Of a stretch of 64,000 nt of DNA, positions 1 through 64,000 are shown piece by piece. Both the position numbers and the translations under genes were made by a program. The notes beneath the pieces are model-generated. The model saw nothing but the letters and a program-made list of their open reading frames with translations. It was not told the origin of the DNA and ran no database searches. The stretch's first letter is position 1, and each line of letters opens with the position of its first letter. This stretch comes from Alphaproteobacteria bacterium (GTDB lineage: Bacteria > Pseudomonadota > Alphaproteobacteria > Reyranellales > Reyranellaceae). Location of the stretch: assembly GCA_017308235.1 (NCBI GenBank), contig JAFKFL010000014.1, positions 124,001 through 188,000 on the forward strand, read 5' to 3'.

Positions 1-2658
1 GAGGTGATCCCGCAGCTGTTCGAGAACAAGACCGCGGACGACACGATACGTGTCTGGGTGCCGGGCTGCTCCACCGGCGAGGAGGCGTACTCCATCGCCA
101 TCCTGCTGCGCGAGCATTTGCCGGAAGGCCGGAATGCGCCGCGGCTGCAGATCTTCGCCAGCGACATCGACGAGCAGGCGCTGCAGATCGCGCGCGTCGG
201 CCGCTTTCCGTCCACCATTGCCCGCGACATAGCCTCCGACCGGCTGGAACGCCACTTCGTGCGCGAGGACGGCACCTACCGCATCGCCAGCGACCTGCGC
301 GAGATCTGCCTGTTCTCGATGCACAACCTTCTGCGCGACGCACCGTTCTCGAAGCTCGACCTGATCTCCTGCCGCAATCTCCTGATCTACCTGGCTCCCG
401 ATCTGCAGAACCGGCTGATCCCGCTCTTCCACTACGCGTTGAACGACAACGGTTTCCTGTTCCTCGGCACGTCGGAGAACATCACCCGACACACGCGCCT
501 GTTCAGTACCGTCGACAAGGCGCACAGGATCTTCCGGCGGCGTGTCCAGCACGAGCGCCGCCTGCCCGAATTTCCACTCACCGCGCCCGACGGCAAGCGA
601 CGCCGGCTTCCGCCGGTCGACCAGCAGGCCGGCGACCATGAGTCGCTGCAGAGCTTGGCCGAACGCCAGCTCCTCGATCGCTATGCGCCGGCCTTTGTCG
701 TCATCAATGCCGATGGCGACGTGCTGCACGGCTCGTCGCGTACCGGCAAATATCTCGAACTGGCGCCCGGCGCGCCACGCATCGACATCTTCAGCATGGC
801 ACGTCCCGGCTTGCGTCCCGAGCTGCGAGGCGCGATCCATAAAGCGGTCACGACCGGCCAGATTGCGATCCAGCGCAACATCGCGGTCGGCACCAACGGC
901 GGACGCCAGACGCTCGACCTCATCGTCCATCCGATCAAGCCGACGGCGGCGGAACCGCTCTATATGGTGATCTTCCAGGACATCGGCGGCATCAAGGGCG
1001 TTGCCGAGGAAACGACCGAAAACGCTGAAGAGCTCGAAAGCTCCAACCTGCGACAGCTCGAGATCGAGCTCCGGGCCACCAAGGAACGGCTGCAGACCAC
1101 GACCGAGGAGCTCGAATCGTCCAACGAGGAGCTGAAATCTGGCAATGAGGAGCTCTCCTCGATGAACGAGGAGCTGCAATCGGCCAACGAGGAGCTGGAG
1201 ACGTCCAAGGAGGAGCTGCAGTCGATCAACGAGGAACTGCAAACCGTCAATGCCGAGTTGAATGCGCGCGTCGAGGAGCTGAGCCGCGCCAACAGCGACA
1301 TCGCCAATCTTTTGGAGAGCACGCAGATCGCCACCGTCTTCCTCGACCGCAATCTGGCGGTGAAGAGTTTTACGCCGGCGGCCAAGGAGGTGTTCCGCCT
1401 GGTCGAGAGCGACCCCGGCCGGCCGATCACGCATGTCCGGGCGCTGTTCCAGTCCGATACGGTCCAGGAGGACGCCGAACGCGTGCTGCGCACGCTTGCG
1501 ACCATCGAGCATCAGGTCGAAACCGGCCACAACGGGGCGCGCTACATGATGCGGATGATGCCCTATCGCACGGTCGAGAACGTGATCTCGGGCGTGGTCA
1601 TCACCTTCGCCGACGTCACCCGGATCAGCGCCGCCGAGGCCCGGATCAGCGAGCTGACCCAGGCCCTGCGCAACCGCATCCAGTCGCTCGAGACGCTGCT
1701 CGATCTTCTGCCCGTTGGCATCATGATCGTCGAGGATGGCCGCTCCGGCCAGGTCCGCATCAACCGCTACGGCACCGAGCTGCTGGGCGAGCCGTCGGGC
1801 GACGGCATCAATCCACGGCCGTTCACACGCGTTCGTCTGTTCGAGGGCGAGCAGGAAATTGGCCCGATCGATCAACCCCTGCAACGCGCAGTAGGATCGG
1901 GCGAGAGCACGCCGGGCTTCGAAGGCCAGGTGCTACGCGCCGATGGCAGCCGGGTCGACGTGCTGATGATGGCGACCCCGTTGTCGGACGATGGACGCGA
2001 GCCGCGCGGCGCCACCGCCGCCCTGATCGACATTTCCGACCGCAAGCGGGCCGAAGCGCATCAGCAGGTGCTGCTCTACGAGTTGCAGCATCGCGTGAAG
2101 AACATCCTGGCCGTCATCAGCGCGCTTGCCACCCGGATGCTGAGCGGCTCGCCGCCACCCGCGGAATTTGCAAAATCCTTCCAGGGCCGGCTGAAATCGA
2201 TGGCCGGCACGCATGAATTGCTGTCGCGCAGCAACTGGAAGGGGGCTGACCTGCGGCAATTGGTGGAAGCAACGGTCCGCGACCAGAACCCGATGCACGA
2301 TGCGATCGCCATCGACGGCCCGGACCTGATGTTGACGCCGAATGCCTCGGCGACCCTGGGCCTGGTGCTCTACGAGCTCGCCACGAACGCCGTGAAGCAC
2401 GGCGCCTTGAGTTCGGCCGGCGGCCGCGTCGAGGTGAAGTGGCGGCAGCATCATGCTTCCGACGCGCGTGTCGTCTTGACATGGAAAGAGCTCGACGGAC
2501 CACCGCCGCCGGGAACCATCGAGGAGGGGTTCGGCGTTCATTTCGTGAAGAACGCCGTCCAGTTCGAACTTTTGGGATCGGCCGTTGCCAGCACAGATGC
2601 GGCTGGCATGCAGTGGACGATCGAATTTGGAGCACAGGGGAACGTCCAGGAAGGCTAG
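1..2658 (+). CDS. CheR methyltransferase-PAS-HWE histidine kinase fusion (5' end outside window)
   Basis: The open frame runs in from the window start, so the N-terminus (probably CheB and the start of CheR) is missing. Residues 1-180 are the CheR SAM-binding part, with 'VPGCSTGEEAYSIA' and 'DLISCRNLLIYL'. Residues about 335-430 are a Glu-rich coiled coil of repeated 'EEL' units. One or two PAS-like sensor segments follow (about 430-680). The C-terminus is a HisKA_2/HWE kinase: phospho-acceptor box 'ELQHRVKN' near residue 695, N-box 'LYELATNAVKHGAL', then the 'LTWKE' HWE signature and a short G-box. Such fusions are cytosolic sensors that phosphorylate stand-alone receivers. The CheY-like gene 8 bp downstream is the obvious partner. 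Confidence 0.9.
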   Translation, partial: EVIPQLFENKTADDTIRVWVPGCSTGEEAYSIAILLREHLPEGRNAPRLQIFASDIDEQALQIARVGRFPSTIARDIASDRLERHFVREDGTYRIASDLREICLFSMHNLLRDAPFSKLDLISCRNLLIYLAPDLQNRLIPLFHYALNDNGFLFLGTSENITRHTRLFSTVDKAHRIFRRRVQHERRLPEFPLTAPDGKRRRLPPVDQQAGDHESLQSLAERQLLDRYAPAFVVINADGDVLHGSSRTGKYLELAPGAPRIDIFSMARPGLRPELRGAIHKAVTTGQIAIQRNIAVGTNGGRQTLDLIVHPIKPTAAEPLYMVIFQDIGGIKGVAEETTENAEELESSNLRQLEIELRATKERLQTTTEELESSNEELKSGNEELSSMNEELQSANEELETSKEELQSINEELQTVNAELNARVEELSRANSDIANLLESTQIATVFLDRNLAVKSFTPAAKEVFRLVESDPGRPITHVRALFQSDTVQEDAERVLRTLATIEHQVETGHNGARYMMRMMPYRTVENVISGVVITFADVTRISAAEARISELTQALRNRIQSLETLLDLLPVGIMIVEDGRSGQVRINRYGTELLGEPSGDGINPRPFTRVRLFEGEQEIGPIDQPLQRAVGSGESTPGFEGQVLRADGSRVDVLMMATPLSDDGREPRGATAALIDISDRKRAEAHQQVLLYELQHRVKNILAVISALATRMLSGSPPPAEFAKSFQGRLKSMAGTHELLSRSNWKGADLRQLVEATVRDQNPMHDAIAIDGPDLMLTPNASATLGLVLYELATNAVKHGALSSAGGRVEVKWRQHHASDARVVLTWKELDGPPPPGTIEEGFGVHFVKNAVQFELLGSAVASTDAAGMQWTIEFGAQGNVQEG

Positions 2659-2666
2659 GGGTCGAT

Positions 2667-3044
2667 ATGACGTCGATGCCACCAGAGCTTCGCGGTCTCA
2701 AAGTCCTTGTCGTGGAAGACAATTTCCTCGTTGCCGAATTGATCCGGAGCCTGCTCGACGAGTGCGGCTGCGAGACGATTGGACCGGCCCCGCGCGTTTC
2801 GTTGGCCTTGGCCCTGGTCGATGGCAGGCATCTGGACGGGGCTTTCCTCGATATCAACCTCGCTGGCGAATACTGCTTCCCCGTTGCGCAACTGTTGCGC
2901 GAGCGGGGTATCCCGTTCGTGTTCCTCACCGGCTATGACGACATCGAGATCATTCCACCGGCCCTTCGCGAAGTGCCTCGCATCTCCAAGCCCTTCGACA
3001 ACCGCAACGTCGCTTCGATCGTCGCGCGCCTTTTCACTCACTGA
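2667..3044 (+). CDS. Single-domain CheY-like response regulator
   Basis: 125 residues, receiver domain only. The acidic pocket is 'VVEDN', the phospho-acceptor Asp lies in 'GAFLDINL', the Thr switch in 'FVFLTGYDD' and the Lys in 'ISKPFD'. The 'FLTGYD...KPF' pattern is typical of receivers that pair with HWE/HisKA_2 kinases in Alphaproteobacteria. It begins 8 bp after the kinase stop, so the two are probably cotranscribed. With no output domain it probably acts as a phosphate shuttle or by protein contact. I chose the ATG at 2667 because longer frames run into the kinase gene. Confidence 0.9.
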   Translation: MTSMPPELRGLKVLVVEDNFLVAELIRSLLDECGCETIGPAPRVSLALALVDGRHLDGAFLDINLAGEYCFPVAQLLRERGIPFVFLTGYDDIEIIPPALREVPRISKPFDNRNVASIVARLFTH

Positions 3045-3369
3045 TGTGTCGGCCGGCCGGTCGTGCGCTTTCGCACAGTCGAGATTGCGGGAAGATTGAC
3101 GAGGCACCGGCAGCCAGGTCTCAGCGTTGTGCTCGTTGGCGCCGCACGCTTCTACCCCCGCTGGGCGGCGCCGTCGGCGGCCGCCGTTGGCGGCTGTTCT
3201 CCCCTGGCCACGGCGGCCGACGACTCGGGGAGCGTTCCAGCGAACGCCTTTGGGTACGTTCGTATGCGACGCTTGAAGTGCGAGCTGGCAGGGCGCACCC
3301 TTCGCCGGGGTCGACGCTTTCAGGATCAGCGGAACACGCCGATCGATGCTCTTGCTTGGGGAGCCGAAG
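3045..3369. other. Intergenic stretch, no convincing gene
   Basis: About 325 bp between two receiver genes. Arg-rich open frames exist on both strands but look like GC-driven shadows. GC-rich self-complementary stretches lie around 3165-3195. The region probably carries the promoter of the next gene, but no clear -35/-10 pair stands out. Confidence 0.4.
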
Positions 3370-4464
3370 ATGTTCGCCGTTCAGCATGAGGCCAAACCAA
3401 GGATCCTCATCGTGGAGGACAGCTACCTGACCGCCGCCGCATTGGGCGACATGATCAGGAAATGCGGATGCGATGTAGCGGCGACGATCGGGCGGGTGGA
3501 GACCGGCGTCGAGTTCCTGCGCAATCACACGGTCGACGCCGCGGTCGTGGACATCGACCTGCACGGTGAGTCGAGCCTTCCCATCTGCCATCAGTTGAAG
3601 ATCCGGGACATCCCGTTCTTTTTCCTGACAGGCTACGACGAGCGCCACGCCATCCCGCAGGAATTCCAGGGAAAGAAGCTCATTTCCAAGCCGGTGGACG
3701 GCCGGGAACTTGGAATAGCCCTGTCGGGAATCGCTTCGACAGGCAGGGCATCGCCAGCGGGCTACAGCAATCTTATCCTCGGCCGGCTGTCGATGACGGA
3801 ATGGAGTCTCATGCGTCCCCGGCTCGAGCACGTGGTTTTGAAGGCCGGGGAAATGCTGGAGACTTCGGGGCAGGCGATTCGCCATGTTTATTTTCCCATG
3901 GCGGGCCTGTTTGCGGTTCGCGCCTGTTCCGCGCAAGGCAAGCGTATCGACGTGGGCCTGATCGGCGGAGAGGGCATAATCGGGACTGCGGCCCTGCTCG
4001 ATTCCAGCAAGAATGCTGTAACAGAGACGGTGGTGCTGTATCCCGGTGTGGCGTGGCGCATCGCCGTGCCGGCATTGGCGGAGTTGCTGCGCCAGAACCA
4101 AAGTCTGCACGCACATCTGCTGCATGGGGCTCATGCGTTCATGAACCAGATGACCCGGAACATACTGTCGGCCGGATGTGGCACGATCGAACAGCGGCTG
4201 GCGCGTCAGTTGCTGATGATCTCGTTCCGGATCGGCGCAAAAGCGCTGGCGCTGACGCATGACGAACTGGCCAGGAGTCTTGCGGTGCGGCGCTCGGGTG
4301 TGACCGTGGCACTGCACATGCTCGAAGCACGGAACGTGATCAGGGTCCGTCGCAACCTTGTCGAGATCCTGGACACCGGCGCTCTGGTTCGCGAAGCCGG
4401 TGAAACCTGCTGGATCGATACCGATGCTCCGTCCACGCTCGACGCGCAGCAGCCCTCGAACTAG
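3370..4464 (+). CDS. Receiver domain fused to a CRP/FNR-type transcription factor
   Basis: 364 residues. Residues 1-125 are a CheY-like receiver ('ILIVEDSYL', Asp in 'AAVVDIDL', 'FFFLTGYDE', 'ISKPVD'). Residues about 140-270 resemble a cyclic-nucleotide-binding beta-roll ('VYFPMAGLFAV'). The C-terminus is a Crp-type winged helix, with 'LTHDELARSLAVRRSGVT' as recognition helix region. The start at 3370 has a GGGGAG ribosome site about 8 bp upstream; an in-frame ATG at 3346 has none. Crp-family proteins normally lack a receiver, so this fusion ties phosphorylation directly to DNA binding. The neighbouring kinases are the likely input. Confidence 0.85.
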   Translation: MFAVQHEAKPRILIVEDSYLTAAALGDMIRKCGCDVAATIGRVETGVEFLRNHTVDAAVVDIDLHGESSLPICHQLKIRDIPFFFLTGYDERHAIPQEFQGKKLISKPVDGRELGIALSGIASTGRASPAGYSNLILGRLSMTEWSLMRPRLEHVVLKAGEMLETSGQAIRHVYFPMAGLFAVRACSAQGKRIDVGLIGGEGIIGTAALLDSSKNAVTETVVLYPGVAWRIAVPALAELLRQNQSLHAHLLHGAHAFMNQMTRNILSAGCGTIEQRLARQLLMISFRIGAKALALTHDELARSLAVRRSGVTVALHMLEARNVIRVRRNLVEILDTGALVREAGETCWIDTDAPSTLDAQQPSN

Positions 4465-4704
4465 GGTCGAAACCTATTAAGTTTGTCCCGCCGCATCTTC
4501 TTCGGAGCTGATGCCAGCCGTCGGAGACATCAAGTGGGTTCGCCAGACACCGACCCAAGCGGGCGCGGTACGTTTTCGGACGAACGCCGGTCGTATGCCC
4601 GAAAAACGACCGGATGAGATGAATGACCACGACCTTTCGGCTATTGTCCCGTCCGGGTTTGCCATTGTCCCTGGCCGCCTTGCTCCACCGGACGAGGATA
4701 GACG

Positions 4705-7700
4705 TTGCTCGAGGAAGCCGGGTCACTCGAAAAATCAGGCGAATGGCTCGTCGGCGACGGCGAGATGGCGGAGCACATCCGGCGTTTCGATTGGTCGCGA
4801 ACGCCGCTCGGCTCCTCCGACAAATGGTCCCCCGCACTGCAAACGACGGTTGGGCTGATGATTGCCAACCGGCTTCCCATGTTGCTGTGGTGGGGACCGG
4901 ACTACATCTCGCTCTATAATGACGCCTACGTTCCCGTTCTCGGCCTCAAGCACCCCAGCGCGCTCGGCCTGCCCGTTCGGGAATGTTGGTCGGAAATCTG
5001 GGAAATCCTCAAGCCTCTGATCGATACGCCCTTCAAGGGCGGTCCCTCGACCTGGATCGAGGATTTTGAGCTTCACATCCGGCGTTCGGGCTTCAACGAG
5101 GAGACGCACTTCACGGTCGCCTACAGCCCGGTGCCCGACGCCACGGCGCCGAACGGCATCGGCGGCGTGTTGGCGACAGTCCACGAGATCAGCGAGAAAG
5201 TCGTCGCCGAACGCCGCGTCGCCATCTTGCGCGACCTGGCGACGGAAGCGGCAGGGAGCACTGTCGAGGAAACATGCCTCGTCGCCGTGCAGGCGCTCGC
5301 CCGTCACAGCAAGGACGTTCCCTTCGCGCTTCTCTATCTGGTCGATACTGACGGTCGGCAGGCGCGATTGGCCGCGGCAGCCGGAATCGAGTCTGCAGAA
5401 GCCGCATATCAGCCTCTCGTGCCGCTTGATCGCGAGGTGGATCGAGGTTGGCCGCTCGTTGCAGCGCTCCGCGGACGAGGTATCGCAGAAGTGACCGACC
5501 TTGCCTCACGCTTCGGTGTGATGCCGGCGGGACCTTGGGCAGAACCACCGAACGCGGCTGTGATCGTGCCGCTTCACGCCGGCAAGGGCGATGCGGCGTT
5601 TGGGCTGCTGGTCGCCGGCGTCAGTTCACGCCTGAAGTTCGATGAACAGTACAAGGGCTTTTATGAACTCGCCGCAAACCAGATCGCAATTATGATCGTC
5701 AAGGCGCGCGCCTATGAGGAGGAGCGCAGGCGAGCCGACGCGCTGGCGGAGATTGATCGCACCAAGACGGCGTTCTTTTCGAACGTCAGTCATGAGTTCC
5801 GCACGCCTCTCACCTTGATGATGGGACCGGTCGAGGAGGTTCTGGCGAAACCGGACCGCGAGGTCGCGCCGGGTAGCCGGGCGCTGATTGCGGTCGCACA
5901 CCGCAACGCCCAGCGCCTCCTCAAGCTCGTCAACGCGCTTCTCGATTTTTCCCGCATCGAGGCAGGTCGCGTTAAAGCGAGCTATGAGCCGCTGGACCTC
6001 GCCGCGCTCACGACTGACCTTGCGAGCAACTTCCGCTCGGTTTGCGAACGCGCGGGCTTGCGTCTGCATGTCGACTGCCTTCCGCTTCCGGAGCCCGTCT
6101 ATGTCGACCGGGAAATGTGGGAGAAAATTGTCCTCAATCTTCTTTCCAACGCTTTCAAGTTTACCTTCGACGGGGAGATCGCTGTCTCGCTGCGCGCTTT
6201 GGAGGGCGCTGTCCTCCTCGAGGTGAGCGACACCGGTTCTGGAATCCCGCAGCACGAACTGCCTCGATTGTTCGAGCGTTTCCATCGAGTCGAAGGCGCG
6301 AAGGGCCGCAGCTACGAGGGGAGCGGCATCGGTCTTGCCCTGGTCCAGGAGCTCGTCGAGCTGCACGGAGGCGACATTCGGGTCGAAAGCGAGGAAGGAC
6401 GTGGGACGAGGTTCACGGTATCCATCCCGCGCGGTGTGACCCATCTGCCCCCCGATCAAGTGCGCGCCGCGCACGCCGATCCCCTCACGACTCTGCACGC
6501 GCACGCCTTTGTGGAAGAGGCGCTGCGCTGGCTGCCGGACGCCGCCGCGCCGGCCGAGAAAGAATTTGTCGACTCTTGGAATGGGGCGGTCTCGGAGCAC
6601 GATGCCGCGCGAGCGCGTGTGGTCGTCGCGGACGACAATGCCGATATGCGCGACTATCTCAGCCGCCTGCTGACGGCGGCGGGTCACGACGTCGAGACCG
6701 ACGTGGACGGGCAGCAGGCTCTTGAGAGGATCCGGTTCCGAAAGCCCGATCTCGTCATCACTGACGTGATGATGCCGCGCCTCGATGGTTTCGGCCTCGT
6801 AAAAAGCCTGCGCGCCGAGGAAACAACGCGAGACTTGCCGGTGATTATACTCTCCGCTCGTGCCGGCGAGGAGGCTCGCATCGAAGGGTTGGCGTCGGGA
6901 GCGGACGACTATGTGGTCAAGCCGTTCGCCGCGCGCGAACTTCTGGCGCGCGTCGCGGCCACGCTGAAGGTCGCCCGCGTCCGACGCGAGGCCGAAGCTG
7001 CGTTGCGCGAGGAGGCTCGCAGGCTGGAAACGCTGAACCAGACCGGCGCGGCGCTTGCCAGCGAACTCGATCTCGAACGCGTCGTCCAAAAGGTAACAGA
7101 CGCGGGCGTCGAGCTCACGGGCGCCCAGTTTGGAGCGTTCTTCTATAACGTTTTGAACGAGGCCGGCGAAAGCTACATGCTCCACACGCTTTCGGGCGTG
7201 GATCGCTCGCATTTCGAGAACTTTCCGATGCCGCGCAATACCGCGGTGTTCGCGCCAACCTTCAGCGGCGAGGGCATCGTGCGATCGGACGATATCCTGG
7301 CCGACCCGCGCTATGGAAAGAATGCGCCCCGTCGCGGCATGCCTGAAGGACACCTTCCGGTCAGGAGCTATCTCGCCGTGCCGGTCGTATCGCGCTCGGG
7401 CGAAGTCATTGGTGGATTGTTTTTCGGACATCCCGAGACGGGCCGCTTCAGCGAGCGCCACGAACGGCTGATGTTGGGCATTTCCGCGCAGGCCGCCGTC
7501 GCGATCGACAATGCACGGTTATATCGGGCCGCGCAGCGCGAGATCGAGATGCGGCAAAAGACCGAAGAGGCACGGCAACTTCTGCTGCGTGAGCTCAACC
7601 ATCGCGTCAAGAACCTGTTCTCGATCATGGCGGGCATGATCACGATGACCGCGCACACCAGCAAGAGTCCGGCCGAGATGGCGAATGCCCTTTCGGGCCG

Positions 7701-8178
7701 CCTCATGGCATTGGCGCGAGCGCATGAGTTGATCCGGCCGGCAATTACGGCCGATCCAGGCCATGTCAAGTCAGCAAACCTGCGCGACGTGATATCCGCC
7801 GTCGTCGAACCTCATCTCGCCGCCAAGGCCAACCAGCTGAGCATCGAGGCGGACGACCTCGCGGTCGGTCCGACGGCCGCAACGAGCTTTGCGCTGGTGC
7901 TGCACGAGCTCGCCACCAACGCTGCCAAATACGGCGCGCTCTCCGTGGCCGACGGACGGTTGGCCATCCAATGGCGCACCACGGAGGATATGCTGATCCT
8001 GACTTGGGCAGAGCTTGGTGGCCCGCCAGTTGAAGGTCCGCCAGGACATACGGGTTTCGGGAGCCGACTTGCTCAGATGAGCGTCGCCGGGCAGCTCGGT
8101 GGCGATATTTTCTTCGATTGGAAATCCGAGGGGGTTCGCATCACCCTGCGAGCCGCCCTTGAACGTCTTCAGCATTAA
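4705..8178 (+). CDS. Hybrid sensor kinase with two kinase modules (HisKA and HWE)
   Basis: 1157 residues. Order: PAS-like sensor (about 20-165, with 'DWSRTPLG'), GAF (about 175-340), HisKA with H-box '[13 protein letters not shown]', HATPase_c ('[10 protein letters not shown]', 'DTGSGIP', 'GSGIGLALV'), receiver (about 635-755; Asp in '[13 protein letters not shown]', Lys in 'DDYVVKPF'), a second GAF (about 790-945), then a complete HWE/HisKA_2 module ('ELNHRVKN', '[13 protein letters not shown]', 'LTWAELGGP'). It is soluble, with no membrane segment. The frame opens with TTG at 4705; an ATG at 4765 is the alternative start, but the sensor homology favours the longer form. A CheY-like gene follows. 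Confidence 0.88.
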
Positions 8179-8233
8179 GGCGTTCAACCCACGACGTAGC
8201 AACTCATCTCCGAGACCGAACGTTGTGATAGAA

Positions 8234-8641
8234 ATGGCGCGTGGTTTGGAACAGGCTCGCATTCTTATCGTGGAAGATGAGCCCTTCATCGCCGGCGATC
8301 TGGTGCATGCTGTGGAGCTGGCCGGAGGCGAAGCGATTGGTCCTGCCGCTAGCCTCAAGCAAGCGTTGGCTCTCATTGCCGAGGCCCGCGGAACTATCCA
8401 GGCAGCGATCCTGGACGTGAATCTCGTGGACGGCCACATCGGCCCGGTTCTGGATGTATTGGTGCCGATCGTTCCTGTGATCGTGCACACCGGCGTCGGC
8501 CTTCCGCGGGACGTGCAGGGCAGGTTTCCCCAAGTGCCAATTTACACCAAGCCAACACCCTCTCTCATCTTGACGGCGGCGCTTGCGGAGATGCTGGCAG
8601 AGGCCCGTTCGCAGGAATTAGATCCGGATAACTCGGCGTAA
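8234..8641 (+). CDS. Single-domain CheY-like response regulator
   Basis: 135 residues, receiver only: 'ILIVEDEPFIAGDL', Asp in 'AAILDVNL', then 'PVIVHTGVG' and 'IYTKPTP'. The switch position reads HTG instead of LTG, and the conserved Lys is in 'TKP'. It lies 55 bp downstream of the double-kinase hybrid and is the natural receiver for its HWE module. I chose the ATG at 8234; the longer open frame overlaps the kinase gene. Confidence 0.85.
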   Translation: MARGLEQARILIVEDEPFIAGDLVHAVELAGGEAIGPAASLKQALALIAEARGTIQAAILDVNLVDGHIGPVLDVLVPIVPVIVHTGVGLPRDVQGRFPQVPIYTKPTPSLILTAALAEMLAEARSQELDPDNSA

Positions 8642-8667
8642 GACCCGAGGGACTATGGGTTCCGACC

Positions 8668-9114
8668 CTAGTCGTGATTGCGCACCAGCGCCTGGGTGGC
8701 GGCGATCAACCAGGCGGTGAGGGCCCACAAGGGAATGACGAAGTAGGGTGCTGGATCGGTCGCCATCAGCTCCTTGAGATGTGGCTGGGCCAGGAGCAGC
8801 GCCAGGATCAGCACCAGCGACGAGATCTCGAACATCCAGCGGGCGAGGGTCGAGGACGCCTCGCCCAGCGCACGCTTCTTGGCCGAGCGATAGGCGATCG
8901 CGCCCAGGATCATGATCGGCGCGCCAACGATCATGCCGGATGGCTCCAGGCCCTTGGAGACGGCGCTGAGTTCGCCGAGCAACCCGAAGAAGCCCAGCAC
9001 CAGGGCGATCGACGAGCCGATATGTGTGAAAAAGTGGCTGAATACACCCGCTCGCCGGCCCATCCGGGCGGGTTGCAGCGGCTCCAGCCGCGCGGCCTTC
9101 AGTTCGTACAGCAT
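8668..9114 (-). CDS. Small integral membrane protein, function unknown
   Basis: 148 residues with about four hydrophobic segments ('IALVLGFFGLLGEL', 'MIVGAPIMILGAIAY', 'ISSLVLILALLLA', 'FVIPLWALTAWLIAA') and basic linkers. I do not recognise a family. The start ATG at 9114 is the first Met in frame. It is convergent with the receiver gene at 8641 and lies downstream of the broken protease gene on the same strand. Confidence 0.6.
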   Translation of the reverse strand: MLYELKAARLEPLQPARMGRRAGVFSHFFTHIGSSIALVLGFFGLLGELSAVSKGLEPSGMIVGAPIMILGAIAYRSAKKRALGEASSTLARWMFEISSLVLILALLLAQPHLKELMATDPAPYFVIPLWALTAWLIAATQALVRNHD

Positions 9115-9223
9115 TCGCTCTCCCCCGAGACGCGAGTCTGGACTCTAGGGAGCGGCCGGCGGCTCAGCCATGCGGGTTATGTATCAATTGGTTCGAACCC
9201 GGCGGTCTTCACCAGGAGTGCGT

Positions 9224-9568
9224 TCACCTGCGGCACTCGATCTGCACGCTCGCGGCTTCGGCGACCTGGGCAAGCTCGGTCGCGGAGAGGGGCTTGGTAT
9301 CGCTGGCGACTTCATAGGCGACCTGGTTGGTCTCGAGGAAGTTCGCGAGCGTGGTGGAGCGGATGGCGAAGTTGACGTTCTGCAGGATGTCGCCGGTCGC
9401 GCGCGCCACGCGAATGGCGTCGAGCTTGCTCTGGATCACACCCATGAGGCGACCTTGCTCGTCGAGCACCGGCCCGCCGCTGTTGCCGGGCTGGACCGAG
9501 GCCGAGATCTGGATGTAACGCGAATCGTCCTGCAGGCCGGTGACATTGCCACGAAAGCAAAGCCAATC
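9224..9568 (-). pseudogene. 3' remnant of a trypsin-like serine protease
   Basis: The reading frame has no start of its own. It contains the catalytic-serine motif of S1/S1C peptidases in 'VQPGNSGGPVLDEQG' and the expected C-terminal strands, ending 'ASVQIECRR'. The His and Asp parts of the triad are missing. Its upstream end abuts the stop codon of the SIR2 gene at 9569, and the protease frame is in register with that stop. No 5' half appears on the other side of the SIR2 gene. The simplest reading is that the SIR2 gene arrived by a recombination that removed the protease N-terminus. Confidence 0.75.
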
Positions 9569-12500
9569 TCAAATCCCGCTTCGTCGTACATATTCGACCA
9601 ATCGCTTATGGCGGGGGTCCTGGCCCAATGCTGGCGCCGCCTTAGCAATCGCCTCGAGGCATTGCTGAAGTTCTCGAGGTGCCCAATGCTGATCACCTAC
9701 GAGAGCATCGAGCAGTTGTAACGCGGAATCTGGAAATCGGATGCATAGGCCCGACTCATTCAGCCGATTCACAACGTAGTCAGAGTGCTCAACTGGTCTC
9801 AGCCAGACTTTAACCTCAGCTAAGGCCGATGGAAATTCGCCTCCCGCTGCAATGCACATTCGAGCCAGAGACTCTGCGATGCTTGTGGAAGCAAGGTCAC
9901 GCGACTTGGGCCATACCCGCTGCCAAAAGGGTTTGATACGATTCTTCCAGTAGTCCTCTCGCTTTTCGCCGGCACCTTCGAGCGCCTGCACAAGCGCTCG
10001 CGCCACCTCATGCAGCCCCTCTTGCGGCAGAGCGGCAATCGCCGCCTGAAAGTCCCCTGACGTATAGCCGTCCACTGGGTCCAATGCTGCGTAGGTAAGG
10101 AAGGTTACGAACTGGCGACTGTGATCGCCAAGATCAGCATAGTGATATGCTGTGGCCAGAAACTGCGATTTGAACGTGATCAGCAGCGGTAGATACAGCC
10201 TTGGCGACCAGAGGAACCCTTCCCATGCCGCTTTGGCATCAACGGAGCTTCGGTTCCAGTCGAAGAGAGGCAGCAGGTGCTCTTCCGTCCAGGGCCGATC
10301 CACCCGGAACAACGGGATCAGGTTCGCCGCCAGCAGCACTCGGCCGTGGCGATATTTCTCGACATGGATATCGCACAACTGTGTGAAAAGCGGCCCGACG
10401 TCATTTGGCAGCGAATCGTTGTCTTCGGGCTTGCGCTTGAACCAAAGATTCAACAACGCCTGCGCGACATGCCCGATCGGGTGATTGATGGCTTCGCCCA
10501 CTGGGTTGTCGATCGGGTTACCATTCTGACGAAAACCGATGTTTGGGTTCAATGGCAACGCGAGTACGCGGCTGCAAAGATCCAGCAGAACCACCTCATG
10601 GCGGTCAATCACCTTGGAAGCTGCCTCCATCCACCAGGTGATGGCCTGCACGCTCTCTTGCATGATCGTATCAGGCATTGACTGCACCAATGGCGCCGCG
10701 AATCGCCATGACCGAAGTACTAAGCCTTCCCCGCTCCAAGCATGCAGGGCTTCTCTCCAGCGCTCCGTGGGCCAGATTTCCTCTTTAGCCAAATCGCACA
10801 AAGCAAAGAAGCTATGGAAGAACCGGGTTCGACAGGTCTCACGCCACGTATCTTCATAGAAGGGCCGCTCCGTCGGGAGGGGACGTTTGAGCCACGCGAC
10901 TAGGTCGGTCCGTTTACGAGGAGCAGAATCAATATCGCGGCTTTCCTCGAAGTCGGGGTCTCCGGTGCCGCTCGTCCAATGGGTGAACTCGTCCCGCCCA
11001 TCGCTCGCCAGTTTCCACGTTCGATTTTCAGTCGACAAGTTGGCAAGGCGCTGTGACGCGGCTTCAACAAGTTGCGCACCACTCTCACTCAATTTGGCGA
11101 GATGCAACCAGACCGAACGATTCACCAGTGATTGCCAGTGCTCAGGTTCGATGTCATCTCGATACATATGCCGTGGCGGCCCCGCAAGAATCGCCGCCTC
11201 GAGCGTAGCGCGGGCAGTTGGTGACAACTTCGCCCCTTGCAGCACCAGCAATCGCATTGTTTCCCGCTGCGTGTCCACAGACCACAACCACCATGCATCG
11301 TCCGATACAAGCCACTCGACCCACTGCTCAGGATCGACGCAATCGTTCTGGCTAGCCGCGAACAAGGCCAGTCGCTTGAACGTGGGATATGGGAGATCGA
11401 ACCAGGTCAACACGATCTTGCGGGCGCGCTCTGGCTCCTTCGTCCATATTTCCAGCCACGAGTCGCGCACCAATTCGATCAACGTGACCCAATCGCGGAA
11501 CCCACGATTCTGCCAGTGAGGACTTATTGAGGCCAAGTCCCAATGCGAACGATCGCTGTGCTCATCGGCGTCGCCCAACTCACACAGCAAATCCAGCGCG
11601 TCGCGCAGAAGTTGTTGAAGATCATTCAACAGCACCGGCAGCGCTATGCGCCAACCATCGCCCGCCAGATCGCGAAGGCCGGAGCGAACACCATCAGCAG
11701 CCAGCACCAGCTCCCAGTCCACCAATTGCCTGATGCGCGTTGGTTCTCCCGAGCGTTCTTCCTCCTCACGCCAGAGAAATGGCTTCCTCAACGCCACCTT
11801 GGGGGTCAACACCTCACGCAGCTCCAGCCGCAGTGTGGTAGTCAGCCCATCACGCCTGAAGCGATTCATCCAGCTGTAGAGGTCCAGGTCATGTCGTGGG
11901 GATCTGACTCTTCCCGTTAGCAACAATCGCCACAGCTTTTGCATCAAAAGTCCGGGGATGGCATTGGGCGCTTGGATGCGAATTTCATCCAGTTCGCTGC
12001 TCTTGCCCTCCTGCTGCAGGCGCGCAAATCGGTCCATCTCCTGCTCGATTAGCCACACCCAACGGCCGTGCAACTGGCCCCCGTGCTGTGCCAACCAGAG
12101 GATCAATGCCGGGTCGTTCAAATGGCGCACAAGCCAATGGGCCAAATGGAACATGACGTCGTCCCATTGGCTACCGGTAGCTCCGCCATCCACCAGCGCC
12201 ATCATTGGTGCACGTTGATACGGCGCGGGACGACGGATCAGGCTGAACCGCAGCTTGTCATTCTCCACGGGATGTGGCGCGACGCCGAATCGACTCAGAT
12301 CTCCGTGCCGGAAACGATCTTCCGAGAGCGCCTCCAGCCATTCGAGCGGCGGCACGGGATTGAATTCAGCAAAGCGCTTGGCGGGAAGCCCCGATTCGTG
12401 GGACAGCGCCCAAAGCATTCGACCTACGAAATCGTCTTGAAGTGTACTGGCAGCTGGGTGCGCCAATGCGTAATCCACGACGATGCGTTCTTTGCCCAGG

Positions 12501-13393
12501 ACGCCGTCGCGATAAGTTTCGCCCCAGGCTTTCAAGGTTCGGTGCAGCGCCAAGTGGTTGCGATCGCCAGCGGGCAGCTCATAGAGGATTGGGGTGACGC
12601 CTTTGGCCTCCCATTCGATAGTCTTGCTTTGTTTCTGCCCGGGCTCGCACCCGCCCAGCGCGTAGGCCTGCGGGGTGACCTCACCCAGCATCCGGTCGGC
12701 GGCCAGCGCGTCCATCATGTAACGCAGCACTGGATCGTTGATGGTATAACCGACGAAGCAAACCACATAATTTCGGAACAGTTCGCTGACGAAGCGTGCC
12801 GCCCAGCGTTCGGTCAGGTAACCGAGGCCGAAGTCGCCACTGGTGAGCACGAGGCGGTTCAGCGCACTTTCGTCAACCTTTTCGGGTAGCAGGCCGTGCA
12901 GGTAGACCAGCCCATTCCAGCGGCTGTTCTTTGGGATGGGCAACATCGGCGCGGCGTAAGTATAGAAGGGGAGCTTTGCGCGTTTTGCCGCTCGCTCGAA
13001 CACTCGGTCGAAGTTGGTGGTAACGAGGCGCAGCGTGCCTTCAGGACAGCGGGCCAGCTGCAGCAATGCGGTGTGGGTATCGATTGCGCCCTTGCGGCGC
13101 AATTTTGGCCGCAGGGCATCCGCCATCGCCTTGCGGACATCAAGACGCTGTCCAGGCAATCGCCGCTCAAGCAGATCTAGTGTCGCATCGAACTGTTCGT
13201 GCGTATACGCCTTGTCTTCGATGGGCGTGCGGGTTGTTCCTACGCGCTGGTAGATTTCGTCCACCAGCCCTTTGAACCCCGGCAGCCCGGCAGGGTACGA
13301 AATACCCGCGCCGCAGAAGAAGACCACGTGCCCGTCTTCATGCGCCTGCAACAGCTGTTCAGGAATATCAGGACCGCCGGAGACAAACTGCAT
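9569..13393 (-). CDS. Large SIR2-domain protein, candidate antiphage NADase (SIR2-DUF4020 type)
   Basis: 1274 residues. The N-terminal 300 residues are a SIR2 domain: NAD-loop 'FFCGAGISYPAG', catalytic region 'LVTTNFDRVFE', 'LVYLHG' and 'VVCFVGYTINDPVL'. The remaining 950 residues are helical and match my memory of DUF4020 C-termini (Trp-rich, 'WKNRIKPFWQRVWP', 'SGLCIRFPDSALQLL'). Bacterial SIR2 proteins of this size, including the DSR type, are NAD-depleting abortive-infection effectors. Base composition is visibly lower in GC than its neighbours, fitting recent transfer. The start is probably the ATG at 13393; a TTG at 13408 is possible. The 3' end is fused to a protease remnant. Confidence 0.8.
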   Translation of the reverse strand: MQFVSGGPDIPEQLLQAHEDGHVVFFCGAGISYPAGLPGFKGLVDEIYQRVGTTRTPIEDKAYTHEQFDATLDLLERRLPGQRLDVRKAMADALRPKLRRKGAIDTHTALLQLARCPEGTLRLVTTNFDRVFERAAKRAKLPFYTYAAPMLPIPKNSRWNGLVYLHGLLPEKVDESALNRLVLTSGDFGLGYLTERWAARFVSELFRNYVVCFVGYTINDPVLRYMMDALAADRMLGEVTPQAYALGGCEPGQKQSKTIEWEAKGVTPILYELPAGDRNHLALHRTLKAWGETYRDGVLGKERIVVDYALAHPAASTLQDDFVGRMLWALSHESGLPAKRFAEFNPVPPLEWLEALSEDRFRHGDLSRFGVAPHPVENDKLRFSLIRRPAPYQRAPMMALVDGGATGSQWDDVMFHLAHWLVRHLNDPALILWLAQHGGQLHGRWVWLIEQEMDRFARLQQEGKSSELDEIRIQAPNAIPGLLMQKLWRLLLTGRVRSPRHDLDLYSWMNRFRRDGLTTTLRLELREVLTPKVALRKPFLWREEEERSGEPTRIRQLVDWELVLAADGVRSGLRDLAGDGWRIALPVLLNDLQQLLRDALDLLCELGDADEHSDRSHWDLASISPHWQNRGFRDWVTLIELVRDSWLEIWTKEPERARKIVLTWFDLPYPTFKRLALFAASQNDCVDPEQWVEWLVSDDAWWLWSVDTQRETMRLLVLQGAKLSPTARATLEAAILAGPPRHMYRDDIEPEHWQSLVNRSVWLHLAKLSESGAQLVEAASQRLANLSTENRTWKLASDGRDEFTHWTSGTGDPDFEESRDIDSAPRKRTDLVAWLKRPLPTERPFYEDTWRETCRTRFFHSFFALCDLAKEEIWPTERWREALHAWSGEGLVLRSWRFAAPLVQSMPDTIMQESVQAITWWMEAASKVIDRHEVVLLDLCSRVLALPLNPNIGFRQNGNPIDNPVGEAINHPIGHVAQALLNLWFKRKPEDNDSLPNDVGPLFTQLCDIHVEKYRHGRVLLAANLIPLFRVDRPWTEEHLLPLFDWNRSSVDAKAAWEGFLWSPRLYLPLLITFKSQFLATAYHYADLGDHSRQFVTFLTYAALDPVDGYTSGDFQAAIAALPQEGLHEVARALVQALEGAGEKREDYWKNRIKPFWQRVWPKSRDLASTSIAESLARMCIAAGGEFPSALAEVKVWLRPVEHSDYVVNRLNESGLCIRFPDSALQLLDALVGDQHWAPRELQQCLEAIAKAAPALGQDPRHKRLVEYVRRSGI

Positions 13394-13757
13394 CAGAGCG
13401 CCAAGCAAGATATCCGCTTCAATATCGCTTGTAGCGGCGCGACGCGGACTTCAATCAAGAGCAGTTCCAGTTTCTCCCTGAGCAGCGTCCGCACAATCTT
13501 GGACGCAGGCTAGCACGTTGTGCGAGCTATCCTAGCGGGTTTGCTACCCACCAGGCTAGTGGAGGCGCCCTCCGTCTACACGCTGGCCCCCGGGCGCGCT
13601 AAATCACTCCAGGACGGCAGCCTGAGCTTTTTGCGTTACTCCCAGGGCGCACCGGCGTCAGGTCGGCCCACGACCTGACATGCTATCAACGCCTGGCGTG
13701 GTGACGAACACGTGGCCCAATCGGAGGGACGCGCTCCCAACGAAGAGCGCGCATCGG
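13394..13757. other. Intergenic region between SIR2 gene and muramidase, with one hairpin
   Basis: I see no gene here. It should hold the SIR2 promoter (minus strand). A perfect 8-bp stem with a 5-nt loop lies at 13658-13678 (TCAGGTCG...CGACCTGA). Without a T-run it is at best a weak terminator for the muramidase gene. The missing 5' half of the interrupted protease is not present. Confidence 0.4.
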
Positions 13758-14697
13758 TCAGGTGCGGGGCAGGGTCACCGACTGACGACTGCTCATGGTC
13801 GCGCCGGCGCGGCCGTTCCAGAAGCGGACAAGCGCGGCGGCGTCGCCGGCGAAGCGATTGCGGTCGCAATGGGTGACGCCCGCGACGGTGCGGCTGGGCT
13901 CGCCATAGGCGCCGTCGCCTGCCTGTTGGTTGGCGGCATACTGCCAGAGCTTCCAGCCGCGATCGGACCAGGCGAACGGCAGTTCGGGCTGCTCGCGATA
14001 GTCGGCGAGCCAGAGATCGCAGCGCGCCAGGATCGACCCCGGCAGGACCGGCTGCGGCAGGCGCATCCGTGCCCTGCCATAGCGATCGCCGTTGGCCCAC
14101 TTCGGATGGGTGTAGACCAGCGGCAGGCGGCCGGTTTCGAGCCGGATCGTCTGCACGAACGCCTCGGCCTGTGCGAGCGTCATGGTGTTGCGCGGATTGG
14201 GATCGTTGGGCTCGAAGTCGAGCGCCATCAGCGTCGCGGGGCCGGGTTGCGCCGCGGAGAGGAAGGCCCTTGCCTGGTCGCGCCCCGAATACTGGCGCGT
14301 GCCGAAGTGGTAGGCGCCCCACAGCATGCCCGCCGCCTCGGCTTGCTGGCGCCGCAAGCCGTAGGAGGGGTCGAACCAGTCGCCGCCTTCGCTCGCCTTG
14401 TGCACGACGGCGAGAATGTTGCTGTTGCGGACCGAGATGAAGTCGGAAACCTCGACCCCGTGGCTGATGTCGATCACCGCATCGAGCCCGGCCGTCGAGG
14501 CCGGTATTCCAGGACGTGAAGGCGCCTCGTCGGCTTCCTGCTCGGCAGGCACATAATAGGAAGAAACACTGCTGGCCGGGGCGGTGTAGGTGGGCGCGGC
14601 CGCCTGGCGGCGCGTGCCGCAGCCGGCCAGAGCGACCGGCATCGCTCCCCCAACCAATCCCCCGATTATCTTTCTACGTGAAATCATTGGGATCATC
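13758..14697 (-). CDS. GH25-family muramidase-like lipoprotein
   Basis: 312 residues. The N-terminus combines a Tat-like 'SRRKIIGG' with a lipobox 'ALAGC', so it is probably exported folded and lipid-anchored. The mature part matches glycosyl hydrolase family 25: 'VIDISHGVEV' near the first catalytic Asp, 'AVVHKASEGGDW', 'WGAYHFG', 'LMALDFEPND' with the catalytic acidic pair, 'LVYTHPKW' and 'LWQYAANQQ'. It should cut peptidoglycan between N-acetylmuramic acid and N-acetylglucosamine. Two ATGs are possible, at 14697 and 14688. No phage genes adjoin it, so a cell-wall or defence role is as likely as lysis. Confidence 0.8.
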
Positions 14698-14871
14698 TTC
14701 TCTGAAACTACTTCAAAAAGCAAATTTGCCGTGCAACCGAGCGATGAGGTCCACGGGAAGGTTCACGGCGAGGTTCACGGGCGGATCGCAGGCCATCACG
14801 ATTGCTTGCGACGCGGCTCGGCCCGCGCTCGCGCGCTTGCCGTTGCGACCGAGGCTGTCCATGTCGAGGGC

Positions 14872-15147
14872 ATGCGCGGGTTCGCTGTCCTCGCATCGGT
14901 CGTCCTGCCGGCTGCCCTGATAGCCTGCACGGAACCGGTCGGGCCGAACGTCGCCTCAGCGCCCGCTTTCTACGAACCCGCCTACGGCCCCTGGTGGCCC
15001 TATTGCTGTACGCCCGTGTTGGTCGGGCCGGTCGGTTTCCGTCATTTCCATACGTTTCCGCATTTCCACCATCACCATCATGGTGGTGGATGGCATGGTG
15101 GTGGATCGCATGGCGGCGGAGGGCATCATGGCGGCGGCCATCGTTGA
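14872..15147 (+). CDS. His/Gly-rich small lipoprotein
   Basis: 91 residues. The signal sequence ends in a lipobox 'PAALIACTEP'. The C-terminal third consists of His and Gly clusters ('HFHHHHHGGG', 'HGGGGHHGGGHR') that would bind divalent metals. No family recognised. It is divergent from the muramidase gene; the 170 bp between them should carry both promoters. I chose the ATG at 14872 because it begins the signal peptide; the longer frame upstream has no signal. Confidence 0.55.
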   Translation: MRGFAVLASVVLPAALIACTEPVGPNVASAPAFYEPAYGPWWPYCCTPVLVGPVGFRHFHTFPHFHHHHHGGGWHGGGSHGGGGHHGGGHR

Positions 15148-15261
15148 GCTGGCCTGCGCGCGAGGGTTGTGAGGGCACAATCATCCACAGACGGCTGAAG
15201 CGCATGACACCAAACGACCTCGGTGCCGAAACAAATGTTACGAGCGACTAGGGTATAGAGC

Positions 15262-15403
15262 GGGTGTCGGACGGGAGGGGTCCCGGTCGACAGCGTGATT
15301 GAGATTGGTGTGTGGGTTTCGCCCGGGCCGGGAAGCCAGGGCGGAGGGGGCTGCCAAGGGCGAAGGGGTTCGTCCTTGGCTGCCGCAAAACTTGGGGTGT
15401 CTC
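15262..15403 (+). ncRNA. Structured 5' leader RNA, copy 1
   Basis: This leader shares with 20329-20425 the block 'GGGAGGGGTC', a stem capped by loop GGGG (CGAA-GGGG-TTCG), and 'TTGGGGTGTCTCATG' (one G shorter in copy 2) running into a start codon. Here the stem is 12 bp (15353-15364 with 15369-15380, one G-U pair). In copy 2 the stem differs in sequence but still pairs. A TATA box (TATAGA, 15255) precedes both leaders at a similar distance. The class is not one I recognise. Confidence 0.55.
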
Positions 15404-15565
15404 ATGGCGTCGTTTGTTCGCGTGCCCGCGTGCGGCCGCGTGTCTCCGGCCGGTCAGGCCGGACTGCCTCTCTTCCATATGGTCCAGTTGGTCGCCCTGG
15501 CGACCTTGGTGATGCCGGTGCTGGCACGCGTCGCTTCTGCGACGACTGCCGGCATCGCGTTGTGA
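15404..15565 (+). CDS. Small hydrophobic protein (53 aa) after leader RNA
   Basis: The ATG sits exactly where the copy-2 leader starts its own small protein ('GTGTCTCATG'). The peptide has one membrane-type segment ('MVQLVALATLVMPVLA'). It does not resemble the protein of copy 2; that relative is encoded 10 bp further on. It may be a leader peptide or an unrelated small membrane protein. Coding status rests on position only. Confidence 0.4.
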   Translation: MASFVRVPACGRVSPAGQAGLPLFHMVQLVALATLVMPVLARVASATTAGIAL

Positions 15566-15575
15566 GGGCCGCATC

Positions 15576-15767
15576 ATGCGTCCCTTCGCAATCTTCGCGA
15601 TCTGGCTGACCACGGGCCTTATTCTTACCGGCCTGATCGCCGGCACACTGGAGCAGGTCGTCGTTCCGGGTGGAGCGCGGGACAGCGACCAGGCGGCAGC
15701 CTATGTGCCGCCGACCGCTGCGCCCTCGCAATTCTGGGCGAACCTGCAGCAACGCACCAATCACTAA
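15576..15767 (+). CDS. Small single-pass membrane protein, paralogue of 20426-20605
   Basis: 63 residues, 'MRPFAIFAIWLTTGLI' as a hydrophobic N-terminal segment, then 'LEQVVVPGG' and a Pro/Ala tail. It aligns along its length with the 59-aa protein at 20426 (MR.FAIF.IW...GL, .LEQV..P.G, Y.PP). Conservation at two loci, each behind the same leader RNA, argues that it is real. Function unknown. Confidence 0.65.
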   Translation: MRPFAIFAIWLTTGLILTGLIAGTLEQVVVPGGARDSDQAAAYVPPTAAPSQFWANLQQRTNH

Positions 15768-15779
15768 GGGGCGTCGCTG

Positions 15780-15799
15780 ACGTCCGTTGCAGCGGACGT
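15780..15799 (+). terminator. Hairpin after small membrane-protein genes
   Basis: A 7-bp stem (ACGTCCG with CGGACGT, loop TTGCAG) begins 12 bp after the stop codon. There is no U-tract, so terminator function is uncertain. Confidence 0.35.
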
Positions 15800-15951
15800 T
15801 GTCCCCGGCTTCTCCACAGAGAAGTGTCCGGTTGCGGTTGAACGTCGCAAGCCAGCGGGTCTCAATAACGGTGAGACCGCATAGACGGTAGGCGCGTGGC
15901 CGCCCCTCCCATTGCCACGCGACCAGGCAAGCGCACTTACCCCAATGAACT

Positions 15952-15983
15952 GGGAGCCCGGCCGATCGTGGTCCGGGCTTCCC
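15952..15983. terminator. Long GC-rich hairpin upstream of MgtC-like gene
   Basis: GGGAGCCCGG pairs with CCGGGCTTCCC (one bulge) around an 11-nt loop. It is the strongest hairpin in the 290-bp gap before 16062 and could end transcription from upstream. A run of T is absent on both strands. Confidence 0.35.
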
Positions 15984-16061
15984 CTGTTCCGCCGCCATTT
16001 CCCAGCCCCTTGTTTCGTTGGCATGACAAATAAATGAAACACAGGCCGGGTAGCTGGGGGC

Positions 16062-16766
16062 ATGACCCAGACCTACCTGCAGACCGCGCTCGACCTGGCG
16101 CTTGCCATTGCGCTTGGCGCGGCCATCGGCATCGAACGGCAGTGGCGCCAACGCCTGGCCGGACTCAGGACCAACACCCTGGTGTCGCTGGGGGCGGCGA
16201 GCTTCGTGCTGTTCGCAGGCCTCTATCCGGGCGAGGCGAGCCCGACGCGGATTGCGGCGCAGGTGGTGTCGGGCATCGGCTTCCTGGGCGCGGGCGTGAT
16301 CTTCAAGGAAGGGCTCAATGTCCGCGGCCTCAACACCGCTGCCACGCTCTGGTGCTCGGCCGCGGTCGGCCTGTTCGCCGGCGCGGGGGCGGTGTGGCCG
16401 GCGGTGATCGTGGCCACGGGCGTGGTGGGGGTGAACCTGCTGCTGCGGCCGCTGGTCGGGCTGATCAACCGCCAGCCGATCACGTCAGTCGAATCGGATC
16501 AGCAGTATGTCGTGAGCGTGGTCTGCCGCGGCAGTGACGAAGCGCATATCCGCGCCCTGATGTTCCAGGGCATCCATAGCGGGGACCTGCATCTGCGCGA
16601 GCTCGACAGCGTCGACATCGACGGCACAGACCGCGTGCAGGTCACGGCCTCCGTCACCGGCGCCGAGGCCAACAGCGCTGCGCTGGAGCAGATCGTGGGC
16701 CGGCTGAGCCTCGAAGCCTCCGTGACCGCCGCGCGCTGGCGGGTCGAAGAGCCCGCGCCAGCCTGA
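16062..16766 (+). CDS. MgtC/SapB-family membrane protein
   Basis: 234 residues. The N-terminal 140 residues carry the MgtC signature: 'ALGAAIGIERQW', 'GLRTNTLVSLGAASFVL', 'QVVSGIGFLGAGVIFKEG' and 'GLNTAATLWCSAAVGLFAG', within four or five membrane helices. The C-terminal 85 residues are a soluble ACT-like domain. MgtC proteins sit in the inner membrane and influence magnesium homeostasis and F-ATPase activity. It lies between the two leader-RNA loci; no magnesium sensor sequence was recognised upstream. Confidence 0.85.
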   Translation: MTQTYLQTALDLALAIALGAAIGIERQWRQRLAGLRTNTLVSLGAASFVLFAGLYPGEASPTRIAAQVVSGIGFLGAGVIFKEGLNVRGLNTAATLWCSAAVGLFAGAGAVWPAVIVATGVVGVNLLLRPLVGLINRQPITSVESDQQYVVSVVCRGSDEAHIRALMFQGIHSGDLHLRELDSVDIDGTDRVQVTASVTGAEANSAALEQIVGRLSLEASVTAARWRVEEPAPA

Positions 16767-16846
16767 CATCCCGGCGCGCCCTCCGACGAGGTATTGAAAG
16801 ACCGCCGGTTTTGGCGATCATTGGCGGGTCAGGTGAGGGGGACACC

Positions 16847-19800
16847 ATGACCAGGCGGGGGAGAGACAGTCGTCACGAGCGTAGTCCTTGGCGCTGGCCG
16901 CTTCCGGCCCTGCGCAAGGTTCGGCTGCGCACGTGGACAGTGCTGGCAATGATCATCTTTGCCGTGCTGGGTTCGGTGACCGCCTATCGTGGGGCGAAGA
17001 CCGAGCAAGACACCGTCGTGATTGCCGGGAAGCTGGCGCAAGGCCAGTTGATCGAAGTCGGAGAGCGGCAGCGGCTGCGTATCCAGACCGTTTCGTCGGC
17101 AGCCCTGTGGGCACGCCAGGCCGCCGTACGGCTGGAGGGTCGGGCGCTTATGAGCAGCGCCGCGCAGGCCCGAAAGGAGAAGCGTACGGAAGACGCGGCC
17201 TGGCTTGCCATGCGCGCGCACGAGGAGTTCGCCGCAGCTCGCGCCATCAAGCTGATCCGGGAAAATCTCGGACCGACGAGGCGCTCGCCCGACGAGGAGA
17301 ACAAGCTCGTGGCGGGCACGCTTGCCGAGCTGGGCTTTGGCACCTTTGTCCACTTCCAGGCGGCAGGGAGCACAGCTCGGGCAAAGGCGGAGGCCGCATC
17401 GTCGCATGCCGACGCCTGCCACAGATCGAACGGCGTAAGGCTCTCGCAGATCTGGTGCGAAACCCGCGAGCGGCTGGAGGAGCTGCACGAGCATGTACGG
17501 GTGTCGTCGCTCGGCGTCGCCCTGTTCGTGCTCGCGCTCACCTTCTTCACGGTCTCCGATGCGAGCGTGAGGACGCGGTGGCGGCGCCTCAAATGGGGCT
17601 TCTTCGCCGTCGGACTGTTGATGGGCGCGGTGGCGCCCGCCGTGGTCCTGATATGGGGCGACACGGCGTCCTGGCCGTATCTGCTGGGCGGCCTGGTTGC
17701 CACGCCACTGGTGTGGCTCGGTTTGCACTACGTCGTGGCTTATGCCGAACAGAAAGGCTGGATACATCCGGAGAAGCGCGAAGGCTCGATCCATTCCGAG
17801 GAGGTGATCTTCGAGCGCGCGGCGTTGCGCGCACCGGTGCTGGGCCATCACCTCGAGCATTGGTTCGGCGTCGTCACCATCGTCCTGATCGCCGTGACCG
17901 TGTTCGTGAGCGCCGCCGTCGGCTGGGGCTACAGCGTCGCCAATACTCGCGCCGACGCCGCCGCGGAGGATGCGCGCAACTCGGCGGCGGAGATGGTGAT
18001 CCGCACCGCTGAGTTCTCCGCCCTTCAGACCGATCTGGCCCGCGAGGTCGCAGCCGGCATCGAGCGTCGTTTTCGGCTGGGCCTCGCCAACCAGCGAGGA
18101 CAGCTCTCCGGGTCCGACGAGTCCATCAAGAGCCGGCACGACGACGAGGAGGCGCGCCATTCCAACGCGCTGCGCACCTTCAGGCCGCAGTTCGACGATA
18201 TCAACGAGGTCATCGATCTGAAGGACCTCAATGTTGAAGACGATCCGCGCTTTCCCAACCGGCTGCTGTGGCAGTTCCCGCGCGTGCCGGTGATCGAGTC
18301 GCGGCCCCAGGACGAGCAGGAGCGTGCCGGGTTCGAGAATTACGAGCGCAAGAAGAGAAGCCGCAACGCCTACGAGGCCTTCGCCCTGTGGGACCTCGAG
18401 AGCGGTGAGAGCGTCGCGTGGCGTAACGTCGCCTCCAGCCTGCTGGCGGGCCTCATGGTCTTCGCCATCGCGCTCTATTTCCTGGGCCAGGCGCTCGCCA
18501 TGGAGCCGACGCGCAGCGGCTATGTGTTGCTGGCGGCCGGCATCGCGTTCGTCGGCGTTGGCGTCGGTTCGAGCATGGTGTCGGCCTATCCGATGATCGG
18601 GTTGGCCAACTTCGCAGGCACGACGCCTCGGGCGATCGAAGCGGTGCTGTCGGAGTACAACTGCCCCGCCGTCTATTCAGTCCATGACAGTCCGGACAGG
18701 CGGCGTGAGCTGGCCGCCTACTTCTATTCGGTCGGGACGGCGCTGGGAGACAATTATTCCGACGACATCGACCTCGAGCGGGCACAGCATTACCTTGGCT
18801 GCGCCGTCGCGCTGAACGAAGAATTTGTTCTTGCGCGACTGAAACTGGCGAGCGTCCAGTCATTGCTGCGCTCACTCGACTTCATCGAACCCTATACAAG
18901 CTTGCCGGAGCGCAGCAAGGTGCGCAGCAGACCGGAACTGGCCGAGGCGCAGGACCTGCTGCAGCAATCCCGTCTCGATCTCTCCGCCGGCCAGCGCAAC
19001 TCGCTCTCTTTCCGCGTCGCGTTCAACGGCCTGATTGCGCAGGAAGAGGAGGCCCTGAAGCTGGCGGACAAGATCGCCCAGGAGGCGCTGGACCTGGTGA
19101 AGGGCGGCAAGATCCTGGCCCGCGCCGACACCGAGGGAATGCTCAACTTCAATCTCGGTTTTGTCCGGCTGGCGCGCGGCCAGTTCGACGACGGGCGCCG
19201 GGCGTACCAGGCCGGCCGCGAGGTCGGAGTGGACGATGATTTGCGCGCATCGGCGCTTACCGATCTCGAGATACTGTGGTCGCTTCGCTGCGCAGGCGGC
19301 AAACCGCCGGCCGGGAGCACGTTTGACTGCCCGGGCCTCGGCAGCGCCATCACCGATATCCGGCAGACCGTGCTCGTCAAGAAGCCCGATGGGAATATAC
19401 CGGCCACGGTGCAGCCGTTGCCGAAAGGCGATTTTGAGGCCAGGGCGACGGCCAATCACCTGGTCGTGCAGGTGCGCGGCGTCGATCCCGCGGTGGACGA
19501 TCTGTGGCTGGTATGGTCGAGGCTGGAGCCTGATTGGGGCTCGTGGCGGACGATGCAGGAGCTCTCTCGACCGATTGCGGTGCCGCGCCAGAATGACGAG
19601 ACGACCGCCATGAGTTCGGGCACGGTCAGGGTGGCGCGCTCCTATCTTCGCTCCTATTGGGGCGTGAAAAGTTGTCTCACCAAAGGTCGCTACCGCGTCA
19701 CGCTCTATTCGCACGGCAGGCAGATCGCGGTACGCGACGATATCGTGCGCTCGACGCCGGGAATGAAGCCTGCGCGCTTCCCCGAGCTCAACCTCGAACT

Positions 19801-20236
19801 CTGCATGCCCGCCGACTGGAGCGTGATCCCGGAGCAGGCGGCGCCAACCCTGCAGCGGAGCAGCTACGGTATCGTTCGCCGCGTCATGAACGGCGCCGAG
19901 ATGCCAGCGGCCTTCCTTTTCAGCTTCTACGTACCGACCGAAGCCGACGGCCTCGCGTCCTGCCTGGTGCCCGGCAACGACGTCCGCTGCGCCTACCGCG
20001 CGCTTGTGTCCCTCAAGATGATCAACGGCGACGAGCCGCTCGCCGCCTTCGAGAAGATGTCCGACTCGCTCGATCGCCGCGCCCTGGTGTATCGGACCTG
20101 GACGTCACAGGACGGCGGCGTGCATGTCGTCCTCGCCCGGGCGGATGCGGGTTCGCGCGAGCAGTTGTGGGACCTGCTCGAGTCGGCCGAGGTGATCTAC
20201 GCCGAGAACGATATCGAGACGACGGCGCAAAAATAG
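16847..20236 (+). CDS. Large multi-pass membrane protein with TPR-like and soluble C-terminal regions
   Basis: 1129 residues. Hydrophobic segments near residues 20-40, 220-240, 245-295, 345-370, 530-550 and 555-580 suggest an inner-membrane protein with a large periplasmic loop in the middle. Residues about 600-830 have helical-repeat character ('LNFNLGFVRLARGQFDDGRRAYQAGREVG' region looks TPR-like). The last 280 residues form a separate globular part with paired Cys. I do not recognise the family. The ATG at 16847 has a purine-rich AGGTGAGGGGGA stretch just upstream. Confidence 0.6.
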   Translation: MTRRGRDSRHERSPWRWPLPALRKVRLRTWTVLAMIIFAVLGSVTAYRGAKTEQDTVVIAGKLAQGQLIEVGERQRLRIQTVSSAALWARQAAVRLEGRALMSSAAQARKEKRTEDAAWLAMRAHEEFAAARAIKLIRENLGPTRRSPDEENKLVAGTLAELGFGTFVHFQAAGSTARAKAEAASSHADACHRSNGVRLSQIWCETRERLEELHEHVRVSSLGVALFVLALTFFTVSDASVRTRWRRLKWGFFAVGLLMGAVAPAVVLIWGDTASWPYLLGGLVATPLVWLGLHYVVAYAEQKGWIHPEKREGSIHSEEVIFERAALRAPVLGHHLEHWFGVVTIVLIAVTVFVSAAVGWGYSVANTRADAAAEDARNSAAEMVIRTAEFSALQTDLAREVAAGIERRFRLGLANQRGQLSGSDESIKSRHDDEEARHSNALRTFRPQFDDINEVIDLKDLNVEDDPRFPNRLLWQFPRVPVIESRPQDEQERAGFENYERKKRSRNAYEAFALWDLESGESVAWRNVASSLLAGLMVFAIALYFLGQALAMEPTRSGYVLLAAGIAFVGVGVGSSMVSAYPMIGLANFAGTTPRAIEAVLSEYNCPAVYSVHDSPDRRRELAAYFYSVGTALGDNYSDDIDLERAQHYLGCAVALNEEFVLARLKLASVQSLLRSLDFIEPYTSLPERSKVRSRPELAEAQDLLQQSRLDLSAGQRNSLSFRVAFNGLIAQEEEALKLADKIAQEALDLVKGGKILARADTEGMLNFNLGFVRLARGQFDDGRRAYQAGREVGVDDDLRASALTDLEILWSLRCAGGKPPAGSTFDCPGLGSAITDIRQTVLVKKPDGNIPATVQPLPKGDFEARATANHLVVQVRGVDPAVDDLWLVWSRLEPDWGSWRTMQELSRPIAVPRQNDETTAMSSGTVRVARSYLRSYWGVKSCLTKGRYRVTLYSHGRQIAVRDDIVRSTPGMKPARFPELNLELCMPADWSVIPEQAAPTLQRSSYGIVRRVMNGAEMPAAFLFSFYVPTEADGLASCLVPGNDVRCAYRALVSLKMINGDEPLAAFEKMSDSLDRRALVYRTWTSQDGGVHVVLARADAGSREQLWDLLESAEVIYAENDIETTAQK

Positions 20237-20328
20237 CGGCGTCGCTGTCCCGCCTCCTGTTGCAATTGATACAAAACACGACCGCTCACGACACAATCAA
20301 TACCGGCGATTGGGCTATACGACGGGCG

Positions 20329-20425
20329 TGCCGATGGGAGGGGTCTCATCGGCCGTTAATGTGGGTGCCGGCAGAAAAGAGCGAAGGGGTTCGCTCCGGG
20401 AGCCGGTGGGAAAATTGGGTGTCTC
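20329..20425 (+). ncRNA. Structured 5' leader RNA, copy 2
   Basis: Hairpin 1: CCGATG/CATCGG at 20331-20352, loop containing GGAGGGGTCT. Hairpin 2: GAGCGAA-GGGG-TTCGCTC at 20379-20396, inside an outer CCGGC/GCCGG stem (20368-20406). It ends 'TTGGGTGTCTCATG' at the small gene's start. Compared with copy 1 the loops (GGGG, GGGAGGGGTC) are invariant while stem bases change and remain paired. A TATACG box precedes it. Confidence 0.6.
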
Positions 20426-20605
20426 ATGCGTCTCTTCGCCATTTTTTCGATCTGGATCATCGCCGGCCTCTGCGCGACCAGCGCGCTGTCCTCCACCATG
20501 GAGCAGGTCCTGACGCCGGCCGGTAACAGTGCCGAGTCGACGGCCTATGCGCCGCCGGCGCTGACCTCGATGAACTTCGCCGACCAGGTTCATCGCAGGT
20601 CCTAA
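20426..20605 (+). CDS. Small single-pass membrane protein (59 aa), paralogue of 15576-15767
   Basis: Begins 'MRLFAIFSIWIIAGL' (one membrane segment), then 'STMEQVLTPAG' and a Pro/Ala-rich tail. It aligns with the 63-aa protein at 15576 and is preceded by the same leader RNA. The gene is too short for usual ORF filters but is supported by the duplication. A terminator-like hairpin follows 22 bp after the stop. Function unknown. Confidence 0.65.
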   Translation: MRLFAIFSIWIIAGLCATSALSSTMEQVLTPAGNSAESTAYAPPALTSMNFADQVHRRS

Positions 20606-20627
20606 TCCGTCCGAAGATAGAGTGTCG

Positions 20628-20663
20628 CTGTGGCGCGAAGGCAACTTCGCCCACAGTTACGCT
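20628..20663 (+). terminator. Probable Rho-independent terminator
   Basis: CTGTGG-CGCGAAG pairs with CTTCG-CCCACAG around GCAA (20628-20656), followed by TTACGCTTTT. It separates the small membrane-protein gene from the phage terminase genes. Confidence 0.55.
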
Positions 20664-20673
20664 TTTGTCCCTC

Positions 20674-20713
20674 TTGACGCTGCGCTTCCCAACTTCCGCA
20701 TATCGCGGATATG
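20674..20713 (+). promoter_or_regulatory. Phage late-gene control region before terS (copy A)
   Basis: TTGACG at 20674 could be a -35 box. 'TTCCCAACTTCC' and a hairpin CCGC-ATATC-GCGG (20696-20708) directly precede the terS ATG. The same arrangement recurs before the portal gene at 45204-45262, with hairpin CCCC-ATTTA-GGGG: stem bases differ but pair in both, and the 12-mer between is identical. The hairpin could block ribosome access or bind a regulator. Confidence 0.6.
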
Positions 20714-21172
20714 GCGAAGCGCAAACCAGGACGACCTGTTCAGTTCACATCGGTGATCGCATCGGCGATCTGCACGCGGCTCGCCGCGGGCGAGACGCTG
20801 CGTGCGATCTGCCGTGACCGGTCGCTGCCCGCCGAGGAGGTGGTGCGTGGCTGGGTGATCGACCGGCCGGCTTTCGCGGCGGCGTTCAAGCGCGCGCGTG
20901 AGATCGGCTACGCCACGCTCGCCGACCAGATCCTCGAGATCGCCGACGATGCCTCGGCCGACAGCTATGTCGACGACAAGGGCAAGCCGCGCGCCGACGC
21001 CGAGGCGATCCAGCGCTCGCGGCTGCGCATCGAGACGCGCAAGTGGCTGCTCATGAAGGTCCTGCCGCGCGTGTGGGGCGACAAGCCCGACACGGATGCC
21101 GCCAACGGCACGTTCCCACTGGAGGCGCTCGTGATCGGCAGCTTCAAGCCCAAATCGGAGCCCGACAAATGA
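20711..21172 (+). CDS. terS: Phage terminase small subunit
   Basis: 153 residues. The N-terminus is a helix-turn-helix-like DNA-recognition part ('SVIASAICTRLAAGETLRAI', then 'RDRSLPAEEVVRGWV'). The middle has the family pattern 'AFAAAFKRAREIGYATLADQ' and 'RSRLRIETRKWLLMKVLPRVWGDK', common in small terminase proteins of short-tailed phages. It selects phage DNA for packaging. Its stop overlaps the terL start by 4 bp (ATGA). Confidence 0.85.
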   Translation: MAKRKPGRPVQFTSVIASAICTRLAAGETLRAICRDRSLPAEEVVRGWVIDRPAFAAAFKRAREIGYATLADQILEIADDASADSYVDDKGKPRADAEAIQRSRLRIETRKWLLMKVLPRVWGDKPDTDAANGTFPLEALVIGSFKPKSEPDK

Positions 21173-22623
21173 AAGCCCAAGCCCTGAGCCGTGCCGAAGG
21201 GCCTGCCCTGAGCCGTGCCGAAGGGGCGGCCGACAAGATCCGTCTATGGCGCGAGAAACCGCAGGTGTTCGTGCGCGAGGTCTTGGGCGTCACGCCCGAC
21301 GCCTGGCAGGACGAGGTGCTGGCCGCCTTCCCGCATCGCCAGCGGCTGGCGATGAAAGCCTGCAGGGGACCGGGCAAGACCGCGGTGGAGGCGTGGCTGG
21401 GGTGGAACTTCCTGCTGACGCGGCCGCAGCCCAAGATCGCCGCGGCCTCGATCTCATCCGACAATCTCGCCGACAATCTCTGGGCCGAGATGGCGAAGTG
21501 GCGCCAGCGATCGCCGCTCCTGCGTCAGACGTTCGAATGGACCCAAAGCCGGATCTTTGCGCGCGAGTATCCCGAGACCTGGTGGATGTCGGCGCGCTCG
21601 TGGACGCGCAGCGCCGACAGCCAGACACAGGGCCAAACGCTGGCGGGCCTGCATGCCGACTACATCCTGTTCATCCTCGACGAATCGGGCGGCATTCCCG
21701 ACGCGGTGATGGCCTCGGCCGAGGCCGCACTCGCAAGCTGCGTCGAGGGCCACATCGTGCAGGCCGGCAACCCGACGCATCTCGAGGGGCCGCTGTGGCG
21801 CGCCTGCACGTCGGAGCGTGCACTGTGGCATCTCACCGAGATCACCGCCGATCCCGACGATCCCAAACGGACACCGCGTGTAAAAGCCGAGTGGGCGCTC
21901 GAGCAGATCCAGAAGTACGGCCGCGACAATCCGTGGGTGCTGGTGAACGTGTTCGGCCGCTTTCCACCGGGCTCACTCAATGCGTTGATTGGGCCGGACG
22001 AGATCGCCGATGCGATGGAGCGGCGCTACGAGGCCGCGACCTACAGCGAGGCCGCGCGCGTGCTGGGCGTCGATGTCGCGCGCTTCGGCGACGATGCCTC
22101 GGTGATCTTCCCGCGCCAGGGCCTAAACGCCTTTCCGCCGGTGCGGCTGCGCAACCTCGACGGCCCGCAGGGCGCGGGCGCTGTGGCGCGGACCTGGAGG
22201 GACTGGGAGGCCGACGCGGTGTTCATCGACGACACCGGCGGCTTTGGCGCGGCCTGGATCGACAATCTCCGCCTGCTCGGCCGTTCGCCGATCGGCGTCG
22301 GCTTCGCGCAATCGGCCAACTCAGCGAAGTACGCCAACAAGCGCGCGGAGATGTATTTCGAGGCGGTCGAATGGATCAAGGCGGGCGGCGCGCTGCCGGG
22401 GCGCAACACGCCCGGCCTCGCCGAGCTTGCCGCCGCGCTGACGCAGACCACCTACAGCTTCCGCGGCGACCAGCTCCTGCTCGAGCCCAAGGAGCAAGTG
22501 AAGGCGAAGCTCGGCTACTCGCCCGACGACGCCGACGCCTTCGCGCTCACCTTCGCGCAGCCGGTCCTGAAGCAATGGACCCGCGCCGTCGATCTCTCGC
22601 GCCTGAGGCGGGGGATCGTATAG
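21169..22623 (+). CDS. terL: Phage terminase large subunit
   Basis: 484 residues. The Walker A-like motif is 'ACRGPGKTAVEAW', Walker B with catalytic acid is 'YILFILDESGGIPD', and the C-terminal RNase H-like nuclease starts at 'VLGVDVARFGDDASVI', with later acidic residues in 'FIDDTGGFGA' and 'SPDDADAFALTF'. It is the packaging motor ATPase and nuclease. An oddity is near the N-terminus: 'ALSRAEGP' followed by 'ALSRAEG', produced by a 24-bp tandem repeat (21182-21225) of a short palindromic repeat inserted in frame. The portal gene, normally next, is 22.6 kb away. Confidence 0.92.
   Translation: MKAQALSRAEGPALSRAEGAADKIRLWREKPQVFVREVLGVTPDAWQDEVLAAFPHRQRLAMKACRGPGKTAVEAWLGWNFLLTRPQPKIAAASISSDNLADNLWAEMAKWRQRSPLLRQTFEWTQSRIFAREYPETWWMSARSWTRSADSQTQGQTLAGLHADYILFILDESGGIPDAVMASAEAALASCVEGHIVQAGNPTHLEGPLWRACTSERALWHLTEITADPDDPKRTPRVKAEWALEQIQKYGRDNPWVLVNVFGRFPPGSLNALIGPDEIADAMERRYEAATYSEAARVLGVDVARFGDDASVIFPRQGLNAFPPVRLRNLDGPQGAGAVARTWRDWEADAVFIDDTGGFGAAWIDNLRLLGRSPIGVGFAQSANSAKYANKRAEMYFEAVEWIKAGGALPGRNTPGLAELAAALTQTTYSFRGDQLLLEPKEQVKAKLGYSPDDADAFALTFAQPVLKQWTRAVDLSRLRRGIV
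21182..21225 (+). repeat. Two tandem copies of a short palindromic repeat inside terL
   Basis: CCCTGAGCCGTGCCGAAGGG occurs twice, 4 bp apart. Each copy is near-palindromic and adds an in-frame 8-residue unit to the terminase N-terminus. Similar sequence lies at 53210-53252 and at 61452-61475. Confidence 0.7.
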
Positions 22624-22699
22624 CGCATCACAACCGGGAGTATGTTGAATGGAGATAGCTATCGGCTAGATTGAGCCTCAATCGAAAAGGCTGAGGCGC

Positions 22700-23200
22700 A
22701 TGGTCGGGTCGAAGTGTTTCCTTTCCCTCCTGGCGGTCGGCACGGCCGCGAGCCTGGTCGGATGCTATGGCATACCGTCCTTCCCGCCATACAAGGCGCC
22801 CCGCCACTATGTCTGGGATCGCCAGACGTTTGACTATCGTCCTCCGATCAACACGTGGGCGGAATACCCCGAGATGGCCGAGAGCCTCAGGCGGGACGTG
22901 GAGCAAGAGGAGAGAAAGACAGCGACAACGAATCAAACCAACACAGAAGACATTGTCGTGACGATCCTCGAGCGCGCCGGTTATCGATGTGTCTCACGCA
23001 AAGAGCCGTCAGGCTGCAAGACGTGCCAAGTCTGTACCAACGTCGAGCCCGGTTATGCAAACGTAGAGGAACCCCAGATAGACATGCGCCAGCAAGCCAT
23101 GGGGACGATCACGACGACGGTCTATGTCGGACCGGGATCGGATGTAAGGGCGCTCACTTACTGGAAGCGGCCCCCGGTGCAGCTGAAAAAGTCACCGTGA
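22700..23200 (+). CDS. Lipoprotein of unknown function, possible immunity protein
   Basis: 166 residues with a signal peptide and lipobox 'SLVGC', so it should be anchored facing the periplasm. The mature part has a Tyr/Pro-rich start and a Cys-rich middle ('CVSRKEPSGCKTCQVC'), which may form disulphides. No family recognised. It lies directly behind terL and ahead of a proline-rich putative effector. Lipoproteins next to cell-wall-acting effectors often protect the producer, but that role here is inference. Confidence 0.5.
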   Translation: MVGSKCFLSLLAVGTAASLVGCYGIPSFPPYKAPRHYVWDRQTFDYRPPINTWAEYPEMAESLRRDVEQEERKTATTNQTNTEDIVVTILERAGYRCVSRKEPSGCKTCQVCTNVEPGYANVEEPQIDMRQQAMGTITTTVYVGPGSDVRALTYWKRPPVQLKKSP

Positions 23201-23370
23201 TCATCGCACCGCTCGAGGCGTATTCGCGTCGAGCGTCGCAGATACGACCTAACATCAGTGATCGGCTTCGCAGATTGCGCCATCAATTCGGTGCCAATAC
23301 GGCATTGACCCACTTGAATACAGTGCGTCGAGGGATTGGCGATTCAGTGTCCAACGCCGTAGATGAATAG
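23197..23370 (+). CDS. Small hypothetical protein coupled to the lipoprotein
   Basis: 57 residues starting at a GTG that overlaps the lipoprotein stop (GTGA). It is basic, with 'RPNISDRLRRLRHQFG' and no membrane segment. Coupling by overlap is the main support; no family recognised. Confidence 0.35.
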   Translation: MIIAPLEAYSRRASQIRPNISDRLRRLRHQFGANTALTHLNTVRRGIGDSVSNAVDE

Positions 23371-23400
23371 GCCGAAGACTCCCAACAGAGAGATCTCGGC

Positions 23401-24147
23401 ATGCCTAACCCGAACGACCTGAACTACAGCGACCTCACCGACACGCCGCCCAACCCGCTGCCGTCGCCGCCACCGAATCCGGGCCGGCCATCCAGGGGAA
23501 TGCCTGGAGAAGAGAATATTGCTGCAAACAACGATCGCCCTTTGCCGGGGCCGATCAAAGGGGATGCTCCGTGGCAGATCGAGCTCCGCTATTTACCGAT
23601 AGGGCCTCGAGGTCATGCCTACTTTGTGCTTGTAGATCCGCAGGGAAATCTTCGCGAAGAACTGCACGGCCTTGCTTATAGCAGGAACACGGGCAATGAA
23701 CAGATCATGGGCAAGGACGGCGACAGATTGATGGGCTTTCGAGCCTCGGTGAAGCCAAAGATGGGATGGCAGCCACTCGTAGGTCATGTCGGCGATGGGT
23801 CTTATGAGGACATCGTCCAAAATAAGGAGGGGACCGGCAGGTGGCAAAGCGCAAAGGACGCACTAAAAGCGATCAACGAACAAAACTTCGACTACAAAGC
23901 CGATGATCCTGCTTTTGAATTCGGGTTGAGTGGGAGTGGCGGTCAAATCCAAAACAGCAATTCAGTTGCGTATACGCTGCTCCGTAGAATGGCATCGAAT
24001 CCCAAAGATGATCCCGTCGCGCAGCAGGGATGGCAGGACAAATTCCCCGGCTGGGGGCGCGATCTGCTCAATCCCAACTACCGGCCTTATCGTTATCCCA
24101 TCACCGCAGTGGAAGATCCCAGCCTCCGTCAGGGAAGTTCGCCCTGA
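23401..24147 (+). CDS. Proline-rich N-terminus fused to a putative papain-like effector domain
   Basis: 248 residues. The first 55 are Pro/Asn-rich and unstructured ('NPLPSPPPNPGRPSRG'), as in the toxins at 43-44 kb and 53.8 kb but without a TPGF motif. Residues 60-240 contain 'GHAYFVLVDPQGNLREELHG' and later 'NSNSVAYTLLRRM' and 'PGWGRDLL'. This order resembles uncharacterised bacterial effectors with a permuted papain-like fold, in which His and the NSNS stretch are conserved. I could not verify the nucleophile. It follows a lipoprotein, an arrangement typical of secreted cell-wall enzymes with immunity. Confidence 0.45.
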   Translation: MPNPNDLNYSDLTDTPPNPLPSPPPNPGRPSRGMPGEENIAANNDRPLPGPIKGDAPWQIELRYLPIGPRGHAYFVLVDPQGNLREELHGLAYSRNTGNEQIMGKDGDRLMGFRASVKPKMGWQPLVGHVGDGSYEDIVQNKEGTGRWQSAKDALKAINEQNFDYKADDPAFEFGLSGSGGQIQNSNSVAYTLLRRMASNPKDDPVAQQGWQDKFPGWGRDLLNPNYRPYRYPITAVEDPSLRQGSSP

Positions 24148-24246
24148 TCGCCCGGCGGTTGCTGACGTTCCGGGGAAAATCGAGGTCAGAAAAACCGGAA
24201 TAGATGCCGCGGTCGGCCGGTAGTCCTCATCGTCGGGGGGTAGGCG

Positions 24247-25263
24247 ATGAGGCTTGCGACCATACTGGCTGGCTTGGCGTTGACCGGGCTGGCCAGCCTT
24301 GCGATCGGCAGCATTGGCCGGGCTGCGGAGCCGCCGCCGTTGGTCCTCGAGAGCAAGATCGCGCTCGGGTCCGTGGCCGGGCGCATCGATCATTTCGCGC
24401 TCGATGCCAGCCATGGACGCCTGTTCGTGGCCGAGCAGGGCAATGACAGCGTCGCCGTCGTCGACCTGAAGGAGGGCAGGGTTGCCCACCGTCTCTCCAG
24501 CCTGCGCGAGCCGCATGGCATTGCGTACCACGCCGCCACCGGCACGCTTTATGTCGCCAACGCCCGCGACGGCTCGGTGCGCCTCTACCAGGGACCTGAC
24601 TTCGCGCCGGCCGGCACCATTCCCCTTGGCGACGATGCGGACAACATCCTCCTCGATCCGCGCCGCGATCGCATCGTGATCGGCTACAGCCGGGGCGCGC
24701 TGGCGGTGATCGATCCGGCCATTCGACAGAAGGTGGGCGAGATCTTCCTGTGGGGGCATCCGGAAAGTTTCCTGTTCGATCACTCCGGGGCGCGGCTCTT
24801 CGTCAATATTCCCGAGGCGACGCAGATCGCCATCGTCGATGTCGCGCGCGGCGAGCAGACCTCGATCCTGGACATGGGCGGCGCGCACTCGAATTTTCCG
24901 ATGGCGTTCGACGCCGACCGGCACCGGCTGATGATCGCTTTCCGCAATCCCGCCCGGCTCTCGGTCTTCGATACCGATTCGGGTAAGCGCGAGGCCGATA
25001 TCGACACCTGTCGCGACGCTGACGACGTCTCTATCGATGGTCGGCGTCAGCGCATCTATGTGAGCTGCGGTGAAGGCAACATCGATGTCTTCGACACGAA
25101 GGAGCGATTCGCGCGGATTGCGCGGCTGCCCACCGTCAGCGGCGCCAGCACGTCTCTCTTCGTGCCGGGCCTGGCCGCACCGGGCACCGACCGTCTCTAT
25201 CTCGGCGTGCACGCCACGCGGACCGAGCCGGCGACCGTCTGGGTCTTCCGCCCGCAGCCCTGA
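24247..25263 (+). CDS. Exported YVTN-type beta-propeller protein
   Basis: 338 residues with an N-terminal signal peptide ('ILAGLALTGLASLAIG'). The mature protein has repeated blades of the YVTN/Lactonase class ('GRLFVAEQGNDSVAVVDL', 'ATGTLYVANARDGSVRLY', 'IYVSCGEGNIDVFD'). These fold into a seven-bladed propeller in the periplasm; substrate unknown. It marks the return to ordinary chromosomal genes after the phage terminase block. Confidence 0.75.
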   Translation: MRLATILAGLALTGLASLAIGSIGRAAEPPPLVLESKIALGSVAGRIDHFALDASHGRLFVAEQGNDSVAVVDLKEGRVAHRLSSLREPHGIAYHAATGTLYVANARDGSVRLYQGPDFAPAGTIPLGDDADNILLDPRRDRIVIGYSRGALAVIDPAIRQKVGEIFLWGHPESFLFDHSGARLFVNIPEATQIAIVDVARGEQTSILDMGGAHSNFPMAFDADRHRLMIAFRNPARLSVFDTDSGKREADIDTCRDADDVSIDGRRQRIYVSCGEGNIDVFDTKERFARIARLPTVSGASTSLFVPGLAAPGTDRLYLGVHATRTEPATVWVFRPQP

Positions 25264-25278
25264 GCGCGCGCTTTCCGG

Positions 25279-25761
25279 TCAGCTCTCGAAGATCAGGCAG
25301 GTCGTCGTGCCATGGACGAGCAGGCGGCCGTCCTTGTCGGTCACGCGGCCTTCGGCGGTGCCGACGCGGCGGCCGCAGTTGATCACGGTGCCCTCGGCGC
25401 GGATCAGCCCGGTCTGGGGCGTGATCGGGCGCACGAACGAGATCTTGAATTCGAGCGTTGTCGAGCCCACGCCCTTGTCCAGCGTCGACTGGACGGCGAG
25501 CCCCATGCAGCTGTCGAGCATCGTGGCGGCGAGGCCGCCATGCACCGTGCCGGAGGGATTGAGATGGGTGTCCTTCGGCTCGGCCGTGATGACGACCCGT
25601 CCTTTCTCCGCCTCGACGATATCGTAACCCAGCGTCTCGGCGATGGTGTTGAGCGGCAGCGTTCCGTCTGCGAGCCCCTGGACGAACTCCAGGCCGGTCA
25701 TCTCCTTGCGCTTGTCGCTGCTCACGGTCCCATAGGTCCGGCCGGCCGCTCCGTTCTGCAT
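25279..25761 (-). CDS. PaaI-like hotdog-fold acyl-CoA thioesterase
   Basis: 160 residues. The hotdog-fold signature is 'NPSGTVHGGLAATMLDSCMG', followed by 'TTLEFKISFVRPI' and 'GRVTDKDGRLLVHGTTTCLI'. The family hydrolyses acyl- or aryl-CoA esters in the cytosol. The ATG at 25761 has a GGAGAAA ribosome site. It is convergent with the beta-propeller gene. Confidence 0.85.
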   Translation of the reverse strand: MQNGAAGRTYGTVSSDKRKEMTGLEFVQGLADGTLPLNTIAETLGYDIVEAEKGRVVITAEPKDTHLNPSGTVHGGLAATMLDSCMGLAVQSTLDKGVGSTTLEFKISFVRPITPQTGLIRAEGTVINCGRRVGTAEGRVTDKDGRLLVHGTTTCLIFES

Positions 25762-25858
25762 CGTTTCTCCTTCCAGGGTCACTGATCGGCGGCGAACATT
25801 CCGGTTCCCGGCAAACTTGTCTCGCGCTTTTCGGACTCTGTCGTTCGGAAGGGGGATT

Positions 25859-25943
25859 GTCATCCTGAGTGAAGCGAAGGATCTAGCGTCGCCAACTGAG
25901 TCGCTGATCGTCGCGCGAGGTCCTTCGCTTCGCTCAGGACGAC
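25859..25943. repeat. Intergenic inverted-repeat element
   Basis: The ends GTCATCCTGAG...GAAGCGAAGGA and TCCTTCGCTTCGCTCAGGA are complementary, giving an 85-bp palindromic element of the small mobile or REP type. It lies between the thioesterase gene and lysE. It has no coding potential. Confidence 0.7.
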
Positions 25944-25996
25944 AAGAGATCTCATATTCCTCTCCCTTGGGGGAAAGGCGAGGAGAGGGGGAGGTG

Positions 25997-26632
25997 TTAC
26001 GCCCCGACGGGCCTGCCGGCATCGGCGAGGATGCGGCCGCCGATCAGGACGAACGAGACGCCGGCGGCGCGTTCGATCCAGTGGCGCGCACGCGTGAAGC
26101 GGCGCATCACCGGCGCCGACGACATGAAGAGCGACACGATCGTGTACCAGATGAGCGAGCTCGCCATCACCAGCGCGATCATCAGCACCATCAGCCAGCC
26201 GGGTGTGCTGGCGGTCACCGCGGTCGCGAACACGCTCGCGAAGAGCACGATCGCCTTGGGGTTGGTGAGCGTCACCAGGAAGCCGAAGACCAGCGCATTG
26301 CCTTTCATCGGGCCGCGCGGAACATCATCCGCGTCAAGCGCCGCGGGCTTGGCGCGCAGGAGCCGGATGCCGAGATATATAAGGTAGGCCCCGCCCAGCA
26401 CGCGCACGGTCCAGGTGAGCCACTGGTATTCGACCAGCACGGCGGAGAGGCCGAGCAGGCTCAGCGTCGCGTAGAGGCCGAGGCCGGTCGTGACACCCAT
26501 TGTTGTCAGAAGCCCGCCGCGCGTGCCGCGCGTCAGCGAGGAGCGCACGACGGCCACGAAGTCGGGCCCCGGCAGGATCAGCGCCGGGATGAAGATGCCG
26601 AAGACGGGCAGCAGCACGTGCAATGCATGCAT
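25997..26632 (-). CDS. LysE/RhtB-family exporter
   Basis: 211 residues with six hydrophobic helices. The N-terminus has the family pattern 'PALILPGPDFVAVVRSSL', followed by 'GLLTTMGVTTGLG' and 'GFLVTLTNPKAIVLF'. These inner-membrane proteins export amino acids or related metabolites. The ATG at 26632 begins the first helix; the upstream part of the open frame is hydrophilic and unlike the family. Confidence 0.85.
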   Translation of the reverse strand: MHALHVLLPVFGIFIPALILPGPDFVAVVRSSLTRGTRGGLLTTMGVTTGLGLYATLSLLGLSAVLVEYQWLTWTVRVLGGAYLIYLGIRLLRAKPAALDADDVPRGPMKGNALVFGFLVTLTNPKAIVLFASVFATAVTASTPGWLMVLMIALVMASSLIWYTIVSLFMSSAPVMRRFTRARHWIERAAGVSFVLIGGRILADAGRPVGA

Positions 26633-26741
26633 TGGTCGCTCATTTTCTGGCTGGCGAGGTCGCCCGGCATTCTTAACTGCATCCTGCGACCGCGACAATC
26701 GTTGTCGCTCCGTACCGAACGACCCGTCCCGGGAGCAGTCA

Positions 26742-27503
26742 ATGTCCTTCGATCTTCCCTCTTTGGGGAATCTCGCCGTGATCTACGGCATTCGCTTCAT
26801 CTCGGCCATCGTCATCGCCTTGATCGGATGGTGGCTTGCCGGCGTGATCGAGAGGATCACGCATCGCGCGCTCCTCAAGACGGCGCACATGGATGTGACG
26901 GTCGGGGCGTTCCTCTCGAGCCTTATCTATTACGCCGCCCTCGTGGTGACCTTCGTCGTGATCCTGCAGATCGTCGGCATCGAGGCCACCAGCCTTGTTG
27001 CGGTGCTGGGCGCCGCTTCCCTCGCCATCGGTCTCGCCTTGCAGGGCACGTTGTCGAACATGGCGGCGGGCGTCATGTTGCTGATCTTTCGTCCGCTGCG
27101 TATCGGCGACAGCATCGAGGTCGCGGGCAAGAGCGGCACGGTGAAGAACCTCAATCTGTTCATGACGGAGCTGGCGAGCGCCGACAACGTCCAGGTCCTG
27201 ATCCCGAACGGCCAGGTCTGGGGCACGGCGATGACCAACTTCTCGGTCTATCCAACCCGCCGCGTCAGCGTGGCTTTCGTGGTGCCGTTCGACCGCGATC
27301 CCGAGGGCACGGCCGCGCGCCTGCTGGCGACCCTCAAGAGCGACCAGCGCGTGCTCGGCGCGCCATCGCCCAATGTCGCTGTATCCAATATCACGGACAA
27401 GGGCGCCGAGATCCTGATGGAAGCCTGGGCCAACGCGGCCGACGCCGGCGCCGTGCGCACCGACTACGTTCGCCAGTCAGTCGATGCGCTGAAGCCGCGT
27501 TGA
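26742..27503 (+). CDS. mscS: Small-conductance mechanosensitive channel (MscS family)
   Basis: 253 residues. Three N-terminal helices, the last being the pore helix with the Gly/Ala pattern 'VLGAASLAIGLALQGTLSNMAAG'. The beta domain follows ('FRPLRIGDSIEVAGKSGTV', 'IPNGQVWG') and then the C-terminal alpha/beta part. It opens under membrane tension to release solutes during osmotic downshock. The start ATG at 26742 is preceded by GGGAG. Confidence 0.9.
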   Translation: MSFDLPSLGNLAVIYGIRFISAIVIALIGWWLAGVIERITHRALLKTAHMDVTVGAFLSSLIYYAALVVTFVVILQIVGIEATSLVAVLGAASLAIGLALQGTLSNMAAGVMLLIFRPLRIGDSIEVAGKSGTVKNLNLFMTELASADNVQVLIPNGQVWGTAMTNFSVYPTRRVSVAFVVPFDRDPEGTAARLLATLKSDQRVLGAPSPNVAVSNITDKGAEILMEAWANAADAGAVRTDYVRQSVDALKPR

Positions 27504-27519
27504 ATCGCGCGCGACTCGG

Positions 27520-28125
27520 TCACGGAGAGTCGACGTGGCACTGCACCGAGTCGACGAAGGTTTCCGCCGGCGGTCCATAGATCGCTAAGCCCACGCGTTC
27601 GCCGCCCGCGATCGGTGGCAGGAGGCCGCGCGTGCGCTCGACGGTGCGGCCGCCATTGTTGAAGACGCAGCCGACGATGGGCGAGAAGGTGCTGGCCGAA
27701 TTGTTGTTGAGATAGAGCACCGTGCGCCAGCGCCGGCTGGGCGCCACGCTGAGGCTGACATTATCGATATTGACCAGCGGTACGGTCGGGCCGGCGGTGA
27801 TCGGCACGGTACCGACTTGCTGCATGCCGACGTCCTGGTCGATCACGCCTTGCGCGGTGGTGGTCTGCTGGCGCGGATTGAAGGCGCGGTCGCTGGGCGA
27901 GGTTGGCTTGCCGCCTCCGGCGCCTTCGCCGACGTTGGACGGCGTCCAGATCTGGCCGGTCTTGGGATCGCGGAACTGCGGTTCGTTGGGCATCGGCTGC
28001 GCCGTCGCATTGATCTGCGGCCGCGGCGCCTGCGCGGATGCGGCATGGGTCAAGGCGAACGCCGCGAGCCCCGCGACGCTTGCGAGAGTTGTCATGGCGA
28101 TCAGCTGTCGAGAGCGGTCGATCAT
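27520..28125 (-). CDS. Secreted protein of unknown function
   Basis: 201 residues with a signal peptide cleaved after 'ALTHAASAQ'. The mature N-terminus is Pro/Gln-rich and disordered. The C-terminal 90 residues look like a beta-sandwich ('RRWRTVLYLNNNSASTFSPI', two Cys in 'IVGCVFNN' and 'VQCHVD'). The start has a strong AAGGAGGT ribosome site 5 bp upstream. No family recognised. Convergent with mscS. Confidence 0.55.
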   Translation of the reverse strand: MIDRSRQLIAMTTLASVAGLAAFALTHAASAQAPRPQINATAQPMPNEPQFRDPKTGQIWTPSNVGEGAGGGKPTSPSDRAFNPRQQTTTAQGVIDQDVGMQQVGTVPITAGPTVPLVNIDNVSLSVAPSRRWRTVLYLNNNSASTFSPIVGCVFNNGGRTVERTRGLLPPIAGGERVGLAIYGPPAETFVDSVQCHVDSP

Positions 28126-28254
28126 GTGTACCTCCTTGCGCGCATTGTTCGATGTGCCGCGCATGAGCGCAACGCGCATTTCGTTTTCATGTTCCTCGCT
28201 CCCGCTGGGGACAGGAGGAAGAGTGGTCCTTGACGATTTGCACAGCCGCTGTCA

Positions 28255-28436
28255 GTTTCCGCGCCGTGGTTCCCGCAAGGGATCAAAAGGGAACGCGGTG
28301 CAAGCCGCGGCTGCCCCCGCAACTGTGAGCGGCGAGCGCCCGACCGTGTTGCCACTGGAACGCTGATCGTTCCGGGAAGGTGGTCGGGGGCTAGGACCCG
28401 CAAGCCAGGAGACCTGCCACACGCCGCGGTCACGCG
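28255..28436 (+). promoter_or_regulatory. Cobalamin (AdoCbl-type) riboswitch
   Basis: The core is clear: 'GGGAACGCGGTGCAAGCCGC' followed by 'GGCTGCCCCCGCAACTGT' (B12-box region), 'GCCACTG', 'GGGAAGG' and 'AGCCAGGAGACCTGCC' in the correct order. It is on the plus strand, about 90 bp before the first gene of the btu operon. When B12 is plentiful such elements repress expression. A TTGACG at 28230 may be the -35 box. Confidence 0.92.
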
Positions 28437-28528
28437 CGAACGCATCGGGCGGGGTGTCCTGGTGGGTCGATTGACTCGTCGTTGCCTGTGCGCAGGTGGC
28501 GCGGTCGGTCGGCGGTTCGCGGTGACGG

Positions 28529-29317
28529 ATGTTGTGCCGCGAGTCCGTCGTGTCGAACCCGTCGTCTGTCTTCCTTGATCGACCTGCCATCGATCCGCCA
28601 ATCATAGAGCCGCTCGAGCTCTACGCCGCGGCGATCGACACCTCCGACTATGTGGCGCGCGTGGCGCCTGTCGTGCGCGATCTCGTCCCGGCGGTCGGTG
28701 CCTTGCTCGATGTCGGCGCCGGCGGCGGACAGCTCGGCGCGGCGCTGCATGAGGCGCCCTTCCCATGGACCGCGATCGAGCCGTCGCCGTCGATGCGCTT
28801 CAGGCTTGCCGCCTTGCCTGTGCCGCCGCGCATCGTGCCGCAGGGTTGGGAGGAGGCCTACATCGCGCCGGCCGCCCACGACAGCGTGCTGGCGGCGACC
28901 ATGCCGGCCGTGTTCGACGCCGAGCGCTTCCTCACGCGCTGCCGAAGCTGGGCCCGACGCACCGTCGTGTGGGTCGTGCCGGCGCAGTTGGGCCCGCGCG
29001 GCCTCTGCTTCGCCGGCTGCCTGCCGCGCGAATGGCACGGCGAGGACGAGACGCCGGGCGTCGACCTCGTGCTCGAAAGCCTGCCGGCATCGATGCCGCC
29101 CGACGCCATTGCCTTCGTTCTCTGGACCTTCACCGGCATCGTGAAGGATCTCACGCGGCTTGCCGCCTGGCTCGCCGATCGCCTCGGTTGGCCCGCCTCA
29201 GATGCGCGCCGCGCCGAACTTGTTCGCCATCTCGAAGCGCAAGCCAGGCCGCACGCCGCCGGCCATCGCCTCGACATTCCAAGAAAATCAGCCGTTCTCG
29301 TTTGGGGGAGAGCATGA
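28529..29317 (+). CDS. SAM-dependent methyltransferase-like protein, first gene of B12 operon
   Basis: 262 residues. Motif I of class I methyltransferases is visible as 'LLDVGAGGGQLG', followed by an acidic loop 'WTAIEPS'; later motifs are weaker. Nothing known in B12 uptake requires it, so its job is open; it could modify a corrinoid or be a repair enzyme. It starts about 90 bp after the riboswitch, and its stop overlaps the btuB start (ATGA), so it is part of the regulated operon. Confidence 0.65.
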   Translation: MLCRESVVSNPSSVFLDRPAIDPPIIEPLELYAAAIDTSDYVARVAPVVRDLVPAVGALLDVGAGGGQLGAALHEAPFPWTAIEPSPSMRFRLAALPVPPRIVPQGWEEAYIAPAAHDSVLAATMPAVFDAERFLTRCRSWARRTVVWVVPAQLGPRGLCFAGCLPREWHGEDETPGVDLVLESLPASMPPDAIAFVLWTFTGIVKDLTRLAAWLADRLGWPASDARRAELVRHLEAQARPHAAGHRLDIPRKSAVLVWGRA

Positions 29318-31611
29318 GTGTTATGGAAACAGGTCGCACCGCGGGTGCCAAACCAACGGTGTCATCCCGAGGCGTAGCCGAGGGACCTTTTGCGGGGTCC
29401 GATCAAAGGTCCCTCACTTCAGCGCGCGGTTGCCGCGCGCGATTCGCGATGACACCGGTGGTGTTGGTGCTCTTCGGTGCGGTGGTGTGGACATCATCTG
29501 CTTTCGCGCAGAACACCCAGAACACCACCGTGATGCCGGAGACCGTGGTCACGGCGACGGGGCGGGAGGAGCCCGTGACCAACGTCGTGAGTACGGTGCA
29601 GGTGATCGACGGCGACAAGATCACGAAGTCGACGGCCAAGTCGGTGACCGATCTTCTGGCCGAGAATGCGGTTGGCTTCATGAGCCAATGGACCCAGGGC
29701 CAGACCTCGCTCAACATCCGCGGCGGCGCGACCGAAGGGCAGGGCCGCGACTTCAAGAGCGAGGTGCTGGTTCTGATCAACGGCCATCGCGCCGGCACCG
29801 CCAACATTTCCAAGCTCTCCACCGCCGACGTCGAACGGATCGAGATCGTGCGCGGGCCGGCCTCGGTCGTGTACGGCAGCCAGAACATGGGCGGCGTGGT
29901 GAACATCATCCTGAAGACCGGCCGCACCGCGCCCGGAACGCTCGTCGAGATGGACTCGGGTTCGTTCGGACTGATCGAAGGCAAGCTGCAGAATGGCGGC
30001 CTCTACAAAGGGGTCGACTGGTATCTCGGCCTCAACGGCGGCAAGCAGGATGACTACCAGGTGGGCGGTGGCCAGGTGGAGCTGAACACGGCCTGGAGCC
30101 GCATGGGCGGCACGGGCGCGCTCGGCTGGCAGATCGATGACGACAATCGCCTCGACATGACGGTTCGCACCGACGGCGTCTACAACACCGGCTTCCGCGG
30201 CTCGGGCGCCAACATCTTCGCCTTCGATACCCGCTACAACCAGTCGATCGATGTCAGCTACAACGGCAAGACGCCGGACGGCCGCGGTCATCTCTTCGTC
30301 CAGGGTTATTACGTGCAGGACGTCGATGATCTCAACAACCCATCGCCGCTCAGCAATCTCAATGCGCCGGCGTCGCGCACCTGGACCGATCACAACCATC
30401 GCATGATCGACATCGAGGGCGTGCGGTTCCAGCCGCGCTACAAGGCCTGGTCGTCCAACGAACTTCTGGTCGGCGTGGATTGGGAGCGGAGCTGGATCAC
30501 TTCCTATCGCTTCCGTGCCGGCGGGCCTGCGGTGACCCAGCTTTCGCCGCAGGACAACAACGAGACCGACAACGTCTGGGCCGTCTATGCCGAGGATTCG
30601 CAGACGTTCTTCGACGATCGTCTCATCGTGCGCGGTGGCGTGCGCCAGACCTGGGGCACGACCACGCTGCTCCCGACGCCCAACGCGCCGACGCTGATCC
30701 CGGGCAGCGTCGACTATCAGGCCACGACCTACTCGGCGGGTGCCATATTGAAGGTGACGGATTGGATGACGACCCGCTTCGGCGCCTCGAGCGGCTTTCG
30801 CGCGCCGACCGCGACCGAGCTCGGCGCGAACTTCACCGTCACGCCGATCGGCAATACCATCTTCGGCAATCCCAACCTCAGCCCGGAGAGGAGCAATCAG
30901 CTCGAACTGGGCGGCAGGATCACCACGAAGAACGCGTGGCTCGATCTCGCGCTGTTCCAGAACGTGATCAGCAACCGCATCCAGGCGGTGACGATCTCCT
31001 CCCGGGGCGGCGTTTCGATCTCGCAATACCAGAACAATCCCGGCGATATCCTCGTCCAGGGCCTGGAGCTGCAGGGTGAAGCCGATATCCCGCGCCTGCT
31101 GGGGTTTTCGGTGCGCGAGGGCGAGCGCTGGAGCCTCTGGAGCAACGGCTACTATAACTTCTCAATGACCGACTATGGTGCAGCGCTCACCGGCGCCAAT
31201 TCGAGCCAGGCCACGCGCATCAACCAGTACGGGCTCTCGATCGGTACGCGCTACAGCCGCATCGATGGCGAGATGCCGTGGAGCGTACAGCTCCATGGCG
31301 TGTTGCGTGGACCCATGTGGTACAACACCGAGGAAGCGCTCTCGCCGGTCTACTTCCCGGGCCAAGTGCGCAACGTTACGGTGTACGAGAAGGGCGCGTT
31401 CTGGGTGCTGAACACGCGTTTCGAGATCGAGCCGCACAAGGGCGTGACCTTTTTCGCCGCGGTGAACAACCTCCTGGACGCGAACCAGGACCCGATCTTT
31501 ATCGCGCTCGACCAGAATCCCTGCCGCGCCAATCTTGCCGCCCAGAACGGCTCATGCGGCAACTCGATGATGGGCCGCGAAGTGGTTGCGGGCGTCAAGG
31601 TGCGGTTTTGA
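29314..31611 (+). CDS. btuB: TonB-dependent cobalamin receptor BtuB
   Basis: 765 residues. After the signal peptide ('VLVLFGAVVWTSSAFAQ') come the TonB box 'PETVVTATG', the plug domain ('SLNIRGGATEGQG', 'VERIEIVRGPASVVYGS', 'GGVVNIILK') and a 22-strand-type barrel ending in an aromatic residue ('VAGVKVRF'). The riboswitch and the downstream btuF, btuC and btuD assign cobalamin as substrate. Residues about 16-48 are encoded by a 98-bp palindromic repeat. The second possible start (ATG at 29449, 'MTPVVLVLFG') lies inside the right end of that repeat and would give a cleaner signal peptide. Confidence 0.9.
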   Translation: MSVMETGRTAGAKPTVSSRGVAEGPFAGSDQRSLTSARGCRARFAMTPVVLVLFGAVVWTSSAFAQNTQNTTVMPETVVTATGREEPVTNVVSTVQVIDGDKITKSTAKSVTDLLAENAVGFMSQWTQGQTSLNIRGGATEGQGRDFKSEVLVLINGHRAGTANISKLSTADVERIEIVRGPASVVYGSQNMGGVVNIILKTGRTAPGTLVEMDSGSFGLIEGKLQNGGLYKGVDWYLGLNGGKQDDYQVGGGQVELNTAWSRMGGTGALGWQIDDDNRLDMTVRTDGVYNTGFRGSGANIFAFDTRYNQSIDVSYNGKTPDGRGHLFVQGYYVQDVDDLNNPSPLSNLNAPASRTWTDHNHRMIDIEGVRFQPRYKAWSSNELLVGVDWERSWITSYRFRAGGPAVTQLSPQDNNETDNVWAVYAEDSQTFFDDRLIVRGGVRQTWGTTTLLPTPNAPTLIPGSVDYQATTYSAGAILKVTDWMTTRFGASSGFRAPTATELGANFTVTPIGNTIFGNPNLSPERSNQLELGGRITTKNAWLDLALFQNVISNRIQAVTISSRGGVSISQYQNNPGDILVQGLELQGEADIPRLLGFSVREGERWSLWSNGYYNFSMTDYGAALTGANSSQATRINQYGLSIGTRYSRIDGEMPWSVQLHGVLRGPMWYNTEEALSPVYFPGQVRNVTVYEKGAFWVLNTRFEIEPHKGVTFFAAVNNLLDANQDPIFIALDQNPCRANLAAQNGSCGNSMMGREVVAGVKVRF
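29359..29456 (+). repeat. 98-bp palindromic repeat inside the 5' end of btuB
   Basis: The ends GGTGTCATC and GATGACACC are exact complements. Inside, GAGGGACCTTT and AAAGGTCCCTC also pair. The sequence 'GTCATCCCGAGGCGTAGCC' recurs at 31683-31701. The open frame of btuB runs through the element. Confidence 0.8.
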
Positions 31612-32579
31612 TCGACCGCTGGGGGCGCGCGACTCGGGATGACACCGAGTTTTTGGCGCACGGCTTACGCCAAATCAAAAGTGTCATCCCGAGGCGAAGC
31701 CGAGGGACCTTTGCACTTCTCGTGATGCTCTTCGCTTCGCTGGCTCACGCCGAGCCCGTCACCGTGCACGACGCGTTCGATCGCACGGTGACGTTCGCCC
31801 AACCGCCGCAGCGGATCGTGCCGATCTTTGCGTCGAACACCGAGATCGTGGCGTCGCTCGGCCTCGCCGATCGCATCGTCGGTATCGAGGCCTACACGCG
31901 CTTTCCACCCGAGGTGCTCGACCGGCCGCTGGTCGGTGGCCGGCTCGGCTTCTCGGTCGATGCGATCGTGGCGCTGCGGCCCGATTTGGTGGTCGTGACG
32001 CCCTCGCGCCAGGCGGCGAGCCAGCTCGTCGATCCGATGGAGCGGCTGGGCGTGCCGGTCCTGGTGTTGCTGGGCCGCAGCGTCGAGGAGATTCTCACCA
32101 ACATCCGGCTGGTGGCGCACGTCGCCGGTGTGACAGAGCGCGGTGAAACCGTGGCGGGACGCTTCGCCGACCGGCTGGCGCGCGTGGCGTCGCGCGTTGC
32201 AGGCGAGGCGGCGCCCACGGTTGTCATGATCACCGGCCGGCTGGGCAATGGCCTGATGCTGGTCGCGCGCGAAGGCACATACACGGGCGACGCGATCGTG
32301 CGCGCGGGTGGGCGCTTCGCGCTGCCGCGGACGGCGACGCTGGCGCAGGTCTCACCGGAATCGATCCTCCGTTCAGACCCGGACGTTCTCCTGTGGGCGG
32401 GCAGCGAGAGCGATCTCAAGGCGCTGATCGCGGAACCCGGTTGGGCCGATCTGCGCGCCGTGCGTACGGGCCGCGCGTTCGCGGTGAGCCGCACCGAGCT
32501 TCTCATTCCCGGGCCGCGCACCATCGACGGTATCGAGCACCTTGCTGAATTGTTTCATCCGACGAGGAAGGGCCGATGA
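31608..32579 (+). CDS. btuF: Periplasmic cobalamin-binding protein BtuF
   Basis: 323 residues if the TTG at 31608 is used, which overlaps the btuB stop. The hydrophobic signal core is 'FALLVMLFASLAHAEP'. The mature part is a class III periplasmic binding protein: 'RIVPIFASNTEIVASLGLAD', 'VVTPSRQA', 'LGVPVLVLLGRS' and 'LLWAGSESDLKAL'. It hands B12 to BtuCD. The first 35 residues derive from repeat sequence (31634-31712), so the native start was probably overwritten. Confidence 0.87.
   Translation: MIDRWGRATRDDTEFLAHGLRQIKSVIPRRSRGTFALLVMLFASLAHAEPVTVHDAFDRTVTFAQPPQRIVPIFASNTEIVASLGLADRIVGIEAYTRFPPEVLDRPLVGGRLGFSVDAIVALRPDLVVVTPSRQAASQLVDPMERLGVPVLVLLGRSVEEILTNIRLVAHVAGVTERGETVAGRFADRLARVASRVAGEAAPTVVMITGRLGNGLMLVAREGTYTGDAIVRAGGRFALPRTATLAQVSPESILRSDPDVLLWAGSESDLKALIAEPGWADLRAVRTGRAFAVSRTELLIPGPRTIDGIEHLAELFHPTRKGR
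31634..31712 (+). repeat. Repeat sequence at the btuB/btuF junction
   Basis: CGGGATGACACCGAG and GTGTCATCCCGAGG lie 35 bp apart as inverted ends. The right part matches the element in the btuB 5' end. It supplies most of the codons of the BtuF N-terminus. Confidence 0.7.
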
Positions 32580-33556
32580 GAGTCTGGCTCGGCCTCGTGC
32601 TCGCCTTGCTGCTTGGCCTTGCTGTTGCGGCTTGTGCGGGCGCGCTCTGGGCCTCGCCGGCCGATATCTGGCGCGCGTTGTCGGGCGATCCGTCGATGGC
32701 GAGTCGGCTCCTGGTCGAATGGCGGCTGCCGCGCGTGCTGGCGGCGGCGCTGGTCGGCGCGCTGCTGGGGCTGGGCGGCACGATCTATCAGGGGGTGTTC
32801 CGTAATCCGCTGGCCGAGCCGTACCTGCTGGGATCGGCGGGCGGCGCGGCGGTGGGCGCGACGGTCGCGCTGCTGGTGCCGCTCGCGTTGCCGCAGTCCC
32901 TGCTGCTGCCGGTGCTCGCCTTCGCAGGCGCCTGGGGGGCGACGATGCTGGTGCTGGGCATCGCGCGCGTTGCAGGCGCGGTCGATGCGGCGGGGCTGCT
33001 GCTCGCGGGCGTCGCGGTCGCGGCGATCCTGGGCGCATTGCGCTCGTTCCTGATGCTGGCGCTCTCCGACGAGACGGTGAGCCTGCAGGTCGTGATGAGC
33101 TGGGTGCTGGGCGGCATCCAGACCCCGAGCTGGCGCGGCATTGCGTTGCTTGCCGCGATCGCGCTTGGCTGTCTCGGCCTCTCGCTGCTGTTCGCCCGCC
33201 GCCTCGATCTCTTGGGCCTCGGCGAGACCATGGCGACCGCCTTCGGTCTCGATACGCGCCGTGTCGTGGCTGAGGCGGTGCTTGCGGGCTCGGTGATCGT
33301 GGCGGCGGCTGTCGCGTTCGGCGGGCTGGTCGCGTTCGTGGGACTTGCCGCTCCCCACATCGCACGCTGGCTGGTGGGGCCGCTGCATAAGCCGTTGTTG
33401 CCGGCCTCGGCGTTGGTGGGCGCGATTGTCGTCACGCTGGCCGACGCGATCGCCCGCGCCGCACTGCCGCCGGCCGAGATCCCGCTCGGCCTGGTGACGG
33501 CCATCGCCGGCGGGCCGTTCTTCATCCTGCTGCTGGCGCGGCGGCTGCGCACATGA
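32576..33556 (+). CDS. btuC: Cobalamin ABC transporter permease BtuC
   Basis: 326 residues with about ten membrane helices, FecCD family. Diagnostic parts are 'LPRVLAAALVGALLGLGGTIYQG', 'RNPLAEPYLLG', 'WVLGGIQTPSW' and 'AFGGLVAFVGLAAPHIAR'. It forms the B12 channel with BtuD. The start overlaps the btuF stop (ATGA). Confidence 0.92.
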   Translation: MRVWLGLVLALLLGLAVAACAGALWASPADIWRALSGDPSMASRLLVEWRLPRVLAAALVGALLGLGGTIYQGVFRNPLAEPYLLGSAGGAAVGATVALLVPLALPQSLLLPVLAFAGAWGATMLVLGIARVAGAVDAAGLLLAGVAVAAILGALRSFLMLALSDETVSLQVVMSWVLGGIQTPSWRGIALLAAIALGCLGLSLLFARRLDLLGLGETMATAFGLDTRRVVAEAVLAGSVIVAAAVAFGGLVAFVGLAAPHIARWLVGPLHKPLLPASALVGAIVVTLADAIARAALPPAEIPLGLVTAIAGGPFFILLLARRLRT

Positions 33557-34296
33557 GTTCGCTCGCCGCCGAATCGCTCACCGTGAAACGCGAGCGCGCG
33601 ACCTTGATCGACGGCGTGTCGCTGTCGCTGGGACCGAGCGGCTCGGTGGCCGTGATCGGCCCCAATGGCGCGGGCAAGTCGACGCTCCTGCGCACGCTTG
33701 CCGGTGTCGACACGCCGACGTCGGGTTGCGTGCGGCTCGACGGCCAGGATCTCGCCGGTCTTGCGAGCGCCGAGCGGGCGCAGTCGATCGGCTTCCTGCC
33801 GCAGACCTTCGAGCCGCATTGGGACCTCTCCGTCGCCGATCTTCTGGAGCTGGGGGCGGCGCGGGCCACGGCGTTGCCGGCCGATGCCGTCGCGAAGGCG
33901 AAGCGCACGTTCGAGCTTTTGGGCCTCGAGGCGCGGCGCTGGTCGACGCTGTCGGGCGGTGAGCGGGCACGCGTGCTGCTGGCCACGGTACTGGTCGTCG
34001 ATCCCCCCGTCCTGATCGCCGACGAGCCTTCGGCGGCGCTCGACATTCGCCATCGCCTCGAGACGATCCGGACGCTCGCTGCGCGTGGCAGCGAGCGATT
34101 GTCGGTCGTGGTGGTGCACGATCTCGATCTCGCCTTTCGCTTCTTCGAGCGCGTCGTGCTGCTGGTTGCGGGCAAGGTCGTGGCTGACGCACCGGCACAT
34201 GACCTGATCCACGACCCATGCCTCGATGAGGCGTTCGGCGTGCGCTTCGAACGGCTGAAGCTGGATGGACGCTGGCTCTTGCGGGCCGACTCGTGA
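33553..34296 (+). CDS. btuD: Cobalamin ABC transporter ATPase BtuD
   Basis: 247 residues. Walker A 'GPNGAGKSTLL', Q-loop in 'IGFLPQTFEP', signature 'LSGGERARVLLA', Walker B 'VLIADEPSAALD' and the switch His in 'VVVHDLDLAF' are all intact. It powers the BtuC channel from the cytosol. The start overlaps btuC by 4 bp; it is the last gene of the riboswitch operon and is convergent with the second TonB receptor. Confidence 0.92.
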   Translation: MSSLAAESLTVKRERATLIDGVSLSLGPSGSVAVIGPNGAGKSTLLRTLAGVDTPTSGCVRLDGQDLAGLASAERAQSIGFLPQTFEPHWDLSVADLLELGAARATALPADAVAKAKRTFELLGLEARRWSTLSGGERARVLLATVLVVDPPVLIADEPSAALDIRHRLETIRTLAARGSERLSVVVVHDLDLAFRFFERVVLLVAGKVVADAPAHDLIHDPCLDEAFGVRFERLKLDGRWLLRADS

Positions 34297-34306
34297 AGGC
34301 GTGGCG

Positions 34307-36382
34307 TCAGAATGCCTTGGCGACGGTGAAGCGCAACGCGATCGGCTCGACGGGGTGGAAGTGGACGTCGTTTACGCCGGCGAGCGGTTCGCCGGGCAGG
34401 CGCGAGGTATAATAGTACGAGACCTGGTCGGCCTGGGTATTCAGAAGGTTCAGCACATCGAGCGTTAGCTTGAGCCCGTTCTGGAAGGTGTAGCCCACAC
34501 GTGCGTCGAACAGCGAGGTCGCGCCGGACCAGACGCTGCCGTCCTCGATCAACGGCCGAGCGCCGAAGAAACGCCAGCGCATCGCGCCGAACCAGCCGGT
34601 GTCCTCGCCCAGCGTTATGCCGGCCGACGCCACGACCGCCGGCGCCTGGGGGATGTAGTCGCCGACCGGGTTGTTGGTGTCCTGGAAGCGGGCATAGGTG
34701 TAGGCGAAGTCGGCGTCGAATGTTGCCCATGAGATCGGGCGGTAGCGGTTGGTCCATTCCACGCCGATGCGGCGGCTGGCGCGGCTAGGCTCGGTGTCGC
34801 CGGCATCGCCGCTGAACACCAGCTCCGAGTCGAATTCGAGAATGAAGATGCTGAGCGTCGAATCGAGGCCCTTGATCGCCTGCATACGAGCGCCGATCTC
34901 CGCACCGCGCGAGCGCACCAGAAGCGGGGCGCCCTGGGCGATGCCGCGCACGTCGTTGGAATGGAAGCCGAAGCCGGCGTTGAGGTAGAACTCGGTCTTG
35001 TCGAATGGCCCGAACACGAGGCCGAGCTTGGGGCTCGGCAGGAAGGAAGCGGTCTGGCTCGAGGCGCTTGAAAGGCTGCTCTCGTCGGTCGCCCAGTACA
35101 TGTCGCCGCGCATACCGAGCGTGGAACGCAGCCAGCGGTTCCACTGCACCTTCTCCTCGAAATAGAGGCCGGCGCTGGTCTCGTTCACATGGTCGGTGCG
35201 GATGGTCGAGAGCGGCGTGCGCTGGAAGGTGTTGAACAGGCCGACATCGATATTGTCGTAGCGCAGCTGCAGGCCGATCGTGCCCTCGGCCTCGTAGCCC
35301 AGGAGCTTATGCTTCACCGCATGGCTGGCGGTGAGGCCGAGGATGCGGCGCTTGTCGCTTTGCTGGAACTGGTCGCCGTTGTCGGGGTCGTTCAGGAAAT
35401 AGGTGAAGTTGTTGTAGAGGTTCAGCGTCGAGTAGATGAAGTAGGCCTCGATCTTGTCGGTCGTCGTTTCGTCCTTGCGGCCCCAGCGGCCAGACAGCGA
35501 ATAACGCTGGCTGTCGCCGCCGTCGGTCGGATCGATGCCGCTGAAGCGGCCGATCGACCCGTCGAAAACGGCGCGCTGCGGCACCTGGTCGGTCGAATGC
35601 CAGGAGTTGGTGTAGGCCATCGCGGTGATCGAGAGGCCATTGTCGCGCGTGCCCTCGCTGTAGCTCAGGACGCCGTTGTACTTGCGCACCGCATCGGGGA
35701 TTTGCCACGGGCCGTCGTAGCGCTCGATCTCGAACGCGCCCGTCAGGAAGCCATTGCCCGCCGGCATGGTTCCCGCCGCGAGCCCGCGCCAATAGCCGAA
35801 GCTGCCGCCGGTGGCGGAAACCAGGTCCTTTTCCAGCCGATCGGCATAGAGGAGGCGGAGGGCGCCTGCCGAGGAGAAATCGCCTTCCTGCGCCCAGTAA
35901 GGACCCTTGCGCACGGTGAGGCTCTCGACCAGCTCGGGGATCAGGAAGTTGAGATCGGCATAACCCTGGCCATGAGCGTGGGTCGGCATGTTGATCGGCA
36001 TGCCATCGAGCCAGATCGAAATGTCGGTGCCGTGGTCGAGATTGAAGCCGCGCAGGAAATACTGGTTGGCTTTGCCTTCGCCTGAATGCTGGGTGACGAT
36101 GAGGCCCGGGGTGGCTTCCAGGATCTCGGCTGGCCGGCTGATCGGGCGCGTGTTCAGGGTCTCGCCCGAAAAACGCTGCTCGGAGGCGGCGTCGGTCGGC
36201 TGGCGTTCGAGCTCGGCCGGAGCGGTGACGGTGATCGCGGGCAGGACGGTGGAGGCACCGGTCGGGGCCGCGCTTGGCCCTGCTATGGGACTGGGCGTTT
36301 GCGCCCGCGCTGTGGCCAGCGGGACGAGCGACAAGGCAAGGAGAAGGGTGGCCTTCGTATGCACTTTCCGTATTTTGTGCAT
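34307..36382 (-). CDS. TonB-dependent receptor under NikR control, probable nickel (or cobalt) receptor
   Basis: 691 residues. Signal peptide 'LLLALSLVPLATARAQ', plug with 'ISRPAEILEATPGLIVTQHSG', 'NQYFLRGFNLDHGTDIS' and 'SLTVRKGPYWAQEG', then a long barrel ending in Phe ('ALRFTVAKAF'). A NikR operator overlaps the start codon and nikR is divergent, so nickel uptake is likely. The metal ligand itself is not visible in sequence. The ATG at 36382 opens the frame; a TTG at 36400 is possible. No inner-membrane nickel transporter lies next to it. Confidence 0.78.
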   Translation of the reverse strand: MHKIRKVHTKATLLLALSLVPLATARAQTPSPIAGPSAAPTGASTVLPAITVTAPAELERQPTDAASEQRFSGETLNTRPISRPAEILEATPGLIVTQHSGEGKANQYFLRGFNLDHGTDISIWLDGMPINMPTHAHGQGYADLNFLIPELVESLTVRKGPYWAQEGDFSSAGALRLLYADRLEKDLVSATGGSFGYWRGLAAGTMPAGNGFLTGAFEIERYDGPWQIPDAVRKYNGVLSYSEGTRDNGLSITAMAYTNSWHSTDQVPQRAVFDGSIGRFSGIDPTDGGDSQRYSLSGRWGRKDETTTDKIEAYFIYSTLNLYNNFTYFLNDPDNGDQFQQSDKRRILGLTASHAVKHKLLGYEAEGTIGLQLRYDNIDVGLFNTFQRTPLSTIRTDHVNETSAGLYFEEKVQWNRWLRSTLGMRGDMYWATDESSLSSASSQTASFLPSPKLGLVFGPFDKTEFYLNAGFGFHSNDVRGIAQGAPLLVRSRGAEIGARMQAIKGLDSTLSIFILEFDSELVFSGDAGDTEPSRASRRIGVEWTNRYRPISWATFDADFAYTYARFQDTNNPVGDYIPQAPAVVASAGITLGEDTGWFGAMRWRFFGARPLIEDGSVWSGATSLFDARVGYTFQNGLKLTLDVLNLLNTQADQVSYYYTSRLPGEPLAGVNDVHFHPVEPIALRFTVAKAF

Positions 36383-36384
36383 AC
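36357..36384. promoter_or_regulatory. NikR operator
   Basis: GTATGC-N16-GCATAC, extended to GTATGCAC/GTGCATAC, is a perfect inverted repeat with the half-site spacing of the E. coli nik operator (GTATGA-N16-TCATAC). It lies between nikR and the TonB receptor and covers the receptor's ATG, so bound NikR would block both genes. Confidence 0.85.
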
Positions 36385-36414
36385 GGCGGTAGCAGCACAA
36401 CAGGAGATGGCGAC

Positions 36415-36942
36415 ATGCAGCGCATCACGCTTTCGATCGACGACGATCTCGCGGCGACGCTCGACCGTCATGTGCGGCGGCATGGCTACGCCAGCCGGTC
36501 CGAGGCACTGCGCGATATCCTGCGGGACGTGCAGGCGCGCGAGCGCCTTGATGAGAGAAAAGCGGGGGCGGGGGCGGCGAGAAGCGGGTCAGCCGGCGAC
36601 GCTTTCTGCGTCGCGACCCTCGCCTATGTCTACGATCACGAGACGCGCGCGCTGGGCCAGCGGCTCACCCAGGCGCAGCATCGCCATCACGACCTGCAGG
36701 TGGCCACGATGCATGTCCATCTCGACCACGACTCCTGCCTGGAGGTCGCCATCCTGCGCGGCCCGGCCGCCGAGCTGCGGGCGCTCGCGGACGAGACCAC
36801 AAGCCAGCGCGGCGTGCGCCACGGGCAACTTCATCTCATCCCGGCGGAGGTTCGGCACGATCGCCATGTTCACGGGCGACATGTTCATGGGCGCCACGTC
36901 CGCGGCAGTAGCGGCCGCACGCACACTCATATCAAGGCGTGA
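36415..36942 (+). CDS. nikR: Nickel-responsive regulator NikR
   Basis: 175 residues, longer than the usual 130-140. Residues 1-45 are the ribbon-helix-helix DNA-binding part ('QRITLSIDDDLAATLDRHV', 'SRSEALRDIL'). The ACT-like metal-binding domain carries the nickel ligands in 'HHDLQVATMHVHLDHDSCLE' (His, His, Cys). The extra C-terminal tail is His-rich ('RHDRHVHGRHVHGRHV', 'THTH'). A ribosome site AGGAG precedes the ATG at 36415. It represses the divergent receptor and probably itself when nickel is sufficient. Confidence 0.93.
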   Translation: MQRITLSIDDDLAATLDRHVRRHGYASRSEALRDILRDVQARERLDERKAGAGAARSGSAGDAFCVATLAYVYDHETRALGQRLTQAQHRHHDLQVATMHVHLDHDSCLEVAILRGPAAELRALADETTSQRGVRHGQLHLIPAEVRHDRHVHGRHVHGRHVRGSSGRTHTHIKA

Positions 36943-36958
36943 GGTAGATCGGCGTGAG

Positions 36959-37159
36959 CTAGCGGGAAGAGGCGAAGCTCGCTTCGGGACGGCTCGGACC
37001 TGACCAGGCGTCCGGCGGAATGTTCAAGCCCACAGCAGGAGCCGGTCGCTCGCCGGGCATCTGAAGCTTGCCGTCAACGGCCTGTTGCTGTCCGGTCGAA
37101 TCGCAGGCGGTGGCTAGAAGGAGGGTGAGCAGAGCTGGAACGACGGCGATGGCTTTCAT
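36959..37159 (-). CDS. Small lipoprotein
   Basis: 66 residues. Signal peptide with lipobox 'LLATACDS', then a short Pro-rich mature part. GGAG precedes the ATG at 37159. No family recognised; it is convergent with nikR. Confidence 0.5.
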   Translation of the reverse strand: MKAIAVVPALLTLLLATACDSTGQQQAVDGKLQMPGERPAPAVGLNIPPDAWSGPSRPEASFASSR

Positions 37160-37277
37160 GGCAAGCTCCTGCAGCTGCGGGAACTTAACAGGAAAGAGCA
37201 CCTCCGAGTTGCATCACGTCCTGGCGAGGTCATGGCGGGCCGGCTCCAGTCGCCAGCCGTCAGTGTGCTGCCAGTCG

Positions 37278-37469
37278 TCAGTGTGCTGGTGGTGTGGAAT
37301 CGCCGGCGGCGTTGCGTTCGAGGTCGTCAGCCTGATGTTCCAGTTCCTCGGCATAGCGCAACAGCCGGGAACGATCCGCGTCCTGCGTGAGCTGGCGGGC
37401 CAATCGCTTGGCGCGACTGGCTTCCGCCCGCGTGACCCGCGCCTTCTGCAAAAGCTCCGTCCTGGACAT
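37278..37469 (-). CDS. Small helical hypothetical protein
   Basis: 63 residues, highly charged and helical ('RAEASRAKRLARQLTQDADR', 'YAEELEHQADDLER'), probably a short coiled coil. Such proteins are common in Alphaproteobacteria and have no assigned role. The ATG at 37469 is preferred over 37481. Confidence 0.5.
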   Translation of the reverse strand: MSRTELLQKARVTRAEASRAKRLARQLTQDADRSRLLRYAEELEHQADDLERNAAGDSTPPAH

Positions 37470-37544
37470 ATAAGGACACAAGGCAATTAGCCAACTGACC
37501 GTACTGCTGCTGGTAGCAACGCACTTGAGCCTGCGAAGGTTGCA

Positions 37545-38780
37545 TCACAGGTCGAGGTCATCCGCGAGCAGGCGGTGGGCGATCGTTCGGCGCAGGATCT
37601 CGTTAGTGCCGTCGGCGATGTTCACCGCGCGCAGGTCGTGCCAGGCGTGGGTGAGGTGCAGCTCGTTGGTGAGGCCGATGGCGCCGTGCGCCTGCATGGC
37701 GCGATCGACCGCCCTGAGGCCGATCTCGACTGCATAGGCCTTGGTCATGGAGAGTTCCTTGATCGCCGGATCGCCGCGATCGAGGAGCTGCGCCACGTTG
37801 AGGCCCATCAAGTGCGCTGCGTGCAATTCCATCGCCGATTCGGCGAGTGGGAAGGTCACGCCCTGATAGTCGGCGATCTTCCGGCCGAAGGCCTCGCGCT
37901 GCTTGGCATAGTCCAGCGCCTTCTCGAGCGCCCAGCGGCCGAGCCCGACGGCGCGCGCGGTGTTGTAGACGCGGCCGAGCGACACGCCCAGCAGGCCGAT
38001 CTTGAAACCGTCGTGCAACGTGCCCACGAGCTGGTCGGGCTCGACGCGTACGCCGTCGAACACGAGCTGGCCCTCGTTGCCGCCGGCATGACCGAACATG
38101 CGGATCACGCTCTCGACCTCGAAGCCCGGCGCCTTGGTCGAGACGAGGAAAGCGCTGATGCCGCCCTTCTTGGCGCGCGCCCGTTCGGGATCGGTGATGG
38201 CGAAGGCGATCACCCAATCGGCTTGCGGCGAGTTGGTGGTCCAGATCTTGCGGCCATGCAGGCGCCAGCCGTTGCCATCAGGCTCGGCGCGCGTCTTGAT
38301 CATCGCCGCGTCCGAGCCGGCGCCGGGCTCGGAGAGGCCGAAGCACATCGAGGTGCGGCCGGCCATCATGTCGGCGAGGATGGTGTCGCGTGCCTGCGGC
38401 GTGACCTCGCGCAGCACGACGCTCGGCCCGAACGCCCAGTGGCTCACCACATAGGCGCCGAGCCAGTGCTGCATGCCGCACTGGCGGTAGATCTGCTCCC
38501 AGGCGACGAAGTAGGCGAGGAGCCCGAGCCCGCCGCCGCCGAGTTCGGTTGGCACGCACATGGTGTAGAAGCCGGCCCTGGCCGAGGCCATGCGCACCTC
38601 GCGCATCAGGGCCACGACCTCGGCGGCGTAGCGGCCGTCCTTGGCATAGAGGCGCTGCGGATCGCTCAGCAGGTCGTGGTGCCGTTCGTGGCGCGGCACC
38701 ACCTCGGCGCGGATGAAAGCGGCGATGCCCTCGCGTACCGCCGCGATCTCCTCCGGCAGCTCGAGAGCAATCGCCGACAT
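37545..38780 (-). CDS. Acyl-CoA dehydrogenase
   Basis: 411 residues. FAD-binding and family signatures are present: 'MCFGLSEPGAGSDAAMIKTRA', 'GRKIWTTNSPQADWVIAFA', 'REAFGRKIADYQGVTFPLA' and 'MQAHGAIGLTNELHL'. It oxidises an acyl-CoA to the 2-enoyl-CoA and passes electrons to ETF. It is 14 bp downstream of a hydratase gene on the same strand, so the two probably act in one catabolic route. The substrate cannot be told. Confidence 0.88.
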   Translation of the reverse strand: MSAIALELPEEIAAVREGIAAFIRAEVVPRHERHHDLLSDPQRLYAKDGRYAAEVVALMREVRMASARAGFYTMCVPTELGGGGLGLLAYFVAWEQIYRQCGMQHWLGAYVVSHWAFGPSVVLREVTPQARDTILADMMAGRTSMCFGLSEPGAGSDAAMIKTRAEPDGNGWRLHGRKIWTTNSPQADWVIAFAITDPERARAKKGGISAFLVSTKAPGFEVESVIRMFGHAGGNEGQLVFDGVRVEPDQLVGTLHDGFKIGLLGVSLGRVYNTARAVGLGRWALEKALDYAKQREAFGRKIADYQGVTFPLAESAMELHAAHLMGLNVAQLLDRGDPAIKELSMTKAYAVEIGLRAVDRAMQAHGAIGLTNELHLTHAWHDLRAVNIADGTNEILRRTIAHRLLADDLDL

Positions 38781-38794
38781 GGTCTGCCGTCCGC

Positions 38795-39598
38795 CTAGAC
38801 GAACCGCGCTGAGATCGAGCCGAGCGGGCCGTAGTCGACGTGGAAGGTGTCACCGGCATGCGCCTCGACGATGCTGGTGAAGGAGCCGCCCAGCACGAAC
38901 TGGCCGGGCTCGAGCGCGATGCCGAACGGGTGGAGCTTGTTGGCGAGCCAGGCGACGCCGTTGGCCGGATGGTTCAGCACGGCGGCCGAGACGCCCGATT
39001 CCTCGATGACGTTGTTGCGATGGCAGAGCACGCCGACCCAGCGCAGGTCGACCTCCATCGGCTTGATCGGCCGGCCACCGATGATCAGCGCGGCGTTGCC
39101 GGCATTGTCGGCGATGCTGTCCAGCACCGAGCGCGCTTTGTTGGTCTCGGGGTCGATGCGGTGCGTGCGCCCGTCCACGATCTCCGCCGTCGGCACGATA
39201 TAGTCGGTGGCGCTCAGCACGTCGAAGATGGTGCAGTTGGGGCCGCTGAGGCGCTTGCCGATCACGAAGCCCAGCTCGCATTCCAGCCGCGGCGTGATGA
39301 AGCGGCTCATCGGGATCTCCGCCCCCGTGCCATAGAACATGTCTTCCATCAACGCGCCGTAGTCGGGCTCGGTGATGTTGGCCTGGCGCTGCATGGCGCG
39401 GGAGGTGAGGCCGATCTTGTGGCCCTTGATCGGATTGCCGCGCTCGACCTTGAGCTCGACCCACCGGCGCTGGACGGCATAGGCGTCCTCGGTCGTGAAG
39501 CCCGGATACTGTATCGACGGCGGCCGGATGCGGTTGCGGCTCTTCTCCGCGCCGTCGAGCGCGCGGGCGATGCTGTCGATGGTCGATTTATCAAGCAT
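38795..39598 (-). CDS. 2-oxo-hept-3-ene-1,7-dioate hydratase-like enzyme
   Basis: 267 residues, the length of HpaH/HpcG. Family stretches include 'PIKGHKIGLTSRAMQRQANI', 'EPDYGALMEDMFYGTG', 'LECELGFVIGKRLSGPNCT' and 'VAWLANKLHPFGIALEPG'. These enzymes hydrate 2-oxo-alkenoates in meta-cleavage of aromatic acids and need a divalent metal. It is first in a two-gene unit with the acyl-CoA dehydrogenase. HpaH, MhpD and related enzymes are hard to separate without other pathway genes. Confidence 0.82.
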   Translation of the reverse strand: MLDKSTIDSIARALDGAEKSRNRIRPPSIQYPGFTTEDAYAVQRRWVELKVERGNPIKGHKIGLTSRAMQRQANITEPDYGALMEDMFYGTGAEIPMSRFITPRLECELGFVIGKRLSGPNCTIFDVLSATDYIVPTAEIVDGRTHRIDPETNKARSVLDSIADNAGNAALIIGGRPIKPMEVDLRWVGVLCHRNNVIEESGVSAAVLNHPANGVAWLANKLHPFGIALEPGQFVLGGSFTSIVEAHAGDTFHVDYGPLGSISARFV

Positions 39599-39812
39599 GT
39601 CACTTTCCCCCTTCAGGTTGGGGAAGGTGTAAGGCCGCGCGGCGGCCCGTCAAGAGCTACGATGCGCTGGCTGCCCTCCAGGCGGCGCGATCGCCGGGTC
39701 CATTGTCATCGTAGGGAAACAGCGTCACCGGGAATGGAAATGCGTGCGCCCAATCGATTGCCTCGGTCAGCGAGCTCTGTCTGGGCTCGATACTATTGCC
39801 GGGTTGAAGACA

Positions 39813-39985
39813 TCAGCTTCGTTGGTCGAAGAATTTGAGAAGCGTCTGGGGATCGAGCTTTGCCGCTTGGAACTTATCAACCAGGATTTCTGCAAAGACG
39901 TCGTCTGGGTAGCGCTGGTCGCTCGACATCAGCATCAAGCGCAATAGCGTTCAACGACCCGTTGACGGATCTCCGCTTCGTTCAT
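39813..39985 (-). pseudogene. Remnant of a small gene, frameshifted
   Basis: A 16-residue peptide 'MNEAEIRQRVVERYCA' (39935-39985) is followed at once, in the +1 frame, by a 40-residue peptide with 'SSDQRYPDDVFAEILVD' and 'LDPQTLLKFFD'. Together they look like one helical gene of about 58 residues broken by a single-base shift. The rest of 39599-40011 holds no convincing gene. The remnant lies at the downstream end of the toxin-immunity array. Confidence 0.3.
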
Positions 39986-40011
39986 GGATGAGGTTCCCTC
40001 CTCACTAGCTA

Positions 40012-40380
40012 CTACATCGTCTGGTCTGGACGCGACCGAGCAGGATCGATCGGCGTCTCGAAGGTGATCTCCGGATCCTCGATCTCCTGCAGGTCGCTAT
40101 GGACTTCGGCGCCGTCCAAATCCTGGCCGATTCTATCCATCGTAAGAATCTCAGCGAGCAGGACTTTGATGTCATGCCCCTCGTCGTTCTTATACGACGT
40201 CTCCTTGCGCCGCCCGTCCGCCAGAAACTTTCTGAATGCGTCTTCGAAGCTATGTGCGCGTACTAGGAAGACGCAATCGTCCTGCAGGACTTGGCCTCTG
40301 ACGGAGTTGATGTAGATAAAGCACAGCATTGCACTGTACCAATCCTCGGATTCTAGATTATCGCTCGTTTCATCGCTCAT
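40012..40380 (-). CDS. DUF4288-like small protein, possible orphan immunity protein
   Basis: 122 residues. The pattern 'WYSAMLCFIYINSVRGQ', 'FLVRAHSFEDAFRKFLADGRR' matches my memory of DUF4288-type proteins, often found next to polymorphic toxins. No toxin gene adjoins it in the right place; it sits 275 bp behind the CdiI-like gene. It may be a leftover immunity gene from a lost cassette. Start at 40380 (ATG); an upstream TTG at 40443 is less likely. Confidence 0.45.
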   Translation of the reverse strand: MSDETSDNLESEDWYSAMLCFIYINSVRGQVLQDDCVFLVRAHSFEDAFRKFLADGRRKETSYKNDEGHDIKVLLAEILTMDRIGQDLDGAEVHSDLQEIEDPEITFETPIDPARSRPDQTM

Positions 40381-40654
40381 TTTGTTTTGCGAACCTTTCT
40401 TGTTTAGGGCTTTAAGGGCTGCACCGTTTCCCGTTTTTTCCAAGGCACGGCATATGCAATTTATAGTTGCAGTGCCGAAGATGAGATTTGATCCTTAGAC
40501 GCACAAGTCGAGCGTTGCAACGCAAGGACTGAAAATAGTTTGCGTATGCGGACTAACGATCAAACGGATTGGTCTCCGCGTCGCGAAGTCGTGCGAAAGC
40601 GCTCAGCGTATTTGGCAACTCCGGCGTGCCGGCCGTCAGAGGTCGATGACCGGC

Positions 40655-40981
40655 TTAGGAAGATTGGTGCTCTGGACCTACTTCCGTTTCGTTCTCGAAC
40701 AACACCAGGACGTTCTGAGGCCCGAAAACCTTCATGACGAGGCCCGCAACCTCCCTGATACGGGGTGACGCGTCGTGGTCGTTGACTCTGATCAGGAAGA
40801 GAAACTTCGAATGGAATCCGAATTCCAAGGCTATTTCTTTGTTAACATCGCTAGAGTCACGAATCTTAGAGATCAGAAACTTGTATGAGAAAAGATCGGC
40901 GTGCTGGCTTGAAAGCAGCCGAACCGCTTTCTCAACATCCGCCTTGTCGAGCGATGAGTGGCAGAACAGATCGATAGCCAT
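40655..40981 (-). CDS. CdiI-like immunity protein
   Basis: 108 residues, start codon directly behind the stop of the tRNase-toxin gene (no gap). Features: 'LDKADVEKAVRLLSSQHADLF', 'GFHSKFLFLIRVNDH' and an acidic C-terminus. Position and size fit the immunity partner of a CdiA-CT-type toxin. I cannot assign a specific immunity family. Confidence 0.6.
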   Translation of the reverse strand: MAIDLFCHSSLDKADVEKAVRLLSSQHADLFSYKFLISKIRDSSDVNKEIALEFGFHSKFLFLIRVNDHDASPRIREVAGLVMKVFGPQNVLVLFENETEVGPEHQSS

Positions 40982-41881
40982 TTAGGGAAAGCTCCAATGC
41001 ATAATTGCGCCGGACGCGGGGGATATGACGATGACACTCTTAAGTCCAGGAATTCGATAAGAGGTAAGTTGCTTCAGCAATTGCTCTGGAGTTATCGGGC
41101 TATCGGCCAAATTTACCACGACCCTCTCGGTTTGGCCTGACACGATCTTTTCCTCGATTGCTGAGGCCACATTTCGAACATTGTCTGTGGACGGAGCGTA
41201 GTGATCGTAGATTTCTCCGTTAATCCGGTAGTCCGGGTTTGCGTTCCCTGGGACCTTCGGATGCTGCTCCACGTTGTAGCCTTTGTCGGCGAGAAACCGT
41301 GCGCCTTCATTTTCTCGAGTCCGACCGCGAACGGTCTCTTTATCGTCCTGTGGGCGGATCTTTGCAGGGGTACCCGATAGAGCACCTGTTATCGCTACAA
41401 GCGGTGGCAAGAGTGAGGGCGGCGGCTTAGGTGGCTCGTTGTCAGGCTCAGGCGGCGTGTCGCCAGAGTTGTGCCCGTAACCGGGTGGCTCCTGCTTGGG
41501 GGTGTCGCCGGAGTTGTGGCCGGGGCCGTGTGGCGGCTGTTCGTCAGTGGGCCGTTTGGCCATCGGCATGATGCCGGGCGTGTTGAGGATGCGGTCCGTG
41601 GCCTCGTCGCCCAGCGCTTCACGCAACTGCTCGGGATCGACCAACACGCCGCGGCCAGGGTCGCCCTCGCCGTAGAGGCCGGGAACCTGCTTCCAGGTGG
41701 CGCCGACATCGCTGCCGAACACGCCGGGAGCGACGCGTCGTTCGATCGGCACGTAGCGTTGGCCGGGCGGGAGGTTGGTGCGTAGGCCATCGCCGAGGTC
41801 GATGGTGGTGGGCCCGGTGTTGGAGGGCATGAGCAGGATCGGCGCCGCGGCGAAGGCGCCAGCGCCGGCAGCACCGACCAC
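40982..41881 (-). CDS. Polymorphic toxin C-terminus, CdiA-CT-like tRNA nuclease
   Basis: 299 residues, opening with GTG at 41881. Residues 1-170 match, almost residue for residue, the central region of the toxin at 43247-44800 ('GAAGAGAFAAAP', 'PGQRYVPIERRVAPGVFGSD', 'RILNTPGI'). The C-terminal 110 residues differ and resemble the tRNase domain of contact-dependent inhibition proteins: 'RENEGARFLADKGYNVEQHP', 'PDYRINGEIYDHYAPST', 'VVVNLADSPITPEQLLKQL'. The gene is cut from its own N-terminus by a stop and a frameshift at 41885-41900, after a deletion of about 130 codons relative to its paralogue. Confidence 0.7.
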   Translation of the reverse strand: MVGAAGAGAFAAAPILLMPSNTGPTTIDLGDGLRTNLPPGQRYVPIERRVAPGVFGSDVGATWKQVPGLYGEGDPGRGVLVDPEQLREALGDEATDRILNTPGIMPMAKRPTDEQPPHGPGHNSGDTPKQEPPGYGHNSGDTPPEPDNEPPKPPPSLLPPLVAITGALSGTPAKIRPQDDKETVRGRTRENEGARFLADKGYNVEQHPKVPGNANPDYRINGEIYDHYAPSTDNVRNVASAIEEKIVSGQTERVVVNLADSPITPEQLLKQLTSYRIPGLKSVIVISPASGAIMHWSFP

Positions 41882-41898
41882 GCCGCGTCGGCGGCGCG

Positions 41899-42192
41899 CT
41901 ACGTGAAGCCGCCGAGACCAGGAGTGAGATGGAAGCCGGGTGTGGGCGCGTTGATGCGCGCGATGGCCTTGTCGAAACCGGGCGTGTCGGAGGGCGGCAA
42001 CGTCGGTTGCGGCGCCGGAAGGTTGGGCGGAGGTACGACCGGAGGTGGTATCGATGGCGGCGGTGCGATCGGCGGCAGGGCTGACCAGGGGATGGTGACG
42101 CCCGGCACGTTGGGCGTCGGTGGTGTGCCGTTCGGATCAGGGTCCGATCCGAAATCGAGGAACGGCCAGGGCGAATAGGGGAAGGGGATCAT
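41899..42192 (-). pseudogene. Detached proline-rich N-terminus of the tRNase toxin
   Basis: 97 residues, nearly identical to the N-terminus of the toxin at 43247-44800: 'MIPFPYSPWPFLDFGSDPDP', Pro-rich linkers, 'TPGFDKAIARINAPTPGFHL' and 'TPGLGGF'. It ends at a TAG at the deletion junction; the rest of the toxin continues in another frame. It follows the minus-strand control element at 42198-42352. Confidence 0.7.
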
Positions 42193-42197
42193 CGAAC

Positions 42198-42352
42198 GGG
42201 GCAAGCGCGAATCTCCATCTGGCCCTGACGGGCGGGTGAAGTTCGCCGCTTGCCCCCGCGCCACTCTCGAGGGAGCGACGTGACGGTGCCGGCTAACGAG
42301 CCGTCTCTAAGTGAAATTCTCGCCGAACACAATCGTGGACGTTTGCGGAACG
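42198..42352 (-). promoter_or_regulatory. Cassette control element R1 (promoter plus leader RNA)
   Basis: Read on the minus strand: upstream block AACGTCCACGATTGT, -35 TTGTGT, 17-bp spacer, -10 TAGAGA, then a leader with CGTTAGCCGGCACCGT, a small CGCTC/GAGTG hairpin and a long stem GGGGCAAGC/GCTTGCCCC with inner GCGAA/TTCGC. The stem ends 5 bp before the toxin ATG at 42192. Confidence 0.7.
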
Positions 42353-42418
42353 ACAAGTCATCGCGCGCTCACGTCGATGCCGAAGAGACTCTTCAGCCCA
42401 TCCTGATCTTCAAGGCCA

Positions 42419-43228
42419 CTAATCTTCGATTAACCGAAACGTCGGCACGTCGAATACATCTCCGACGGGGCCTCTTTCATTCCAATCGTAGCCCTTGCCG
42501 GACACGTAAAAGGCGTCGCTGCGGAGGTGTTCCTTGAAGAGCTTGCGGCGGGACTGAACGCCTTCATGGTCCTCGACGGTGTCCGCAATTCTCTCGGTGA
42601 GCTGGACATAGACCGTTTCTGGGCCCAACTCCTGTACAGAATAAGCTGGAGCGGTGAGCAGGCGCTCCTTCCCGAACAAGCGCACATAGGGCGGCCCAAA
42701 GACGGTGGCCCAGAAGACATCCGGAAGCCAGTGGCGCAGCAGGTGTGTTGCGATAAGAAATCTATTTCGATAAGGAGCAGCCTCGCTCTCCCTTGCGAAC
42801 TCACGATATTCCGGCGTCAGAGCATCGACGAATGCGAAATCCGCCCTTGACCGGATACTTGCCTCCTTCAGGTAATCGATAAGGGCTTCTTGCTCAACTT
42901 GGCCAAGCTCGACGGTAAAGTAGATCTTTGAATGTGTATCAAAGGCCGTGGGCACACCGCTGCGCCATCTGACACTGAAGCCACCCTCAGCCTTCGGCTT
43001 TTTCCTGCGTTGCCAATAAATTGTTTCGCAGTTCCCGCTTTTGGGAACAAGCTTGTCCAGACGTTCTTCGTCGAATTCCTGTTTCAGAGGTTCCCACCAG
43101 CCCCAGTTTGTTGGACGTATTTGGGGAAGTAACCGACAAAATGTCCGCACGGCATCCAGGAAATCGTCGGGCTTTGTCAGAGACATAGGACAGAATACAT
43201 GGGATGTCACCGGCACGCTGAATTTCAT
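42419..43228 (-). CDS. Immunity-type protein (Imm52-like) for the REase-fold toxin
   Basis: 269 residues, beginning 18 bp behind the toxin stop; AGGTGG lies 6 bp before the ATG at 43228 (a second ATG at 43186 is possible). It is a soluble alpha/beta protein with 'IRPTNWGWWEPLKQEF', 'IYFTVELGQVEQEALIDYL' and 'HLLRHWLPDVFWATVFGPPY'. The Trp-rich 'GWWEPL' start reminds me of the Imm52 family. Its place directly behind a nuclease toxin makes an immunity role likely. Confidence 0.6.
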   Translation of the reverse strand: MKFSVPVTSHVFCPMSLTKPDDFLDAVRTFCRLLPQIRPTNWGWWEPLKQEFDEERLDKLVPKSGNCETIYWQRRKKPKAEGGFSVRWRSGVPTAFDTHSKIYFTVELGQVEQEALIDYLKEASIRSRADFAFVDALTPEYREFARESEAAPYRNRFLIATHLLRHWLPDVFWATVFGPPYVRLFGKERLLTAPAYSVQELGPETVYVQLTERIADTVEDHEGVQSRRKLFKEHLRSDAFYVSGKGYDWNERGPVGDVFDVPTFRLIED

Positions 43229-43246
43229 CGGCTACCACCTGTTTGC

Positions 43247-44800
43247 TTACTCCGGATCCCAAGGTCTAAAACTTTTGGTTGCAGGGTCGAAGACGCGAAT
43301 TGATCCCCTAGATTCTTTAATCAGCAATTGCAATGGCCCAGAAATAGTTTTCGTATTCGGACTCACGATCAAGTCGATTCGTCTGTTCGTCGCTAAGTAG
43401 GCTCTAAACTGTTTGGAGTTGTAGAGATTTGCAACGTCTTTGACTTCGGTAATGAGTGTGGTGCTTTGAGCATCAGGGATGACTGTAACGAGCGTTCCGT
43501 CGTTCATTATTACCGAAATTCTTTTCTTTTTCGTCTCAGGAAGCTCGAGCTCCTCGAGCACATCCTTCTCGAACTTCCGCCCTCGCTCGAAATTGAGTAG
43601 CTTGTTAGCGATGCCTACGGGATCGGCAGCGGTCTCGATGACGGCGGTAGCAGCTCCAAGCGTGATTGCGGTAGCAGCATCGGGGCCACTGGGCGGGCCG
43701 CCTCCGTCTGGCGGCGAACCGCCGGTGCTGTCGTCCGAAGGCGACGCGCCGCGGGAGTTGTGGTCCAGAGGAAATCGAGACGGTTCGCGGGAGGGCGGCT
43801 TTGCCATCGGCGTGATGCCGGGCGTGTTGAGGATGCGTTCCGCGGCCTCGGCGCCCAGCGCTTCACGCAATCGGTCGGGATCGATCAGCACGCCGCGGCC
43901 CGGATCGACCTCGCCATAGAGGCCTGGGACCTGTTTCCAGATGGCGCCGACATCGCTGCCGAACACGCCGGGCGCGACGCGTCGTTCGATCGGCACGTAG
44001 CGCTGGCCGGGCGGGAGGTTGGTGCGCAGGCCATCGCCGAGGTCGATGGTGGTGGGCCCGGTGTTGGAGGGCATGAGCAGGAACGGCGCTGCAGCGAAGG
44101 CGCCTGCGCCGGCGGCACCGACGGAGGGCAGGGTGCGGCCGATGGCGGCGCCCATCTCGGTGGCATAGGGCGCTAGACGCCGCGTCAGTTGCTTCAGCGT
44201 CTCCGGTATGCCGGGGCCGATGCCAGGTGGGGGTTCCATGGTTGGCGCGGGCACGTTGCCGGCGAGGATCAGCGGCGAGGGAGCGGCTGCCATCGGCGGC
44301 AAGGTTGAGCCCAGTGCGCCGAGCCCGCCGCCGCGCGGTGGTACGGGCAACGGCGGTATGGGCAATAGCTGAGGCGGCGGCGGCAGCGACCACATGGGCG
44401 GTTGCGAGAAGCCGCCCAAGCCAGGGGTGAGATGGAAGCCCGGCGTCGGCGCGTTCATGCGCGCGATGGCTTTGTCGAGGCCGGGCGTTTCCGAGGGCGG
44501 CAATGCAGGCGGCGGCGGCTCGGCGTCGGGTGGCTGTATCCAGGGAGCGAGGATGTCGGCGAGGCTGGGATTGCGCGGCGGCTGTGCGACGGGAGGGGGA
44601 GGGGGAGGCGGTGGCGGCTCCGATGCTGTCTCCGGAAGGGGAACAACTGGAGGTAGTACCGATGGCGGCGGTGCGATCGGCGGCAGGGCTGACCAGGGGA
44701 TGGTGACGCCCGGCACGTTGGGCGTCGGTGGTGTGCCGTTCAGATCCGGGTCCGATCCGAAATCGAGGAACGGCCAGGGCGAATAGGGGAAGGGGATCAT
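43247..44800 (-). CDS. Proline-rich polymorphic toxin with restriction-endonuclease-fold C-terminus
   Basis: 517 residues. Residues 1-240 are Pro-rich and disordered, with 'TPGLDKAIARMNAPTPGFHL' and 'TPGLGGF'. Residues about 240-370 are a conserved carrier region shared with the 40982-41881 protein. The C-terminal 110 residues contain 'RGRKFEKDVLEEL', then 'VTVIPDAQSTTLITEVKDV' (a D...EVK nuclease core), 'NSKQFRAYLATN' and 'DLIVSPNTKTISGPLQLLI'. This matches Tox-REase-7-type DNase toxins. I chose the ATG at 44800; the longer frame reads back through the leader element. An immunity gene follows. Confidence 0.75.
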   Translation of the reverse strand: MIPFPYSPWPFLDFGSDPDLNGTPPTPNVPGVTIPWSALPPIAPPPSVLPPVVPLPETASEPPPPPPPPPVAQPPRNPSLADILAPWIQPPDAEPPPPALPPSETPGLDKAIARMNAPTPGFHLTPGLGGFSQPPMWSLPPPPQLLPIPPLPVPPRGGGLGALGSTLPPMAAAPSPLILAGNVPAPTMEPPPGIGPGIPETLKQLTRRLAPYATEMGAAIGRTLPSVGAAGAGAFAAAPFLLMPSNTGPTTIDLGDGLRTNLPPGQRYVPIERRVAPGVFGSDVGAIWKQVPGLYGEVDPGRGVLIDPDRLREALGAEAAERILNTPGITPMAKPPSREPSRFPLDHNSRGASPSDDSTGGSPPDGGGPPSGPDAATAITLGAATAVIETAADPVGIANKLLNFERGRKFEKDVLEELELPETKKKRISVIMNDGTLVTVIPDAQSTTLITEVKDVANLYNSKQFRAYLATNRRIDLIVSPNTKTISGPLQLLIKESRGSIRVFDPATKSFRPWDPE

Positions 44801-44805
44801 CGAAC

Positions 44806-44960
44806 GGGGCAAGCACGAACCTCCATCTGGCCCTGACGGGCGGGTGAAGTTCGCCGCTTGCCCCCGCGCCACTCTCGAGGGAGCGACGTGACGGTGCCGG
44901 CTAACGAGCCGTCTCTATGTGAAATTCTGGCTGAACACAATCGTGGACGTTAGAGGAACG
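44806..44960 (-). promoter_or_regulatory. Cassette control element R2
   Basis: Minus-strand copy: CGTTCCTCTAACGTCCACGATTGT block, -35 TTGTGT, 17-bp spacer, -10 TAGAGA, then the leader with CGGCT-CGTT-AGCCG and the long stem GGGGCAAGC/GCTTGCCCC. The inner stem is GCGAAC/GTTCGT with one G-U pair. It lies directly before the REase-toxin ATG. Confidence 0.72.
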
Positions 44961-45116
44961 GTTGTGGGCAGATATCGTTCGCTACCGACACACGGACTCG
45001 GCCGAAACTGGGATCGCTAAAATGTTGGCTCGCCCGATCGCGTGCCGACGCGCCTTCCATTCCCTTCCTTCCCCTCCCTTCCTTTCCCTTCCTCCCTGTG
45101 CGTCACTGGCGCGTGG

Positions 45117-45168
45117 TGACGCTTCGCTGACGCGTCGTGACGCGTCGCGGACACGAGGTGACGCGTCG
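45117..45168. repeat. Four iteron-like copies of TGACGCGTCG
   Basis: Copies at 45117 (TGACGCTTCG), 45128, 45138 and 45159 (TGACGCGTCG) contain the palindrome GACGCGTC. They lie 36-90 bp upstream of the portal promoter, after a polypyrimidine tract at 45058-45097. They may be binding sites for a phage regulator or packaging protein. Absent upstream of terS. Confidence 0.55.
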
Positions 45169-45203
45169 GCGCGTGCAATCTGGGGATGTATCGAAGATTC
45201 TGC

Positions 45204-45262
45204 TTGACGCTCCAGTTCCCAACTTCCCCATTTAGGGGGCCATGGCGAAGAGGTATCGCTGA
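45204..45262 (+). promoter_or_regulatory. Phage control region before portal (copy B) with terS-like mini-ORF
   Basis: TTGACG (45204), the 12-mer TTCCCAACTTCC and hairpin CCCC-ATTTA-GGGG (45226-45238) repeat the terS upstream region. The ATG at 45242 then starts a 6-codon ORF, MAKRYR, whose first four residues equal those of TerS. Its stop overlaps the portal start (TGATG), so the portal is probably translated by coupling. Confidence 0.65.
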
Positions 45263-47340
45263 TGGCAGATGTCGAGAGAGACGTACGGGACGAGCGCGAA
45301 GAGAAATTGAAGGCGGTGCTGTTCCGCGAGGAGCAGGCCGCGCGGCAGTGGCAGCAGGGCGATCTGACTGAAGTGCGCGAGCTCTCGCTCGCCTACTACG
45401 ATCGGGCGCCGACCGGCGACGAGGTCGAGGGTCAGTCGCGGATCGTCACCAGCGAATATGCCGATACCGTCGAGAGCATCATGCCGGCGCTGATGCGCGT
45501 CTTCGCCTCGGGCGAGGACATCGTTCGGTTCACGCCCGACAATCCCGGCGACGAGGCAGCGGCGCGCGAGGCGTCGGATTACATCCCGCATCTCTTCATG
45601 CGCGAGAACGAGGGCTTCACCTGGCTCTACTGGTTCCTGAAGGACGCGCTGATGTATCGGCTGGCGTGGGGCGCGGTCGACATCGAGGACGTGGAGGAGG
45701 CGCGGCGCACGATCATTGAGTCGTTGCCGGCCGACGCCTGGGCCGTCATGCAAGGCGAAATCCTGCAGCGTGCTCTCGCCGCAAAAGCCGACGTCACGTT
45801 CGAGGTCGAGCAGGACGAACCGGGCGAGTCGCCGGCCGCAGCGGCGATGCCAATGCCGGTGCTGCCGACCTTCAGCGGCACCATCGTCCTTCGCCGCAAG
45901 GTCAAGAAGGTGCGGGTCGACAATATCGCGCCCGAGGACGGGCTGGTGTCGCCAACGGCGCGGCACATCGATAACGCAAGCTTCGTGGGCTACCGCAAGG
46001 CGGTCACCGCGTCTGATCTTCGCCTGATGGGGCTCGATCAGGACACGATCGACGATCTCTCCTCCGACGACCCCTACACCGTCGAGCAGTCGCAGCGGCA
46101 ACCCGATGTGATCGAGGCGGCGAGCGGACGCGATACGCTTGACGACAGCGAACGCACGCTCTGGATCGTGGTCGCCTTCGTGCGCTTCGACTGGGACGGC
46201 GACGGCATCTCGGAGATGCGGCGCGTCGTCTATGCCCATGCCGGTGGCCAAGTGTCGGCGCTGATCGAGAACGATGAATGGACGGACGGCGTGGCGCCTG
46301 TGGTGCCGGGTTCGCCGATCCTGATGAGTCACACGGTCGAAGGCCGCTCGCTGTTCGACCAAGTGAAGGACATCCAGGAGATCGGCACCGCTGTGGCGCG
46401 CGGGATGCTGGACAACATGTATCTCGTGAACCGGCCGCGGCCCGCGGTGAGCGATGCGGTTGACCTCGCCTCGCTGATCGACTGGACGCCGGGCATGCCG
46501 ATCCGCATGCGCCAGGGCCAGAAGCCGACGCCGGACAATCTCGCCTGGATCACGGTGCCCTCGCAGATGGACCAGGCGTTGGCCGTGCTGCAGTGGAAGG
46601 ACGCGATCCAGCAGAAGCGCACCGGCGTCACGCCCAACAACCAGGGCATTCCGGACGAGGCGATGAACCCGACCGCGACGGGCGCGGCGATCGTCACCTC
46701 GGCCGCCGATGCGCGCATCGAGCTGATCGCGCGCACGCTTGCCGAGACCTCGATCAAGCGGCTGTTCCGGCTGCTCTATCGCGCGGTGAAGCGCGCCGCG
46801 TCAGGGGCGGTCACCTATCGCTCGGGCGAGGACTGGTCGACGGTCGATCCGACCAAGTGGCCCGACGACATGAGCCTGCAGGTCGATGTTGGCCTCGGTA
46901 CCGGCAACAAGCATCAGCAGCTCCAGAACCTGGCGCTGATTGCCCAGGGGCAGCAGACGCTGCTCGGCGCGCCCGGCGGTCCGCTCGCGGTCACGCTGGA
47001 GCATGCGGCCAACACCTTCCGTAAGATGGTGCAGGTCGCGGGCTTCAAGAACACCGGCCAGTTCGTGAACGGCGCGCAGCAGATTGCGCTCGCGCAGCAA
47101 CAGGCCAACAAGGCGCCGCCGCCGCCCGATCCGGCGATGGCGGCGGTGCAGGCGCAGGCGCAGCTCGATCAGGCCAAGCAGCAATCCGAGGCGCAGCTCG
47201 CCCGAGAAAAGCTCGCGGCCGAGATCCAGCTCAAGCGCGAGCGGGCCCAGCTCGACATGCAGCTCGCCCGTGAGAAGGCCGCCCTCGATGCCGAGCTGCG
47301 ACGCCTGCAGATCCAGGCCGAGCGCAAGGTGAATCCGTGA
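45262..47340 (+). CDS. Phage portal protein
   Basis: 692 residues, the size of portals of short-tailed (P22-like) phages. N-terminal 'EEQAARQWQQGDLTEVREL' and 'IVTSEYADTVESIMPALMRVF', core 'WIVVAFVRFDWDGDGISEM', 'PGSPILMSHTVEGRSLFDQV', 'QRTGVTPNNQGI'-like 'KRTGVTPNNQGIPDEAMNPT'. The last 100 residues are an Ala/Gln coiled coil ('LAREKLAAEIQLKRERAQL'), the barrel extension. It forms the 12-fold ring for DNA entry. Its start overlaps a 6-codon mini-ORF. Confidence 0.9.
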   Translation: MADVERDVRDEREEKLKAVLFREEQAARQWQQGDLTEVRELSLAYYDRAPTGDEVEGQSRIVTSEYADTVESIMPALMRVFASGEDIVRFTPDNPGDEAAAREASDYIPHLFMRENEGFTWLYWFLKDALMYRLAWGAVDIEDVEEARRTIIESLPADAWAVMQGEILQRALAAKADVTFEVEQDEPGESPAAAAMPMPVLPTFSGTIVLRRKVKKVRVDNIAPEDGLVSPTARHIDNASFVGYRKAVTASDLRLMGLDQDTIDDLSSDDPYTVEQSQRQPDVIEAASGRDTLDDSERTLWIVVAFVRFDWDGDGISEMRRVVYAHAGGQVSALIENDEWTDGVAPVVPGSPILMSHTVEGRSLFDQVKDIQEIGTAVARGMLDNMYLVNRPRPAVSDAVDLASLIDWTPGMPIRMRQGQKPTPDNLAWITVPSQMDQALAVLQWKDAIQQKRTGVTPNNQGIPDEAMNPTATGAAIVTSAADARIELIARTLAETSIKRLFRLLYRAVKRAASGAVTYRSGEDWSTVDPTKWPDDMSLQVDVGLGTGNKHQQLQNLALIAQGQQTLLGAPGGPLAVTLEHAANTFRKMVQVAGFKNTGQFVNGAQQIALAQQQANKAPPPPDPAMAAVQAQAQLDQAKQQSEAQLAREKLAAEIQLKRERAQLDMQLAREKAALDAELRRLQIQAERKVNP

Positions 47341-47606
47341 GCGGTGAGCCGGATGAAGACGAGAACCGCCGGCGGGTGCTGCGCGCCCGCGAGGCGATCG
47401 AGGGTGCGGGCTGGGCGTTCGACGCCTACGCCCGCCGGCTCACCGCTGAATGGATCAACAGCGATCCCGACGACAGCGCCGGCCGCGAAGCGATCTGGCA
47501 TCGCCAGCGCGCACTGCTCGAGCTGAAGGCAGGACTGGCATCGATCATCAACGAGTCCGACAACGACGAGGTTCTCCGTGAGCATCGCGAACGCAATCGA
47601 GACTGA
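47337..47606 (+). CDS. Small phage protein between portal and scaffold
   Basis: 89 residues from a GTG overlapping the portal stop (GTGA). Charged and helical, with 'GWAFDAYARRLTAEW' and 'EAIWHRQRALLELKAGLA'. It overlaps the scaffold gene start by 29 bp. Similar small genes occur at this position in related phages; function unknown. Confidence 0.6.
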   Translation: MSGEPDEDENRRRVLRAREAIEGAGWAFDAYARRLTAEWINSDPDDSAGREAIWHRQRALLELKAGLASIINESDNDEVLREHRERNRD

Positions 47607-48636
47607 CGACAGGCAAAACGACGGGCACGACGACACGCCTGCCGGCGAGACAGCCGGTGGGCCGGTCAGCGATGCGGCCAAAGATCCCGCCACTGATCCG
47701 ACGGACGACCCGGCGAGCTGGGGTGAAGCGCTGAACGAAGATGGCGCCGCCGCCGACAATGCGACCGACGAAGAGGCCGAGGCCTCTCCAGACGAGGAAG
47801 AGGAGTCCGAATCGGAGGGCGATCACTACGATCATGCGCCTGCCTTCTGGTCGGCTGAGCGCAAGGCCTTGTGGGAGCGCATCACCGATCCCGAGGCGCG
47901 TCAGGCGATCCACGAGCACGAGAAGGAGCGGGTCGCTTCGGCCAACCGCAAGATCGAAGAGGCGGCCCTCGTCCGCAAGGGACTGGAAGAGCGGGTGCAG
48001 GAGTTCGGGCGCGACCGCGACCAGCTCACGCAGTGGCTGACCGAGGCGGCGCCGCGCTTGGCGCGGGCGTTCCAGGGCAGGTGGGGCCAATATGACTGGA
48101 ACAGGCTCGCGGTGGAGAACCCGGCCGAGTTCATGCGCCTCTCCACCGAGCGCGACGCGGAGTTCGCGACCATCCAGCGGTCCGCGCAGCAGCACCAGCA
48201 GGAGCTGCAGGCGGCGCGCGGCCGGGCAGCGCAGATCCGTGAGCGCAACCAGCAGGCCGAACTGGGCAGGCTCGCGCAGCAGCATCCCGAGCACTTTGCC
48301 AGCGACAAGGCGCAGCGGACCTTCGACGAGCTCGGCCGCTATCTCGCCGCGCAAGGCGTGCCACAGCAGTTGGTCCAGAACACGTTCGAGAGTTCCGTCG
48401 TGGGCGTGGCTTTGAAGGCCATGCTCTACGACAAGGCACAGGCGGCCGTCCGGGCGCGGAATGCTTCCGCATCGGGCGGGTCGCCCATCACCGCAACGCA
48501 GACACCGCGACGCATCGCTCCGGGACCCGGCAACCGGCCGGGCCACTCGAAGGGCGAGGCGACACGGCAAGCCGAGCAGCGGCTGAGAACCGGCCAGGCG
48601 CTGAGCGACGACGACGTCGCCCGGCTGTTCGGCTGA
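47578..48636 (+). CDS. Phage scaffold-type protein
   Basis: 352 residues. The N-terminal 80 residues are strongly acidic and disordered. The centre is a long coiled coil ('HEKERVASANRKIEEAALVR', 'QQHQQELQAARGRAAQIRER'). The C-terminus is basic with 'LRTGQALSDDDVARLFG'. This profile, between portal and capsid genes, is that of an assembly scaffold. It starts at GTG 47578 within the preceding gene. Confidence 0.75.
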   Translation: MSIANAIETDDRQNDGHDDTPAGETAGGPVSDAAKDPATDPTDDPASWGEALNEDGAAADNATDEEAEASPDEEEESESEGDHYDHAPAFWSAERKALWERITDPEARQAIHEHEKERVASANRKIEEAALVRKGLEERVQEFGRDRDQLTQWLTEAAPRLARAFQGRWGQYDWNRLAVENPAEFMRLSTERDAEFATIQRSAQQHQQELQAARGRAAQIRERNQQAELGRLAQQHPEHFASDKAQRTFDELGRYLAAQGVPQQLVQNTFESSVVGVALKAMLYDKAQAAVRARNASASGGSPITATQTPRRIAPGPGNRPGHSKGEATRQAEQRLRTGQALSDDDVARLFG

Positions 48637-48665
48637 TCGCAACCCCCTGAAAGGCTTTTAGGCAA

Positions 48666-49619
48666 ATGACTGCACCGACCAATACCTTCACCACCGGATC
48701 GACCGTCGGCATCCGCGAGGATCTGCACGACAAGATCTTCATGCTCAACAAGGACGAGTTCCCGTTCCAGTCCTCGATCGGCGCGGGAACCGCGAAGAAC
48801 ACCTACAGCGAGTGGCAGACCGATTCGCTCGGCAACGGCTCGGGCTCGAACTTCAACTACGAGGGCGACGACACGGCCGCCGTGGCCGTGGTGCCGACCG
48901 TGCGCGTGGGCAACCGCACGCAGATCCTGAAAAAGTCGTTCACCATCTCGGAGACCGACGAAGCCGTCGATACCGCCGGCCGCAAGTCGGAGATCGGCCT
49001 GCAGACCATGAAGCAGGGCCGCCAGATCAAGATGGATCTGGAGACCACGCTTCTTCTGAACCAGGCCTCCATCGCCGAGACGCCGGGCACCAACCCGCGC
49101 AAGATGGGCGGCCTGCTCTCGTGGCTCGTCTCCAACACCAATCGCGGTGCTGGTGGCGCGTCGGGCGGCTTCTCGTCCGGCAACACCGTGGCCGCCACCA
49201 ACGGCACGCAGCGCACCTTCACGGAGGCGCTGCTGAAGGCGGGCATCCAGAGTGCCTGGAACAACGGCGGCCGGCCGTCGGTGATCATCGTCAACGGCAA
49301 CGAGAAGGTCGTGGCCTCGGGCTTCACCGGTATCTCCACGCAGTACCAGGAGCCCAAGGGCAAGCCGGCGACCGTGGTCGGCGCCGTCGATCGCTATGTC
49401 AGCGACTTCGGCACCTTCAATATCGCGGCCGATCGCTACATGAGCACGCGCGATGCCGTGGGCGTCGACCCTTCGATGGCCAAGGTGCTGTGGCTGCGCA
49501 AGTTCAAGCGCGTCGAACTCGCGCGCACGGGCGACGCGCGCAAGTTCCACATCATCGGCGAGGCGACGCTGCAGGTCTCCAACGAGGCCGCGCACTTCGT
49601 CGTGGCCGACCTGACCTGA
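48666..49619 (+). CDS. Major capsid protein (SU10/DUF5309 type)
   Basis: 317 residues, HK97-like coat of the SU10 group. Recognisable parts: 'GIREDLHDKIFMLNKDEFPF', 'NRTQILKKSFTISETDEAVD', 'EIGLQTMKQGRQIKMDLETT', 'GGLLSWLVSNTN' and 'DRYMSTRDAV'. A ribosome site AAAGG lies about 10 bp upstream. It makes the icosahedral shell; SU10-type capsids go with short-tailed particles. Confidence 0.9.
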   Translation: MTAPTNTFTTGSTVGIREDLHDKIFMLNKDEFPFQSSIGAGTAKNTYSEWQTDSLGNGSGSNFNYEGDDTAAVAVVPTVRVGNRTQILKKSFTISETDEAVDTAGRKSEIGLQTMKQGRQIKMDLETTLLLNQASIAETPGTNPRKMGGLLSWLVSNTNRGAGGASGGFSSGNTVAATNGTQRTFTEALLKAGIQSAWNNGGRPSVIIVNGNEKVVASGFTGISTQYQEPKGKPATVVGAVDRYVSDFGTFNIAADRYMSTRDAVGVDPSMAKVLWLRKFKRVELARTGDARKFHIIGEATLQVSNEAAHFVVADLT

Positions 49620-49679
49620 TCTCCACCTGGTGAGGCGGCTCCGGCCGCCTCACCACCTTTTTCTTCGACAGGAGCAACC

Positions 49680-49925
49680 ATGGCCCGCAAAGCCGATTCC
49701 GCGACCCGCACGATCTCCCTCACCGTCGATCACGTTCACATGCCCGTCGATCTGCTCACGCCCGATTGGGCGAGCACGACCGACACTGCGCGCTATCCCG
49801 CCAAGATCGAGCAGGACGGCAAGCTCGTGCGCGCCAAGTACGAGGTGCATGCGGCACTCGCTGACTTCCTGATCGGACGCGACCAGGCGATCGAGGTACC
49901 CACCGGCGCGCCGGAGCGCGACTGA
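49680..49925 (+). CDS. Small head-region protein
   Basis: 81 residues directly after the capsid gene, with AGGAGCAACC before the ATG. Sequence 'LTVDHVHMPVDLLTPDW' and 'KYEVHAALADFLIGRD'. Perhaps a head decoration or completion protein by position; no family recognised. Confidence 0.55.
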   Translation: MARKADSATRTISLTVDHVHMPVDLLTPDWASTTDTARYPAKIEQDGKLVRAKYEVHAALADFLIGRDQAIEVPTGAPERD

Positions 49926-49926
49926 C

Positions 49927-50262
49927 ATGTCGCGGCATTCGGCCGTCCTGTTCCTCGATCCCGACGCGCGGATGGCGAAGGTGTTCCATCGCCTGCACGA
50001 CGGCGGTTGGGCACACGAGACCGTGCAGGACGTGCAGCCGATCCTCGACGCCAACCGCGAGGCGCAGAACCATTGCGATCCGCGGAGCGCGAGCGGCGAC
50101 CTGCGGCTGGTGGCGCGTGTGCCCGCGATCTTCATCCAGAAATGGTTCGACGAGGAGGGCATCGACTTCTGGTCGCCCGATCCCGAGATGCAGCGCCGCG
50201 TCAACGCCAAGCTCAACGATCCCGACTACCGTTGGCTGCGCACGGACCATTCGGTGCTTTGA
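49927..50262 (+). CDS. Phage protein of unknown function in head-tail region
   Basis: 111 residues starting one base after the previous stop. Contains 'VQDVQPILDANREAQNH', 'VARVPAIFIQKWFDEEGIDF' and 'INAKLND'-like 'RRVNAKLNDPDYRWLRT'. A matching small gene is common between capsid and adaptor in podovirus-like genomes, but I do not know its role. Confidence 0.6.
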   Translation: MSRHSAVLFLDPDARMAKVFHRLHDGGWAHETVQDVQPILDANREAQNHCDPRSASGDLRLVARVPAIFIQKWFDEEGIDFWSPDPEMQRRVNAKLNDPDYRWLRTDHSVL

Positions 50263-50284
50263 TGGCAATGAAGAGGACTCACTA

Positions 50285-50968
50285 ATGGCTGTCCAGATCA
50301 CGACCTATGCCGGCCTGCAATCCGCGGTTGCGGCCTGGCTGGCGCGCGACGGCGATACCGACCTCTCCAACAGGGCCGACGATTTCATCGCACTCTGCGA
50401 GCAGCGGATGTACTTCGGCAAGCCGGCGCTCGACGCGCTCGGCATTCCTGAGCACGAAGCCATCCGCATCCCGGAGATGTACCAGGCGAACCCGAGCTTC
50501 GCCCTGGCACAGGGCGTGGCGCAGCCGACGGGATTTCTCGAGCTGGTCGAGGCGACGCTGAACGGCACGAACTGTCCGCCGCAGCCATTGCAGATCGTCG
50601 AGGAGAGCGTCATCGACAGCATGAGCCCCTACACGAGCGCGGCGCCGCGCATGATCGCTGTATCGGGCACCGGCTTTCGCCTGTGGCCGGATCCCGGCGC
50701 CAACAGCTACACCGCGACCCTGCGCTGGTACGGAACGTTGCCCACGCCCTCGGGCGCCAACCCGACCAACTGGATCCTGACCAACGCACCAGGCGTCTAT
50801 CTCAACGGCTGCCTCCTCGAGGCAGCGATCTTCACCGGCGATCCCGATTCAGCGAAGTACTACGCCATGCTCTACGCCGCCGACGTGGCAGGGCTCAACA
50901 TCCGCCGGCAGCGCGTGCTCGCCTCGGCGCAGAACGTGCGCATGAAACTCAGGGGGAGGACGCCCTGA
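50285..50968 (+). CDS. Head-tail adaptor-type protein
   Basis: 227 residues: 'TYAGLQSAVAAWLARDGDTD', 'ADDFIALCEQRMYFG', 'PTGFLELVEATLNG', 'GTGFRLWPDPGANSYTATLRWYGTLP'-type beta part (quoted in pieces), then 'CLLEAAIFTGD'. This order matches phage adaptor proteins bridging portal and tail. The ATG at 50285 is chosen; the longer open frame overlaps the previous gene. The stop overlaps the next start (TGATG). Confidence 0.75.
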   Translation: MAVQITTYAGLQSAVAAWLARDGDTDLSNRADDFIALCEQRMYFGKPALDALGIPEHEAIRIPEMYQANPSFALAQGVAQPTGFLELVEATLNGTNCPPQPLQIVEESVIDSMSPYTSAAPRMIAVSGTGFRLWPDPGANSYTATLRWYGTLPTPSGANPTNWILTNAPGVYLNGCLLEAAIFTGDPDSAKYYAMLYAADVAGLNIRRQRVLASAQNVRMKLRGRTP

Positions 50969-52428
50969 TGGCGCCCATTCCCTTCGCCGAATGGCGTCCC
51001 GACATGCCCGATCTGGGCCAGTGGGCGCGGGAAGCGCTCAATGTCGTGCCGAACGAGGAGAGCTACACGCCCTTCAATGCGCTCGCGACCGCGACCAACG
51101 CGCTGGCCGCGCGCGCCCAGGGTGCGGCGTGGTTCCGCTGCCCGGACGGCACGCAGAAGATGTTCGCGGGCGATGCGAGCAAGCTCTATCGCCTGAACGG
51201 TCCAACCTGGAATGATGTCTCCCGCACGTCGGGCGGCGCCTATGCGCCCGGCGCTGACGGCACCTGGCGCTTCGAACAGTTCGGGCCGTTGGCCATTGCG
51301 GTGAACGGCGTCGACGCGCCGCAGAAGTTCGATCTGTCGTCCGGCGCCAACTGGACCGCGCTCGCCGGCTCGCCGCCGATCGGCACCTTCATCGCCAACG
51401 TCGGCGACTTCCTGGTGATGGCGAAGATCGGATCTACGCGCCAACGCGTGCAATGGTCGGCGATCAACAACTGCGAAAGTTGGGGCAGCAATCCGGCCAC
51501 GCAGGCCGACTACAACGACGAGCCGGACGGCGGCGACATCACCGGGCTGGTGGGGGGCGAGTTCGGGCTGATCTTCCAGGAGACCGCGATCCGGCGCATG
51601 ACCTACGAGGGCTCGCCGATCGTCTTCCGCATCGACAAGATCGCCAAGGATCTTGGCGCCTCGATCCCCAACAGCGTGGCGGGAGTGGCCGATCTCGCCT
51701 TCTTCCTGCACAAGTCAGGCTTCTACATGATCCAGGGCGGGCAGCAGGTGACGCCGATCGGCCGAGGCAAGGTCGACCGCACCTTCTGGCGCGAGTTCGA
51801 CGAGACCAACGCCTTCCGCGCCTCGGCGGCCATCGATCCGGTGCGCGGCCTCTACATCTTCGCCTACCCGGCCAATGGCAATTCGGGCGTGCCCAACCGG
51901 CTGCTGATCTACAACTGGCGCACCGCCAAATGGTCACGTGCCTTCCAGACCTGCGAGTTCGTCTACTCGGGCGTGGCGCAGCAGAGCTATACGCTCGAGC
52001 AGCTCGATGCCTTCGGCACGCTCGACACGCTGCCGTTCTCGCTCGACAGCAGCTACTGGACGGGCGTGACGTCGCTCCTGCTGTTCGGCTTCGACACCAG
52101 CCACACCGCGGGCGCGTTCAACGGCGCGGTGATGCCGGCGACGGTGGAGACGGCGGAGCTGGCGCCCGGCGACGGCCGGCGCGTCACCTTGCGGGGCTGC
52201 CGCCCGCTGATCGACGGCGGGGCGCCTGCGATCGCCGCCGGCGTGCGCGAGAGCCAGCAAGCAATCGTGGCCTACACGCCCTTCACCGGCCTCACGCGCG
52301 CGGGCCTGGCTCCCCTGAGGCGCAGCGGACGCTACTTCCGGCTGCGCGCCACGCTCGCATCGGGCGCCGCCTGGTCGAATATGCAAGGTGTCGACGATCT
52401 CGACTTCCGGCCGGCGGGGCAGCGATGA
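50968..52428 (+). CDS. Short-tail hub/nozzle-type virion protein
   Basis: 486 residues. Beta-rich with a propeller-like feel: 'GTQKMFAGDASKLYRLNG', 'VNGVDAPQKFDLSSGANW', 'LHKSGFYMIQGGQQVTPIG', 'LIYNWRTAKWSRAF'. It matches tail proteins that follow the adaptor in SU10- and P22-like phages. The start ATG at 50968 overlaps the adaptor stop by one base. Confidence 0.75.
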   Translation: MAPIPFAEWRPDMPDLGQWAREALNVVPNEESYTPFNALATATNALAARAQGAAWFRCPDGTQKMFAGDASKLYRLNGPTWNDVSRTSGGAYAPGADGTWRFEQFGPLAIAVNGVDAPQKFDLSSGANWTALAGSPPIGTFIANVGDFLVMAKIGSTRQRVQWSAINNCESWGSNPATQADYNDEPDGGDITGLVGGEFGLIFQETAIRRMTYEGSPIVFRIDKIAKDLGASIPNSVAGVADLAFFLHKSGFYMIQGGQQVTPIGRGKVDRTFWREFDETNAFRASAAIDPVRGLYIFAYPANGNSGVPNRLLIYNWRTAKWSRAFQTCEFVYSGVAQQSYTLEQLDAFGTLDTLPFSLDSSYWTGVTSLLLFGFDTSHTAGAFNGAVMPATVETAELAPGDGRRVTLRGCRPLIDGGAPAIAAGVRESQQAIVAYTPFTGLTRAGLAPLRRSGRYFRLRATLASGAAWSNMQGVDDLDFRPAGQR

Positions 52429-53204
52429 GCCTGCCGGCACTATCGAAGGGCGCCGACACTGTCGCGATCGCGGCGACGGTGAACCGGCTGGTGCGCGACT
52501 TCAACCGCGAGGACCGCAAGGCGCCGATCATCGGGACGGATACGGGCACGGCCGCGGCTTATGCCATCGCACCTGTTCCGGGCATCGTGGTGTACGAGGT
52601 CGGCCAGGAGTTCGAGTTCCAGGCCACGCACGCCAACACGACGACGGCGCCGACGCTGGCGGTGAACGGGCTGGCGGCCGGGACGATCACCGATCTTGCC
52701 GGTTCTCCGCTTGTCGTCGGCGATATCGGCGCCAACTCGTGGGTCCGTGTCGTTTGCGCTTCGACGACGCCCACCTTCGCGCTGCTCTCGATCCAACCTG
52801 CGAGCTTTTTGCGCGGCCCTCGGCCTGTCTTGTCGTCCTTTTCCGCCACGCTCGGCGCCAATGTGACGCTCAACAACACCGCGGCATGGTTCGATGGCCC
52901 CAGCATCGCCCAGGGAACGACGGGTGTCTTTCTCGTTGTCGCTCACATGACACTCACGAATCCAAGCACCAACTGCAATCCGAGCGCCCGTCTCTACGAT
53001 GGCACGACTGTTTGGGCTTCGGGCAGGAGCTCGACATGGGTGGCCGGCGGGCTGACGTGCATCTCGATCTCGGCGTTGGTGACCAATCCTGCCGGCAATC
53101 TTCGCCTCCAGGGGAATGACCCGCAGTTCACCAACACGATCATGTCCTTCAATGCATCGGGGCAATCCAAGGATGCGATGATCAACGCCGTGAGGATCGG
53201 CTGA
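52425..53204 (+). CDS. Phage tail fibre/appendage protein
   Basis: 259 residues. The N-terminus has 'ATVNRLVRDFNREDRKAPII' and the repetitive 'ATHANTTTAPTLAVNGLAAG' seen in phage fibre attachment domains. The C-terminal half is a Thr/Ser/Asn-rich beta domain, probably receptor binding. The start overlaps the previous gene by 4 bp. Confidence 0.65.
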   Translation: MSLPALSKGADTVAIAATVNRLVRDFNREDRKAPIIGTDTGTAAAYAIAPVPGIVVYEVGQEFEFQATHANTTTAPTLAVNGLAAGTITDLAGSPLVVGDIGANSWVRVVCASTTPTFALLSIQPASFLRGPRPVLSSFSATLGANVTLNNTAAWFDGPSIAQGTTGVFLVVAHMTLTNPSTNCNPSARLYDGTTVWASGRSSTWVAGGLTCISISALVTNPAGNLRLQGNDPQFTNTIMSFNASGQSKDAMINAVRIG

Positions 53205-53209
53205 TCCCA

Positions 53210-53252
53210 GCAAGCTCAGGGCAGGCCCGTTCGGCAAGCGCAGGGCAGGCGC
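53210..53252 (+). repeat. Short repeat related to the terL insertion
   Basis: CAAGCTCAGGGCAGGCCCGTTCGGCAAGCGCAGGGCAGG contains two imperfect units and is the inverse of the CCTGCCCTGAGC type repeat at 21182-21225. It fills the gap between two phage genes and blurs the start of the second. Confidence 0.6.
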
Positions 53253-53287
53253 CCGTCGCCACGGGCATCCCGGTTGCGCATCTGCCG

Positions 53288-53674
53288 TTGGTGTGGCGCG
53301 ATCTCTGGCCGCTGATCGAGCCGGCCTATCGCCGCTCGCGCGAGAAGGAAGATCTGCTGGCAGGCCTCGCGGCGCGCCGCCTGCAGCTCTGGGCGATCTA
53401 CCAGGGAGGCGTACCGATCGCCGCCGTCGTGACGCGCCTCAACCGGCATCTCGGATCGGGCGATCTCGATTGCCGCATCTGGCTGGTGGGCGGGCGAGAT
53501 CTCACGCGCTGGCTCGGTGATTTTCTTGCGAAGCTCATCCCCTGGGCGCGCGCCGAGGGTTGCGCCTGCCTCTCCGGTGCGGGCCGCAAGGGCTGGACAC
53601 GGATTGCGCGCCAACTGGGCTGTGTGCCGGACGGCGAGGAGGGCGGCGATACGGTGTGGCGACACGACCTGTGA
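53288..53674 (+). CDS. GNAT-like small phage protein
   Basis: About 128 residues; start uncertain (TTG 53288 or GTG 53291) because repeat sequence adjoins it. It has 'RRLQLWAIYQGGVPIAAVVT', 'CRIWLVGGRDLTRWLGDFLA' and 'CLSGAGRKGWTRIARQLGC'. The last resembles the C-terminal GNAT motif of small phage proteins. No acetyl target known. It ends 7 bp before the control element R3. Confidence 0.55.
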   Translation: MVWRDLWPLIEPAYRRSREKEDLLAGLAARRLQLWAIYQGGVPIAAVVTRLNRHLGSGDLDCRIWLVGGRDLTRWLGDFLAKLIPWARAEGCACLSGAGRKGWTRIARQLGCVPDGEEGGDTVWRHDL

Positions 53675-53680
53675 TCCACA

Positions 53681-53835
53681 CCGTTCCTCTAACGTCCACG
53701 ATTGTCGTAAAAGCGCAGCGCGCGTAAAAAGGAATCGTTAGCCGGCATCGTTGCGTCGCTCTCATGAGCGGTCGCAGGGACAAGCGGCGAACTTCACCCG
53801 CCCTTCGAGGGCCAGATGGAGCTTCGCGCGCGATG
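53681..53835 (+). promoter_or_regulatory. Cassette control element R3
   Basis: CGTTCCTCTAACGTCCACGATTGT block, -35 TTGTCG, 17-bp spacer, -10 TAAAAA, then AATCGTTAGCCGGCATCGTT, a CGCTC-TCAT-GAGCG hairpin and a long imperfect stem GGACA...TGTCC with inner GCGAA/TTCGC. The toxin start codon (53833) is inside the 3' arm of the long stem. Confidence 0.72.
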
Positions 53836-55053
53836 TCCAACCCGACCGACAACTTTTCTTTCGATCTCGATCCCTACGACCGGCTGGCGCAGATGCTTGA
53901 CGGCGGGCTGTTCGGACTGCTGCCGCTCCCGCCAAGCTGGAGCAAATACGTGGGCGCGCAGTACGCGGCCGATCCGTCGCTGTTCTCAGCGCCGGCCTCC
54001 GACACGCCCGGTTTCGACAAATCACCGATGTTCGCTGGCGTGGGTACGACAACGCCGGGTTTCAGACCACTGCCGATGGCCCAGATCGGGGATACGCCCG
54101 GCTTCCACAAGTCGCCCGCCGTGCTGGAAGCGCTGGCCGCAGCCGATCCCCGGCCGGCGGGCTTCTACAGGTCGCCCGCACTCTTGGGGGCGAGCGCAAT
54201 GATGTCAGGCTTCGATCCAAACCTGCCGCCCACAATTGGTCCGCAGGCGATGCTGTTCGGACGGCCAGGCTTGCCTCCAGACCCCTCGCCGCTACCCGCG
54301 GGTCCCACGCCGCCGCCGCGACTGGATCTGACTCCCGTCAGCTTTCCACTTCCACTGTCGCCGCCGGCAAGTGTCAATTCACCTACGCCCCAATCATCAC
54401 CTGTGATCCCCGTCGGTTCGCCACCGGATGACGCACCGCAGCCAAACATTCCGCCTGCGACCGACCAGCAACAGCCGGTCACGAATGGCCGAGGCATCGC
54501 GCCACCGGTCGAACCGCCATCGAACAGCCTCGAGCTTGAACAGGAATTCCAGAAATGGCCGGGCAGAGTCGTGCGCCTTCCGGATGGATCACCTGTTCGC
54601 AATCCCTATTCGCCAAACGGCCTTTTGATGTCCCCGTTCAGCGACCTCAGCGATGTCGCTGCTGCGGGAAGGCGTTTGCGCTCCGAGTTGGCGCGTCTTC
54701 TGGGCATAGAGCCTATTGCGGCTGCCATACATACCTACGATGTGTTGCGTGGGTATCTCGGGCATGGCGGCCTGTTCGACTATCAGCGGCGTGCTTATCC
54801 ATTTGGCAAGGACGGATTCACGCAGTTGCGACAGTTCAGAGATGTCGCGAACTTTAACGTTGGTCTTGTCGGCCAACAAGCGGGCCTGAGTCTATGGACG
54901 ACATTGGAGATAGCTGGCCGGTACGCCGCACGGAACTCCAGCAACTATAAGCCCGATCAAACCCATGGCCTCGATCCGCAAACGCAGGAGCTCATCGAAC
55001 AGGGATATCGCATCGGCGAAAGTGGTGCGTATGAACCCGGAAGCCACCGTTAG
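53833..55053 (+). CDS. TPGF-type polymorphic toxin (toxin-44-like C-terminus)
   Basis: 406 residues. Residues 1-240 are Pro-rich with four spaced motifs: 'TPGFDKSP', 'TPGFRPLP', 'TPGFHKSP' and 'AGFYRSP'. The C-terminal 150 residues form a helical toxin-like domain: 'GRRLRSELARLLGIEPI', 'FRDVANFNVGLVGQQAGLSL' and 'NSSNYKPDQTHGLDPQTQEL'. This recalls the bacterial toxin-44 family, whose activity I cannot state with certainty. It is driven by control element R3. Two small membrane proteins are encoded convergently just downstream. Confidence 0.65.
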   Translation: MSNPTDNFSFDLDPYDRLAQMLDGGLFGLLPLPPSWSKYVGAQYAADPSLFSAPASDTPGFDKSPMFAGVGTTTPGFRPLPMAQIGDTPGFHKSPAVLEALAAADPRPAGFYRSPALLGASAMMSGFDPNLPPTIGPQAMLFGRPGLPPDPSPLPAGPTPPPRLDLTPVSFPLPLSPPASVNSPTPQSSPVIPVGSPPDDAPQPNIPPATDQQQPVTNGRGIAPPVEPPSNSLELEQEFQKWPGRVVRLPDGSPVRNPYSPNGLLMSPFSDLSDVAAAGRRLRSELARLLGIEPIAAAIHTYDVLRGYLGHGGLFDYQRRAYPFGKDGFTQLRQFRDVANFNVGLVGQQAGLSLWTTLEIAGRYAARNSSNYKPDQTHGLDPQTQELIEQGYRIGESGAYEPGSHR

Positions 55054-55074
55054 ATCCGAGGGGAGACAACATCT

Positions 55075-55407
55075 CTAGAACCACTCCTTAGCCGGCCCAC
55101 AACGACGACGGCAGATCCGTCCCCAGAAAACGGCCATCACGAGGGCCGCCGTTGCAACAAGAAAATAAGCCAAAGGCAGGATCCCCACGTCGTTTGGGCC
55201 GATGACAGCCACAAACGCGAATGCATAGGCGATGGCAAAAGCAGATAGGGCCTGATCGAACGATTGTATGAAAGGCGGTGTTGAAAAAGAAGAGTAGAGC
55301 ACATCAACGAAGACATAGAGCCAAAGGAACACGCCAAAAGAAAATACCCATCGGAGAGCAAAGCCAACGAGGCCGAACGCGGAGGCAAGGACCATTCGGG
55401 AAGTCAT
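55075..55407 (-). CDS. Small membrane protein A, likely immunity partner
   Basis: 110 residues with about four hydrophobic helices and a Cys/Arg-rich end 'WGRICRRRCGPAKEWF'. It is a clear paralogue of the 112-aa protein encoded at 55409-55747, with matching N-termini (MT.R..ASA.GL.GFA.R) and C-termini. It is transcribed toward the toxin gene. An integral membrane neighbour suggests immunity to a toxin acting at the envelope, but this is inference. A third C-terminal copy lies at 56010-56066. Confidence 0.55.
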   Translation of the reverse strand: MTSRMVLASAFGLVGFALRWVFSFGVFLWLYVFVDVLYSSFSTPPFIQSFDQALSAFAIAYAFAFVAVIGPNDVGILPLAYFLVATAALVMAVFWGRICRRRCGPAKEWF

Positions 55408-55408
55408 G

Positions 55409-55747
55409 TCAGGGCCGTAAAATAATGTGACGCATCCAGCGTATCGCTCGGCCGCACCTGCGACGACAGACCCGCCCCCACACAATCGCGATCACCGTGG
55501 CGACTGCTGCAAAGAAGAGGCTGAACAGATGAAGATATTCGTGGGCTGGTTCAGACGCGAACATCCCGTCTATGACAAGGCCAGGCAACAGGTATTCCAA
55601 TGGCCGCGGAAGTACCCCGGATGCGATTCGATAATAGACGCCCCAGCTGAAGTAGTAGAGCACCCACAGGGCATTGTACGAGATCACACATCGAACAGCG
55701 AAGCCTAAAAGGCCGAGTGCGGAGGCGAAGGCTGTTCGGAAAGTCAC
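55409..55747 (-). CDS. Small membrane protein B, paralogue of A
   Basis: 112 residues from a GTG at 55747. Hydrophobic segments near 'YNALWVLYYFSWGVYY' and 'FSLFFAAVATVIAIVWG'. The C-terminus 'WGRVCRRRCGRAIRW' matches protein A. The pair is adjacent, with one base between stop and start. Tandem divergent copies are common for immunity genes that collect against toxin variants. Confidence 0.5.
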   Translation of the reverse strand: MTFRTAFASALGLLGFAVRCVISYNALWVLYYFSWGVYYRIASGVLPRPLEYLLPGLVIDGMFASEPAHEYLHLFSLFFAAVATVIAIVWGRVCRRRCGRAIRWMRHIILRP

Positions 55748-55832
55748 GTCGTTTAGCGCGGAATATGGCTCATATGGTCACGAGTGGACCGGCATAGCAA
55801 GCAACTATCGATTGTGACGACGTTGGCGGCCA

Positions 55833-55989
55833 GCATTCCTCTAACGTCCACGATTGTCGTGAAGGCGCAGCGCGTGTAAAAAGGAATCGTTAGCCGGCAT
55901 CGTCGCGTTGCTCCGTCGAGAGCGGTCGCGGGGACAAGCGGCGAACTTCACCCGCCCATCAAGGGCTAGGTGGAGCTTCGCGCGCGATG
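55833..55989 (+). promoter_or_regulatory. Cassette control element R4
   Basis: CATTCCTCTAACGTCCACGATTGT, -35 TTGTCG, 17-bp spacer, -10 TAAAAA, AATCGTTAGCCGGCATCGTC, a GCTC/GAGC hairpin, and the same leader end and ATG as R3 (55987). The ORF that follows is only 5 codons long (MSEMG, stop at 56002-56004). Confidence 0.7.
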
Positions 55990-56009
55990 TCTGAGATGGG
56001 GTAGTATCT

Positions 56010-56066
56010 CTAGAACCAATCCTTAGCCGGCCCGCAACGACGACGGCAGACCCTTCCCCAGGCGTT
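56010..56066 (-). pseudogene. 3' fragment of a third small membrane-protein gene (emptied cassette)
   Basis: On the minus strand it reads 'AWGRVCRRRCGPAKDWF' and stop, matching the ends of proteins A and B. The part upstream of it is cut off by the next control element R5. Together with R4 it forms a deleted cassette: leader, start codon, then the tail of an immunity-type gene, with the toxin gone. Confidence 0.7.
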
Positions 56067-56077
56067 GTTATCTACAT

Positions 56078-56230
56078 CGTTCCTCTAACGTCCACGATTG
56101 TCAGAAACGAAAACTTCGCTTAAACAGGAATCGTTAGCCGGCATCGTCACGTCGCTCCTCAAGAGCGGCGCGGGGACAAGCGGCGAACTTCACTGCCACC
56201 CTTGGCCTACTGGAGGTTCGCGCTTGTCCC
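56078..56230 (+). promoter_or_regulatory. Cassette control element R5
   Basis: CGTTCCTCTAACGTCCACGATTGT, -35 TTGTCA, 17-bp spacer, -10 TAAACA, AATCGTTAGCCGGCATCGTC, hairpin CGCTC-CTCAA-GAGCG, and the best long stem: GGGACAAGC/GCTTGTCCC with inner GCGAAC/GTTCGC. It stands 50 bp before the ejection-type gene at 56283. Confidence 0.75.
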
Positions 56231-56282
56231 GATTCATTTCCGATTCTCACGTCCGCCGCATTGCCATCTCGAAGGTGACGCC

Positions 56283-57122
56283 ATGAGCGGCGGCGGTTCG
56301 AGCGGCACCACCTACCAGCAGTCGCAAAGCGAGAGCGGCCCGCCCTCGTTCCTGCAGCCCTACCTCAAGCAGGGCATCTGGGATCTTGCCTACCAGTACC
56401 AGACCCATCCCAACGCGCCGGCCTACTACTCGGGCGAGACGGTGGCGCCGCTGTCGACCCAGTCGCAGCAGGCGATCGATGCCGCCGGCAATCTGGTCTC
56501 GAACAATCCCGTGTTGCCGACGGCGATCTCTTCGCTGAACAAATTCGGCAGCGGCGCCTATGTCGATCCCACGACCAACCCGGATTATCTGAAGGCGCTC
56601 GCGGCCTCGCACCAGCCCTATATCGACCAGTTCAACAACCAGATCCTGCCGGGCGTGCAGAGCGGCTTCGAGGGGGCGGGGCGGTACGGCTCGGGCGCCA
56701 ACCAGAACGCTACGCAGCAGGCGTTGAAGACTCTCGGCACGACGATCTCCAATGCCGACGCACAGGCCGGCTCGCAGTACTACCAGAACGCGCTCGGGCA
56801 GCAGTTGCAGGCCAACGGCATGGCGTCGGGTCTCAACAGCAGCCTTCAGCAGAACGTCGCCGCGCTCGGCGCCGCGGGCCAGACAGTGGACCAACAGCGC
56901 CAGGCGCAGGATGCGGCGGCGCAGGCCGCCTACAACTACAACCAGAACGCCCAGATGAACTACATCAGCCAGTATCTCGCGATGCTGAACGGCGGTTATC
57001 CGGGCGGCACGAACAGCGGGTCGGGATCCGCCTTCTCCAGCCAGTCGTCGAACGGCGGGCTTTTCGGCAACATCATGGGCGGTGTCGGGCTCGGCCTGCA
57101 GGGCGCCACGTTGATCATGTGA
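56283..57122 (+). CDS. Phage internal/ejection-type virion protein
   Basis: 279 residues, Gln/Asn/Ala-rich and largely helical: 'PSFLQPYLKQGIWDLAYQYQ', 'GVQSGFEGAGRYGSGANQNA', 'DAQAGSQYYQNALGQQLQ', then a Gly/Ser-rich C-terminus with a hydrophobic 'MGGVGLGLQGATLIM'. This composition is typical of podovirus internal proteins ejected ahead of the DNA. It has its own control element, R5. Confidence 0.65.
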   Translation: MSGGGSSGTTYQQSQSESGPPSFLQPYLKQGIWDLAYQYQTHPNAPAYYSGETVAPLSTQSQQAIDAAGNLVSNNPVLPTAISSLNKFGSGAYVDPTTNPDYLKALAASHQPYIDQFNNQILPGVQSGFEGAGRYGSGANQNATQQALKTLGTTISNADAQAGSQYYQNALGQQLQANGMASGLNSSLQQNVAALGAAGQTVDQQRQAQDAAAQAAYNYNQNAQMNYISQYLAMLNGGYPGGTNSGSGSAFSSQSSNGGLFGNIMGGVGLGLQGATLIM

Positions 57123-57853
57123 TGATCGACCTCGAGCCCCTCACTCGCCACTCCCGCACTGCACTGCAGTTCAGCGGCGGCAAGGATAGCCTCGCGGTCG
57201 CTTTCCTTCTGCGTCCCGTCTGGGATCGGCTGACGTTCTATCACGTCGACACCGGCGACTTGCTCCCGGAAGTGCGGGAGGTTGTCGGTGAGGTCGAGGC
57301 GATGGTGCCGCGCTTTGTGCGGATCGAGACGCATGCGCGGGATTGGACGGCGCGTTTCGGCCTGCCGAGCGATCTGGTACCAACGACCTGTACGCCGGTG
57401 GGACTCGCCATTGGCGCCTCGAAGCAACCGCTCGTCGACCGCTTCGTCTGCTGCGCTTCCAATATCATGGCGCCGATGAATTACCGGATGCAGGCCGACG
57501 GCGTGACACTTGCGGTTCGCGGCACGAAGCGCGCCGATCTCGCCAGGCTCCCCGCCGAGAACGGCGACACGACCCTCGGCTATGAGCTTTGGCTGCCGCT
57601 TCAGGATTGGTCGCACGAACAGGTATTCGATTACCTTCGTGAGGTGGGTGCGCCGATCTGTCGGGTCTACGAGCACAAGGTCAATGCCCCCGAATGCGCG
57701 ACGTGTCCGGCGTGGTGGAACGAGGGCCGCGCCGGCTATTTGCGGGAGCACCATCCCGACCTCTTCGAGATCTACGCGGCCAAGCTGCGCGTCGTCGCGA
57801 GCGAAATCGTGCCCGTTTGGGAAACGCTCCGTTTGGAATGGGAGAAGATCTGA
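57119..57853 (+). CDS. PAPS-reductase-family protein in the virion gene block
   Basis: 244 residues. PP-loop 'LQFSGGKDSLAVAFLL' and later 'GTKRADLARLP', with C-terminal Cys in 'PECATCPAWW'. This is the phosphoadenosine phosphosulphate reductase fold. Phages carry relatives of unknown role, perhaps in nucleotide or DNA sulphur chemistry. It is wedged between ejection-type genes and overlaps both neighbours by 1-4 bp, so it is expressed with virion proteins. Confidence 0.8.
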   Translation: MMIDLEPLTRHSRTALQFSGGKDSLAVAFLLRPVWDRLTFYHVDTGDLLPEVREVVGEVEAMVPRFVRIETHARDWTARFGLPSDLVPTTCTPVGLAIGASKQPLVDRFVCCASNIMAPMNYRMQADGVTLAVRGTKRADLARLPAENGDTTLGYELWLPLQDWSHEQVFDYLREVGAPICRVYEHKVNAPECATCPAWWNEGRAGYLREHHPDLFEIYAAKLRVVASEIVPVWETLRLEWEKI

Positions 57854-58257
57854 TGGACTACAATCTCCTCGCCCTCCTGCAGGCCGCGCAGGGAGCGCAG
57901 CACTCGCCGACGATGGCCGGTCCCGTGGCGCCGCAGTCGCCGACGCCGGGATTCCGGATGCCGACGCCGATGAGCATAAGCCCGCCGCAGCTACAGCAGC
58001 CCAGCCAGGGCCTCGATTTTTCGCAGGGCGCCAATATGCTCATGAAGGGCCTCGCCGGTTTCCATCTGGGTTCGGATCCGACCAATCCTGGCGTGCCGAC
58101 GCCGCAGGGCGATCCCACAGGGGGCGCCGGACCTGCCTACCTTGGCGGCACGACGCCGCTCGGCGCCGTCAATTCGCCGCAGCCGTCTTCGCAAGCCGAT
58201 CCCGGTTTCTTCGTACGGCTGCTTCATAGCCTCGGGCTCCTCAACTTTTCCCAATAG
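57853..58257 (+). CDS. Small Pro/Gly-rich virion-region protein with a TPGF motif
   Basis: 134 residues. 'PQSPTPGFRMPTPMSISPPQ' contains the same TPGF motif as the toxins at 41.9, 43.2 and 53.8 kb. A hydrophobic end 'FFVRLLHSLGLLNFSQ' follows a Gly/Pro-rich middle. Its neighbours are ejection and fibre genes. It may be an internal or adaptor protein; the family is not recognised. Confidence 0.55.
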   Translation: MDYNLLALLQAAQGAQHSPTMAGPVAPQSPTPGFRMPTPMSISPPQLQQPSQGLDFSQGANMLMKGLAGFHLGSDPTNPGVPTPQGDPTGGAGPAYLGGTTPLGAVNSPQPSSQADPGFFVRLLHSLGLLNFSQ

Positions 58258-58278
58258 TCGGGCACGGCAGGAACCATC

Positions 58279-59271
58279 ATGGACATCAGCCAGAGCAACT
58301 GGAACGAGACCGACGACAACAACAGCGTCGCGGCGCCCGACGGTGCACCCGAGGGCATGCCGCCTTCCGGCGTGAACAACACAATGCGCGCCATGATGGG
58401 CGCGATCAAACGCTGGTACGACCAGGCGATCCCCAGGGCCACCGATGGCTCCGGCACCAGCACGGCCTACACACTGAGCTATCCGGCGGCGCCCACGGCG
58501 CTGGCCGACGGGATGACGTTCCTCGTGAAGTTCGACAAGACCTGCGGCGCGGCGCCGACGCTCAACGTGAACTTCCTGGGGGCGAAGCCGATCTATGCAT
58601 GGTACACGGCCCCGGGAGCGTGGGCCGCAGTCAACGCCGGCGACATCGTGACGGGGCAAAAGGTCCGGCTGACGTACGATCAGAGCAGCGGCAATTTCCA
58701 CGTCATTCAGCCGCTCAACGTCGTGCAATACAACGCGAACGTCACGGTGCCGACAGGCGTCACCATGGGCTTCCGGGGCGCGACCTCGCAGGTTCCTGCA
58801 GGTTGGGTACTAGAGCGCGGCAATTCGATCGGCGACGCTTCATCTGGTGCGACTGAGCGCGCCAATGCCGATACACAGGCGCTATTCATGCTACTGTGGG
58901 CGAATACGAACTACGGGCTACAGAATTCGTTCGGAACGACGGTCAGTCGTGGTGCCAATGCTGCGGCTGACTTTGCTGCTCATTGCCGGCTCGTCCTGCC
59001 AAACATGACCAATGTTTTTAGGCAAGCAGACAATAGCGGAACGGCGGTAGGGGTGACCGGAGGAGCAGCCAACCACGCCCACACCGCCAGTGTTCCAATC
59101 AACATGAACACCGGCGCAGGCAACGGAACATTGGTATTTGCCAATGGCGGTGGTGGCGCTGCTATTCAATGGGATCATATCCATAATGTCAGCGGCACTG
59201 CCAGTGGCACGACAAATTCGCAAAGCAACATTCCACCCTACGTCACCGAACTATCTATCATCAAATTGTGA
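58279..59271 (+). CDS. Tail fibre with collar-type C-terminus
   Basis: 330 residues. The N-terminus 'NSVAAPDGAPEGMPPSGVNN' with 'MRAMMGAIKRWYDQ' is a common phage fibre anchor. The middle is beta-rich. The C-terminal 170 residues resemble the phage tail-collar domain ('VPAGWVLERGNSIGDASSG', 'CRLVLPNMTNVF', His pairs in 'NHAHTASV' and 'DHIHNV'). It should bind host surface sugars or proteins. Confidence 0.75.
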   Translation: MDISQSNWNETDDNNSVAAPDGAPEGMPPSGVNNTMRAMMGAIKRWYDQAIPRATDGSGTSTAYTLSYPAAPTALADGMTFLVKFDKTCGAAPTLNVNFLGAKPIYAWYTAPGAWAAVNAGDIVTGQKVRLTYDQSSGNFHVIQPLNVVQYNANVTVPTGVTMGFRGATSQVPAGWVLERGNSIGDASSGATERANADTQALFMLLWANTNYGLQNSFGTTVSRGANAAADFAAHCRLVLPNMTNVFRQADNSGTAVGVTGGAANHAHTASVPINMNTGAGNGTLVFANGGGGAAIQWDHIHNVSGTASGTTNSQSNIPPYVTELSIIKL

Positions 59272-59782
59272 TGGGCGCTTGGTTGGGGTAGCCATCCAAA
59301 TCCTCAGACAACACTTACACAAAGGGGCGGTGGTTTTGCCTATCATGCGCTGGTCTTCTCGGCGCACGTCGCACTTGGGTCTTCTAACGCCGACTTGCGG
59401 TAGCTTCACTTGGGAATTAGGCAAAGCTAACCAGCAGTCTATCGCGCATCTCCTTCGTTGATACGAGCATTAGCAAAAGTATCTTCCGGTTACGCTGCGC
59501 CGCAACGCGCCAAAACTTAACAACACAGTTGGTGTCCGCTTTTGCGCGCAGCGATAAGCATCAAAGCGTGCCGCCTCGCTGCGGAGTAGGTGTGCTTCGT
59601 TCATAGACTCTTCTGATTTTGGCGCCGACCTCAACAAGATGATGGACAAAAATCCTGGTCGGTCTTGGCAAACACTCAAGTATTGTCATTCATGCTCAAA
59701 CTGTCCTCACCGATTTCTTGCCGTTGTCGGTGCGCATTATCGATTGCTGGTTGCGGTACGGCAACGTTTCAGTTTTCCGCAT
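59272..59782. other. Low-GC stretch without a clear gene
   Basis: About 500 bp of lower GC than all phage genes around it. Short frames exist (for example 59470-59604 on minus, starting 'MNEAHLLRSEAARFDAY'), but none has a ribosome site or a recognisable domain. It occupies the place between a fibre gene and control element R6 where a toxin cassette could sit, and may be the debris of one. Confidence 0.4.
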
Positions 59783-59932
59783 CGTTCCTCAAACGTCCAC
59801 GATTGTCATGAGGGCGAACTTCTTTTAAACATGAATCGTTAGCCGGCATCGTTGCATCGCTCGTTTGGAGCGGTGCGGGGACAAGCGGCGAACTTCACTG
59901 CCATCAGGCCTGTTGGAGCTTCGCGCTTGTCC
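59783..59932 (+). promoter_or_regulatory. Cassette control element R6
   Basis: CGTTCCTCAAACGTCCACGATTGT, -35 TTGTCA, 17-bp spacer, -10 TAAACA, AATCGTTAGCCGGCATCGTT, hairpin CGCTC-GTTTG-GAGCG and long stem GGACAAGC/GCTTGTCC with inner GCGAA/TTCGC. The next gene starts 114 bp downstream. Confidence 0.74.
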
Positions 59933-60045
59933 GTTTCCACGCCTCAATTCGTATTTGATCCGATCCTGCGGGCCGCTTCGTGGCCGCCGCGGGCGATTTT
60001 GCGCGTGCGGGCCGGCGCCCATCCGTCGACGACCAGGAGATCGCC

Positions 60046-60360
60046 ATGACCACGCGCACCGCCGTGCATTCCCGCTACTCGAGCGCCGTCGTGAATGCGA
60101 ACGGCACCAGCAACGTCGTGATCGTGGGGGTCGCGGGCAAGACGGTCCGCGTGCACGGCTTCGATATCACTCTCGCTTCCGCCCAGGCGCTCACTATCAA
60201 GGACGGCGCCACGCCGCTCACCGGGCCGATGACGCTTCAGACCTACCAGAAGCCCAAGGATCCTGATCCGCATTTCGAGACCTCGCCCGGCAACGACCTG
60301 CATTTCGACCTCGGCGTTGGCGCGCAGATGTCGGGCGTCATCTGGTACGTGCAGAGCTAG
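60046..60360 (+). CDS. Small beta-rich phage structural protein
   Basis: 104 residues: 'NVVIVGVAGKTVRVHGFDIT', 'ALTIKDGATPLTGPM' and 'FDLGVGAQMSGVIWYVQS'. This looks like a compact beta-sandwich decoration or tail-accessory protein. CAGGAGA precedes the ATG at 60046. Confidence 0.6.
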   Translation: MTTRTAVHSRYSSAVVNANGTSNVVIVGVAGKTVRVHGFDITLASAQALTIKDGATPLTGPMTLQTYQKPKDPDPHFETSPGNDLHFDLGVGAQMSGVIWYVQS

Positions 60361-60363
60361 GCC

Positions 60364-61452
60364 ATGAAGCGGCTCCTTCTCGCGCTTCTGGCGCTGCCCT
60401 TCGCGGCAACGGCCGCGGTGACTGCCCCTGCGACGGTTTTGGCTCAGCCTGTCGGCGGCGGTATCTACCCCGGCGGTGGCGGCGGGGCGGCGGCTCTCGC
60501 AATCGGCAGCACGCCGGTCACCGGCTGCTCGACGTCGGGCTATGTGCTGTTCAACAACGCAGGAACGCTTGGCTGCGAGGCCGTGAGCGGCACTGGCACG
60601 GTAACGTCGGCGTCTGTGGTATCGGCCAACGGCTTTGCCGGCTCCGTCGCGACGGCCAGCACGACGCCTGCCATCACGCTTTCCACCACCGTCACCGGCC
60701 TTCTGAAGGGCAACGGCACGGCTGTATCGGCCGCGACAGCGGGCACCGACTACCTGGCGCCAGGTGGCGCGCTCGGTACGCCGTCGAGCGGCACGCTCAC
60801 GAACGCAACGGGCCTGCCGTGCTCGGGCCTTACCGGCCTCGGCACCGGTGTCTGCACCTTCCTGATCACACCCACGAGCGCCAACCTGCGTGCGGTGGTC
60901 ACCGATGAAGTTGGATCGGGTGCGCTCTACTTTGTCGGCGGTGCGCTCGGCACCCCGACGTCGGCGACCCTCACCAATGCGACCGGCTTGCCCTGTAGCG
61001 GCATTGCTTCGCTTGCCACAGGCGCCTGCACGTTCCTCGGCACAGCGACCAGCGCCAATCTCGCCGCCCTGCTGACGGACGAGACCGGTACCGGCGCCAA
61101 CGTCTTCGCCACCGGCCCGACACTCTCGGCGCCGATCGCCGATCGCTACCTGGTCAGCACGTCGAACACGAATGCGCAGAGCGGCACGACCTACACGGTC
61201 ACGAGCTCGGACTGCGGCAAGAACGTCATCCTGACCAACGCCGCCGCGATCACGGTCAGCGTCAACACCGGCCTCACCGCAGCCTGCTGGGTAACGTTCA
61301 CCCAGGGCGGGGCGGGTCAGATCACGGTCGCAGGCTCGGCGACCGTCAATTCAGCCAACGGCAAGAAGACCCGCGCGCAGTACAGCGTCATCAACGTGAT
61401 GTACGGGGGCGCAACCGATACCTACATCCTGAGCGGGGACAGCTCGACATGA
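60364..61452 (+). CDS. Repetitive phage fibre protein with signal-like N-terminus
   Basis: 362 residues. Hydrophobic start 'LLLALLALPFAATAA'. The body has repeats of 'LGTPSSGTLTNATGLPCSGL' type (three copies, spaced about 55-65 residues), typical of phage side-fibre shafts. The C-terminus 'VTSSDCGKNVILTNAAAITV' and 'GAGQITVAGSATVNS' is a common fibre head. The signal-like start is unusual for a phage fibre and could instead mean an exported bacterial-surface form. Confidence 0.65.
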   Translation: MKRLLLALLALPFAATAAVTAPATVLAQPVGGGIYPGGGGGAAALAIGSTPVTGCSTSGYVLFNNAGTLGCEAVSGTGTVTSASVVSANGFAGSVATASTTPAITLSTTVTGLLKGNGTAVSAATAGTDYLAPGGALGTPSSGTLTNATGLPCSGLTGLGTGVCTFLITPTSANLRAVVTDEVGSGALYFVGGALGTPTSATLTNATGLPCSGIASLATGACTFLGTATSANLAALLTDETGTGANVFATGPTLSAPIADRYLVSTSNTNAQSGTTYTVTSSDCGKNVILTNAAAITVSVNTGLTAACWVTFTQGGAGQITVAGSATVNSANGKKTRAQYSVINVMYGGATDTYILSGDSST

Positions 61453-62165
61453 CCCTTCGGCTTCGCTCCGGGCAGGTCCGTCGCGCCGTCCTCTCGCTCC
61501 TTGTGCTGCTGTGTGGCCTCTCGCTCGCGTGGGGCCAGGTCGCGACGCCGCGCGTCGTGGCGCCGAAGTTCGTCGGTGGTGGTGGAGGCTCGACCGCGAC
61601 CTGGTCGCTGACGAACAAGAACAGCGATTTCGTCATCTCGAATGGCGGCCTGACCGCCACGACGACGGTCCTCACCGGTGCCACGAGCATTGGCCTCGGC
61701 ACCACAGCCGTCATGACAGGCCAGAAGCGATATTACGAGGAGACCGTCAACACGGTGTCGTCGCAAGCCTCGGCCGGCCTGGCTAACAATACGGTGTCGT
61801 TCTCCGGTGGCCGGTGGCTTGGCGAAGGCACCAATAGCGTTGGCTATGAGAACAACGGCAACGTCTACGCTGGTGGCAGCCAGATCGGCACCGTCGGGAC
61901 CTTCGGAAATGGCGCCGTCATCTCCGTTGCCGTCGATTTCGCGGCCGGCAAGGTGTGGTTCCGGCTGAATGGCGGCAATTGGAACGGCAGCCCGACCGCC
62001 GATCCGGCCACGAACACCGGCGGCCTCACGCACGGCGTTACCGGCGATCTCTATCCCGGCTACATGCTGCAGTACGACGGGACGACGGCGAGCCAGGTCA
62101 CGGCCAATTTCGGCACCGCAGCCTTCATCTATGCCGTGCCCAGCGGCTTCTCGACGCTGCCATGA
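61449..62165 (+). CDS. SPRY-domain phage protein
   Basis: 238 residues. The first 35 residues are basic then hydrophobic ('LSLLVLLCGLSLAWGQ'), partly encoded by a short repeat (61452-61475). The rest resembles a SPRY fold: 'GQKRYYEETVNTVSSQASAG', 'VAVDFAAGKVWFRLNGGNW', 'GDLYPGYMLQYDG'. SPRY domains bind proteins or sugars and occur as phage fibre tips. The start overlaps the previous stop by 4 bp. Confidence 0.65.
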   Translation: MTLRLRSGQVRRAVLSLLVLLCGLSLAWGQVATPRVVAPKFVGGGGGSTATWSLTNKNSDFVISNGGLTATTTVLTGATSIGLGTTAVMTGQKRYYEETVNTVSSQASAGLANNTVSFSGGRWLGEGTNSVGYENNGNVYAGGSQIGTVGTFGNGAVISVAVDFAAGKVWFRLNGGNWNGSPTADPATNTGGLTHGVTGDLYPGYMLQYDGTTASQVTANFGTAAFIYAVPSGFSTLP

Positions 62166-62602
62166 AGATGTCCTCGCAGGGCCTCGCCATGCTGCAGATC
62201 TTCGAGGGCTGCAAGCTCTTGGCCTATCGCGATGGCGGCGGCGTGTGGACGATCGGCTTCGGGCATACGCGTGGTGTTGCCGATGGGCTCACCTGCCTGC
62301 AGGCGCAAGCGGATGCATGGCTTGTCGAGGACCTGGCGCCGGCCGAACAGGGCGTGGCGCGGCTGGTTCAGGTGCCACTCGTCCAAGGCCAGTTCGATGC
62401 GCTGGCGTCCTTCGCCTTCAATTGCGGTGTGGCGGCATTGGCGGCATCGACGCTGCTCCGCAAGCTCAATTGTAGCGACCTTTCGGGTGCGGCGGACGAG
62501 TTCCCGCGCTGGGTGCGTGACGCCCAAGGCAACGTCGAGCCCGGCCTCGTTGCCCGCCGTGCGCAGGAGCGCGCGCTTTTCCTCCAAGGAGTCACCGCAT
62601 GA
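62162..62602 (+). CDS. Phage lysozyme (GH24 endolysin)
   Basis: 146 residues, no signal peptide. Catalytic Glu in 'LQIFEGCKLLAYRDGGGVW' followed by 'TIGFGHT' gives the T4-lysozyme E...D/T pattern; 'QFDALASFAFNCG' is the usual second signature. It hydrolyses peptidoglycan at lysis. The ATG at 62162 overlaps the previous stop. Holin-like gene follows directly. Confidence 0.9.
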   Translation: MKMSSQGLAMLQIFEGCKLLAYRDGGGVWTIGFGHTRGVADGLTCLQAQADAWLVEDLAPAEQGVARLVQVPLVQGQFDALASFAFNCGVAALAASTLLRKLNCSDLSGAADEFPRWVRDAQGNVEPGLVARRAQERALFLQGVTA

Positions 62603-62907
62603 ACTGGGATCAGATCAAGCAGCCGCTCACCACGGCGCTCGGCATGCTGGGCGGCTACGTGGTCGGCAAGGGCTGGATCACGCTCGAGCAGTGGAACTCG
62701 CTCCAGGAGGTGATCCTCACCGTCGGTGCCGGCGTCGCGATCGCGATCCCGATCATCCGTGACCTCATCAAGGCGACCAACAAGGCCAAGATCACCGCTG
62801 CGGCACAGGTGCCCGGCGTCACCAGGATCACGGTGGCGCCGGATGCGACCAACGGATTGGCCAAAGCCGCGGCCGATCCCGCGCTGCCCAACGTCGTCAA
62901 AGGATGA
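62599..62907 (+). CDS. Putative holin
   Basis: 102 residues overlapping the endolysin stop by 4 bp. Two hydrophobic stretches ('ALGMLGGYVVGKGW' and 'VILTVGAGVAIAIPIIRDLI') and a mobile C-terminus. Position and profile fit a holin that opens the inner membrane. Confidence 0.65.
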   Translation: MNWDQIKQPLTTALGMLGGYVVGKGWITLEQWNSLQEVILTVGAGVAIAIPIIRDLIKATNKAKITAAAQVPGVTRITVAPDATNGLAKAAADPALPNVVKG

Positions 62908-62908
62908 C

Positions 62909-63079
62909 GTGTGGCGCTGGCTCGCCCTCGTGCTGCTCTTGCCGGTGGCCGGCTGCGCCGGACCCGAGCCGGCCGGCCATTGCCGCCCGTCGCTCGGCAT
63001 CTATCCCGCCGGCGGCCTGAACGGTCCGCCGGTGTGCGCTGTCGGCCTCAAATGGAAACTCCCCCTCAACCCAAGGTGA
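62909..63079 (+). CDS. Small phage lipoprotein, possible outer spanin
   Basis: 56 residues from a GTG at 62909, two bases after the holin stop. The lipobox is 'LLPVAGCAG' and the mature part is short with Pro/Gly. Size and place in the lysis block resemble Rz1-type spanins. Confidence 0.45.
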   Translation: MWRWLALVLLLPVAGCAGPEPAGHCRPSLGIYPAGGLNGPPVCAVGLKWKLPLNPR

Positions 63080-63083
63080 ACCG

Positions 63084-63449
63084 ATGAAACGACTTGCCGT
63101 CCTTGCCCTGCTTGGGCTGCTCAGCGCCTGCGCATCGGGCGCGACGCCCAGCCAGCAAAACGTGGTGCTGGCCTCCAAGAACACGCTGGTCGCCGCCCAG
63201 ACGCTCGCGATCCAGTACACCAGCTTGCCGCGCTGTGGTGCTCCGACCGCGCCGCCTCTGTGCTCAGATGCTGGCGTCGTCACCAGCATCCGCAAGGCCA
63301 ATGCCGATGCGGTGGTGGCGCTCGACGCCGCCGAAAAGGTGGTGCGCGATCCCGCGGCCACGAACTCGGCCATCAATGAAGCGATCGCCGCCTCGACCAA
63401 TGCGGTGACAGCGCTTCAGACCATCGTCGCCAACCACAAGGTGAACTGA
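63084..63449 (+). CDS. Phage-region lipoprotein
   Basis: 121 residues. Signal with lipobox 'GLLSACAS'; the mature part is a helix with 'KANADAVVALDAAEKVV' and 'INEAIAASTNAVTALQTI'. A ribosome site is weak. It may be part of a spanin-like set or an accessory envelope protein. Confidence 0.55.
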   Translation: MKRLAVLALLGLLSACASGATPSQQNVVLASKNTLVAAQTLAIQYTSLPRCGAPTAPPLCSDAGVVTSIRKANADAVVALDAAEKVVRDPAATNSAINEAIAASTNAVTALQTIVANHKVN

Positions 63450-63452
63450 GCC

Positions 63453-63656
63453 ATGGAAGCCATTCTCCCGATCGTCACCCAGGTCCTGAGCCTGATCCCA
63501 GGTCTTGTCGCCGCCGGCGTCGAGATCGTCAGCCTGGTCGAGAGCACCGTGAAGGCCTTGCAGTCGGGCAGCGCAAATCCGACCGATGATGTCTGGCAGG
63601 CGGTCGACGCGCAGATCGCGGCCAACACGGCGAAGCTCAATGCCGACCCGGCATGA
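63453..63656 (+). CDS. Small hydrophobic protein in lysis block
   Basis: 67 residues, one amphipathic/hydrophobic helix 'VLSLIPGLVAAGVEIVSLV', then 'NPTDDVWQAVDAQIAANTA'. Perhaps an accessory lysis protein; not recognised. Stop overlaps next start. Confidence 0.45.
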   Translation: MEAILPIVTQVLSLIPGLVAAGVEIVSLVESTVKALQSGSANPTDDVWQAVDAQIAANTAKLNADPA

Positions 63657-63835
63657 AGTGGGTTGCCGCGATCGTCGGCTGGCTGCTCGAACGGTTCGGC
63701 CGCAAGGCGCAGCAGGCCGACGATCTTCAAGCCGGGCTCGATACGGTGCGCGAGGCCAACGAGGCAGCCAGGCGGGTACGTGAAGACCAGGAGGAGATCG
63801 ACGATGATCCGAACAATCTGGATCGCCCTCGCTAG
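63653..63835 (+). CDS. Small membrane protein, possible inner spanin-like
   Basis: 60 residues. Short N-terminal hydrophobic segment 'WVAAIVGWLLERFG', then a charged helix 'LDTVREANEAARRVREDQEE'. The profile is that of a very short inner-membrane spanin. The next lipoprotein gene starts inside it in another frame, the embedded arrangement known for Rz/Rz1 pairs. Confidence 0.5.
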   Translation: MKWVAAIVGWLLERFGRKAQQADDLQAGLDTVREANEAARRVREDQEEIDDDPNNLDRPR

Positions 63836-64000
63836 CATTGCGCTTGCGGCGTGCGCCGCACGTAGCGTCACTCCTTCAGCCGGCGGTGTCTGTGAGGCCC
63901 TGCGGCCTTCTTTTCCGATCGGCTATCATGGTGGCTATCGCGGCGTTGGCGGCGATACCTCAGACACCATCGCCCGGATCAGAGTCGCCAATGCCCGCTT
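63804..64000 (+). CDS. Embedded lipoprotein, Rz1-like (3' end outside window)
   Basis: Starts at ATG 63804 within the preceding gene. Lipobox 'SIALAACAAR', mature part with 'CEALRPSFPIGYHGG' and 'DTIARIRVANAR' up to the window edge. The overlapping position suggests an outer-membrane spanin partner. Confidence 0.55.
   Translation, partial: MIRTIWIALASIALAACAARSVTPSAGGVCEALRPSFPIGYHGGYRGVGGDTSDTIARIRVANAR

Follow-up and report, generated by a model that had tools for sequence, protein, structure and literature searches.

Two places in a 64-kb stretch of a Reyranella genome put a pair of G-rich hairpins ahead of a very small hydrophobic ORF. What are these elements, and what might read them? 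The stretch, called the window below, comprises 64,000 nucleotides of a 6.3-Mb genome (G000:C1:124001-188000), and its two copies are designated W1 (leader 1) and W2 (leader 2). They almost certainly represent a real, covarying RNA element restricted to one genus. Both would be copies of a single genus-specific mRNA leader, for which we propose a tentative mode of action.

Architecture of the two window leaders

In both leaders the same parts follow one another in the same order (Table 1). A TATA box precedes hairpin H1; a UGUGGG linker leads from there to hairpin H2, after which come UUGGGG or UUGGG and, six bases further 3', the AUG. The H1 core reads GGGA-GGGG-UCYC on its stem, and the GGGG loop of H2 is closed by GAA/UUC, giving each leader two GGGG-capped hairpins. 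The initial annotation had pointed to three sequences kept by both copies, namely GGGAGGGGTC, a CGAA-GGGG-TTCG cap and a TTGGG(G)-type sequence. All three are present, the last as TTGGGGTGTCTCATG and TTGGGTGTCTCATG, and GGGAGGGGTC forms the apex of a separate hairpin, H1. The 12-bp stem described in copy 1 and the 7-bp stem in copy 2 were borne out, while the outer stem of copy 2 (P3) has 6 bp rather than the 5 claimed. The 63- and 59-aa proteins are indeed paralogous (39% identical), and a MgtC-family gene does lie between the copies. One assignment had to be corrected: leader 1 does not stand directly ahead of the 63-aa gene, as its ATG at 15404 opens a 53-aa ORF and the 63-aa gene begins at 15576.

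Perfect GGGG-capped stems of at least 6 bp occur four times on the + strand of the 64-kb window, three times inside the leaders, and never on the - strand. That three of the four fall in leaders, and that a model of four copies matches further genomes, argues that the leader hairpins are beyond chance. In the window copies H2 is trailed by AAAACUUGGGG or AAAAUUGGG, and we found no terminator hairpin with a U run of the kind a transcription attenuator would have.

Table 1. Leader features and adjoining ORFs, in window coordinates
Feature	Position	Strand	Evidence
Promoter/operator, leader 1: TGACACCAA-N14-GAAAC-N4-GTTAC-N12-TATA	15205..15257	+	promoter pattern, 0 mismatches; alignments
H1, leader 1: loop GGGG 15277-15280, inner stem CGGGA/TCCCG, A.G mismatch, outer stem	15266..15291	+	stem scan; H1 covariation
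Conserved linker TGTGTGG, leader 1	15309..15315	+	alignment
H2, leader 1: 12 bp, loop GGGG 15365-15368	15353..15380	+	stem scan; covariation; loop count
TTGGGG, leader 1: ribosome-binding position, 6 nt 5' of ATG	15392..15397	+	sequence; motif count
53-aa ORF immediately 3' of leader 1, remotely similar to the small selA-linked protein	15404..15565	+	ORF list; tblastn
63-aa small membrane-type protein, second ORF 3' of leader 1	15576..15767	+	ORF list; dN/dS 0.59 versus G002 counterpart
Promoter/operator, leader 2: TGATACAAA-N14-GACAC-N4-AATAC-N12-TATA	20267..20319	+	promoter pattern, 0 mismatches
H1, leader 2: 10 bp, loop GGGG 20340-20343	20330..20353	+	stem scan; H1 covariation
Linker TGTGGG, leader 2	20360..20365	+	sequence
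Outer stem P3 around H2, leader 2: 20367-20372 pairs with 20402-20407	20367..20407	+	stem scan; covariation
H2, leader 2: 7 bp, loop GGGG 20386-20389	20379..20396	+	stem scan; covariation; loop count
TTGGG, leader 2: ribosome-binding position, 6 nt 5' of ATG	20415..20419	+	sequence; motif count
59-aa small membrane-type protein directly 3' of leader 2	20426..20605	+	ORF list; dN/dS 0.28 versus G002 counterpart

Among the neighbouring genes, the 1141-aa ORF at 16811-20236 (+) gave no Pfam match at E 1 or better and has a 1130-aa relative in genome G002. Two ORFs 3' of leader 2, at 20711-22623 (+), resemble what we take to be phage terminase subunits; NCBIfam returned no match, and relatives lie near a leader remnant in G015.

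Distribution and covariation of the element

A covariance model of four leaders, two each from G000 and G002 (R1), yielded further copies within the genus. A second model, built on the 3' part of 17 copies (R2), gave 29 matches, none with an E-value above 4.6e-9, spread over 25 of the 65 genomes of the genus, which record titles point to as Reyranella; these are the strong copies referred to below. When 385 genomes sampled from the class were searched, G000 alone had a strong match and no convincing copy appeared outside the genus, the candidates in G435 (E 0.012) and G099 (E 0.048) being judged chance on inspection of their sequences. A pattern scan of a wider contig collection returned 32 contigs, of which 19 contain matches of at least 50 bits (20 matches); nine carry Reyranella in their titles, and the rest were matched to genus members, in part by identical score. 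They include Reyranella soli, R. massiliensis and Enhydrobacter aerosaccus ATCC 27094. The other 13 contigs scored at most 27.1 bits (L118, 24.4 bits; L134, 23.4 bits) or had no match. Records titled Asaia bogorensis (L131, CAMDCE010000004.1) and Enhydrobacter aerosaccus (L145, NZ_FUWJ01000016.1) bear the leader, and both group within the genus (G083 and G010). The further covarying copies that the initial annotation had expected from such a search across Alphaproteobacteria therefore exist, but all strong ones belong to one genus.

Simpler searches were noisier or narrower. The pattern TATA-N-GGGAGGGGTC occurs at 37 places and its reversed control at 7. Occurrences in G007 (two), G026, G025, G077 (the first) and G078 resemble ordinary ribosome sites of other genes and were rejected, and two overlapping places on G076:C159 were left out of the inspection. 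The R1 matches L019, L024 and L025 were excluded as leaders, L025 having the common 3' end alone, as was the place first assigned in L020, where the true leader is slightly displaced. Relatives of the 59-aa protein are confined to G000 and G002 among 61 genomes, with none in the wider contig collection, so that by protein search alone it would seem an orphan; the RNA models showed otherwise. None of the 4,227 Rfam models matched a window leader at its gathering score; the sole family found in the window lies elsewhere, a cobalamin riboswitch (RF00174, 28252-28435 (+), 124.1 bits). Seven leader loci gave three weak Rfam matches, all under gathering and none credible. The element is not described in the accessible portions of the open-licence literature searched, which included PMC8124441, PMC5322559 and PMC13188914; judged by titles and the opening lines of abstracts, 15 of the 409 papers that mention Reyranella are mostly community surveys.

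The proposal of fixed loops on compensating stems gained support from covariation in P3/H2 and in the outer stem of H1. Across 29 copies aligned by fitting to the model, 96.0% of P3 and H2 cells are paired and 8 of 15 pairs show double-sided changes, in 27 cells; shuffled alignments gave 9.8 such cells, and none of 500 reached the observed number. Pairing fell to 51% or less when the partners were slid. A MAFFT alignment of 17 copies, used as a check, gave 95.4% pairing, with 7 of 15 pairs and 16 cells doubly changed (5.7 when shuffled). The H1 outer stem was assessed on 30 loop-anchored, gapless copies gathered with a pattern in which the inner letters are preset: 34 cells are doubly changed, against 16.5 in shuffles, and 74% are paired, against 65%, neither value being reached in 1,000 shuffles. 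The number of outer-stem pairs with double changes is not unusual (7 versus 6.1; 367 of 1,000 shuffles). The five inner pairs are near-invariant in these 30 copies and give the test little power; in G073 an inner pair is altered on both sides (CGGGA/UCCCG to CAGGA/UCCUG).

The loops themselves hardly vary. Among the 29 copies, selected on their 3' part alone, 28 have GGGG as the H1 loop. GGGG is also present in 28 of 29 H2 loops, being missing from copy A of G002, and TTGGGG in 27 of 29 copies. Folding of 17 leaders predicts that GGGG is open wherever a loop contains it, with unpaired probabilities of 0.88-1.0 in H1 (16 of 16) and 0.76-1.0 in H2 (16 of 16); UUGGGG is predicted to be partly open (0.11-0.83) and the AUG mostly open (0.40-0.99). 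A G-quadruplex leader was rejected, four G3 tracts with loops of 1-7 being found in just 3 of the 17.

Promoter, selA linkage and small proteins

Upstream of the leader lies a rigidly spaced pattern, TGANACNAA-N14-GAMAC-N4-RWTAC-N12-TATA. With up to two mismatches it occurs at 33 sites in 28 of 65 genomes, the reversed control giving 0, and it was found at all 29 strong copies; the pattern was derived from 18 copies, whose sites are for that reason not independent. The four remaining sites are a contig-end leader in G070, the G077 leader, a G015 leader without its start region, and a second place in G070. The last was found by the promoter alone and continues with a hairpin loop CGGGGAA, TGTGGGG, GTTGGGGGG and an unrelated 35-aa hydrophobic ORF. 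A sequence model of the promoter (R3) built from 32 of the 33 sites scores all 32 at E 1.6e-8 or better, as it must by construction, and added G002 copy B (7.3e-6) and a promoter remnant in G015 (2.3e-4). In the alignment H1 starts no more than about 10-20 nt from the -10 box. Judging by this conserved promoter, the leader is presumably transcribed.

The left half of the promoter (TTGATACCAA) has weaker matches at other loci, which suggests that the activator may have more targets; of 18 inspected, seven precede a 71-85 aa protein and nine a terminator-like stretch. The latter comprise the half-operator AACAATTGATACCAA, a conserved stretch that is perhaps a small RNA gene, and a terminator-like hairpin with a T run (L236-L242, L244 and L245, from G034, G026, G033, G065, G061, G028, G014, G016 and G030), followed by an ORF that we assume to be acetyltransferase-like. 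The same half-operator also stands 5' of a conserved small membrane-type protein (MRFLLGW..., 71-85 aa) at L243 and L246-L251.

In all 25 leader genomes one copy lies 219-375 nt upstream of a selA match, on the same contig and strand. Such copies make up 25 of the 29 strong ones, the other four being W1, W2 and their G002 counterparts. The window copies are thus extra ones, common to one other species, and a third copy in G000 precedes selA. G002 retains the window layout, with two leaders, small ORFs, a 236-aa ORF of MgtC size and the 1130-aa relative of the 1141-aa ORF. The suggestion of ion or magnesium stress, made from the neighbouring MgtC, is accordingly left unsupported: mgtC adjoins the window-type loci only. 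In the two loci checked by profile selB lies 3' of selA. A TGA-split gene upstream in L031 encodes the formate dehydrogenase-N alpha subunit, and the same split gene occurs in L032 and L034. tRNASec was found in 11 of 12 loci, all except the window-type one of G002; a tRNASec-sensing (T-box-like) leader was considered and dropped for want of a lead.

selA is present in 60 of 65 genus genomes, and 35 of these lack a strong leader. We inspected the stretch upstream of selA in 34 of the 35, leaving out G069. Twenty-eight stretches, a few of them cut by contig ends, carry no trace of the module, which is therefore dispensable for selA. The other six hold partial or altered forms: G077 has H1 and a 50-aa ORF with no GGGG hairpin H2; G025 has the leader 3' end and a 43-aa ORF with no H1; G082 has an ORF tail at a contig end; and in G023, G004 and G066 the version is shorter, with a different hairpin and ORFs of 32-34 aa. 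This hairpin is a perfect GGGG-loop stem of 8 bp in G023 and 9 bp in G004, with a longer G run in G066. Given the GGGG lost from H2 in G002 copy A, the missing H2 in G077 and the missing H1 in G025, the loops are not all indispensable. The selA gene itself, which has a GTG start, is preceded by TTGGGG or TGGGGA (e.g. L066, L065 and L067) in 10 of 18 leader genomes versus 1 of 20 others, counting the genomes in which a pattern located the start (18 of 25 and 20 of 34). Perhaps this reflects shared control, perhaps relatedness; as close relatedness may explain it, we do not count it as evidence.

In 28 of the 29 copies the ORF opened by the leader ATG is 33-61 aa long and includes a hydrophobic stretch (best 19-residue hydropathy 1.89-2.29), the exception being G002 copy A with 23 aa. 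Purifying selection acts on the selA-linked proteins, with dN/dS of 0.15-0.70 in 42 pairs from 13 sequences. In a tblastn search of our own small set, the 53-aa ORF of leader 1 resembled the small selA-linked protein of G002 (E 5.7e-5, 35% of 51 aa); that its G002 counterpart has just 23 aa suggests that this first ORF may be decaying. A profile search of five of the small proteins placed no family above its cut-off, and identity with Flp/Fap pilins was rejected, the PF04964 model having three above-cut-off places in G000 and none at the leaders. In G034 (L045, 7470-7913 (-)) a 136-aa exported-looking protein follows AAAACTTGGGGTCTATCATATG, akin to the leader 3' end, with neither H1 nor a GGGG H2.

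A candidate mechanism and its alternatives

We tentatively favor, with slightly less than even confidence, the view that the leader regulates in cis and that a putative trans factor, by reading its GGGG loops and its UUGGGG ribosome site, controls translation. The leader would be transcribed from the rigidly spaced, probably activator-dependent promoter and would govern translation of a small one-helix membrane-type protein. H1 would mark the predicted 5' end, H2 would sit close to the start codon, and each would expose a GGGG closed by an A-U pair. That GGGG is found in both loops and once more in UUGGGG suggests that a single factor contacts several places per leader. This candidate, a non-CsrA RNA-binding protein or, equally possibly, a C-rich small RNA, would dock on the loops and cover UUGGGG, making translation of the small protein depend on it; the direction of control is a guess, and no candidate factor was found. 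Weighing against this reading are the partial opening predicted for UUGGGG, the copies that have lost a GGGG loop or hairpin, and the 28 selA upstream stretches that show nothing of the module. The GGGG plan draws support from the shortened G023 and G004 versions, which keep a GGGG hairpin on a different stem, and the idea of a module from the promoter-only G070 site, with the same plan ahead of its unrelated ORF. A wider reading seems possible but rather unlikely: a post-transcriptional regulon in which a CsrA-independent factor recognizes A-GGGG-U loops and UUGGGG and, with a dedicated activator, couples sequence-unrelated tiny membrane proteins to the selenocysteine machinery. Under it, promoter and leader form a module that can be put in front of new small proteins, with the window and G070 as examples.

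Other explanations fit parts of these data. A riboswitch, in which a small molecule of formate, selenium or molybdenum metabolism switches translation with no protein or RNA partner, would suit the conserved loops and TGTGTGG linker on varying stems, the steady selA linkage, and the selB, tRNASec and selenocysteine formate dehydrogenase genes nearby in the examined loci. We nonetheless think it unlikely, as the most conserved letters, being GGGG repeats on hairpins that stand apart, do not make up a single joined pocket, the contexts of G070 and of three window-type copies are unrelated to sel genes, and the leaders match no Rfam riboswitch. The start of H1 so near the -10 box, and the likeness that we see between the loops AGGGG and AAGGGG and a Shine-Dalgarno sequence, would also agree with a 5' hairpin that protects the transcript and G-rich loops that hold the 30S subunit, with no specific regulator. 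Such a stabilizer or standby site appears distinctly unlikely, leaving unexplained both the loop letters, which for each hairpin are conserved in all but one of 29 copies, and the dedicated promoter.

Two further models borrow from known systems. Small hydrophobic proteins encoded after structured leaders, unrelated protein sequences sharing one leader plan, and a narrow distribution recall type I toxins such as tisB, in which a toxic or depolarizing protein is kept at low translation by the leader and an antisense RNA; the fixed place before selA in all 25 genomes is unlike a mobile toxin module and renders this improbable. SECIS-like control, with SelB binding the hairpins and repressing downstream genes as reportedly happens at the E. 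coli selAB leader, would fit the position before selA, the SelB encoded downstream and the A-U-closed tetraloop that the fdnG SECIS of the genus likewise has. Yet that SECIS loop is GUCU in three of three genomes, against GGGG in the leader, and the window and G070 copies are not adjacent to sel genes, so we regard such control as highly improbable.

If the favored reading of a factor-read leader is true, the element would found a new family of leader RNAs: its promoter is defined, its loop code is simple and its association with selA is clear, all of which make the mechanism directly testable. It also points to a previously unstudied, very small membrane-type protein encoded beside the selenocysteine synthesis genes.

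In leaders controlled by CsrA or RsmE a short G-rich motif recurs, both in the loops of hairpins and over the ribosome site, a pattern that the Reyranella leader follows. The Reyranella motif is GGGG (28 of 29 H1 loops, and within 28 of 29 H2 loops), whereas theirs is GGA, and csrA (PF02599) occurs in 1 of 65 genus genomes, G016, itself without a strong leader. We therefore rejected CsrA control and place the leader outside the Csr/Rsm family. The E. coli selAB leader, reported to carry a SECIS-like hairpin (Thanbichler and Boeck 2002), is similarly a hairpin leader ahead of selA-selB; in Reyranella a small ORF intervenes, the GGGG hairpins number two, and their loop is unlike that of the organism's own SECIS. 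With the mRNAs of tisB and other type I toxins, as described in the accessible parts of PMC7708055 and PMC7667032, the element shares a structured leader followed by a very small hydrophobic protein; unlike them it is stably placed before selA, and no antisense RNA is known. The terms selA and formate dehydrogenase are absent from the accessible parts of two texts on orphan structured-RNA motifs (PMC2864571 and PMC11109978), and it is these motifs, as far as those parts describe them, that the leader resembles in its conserved loops, covarying stems and fixed gene association.
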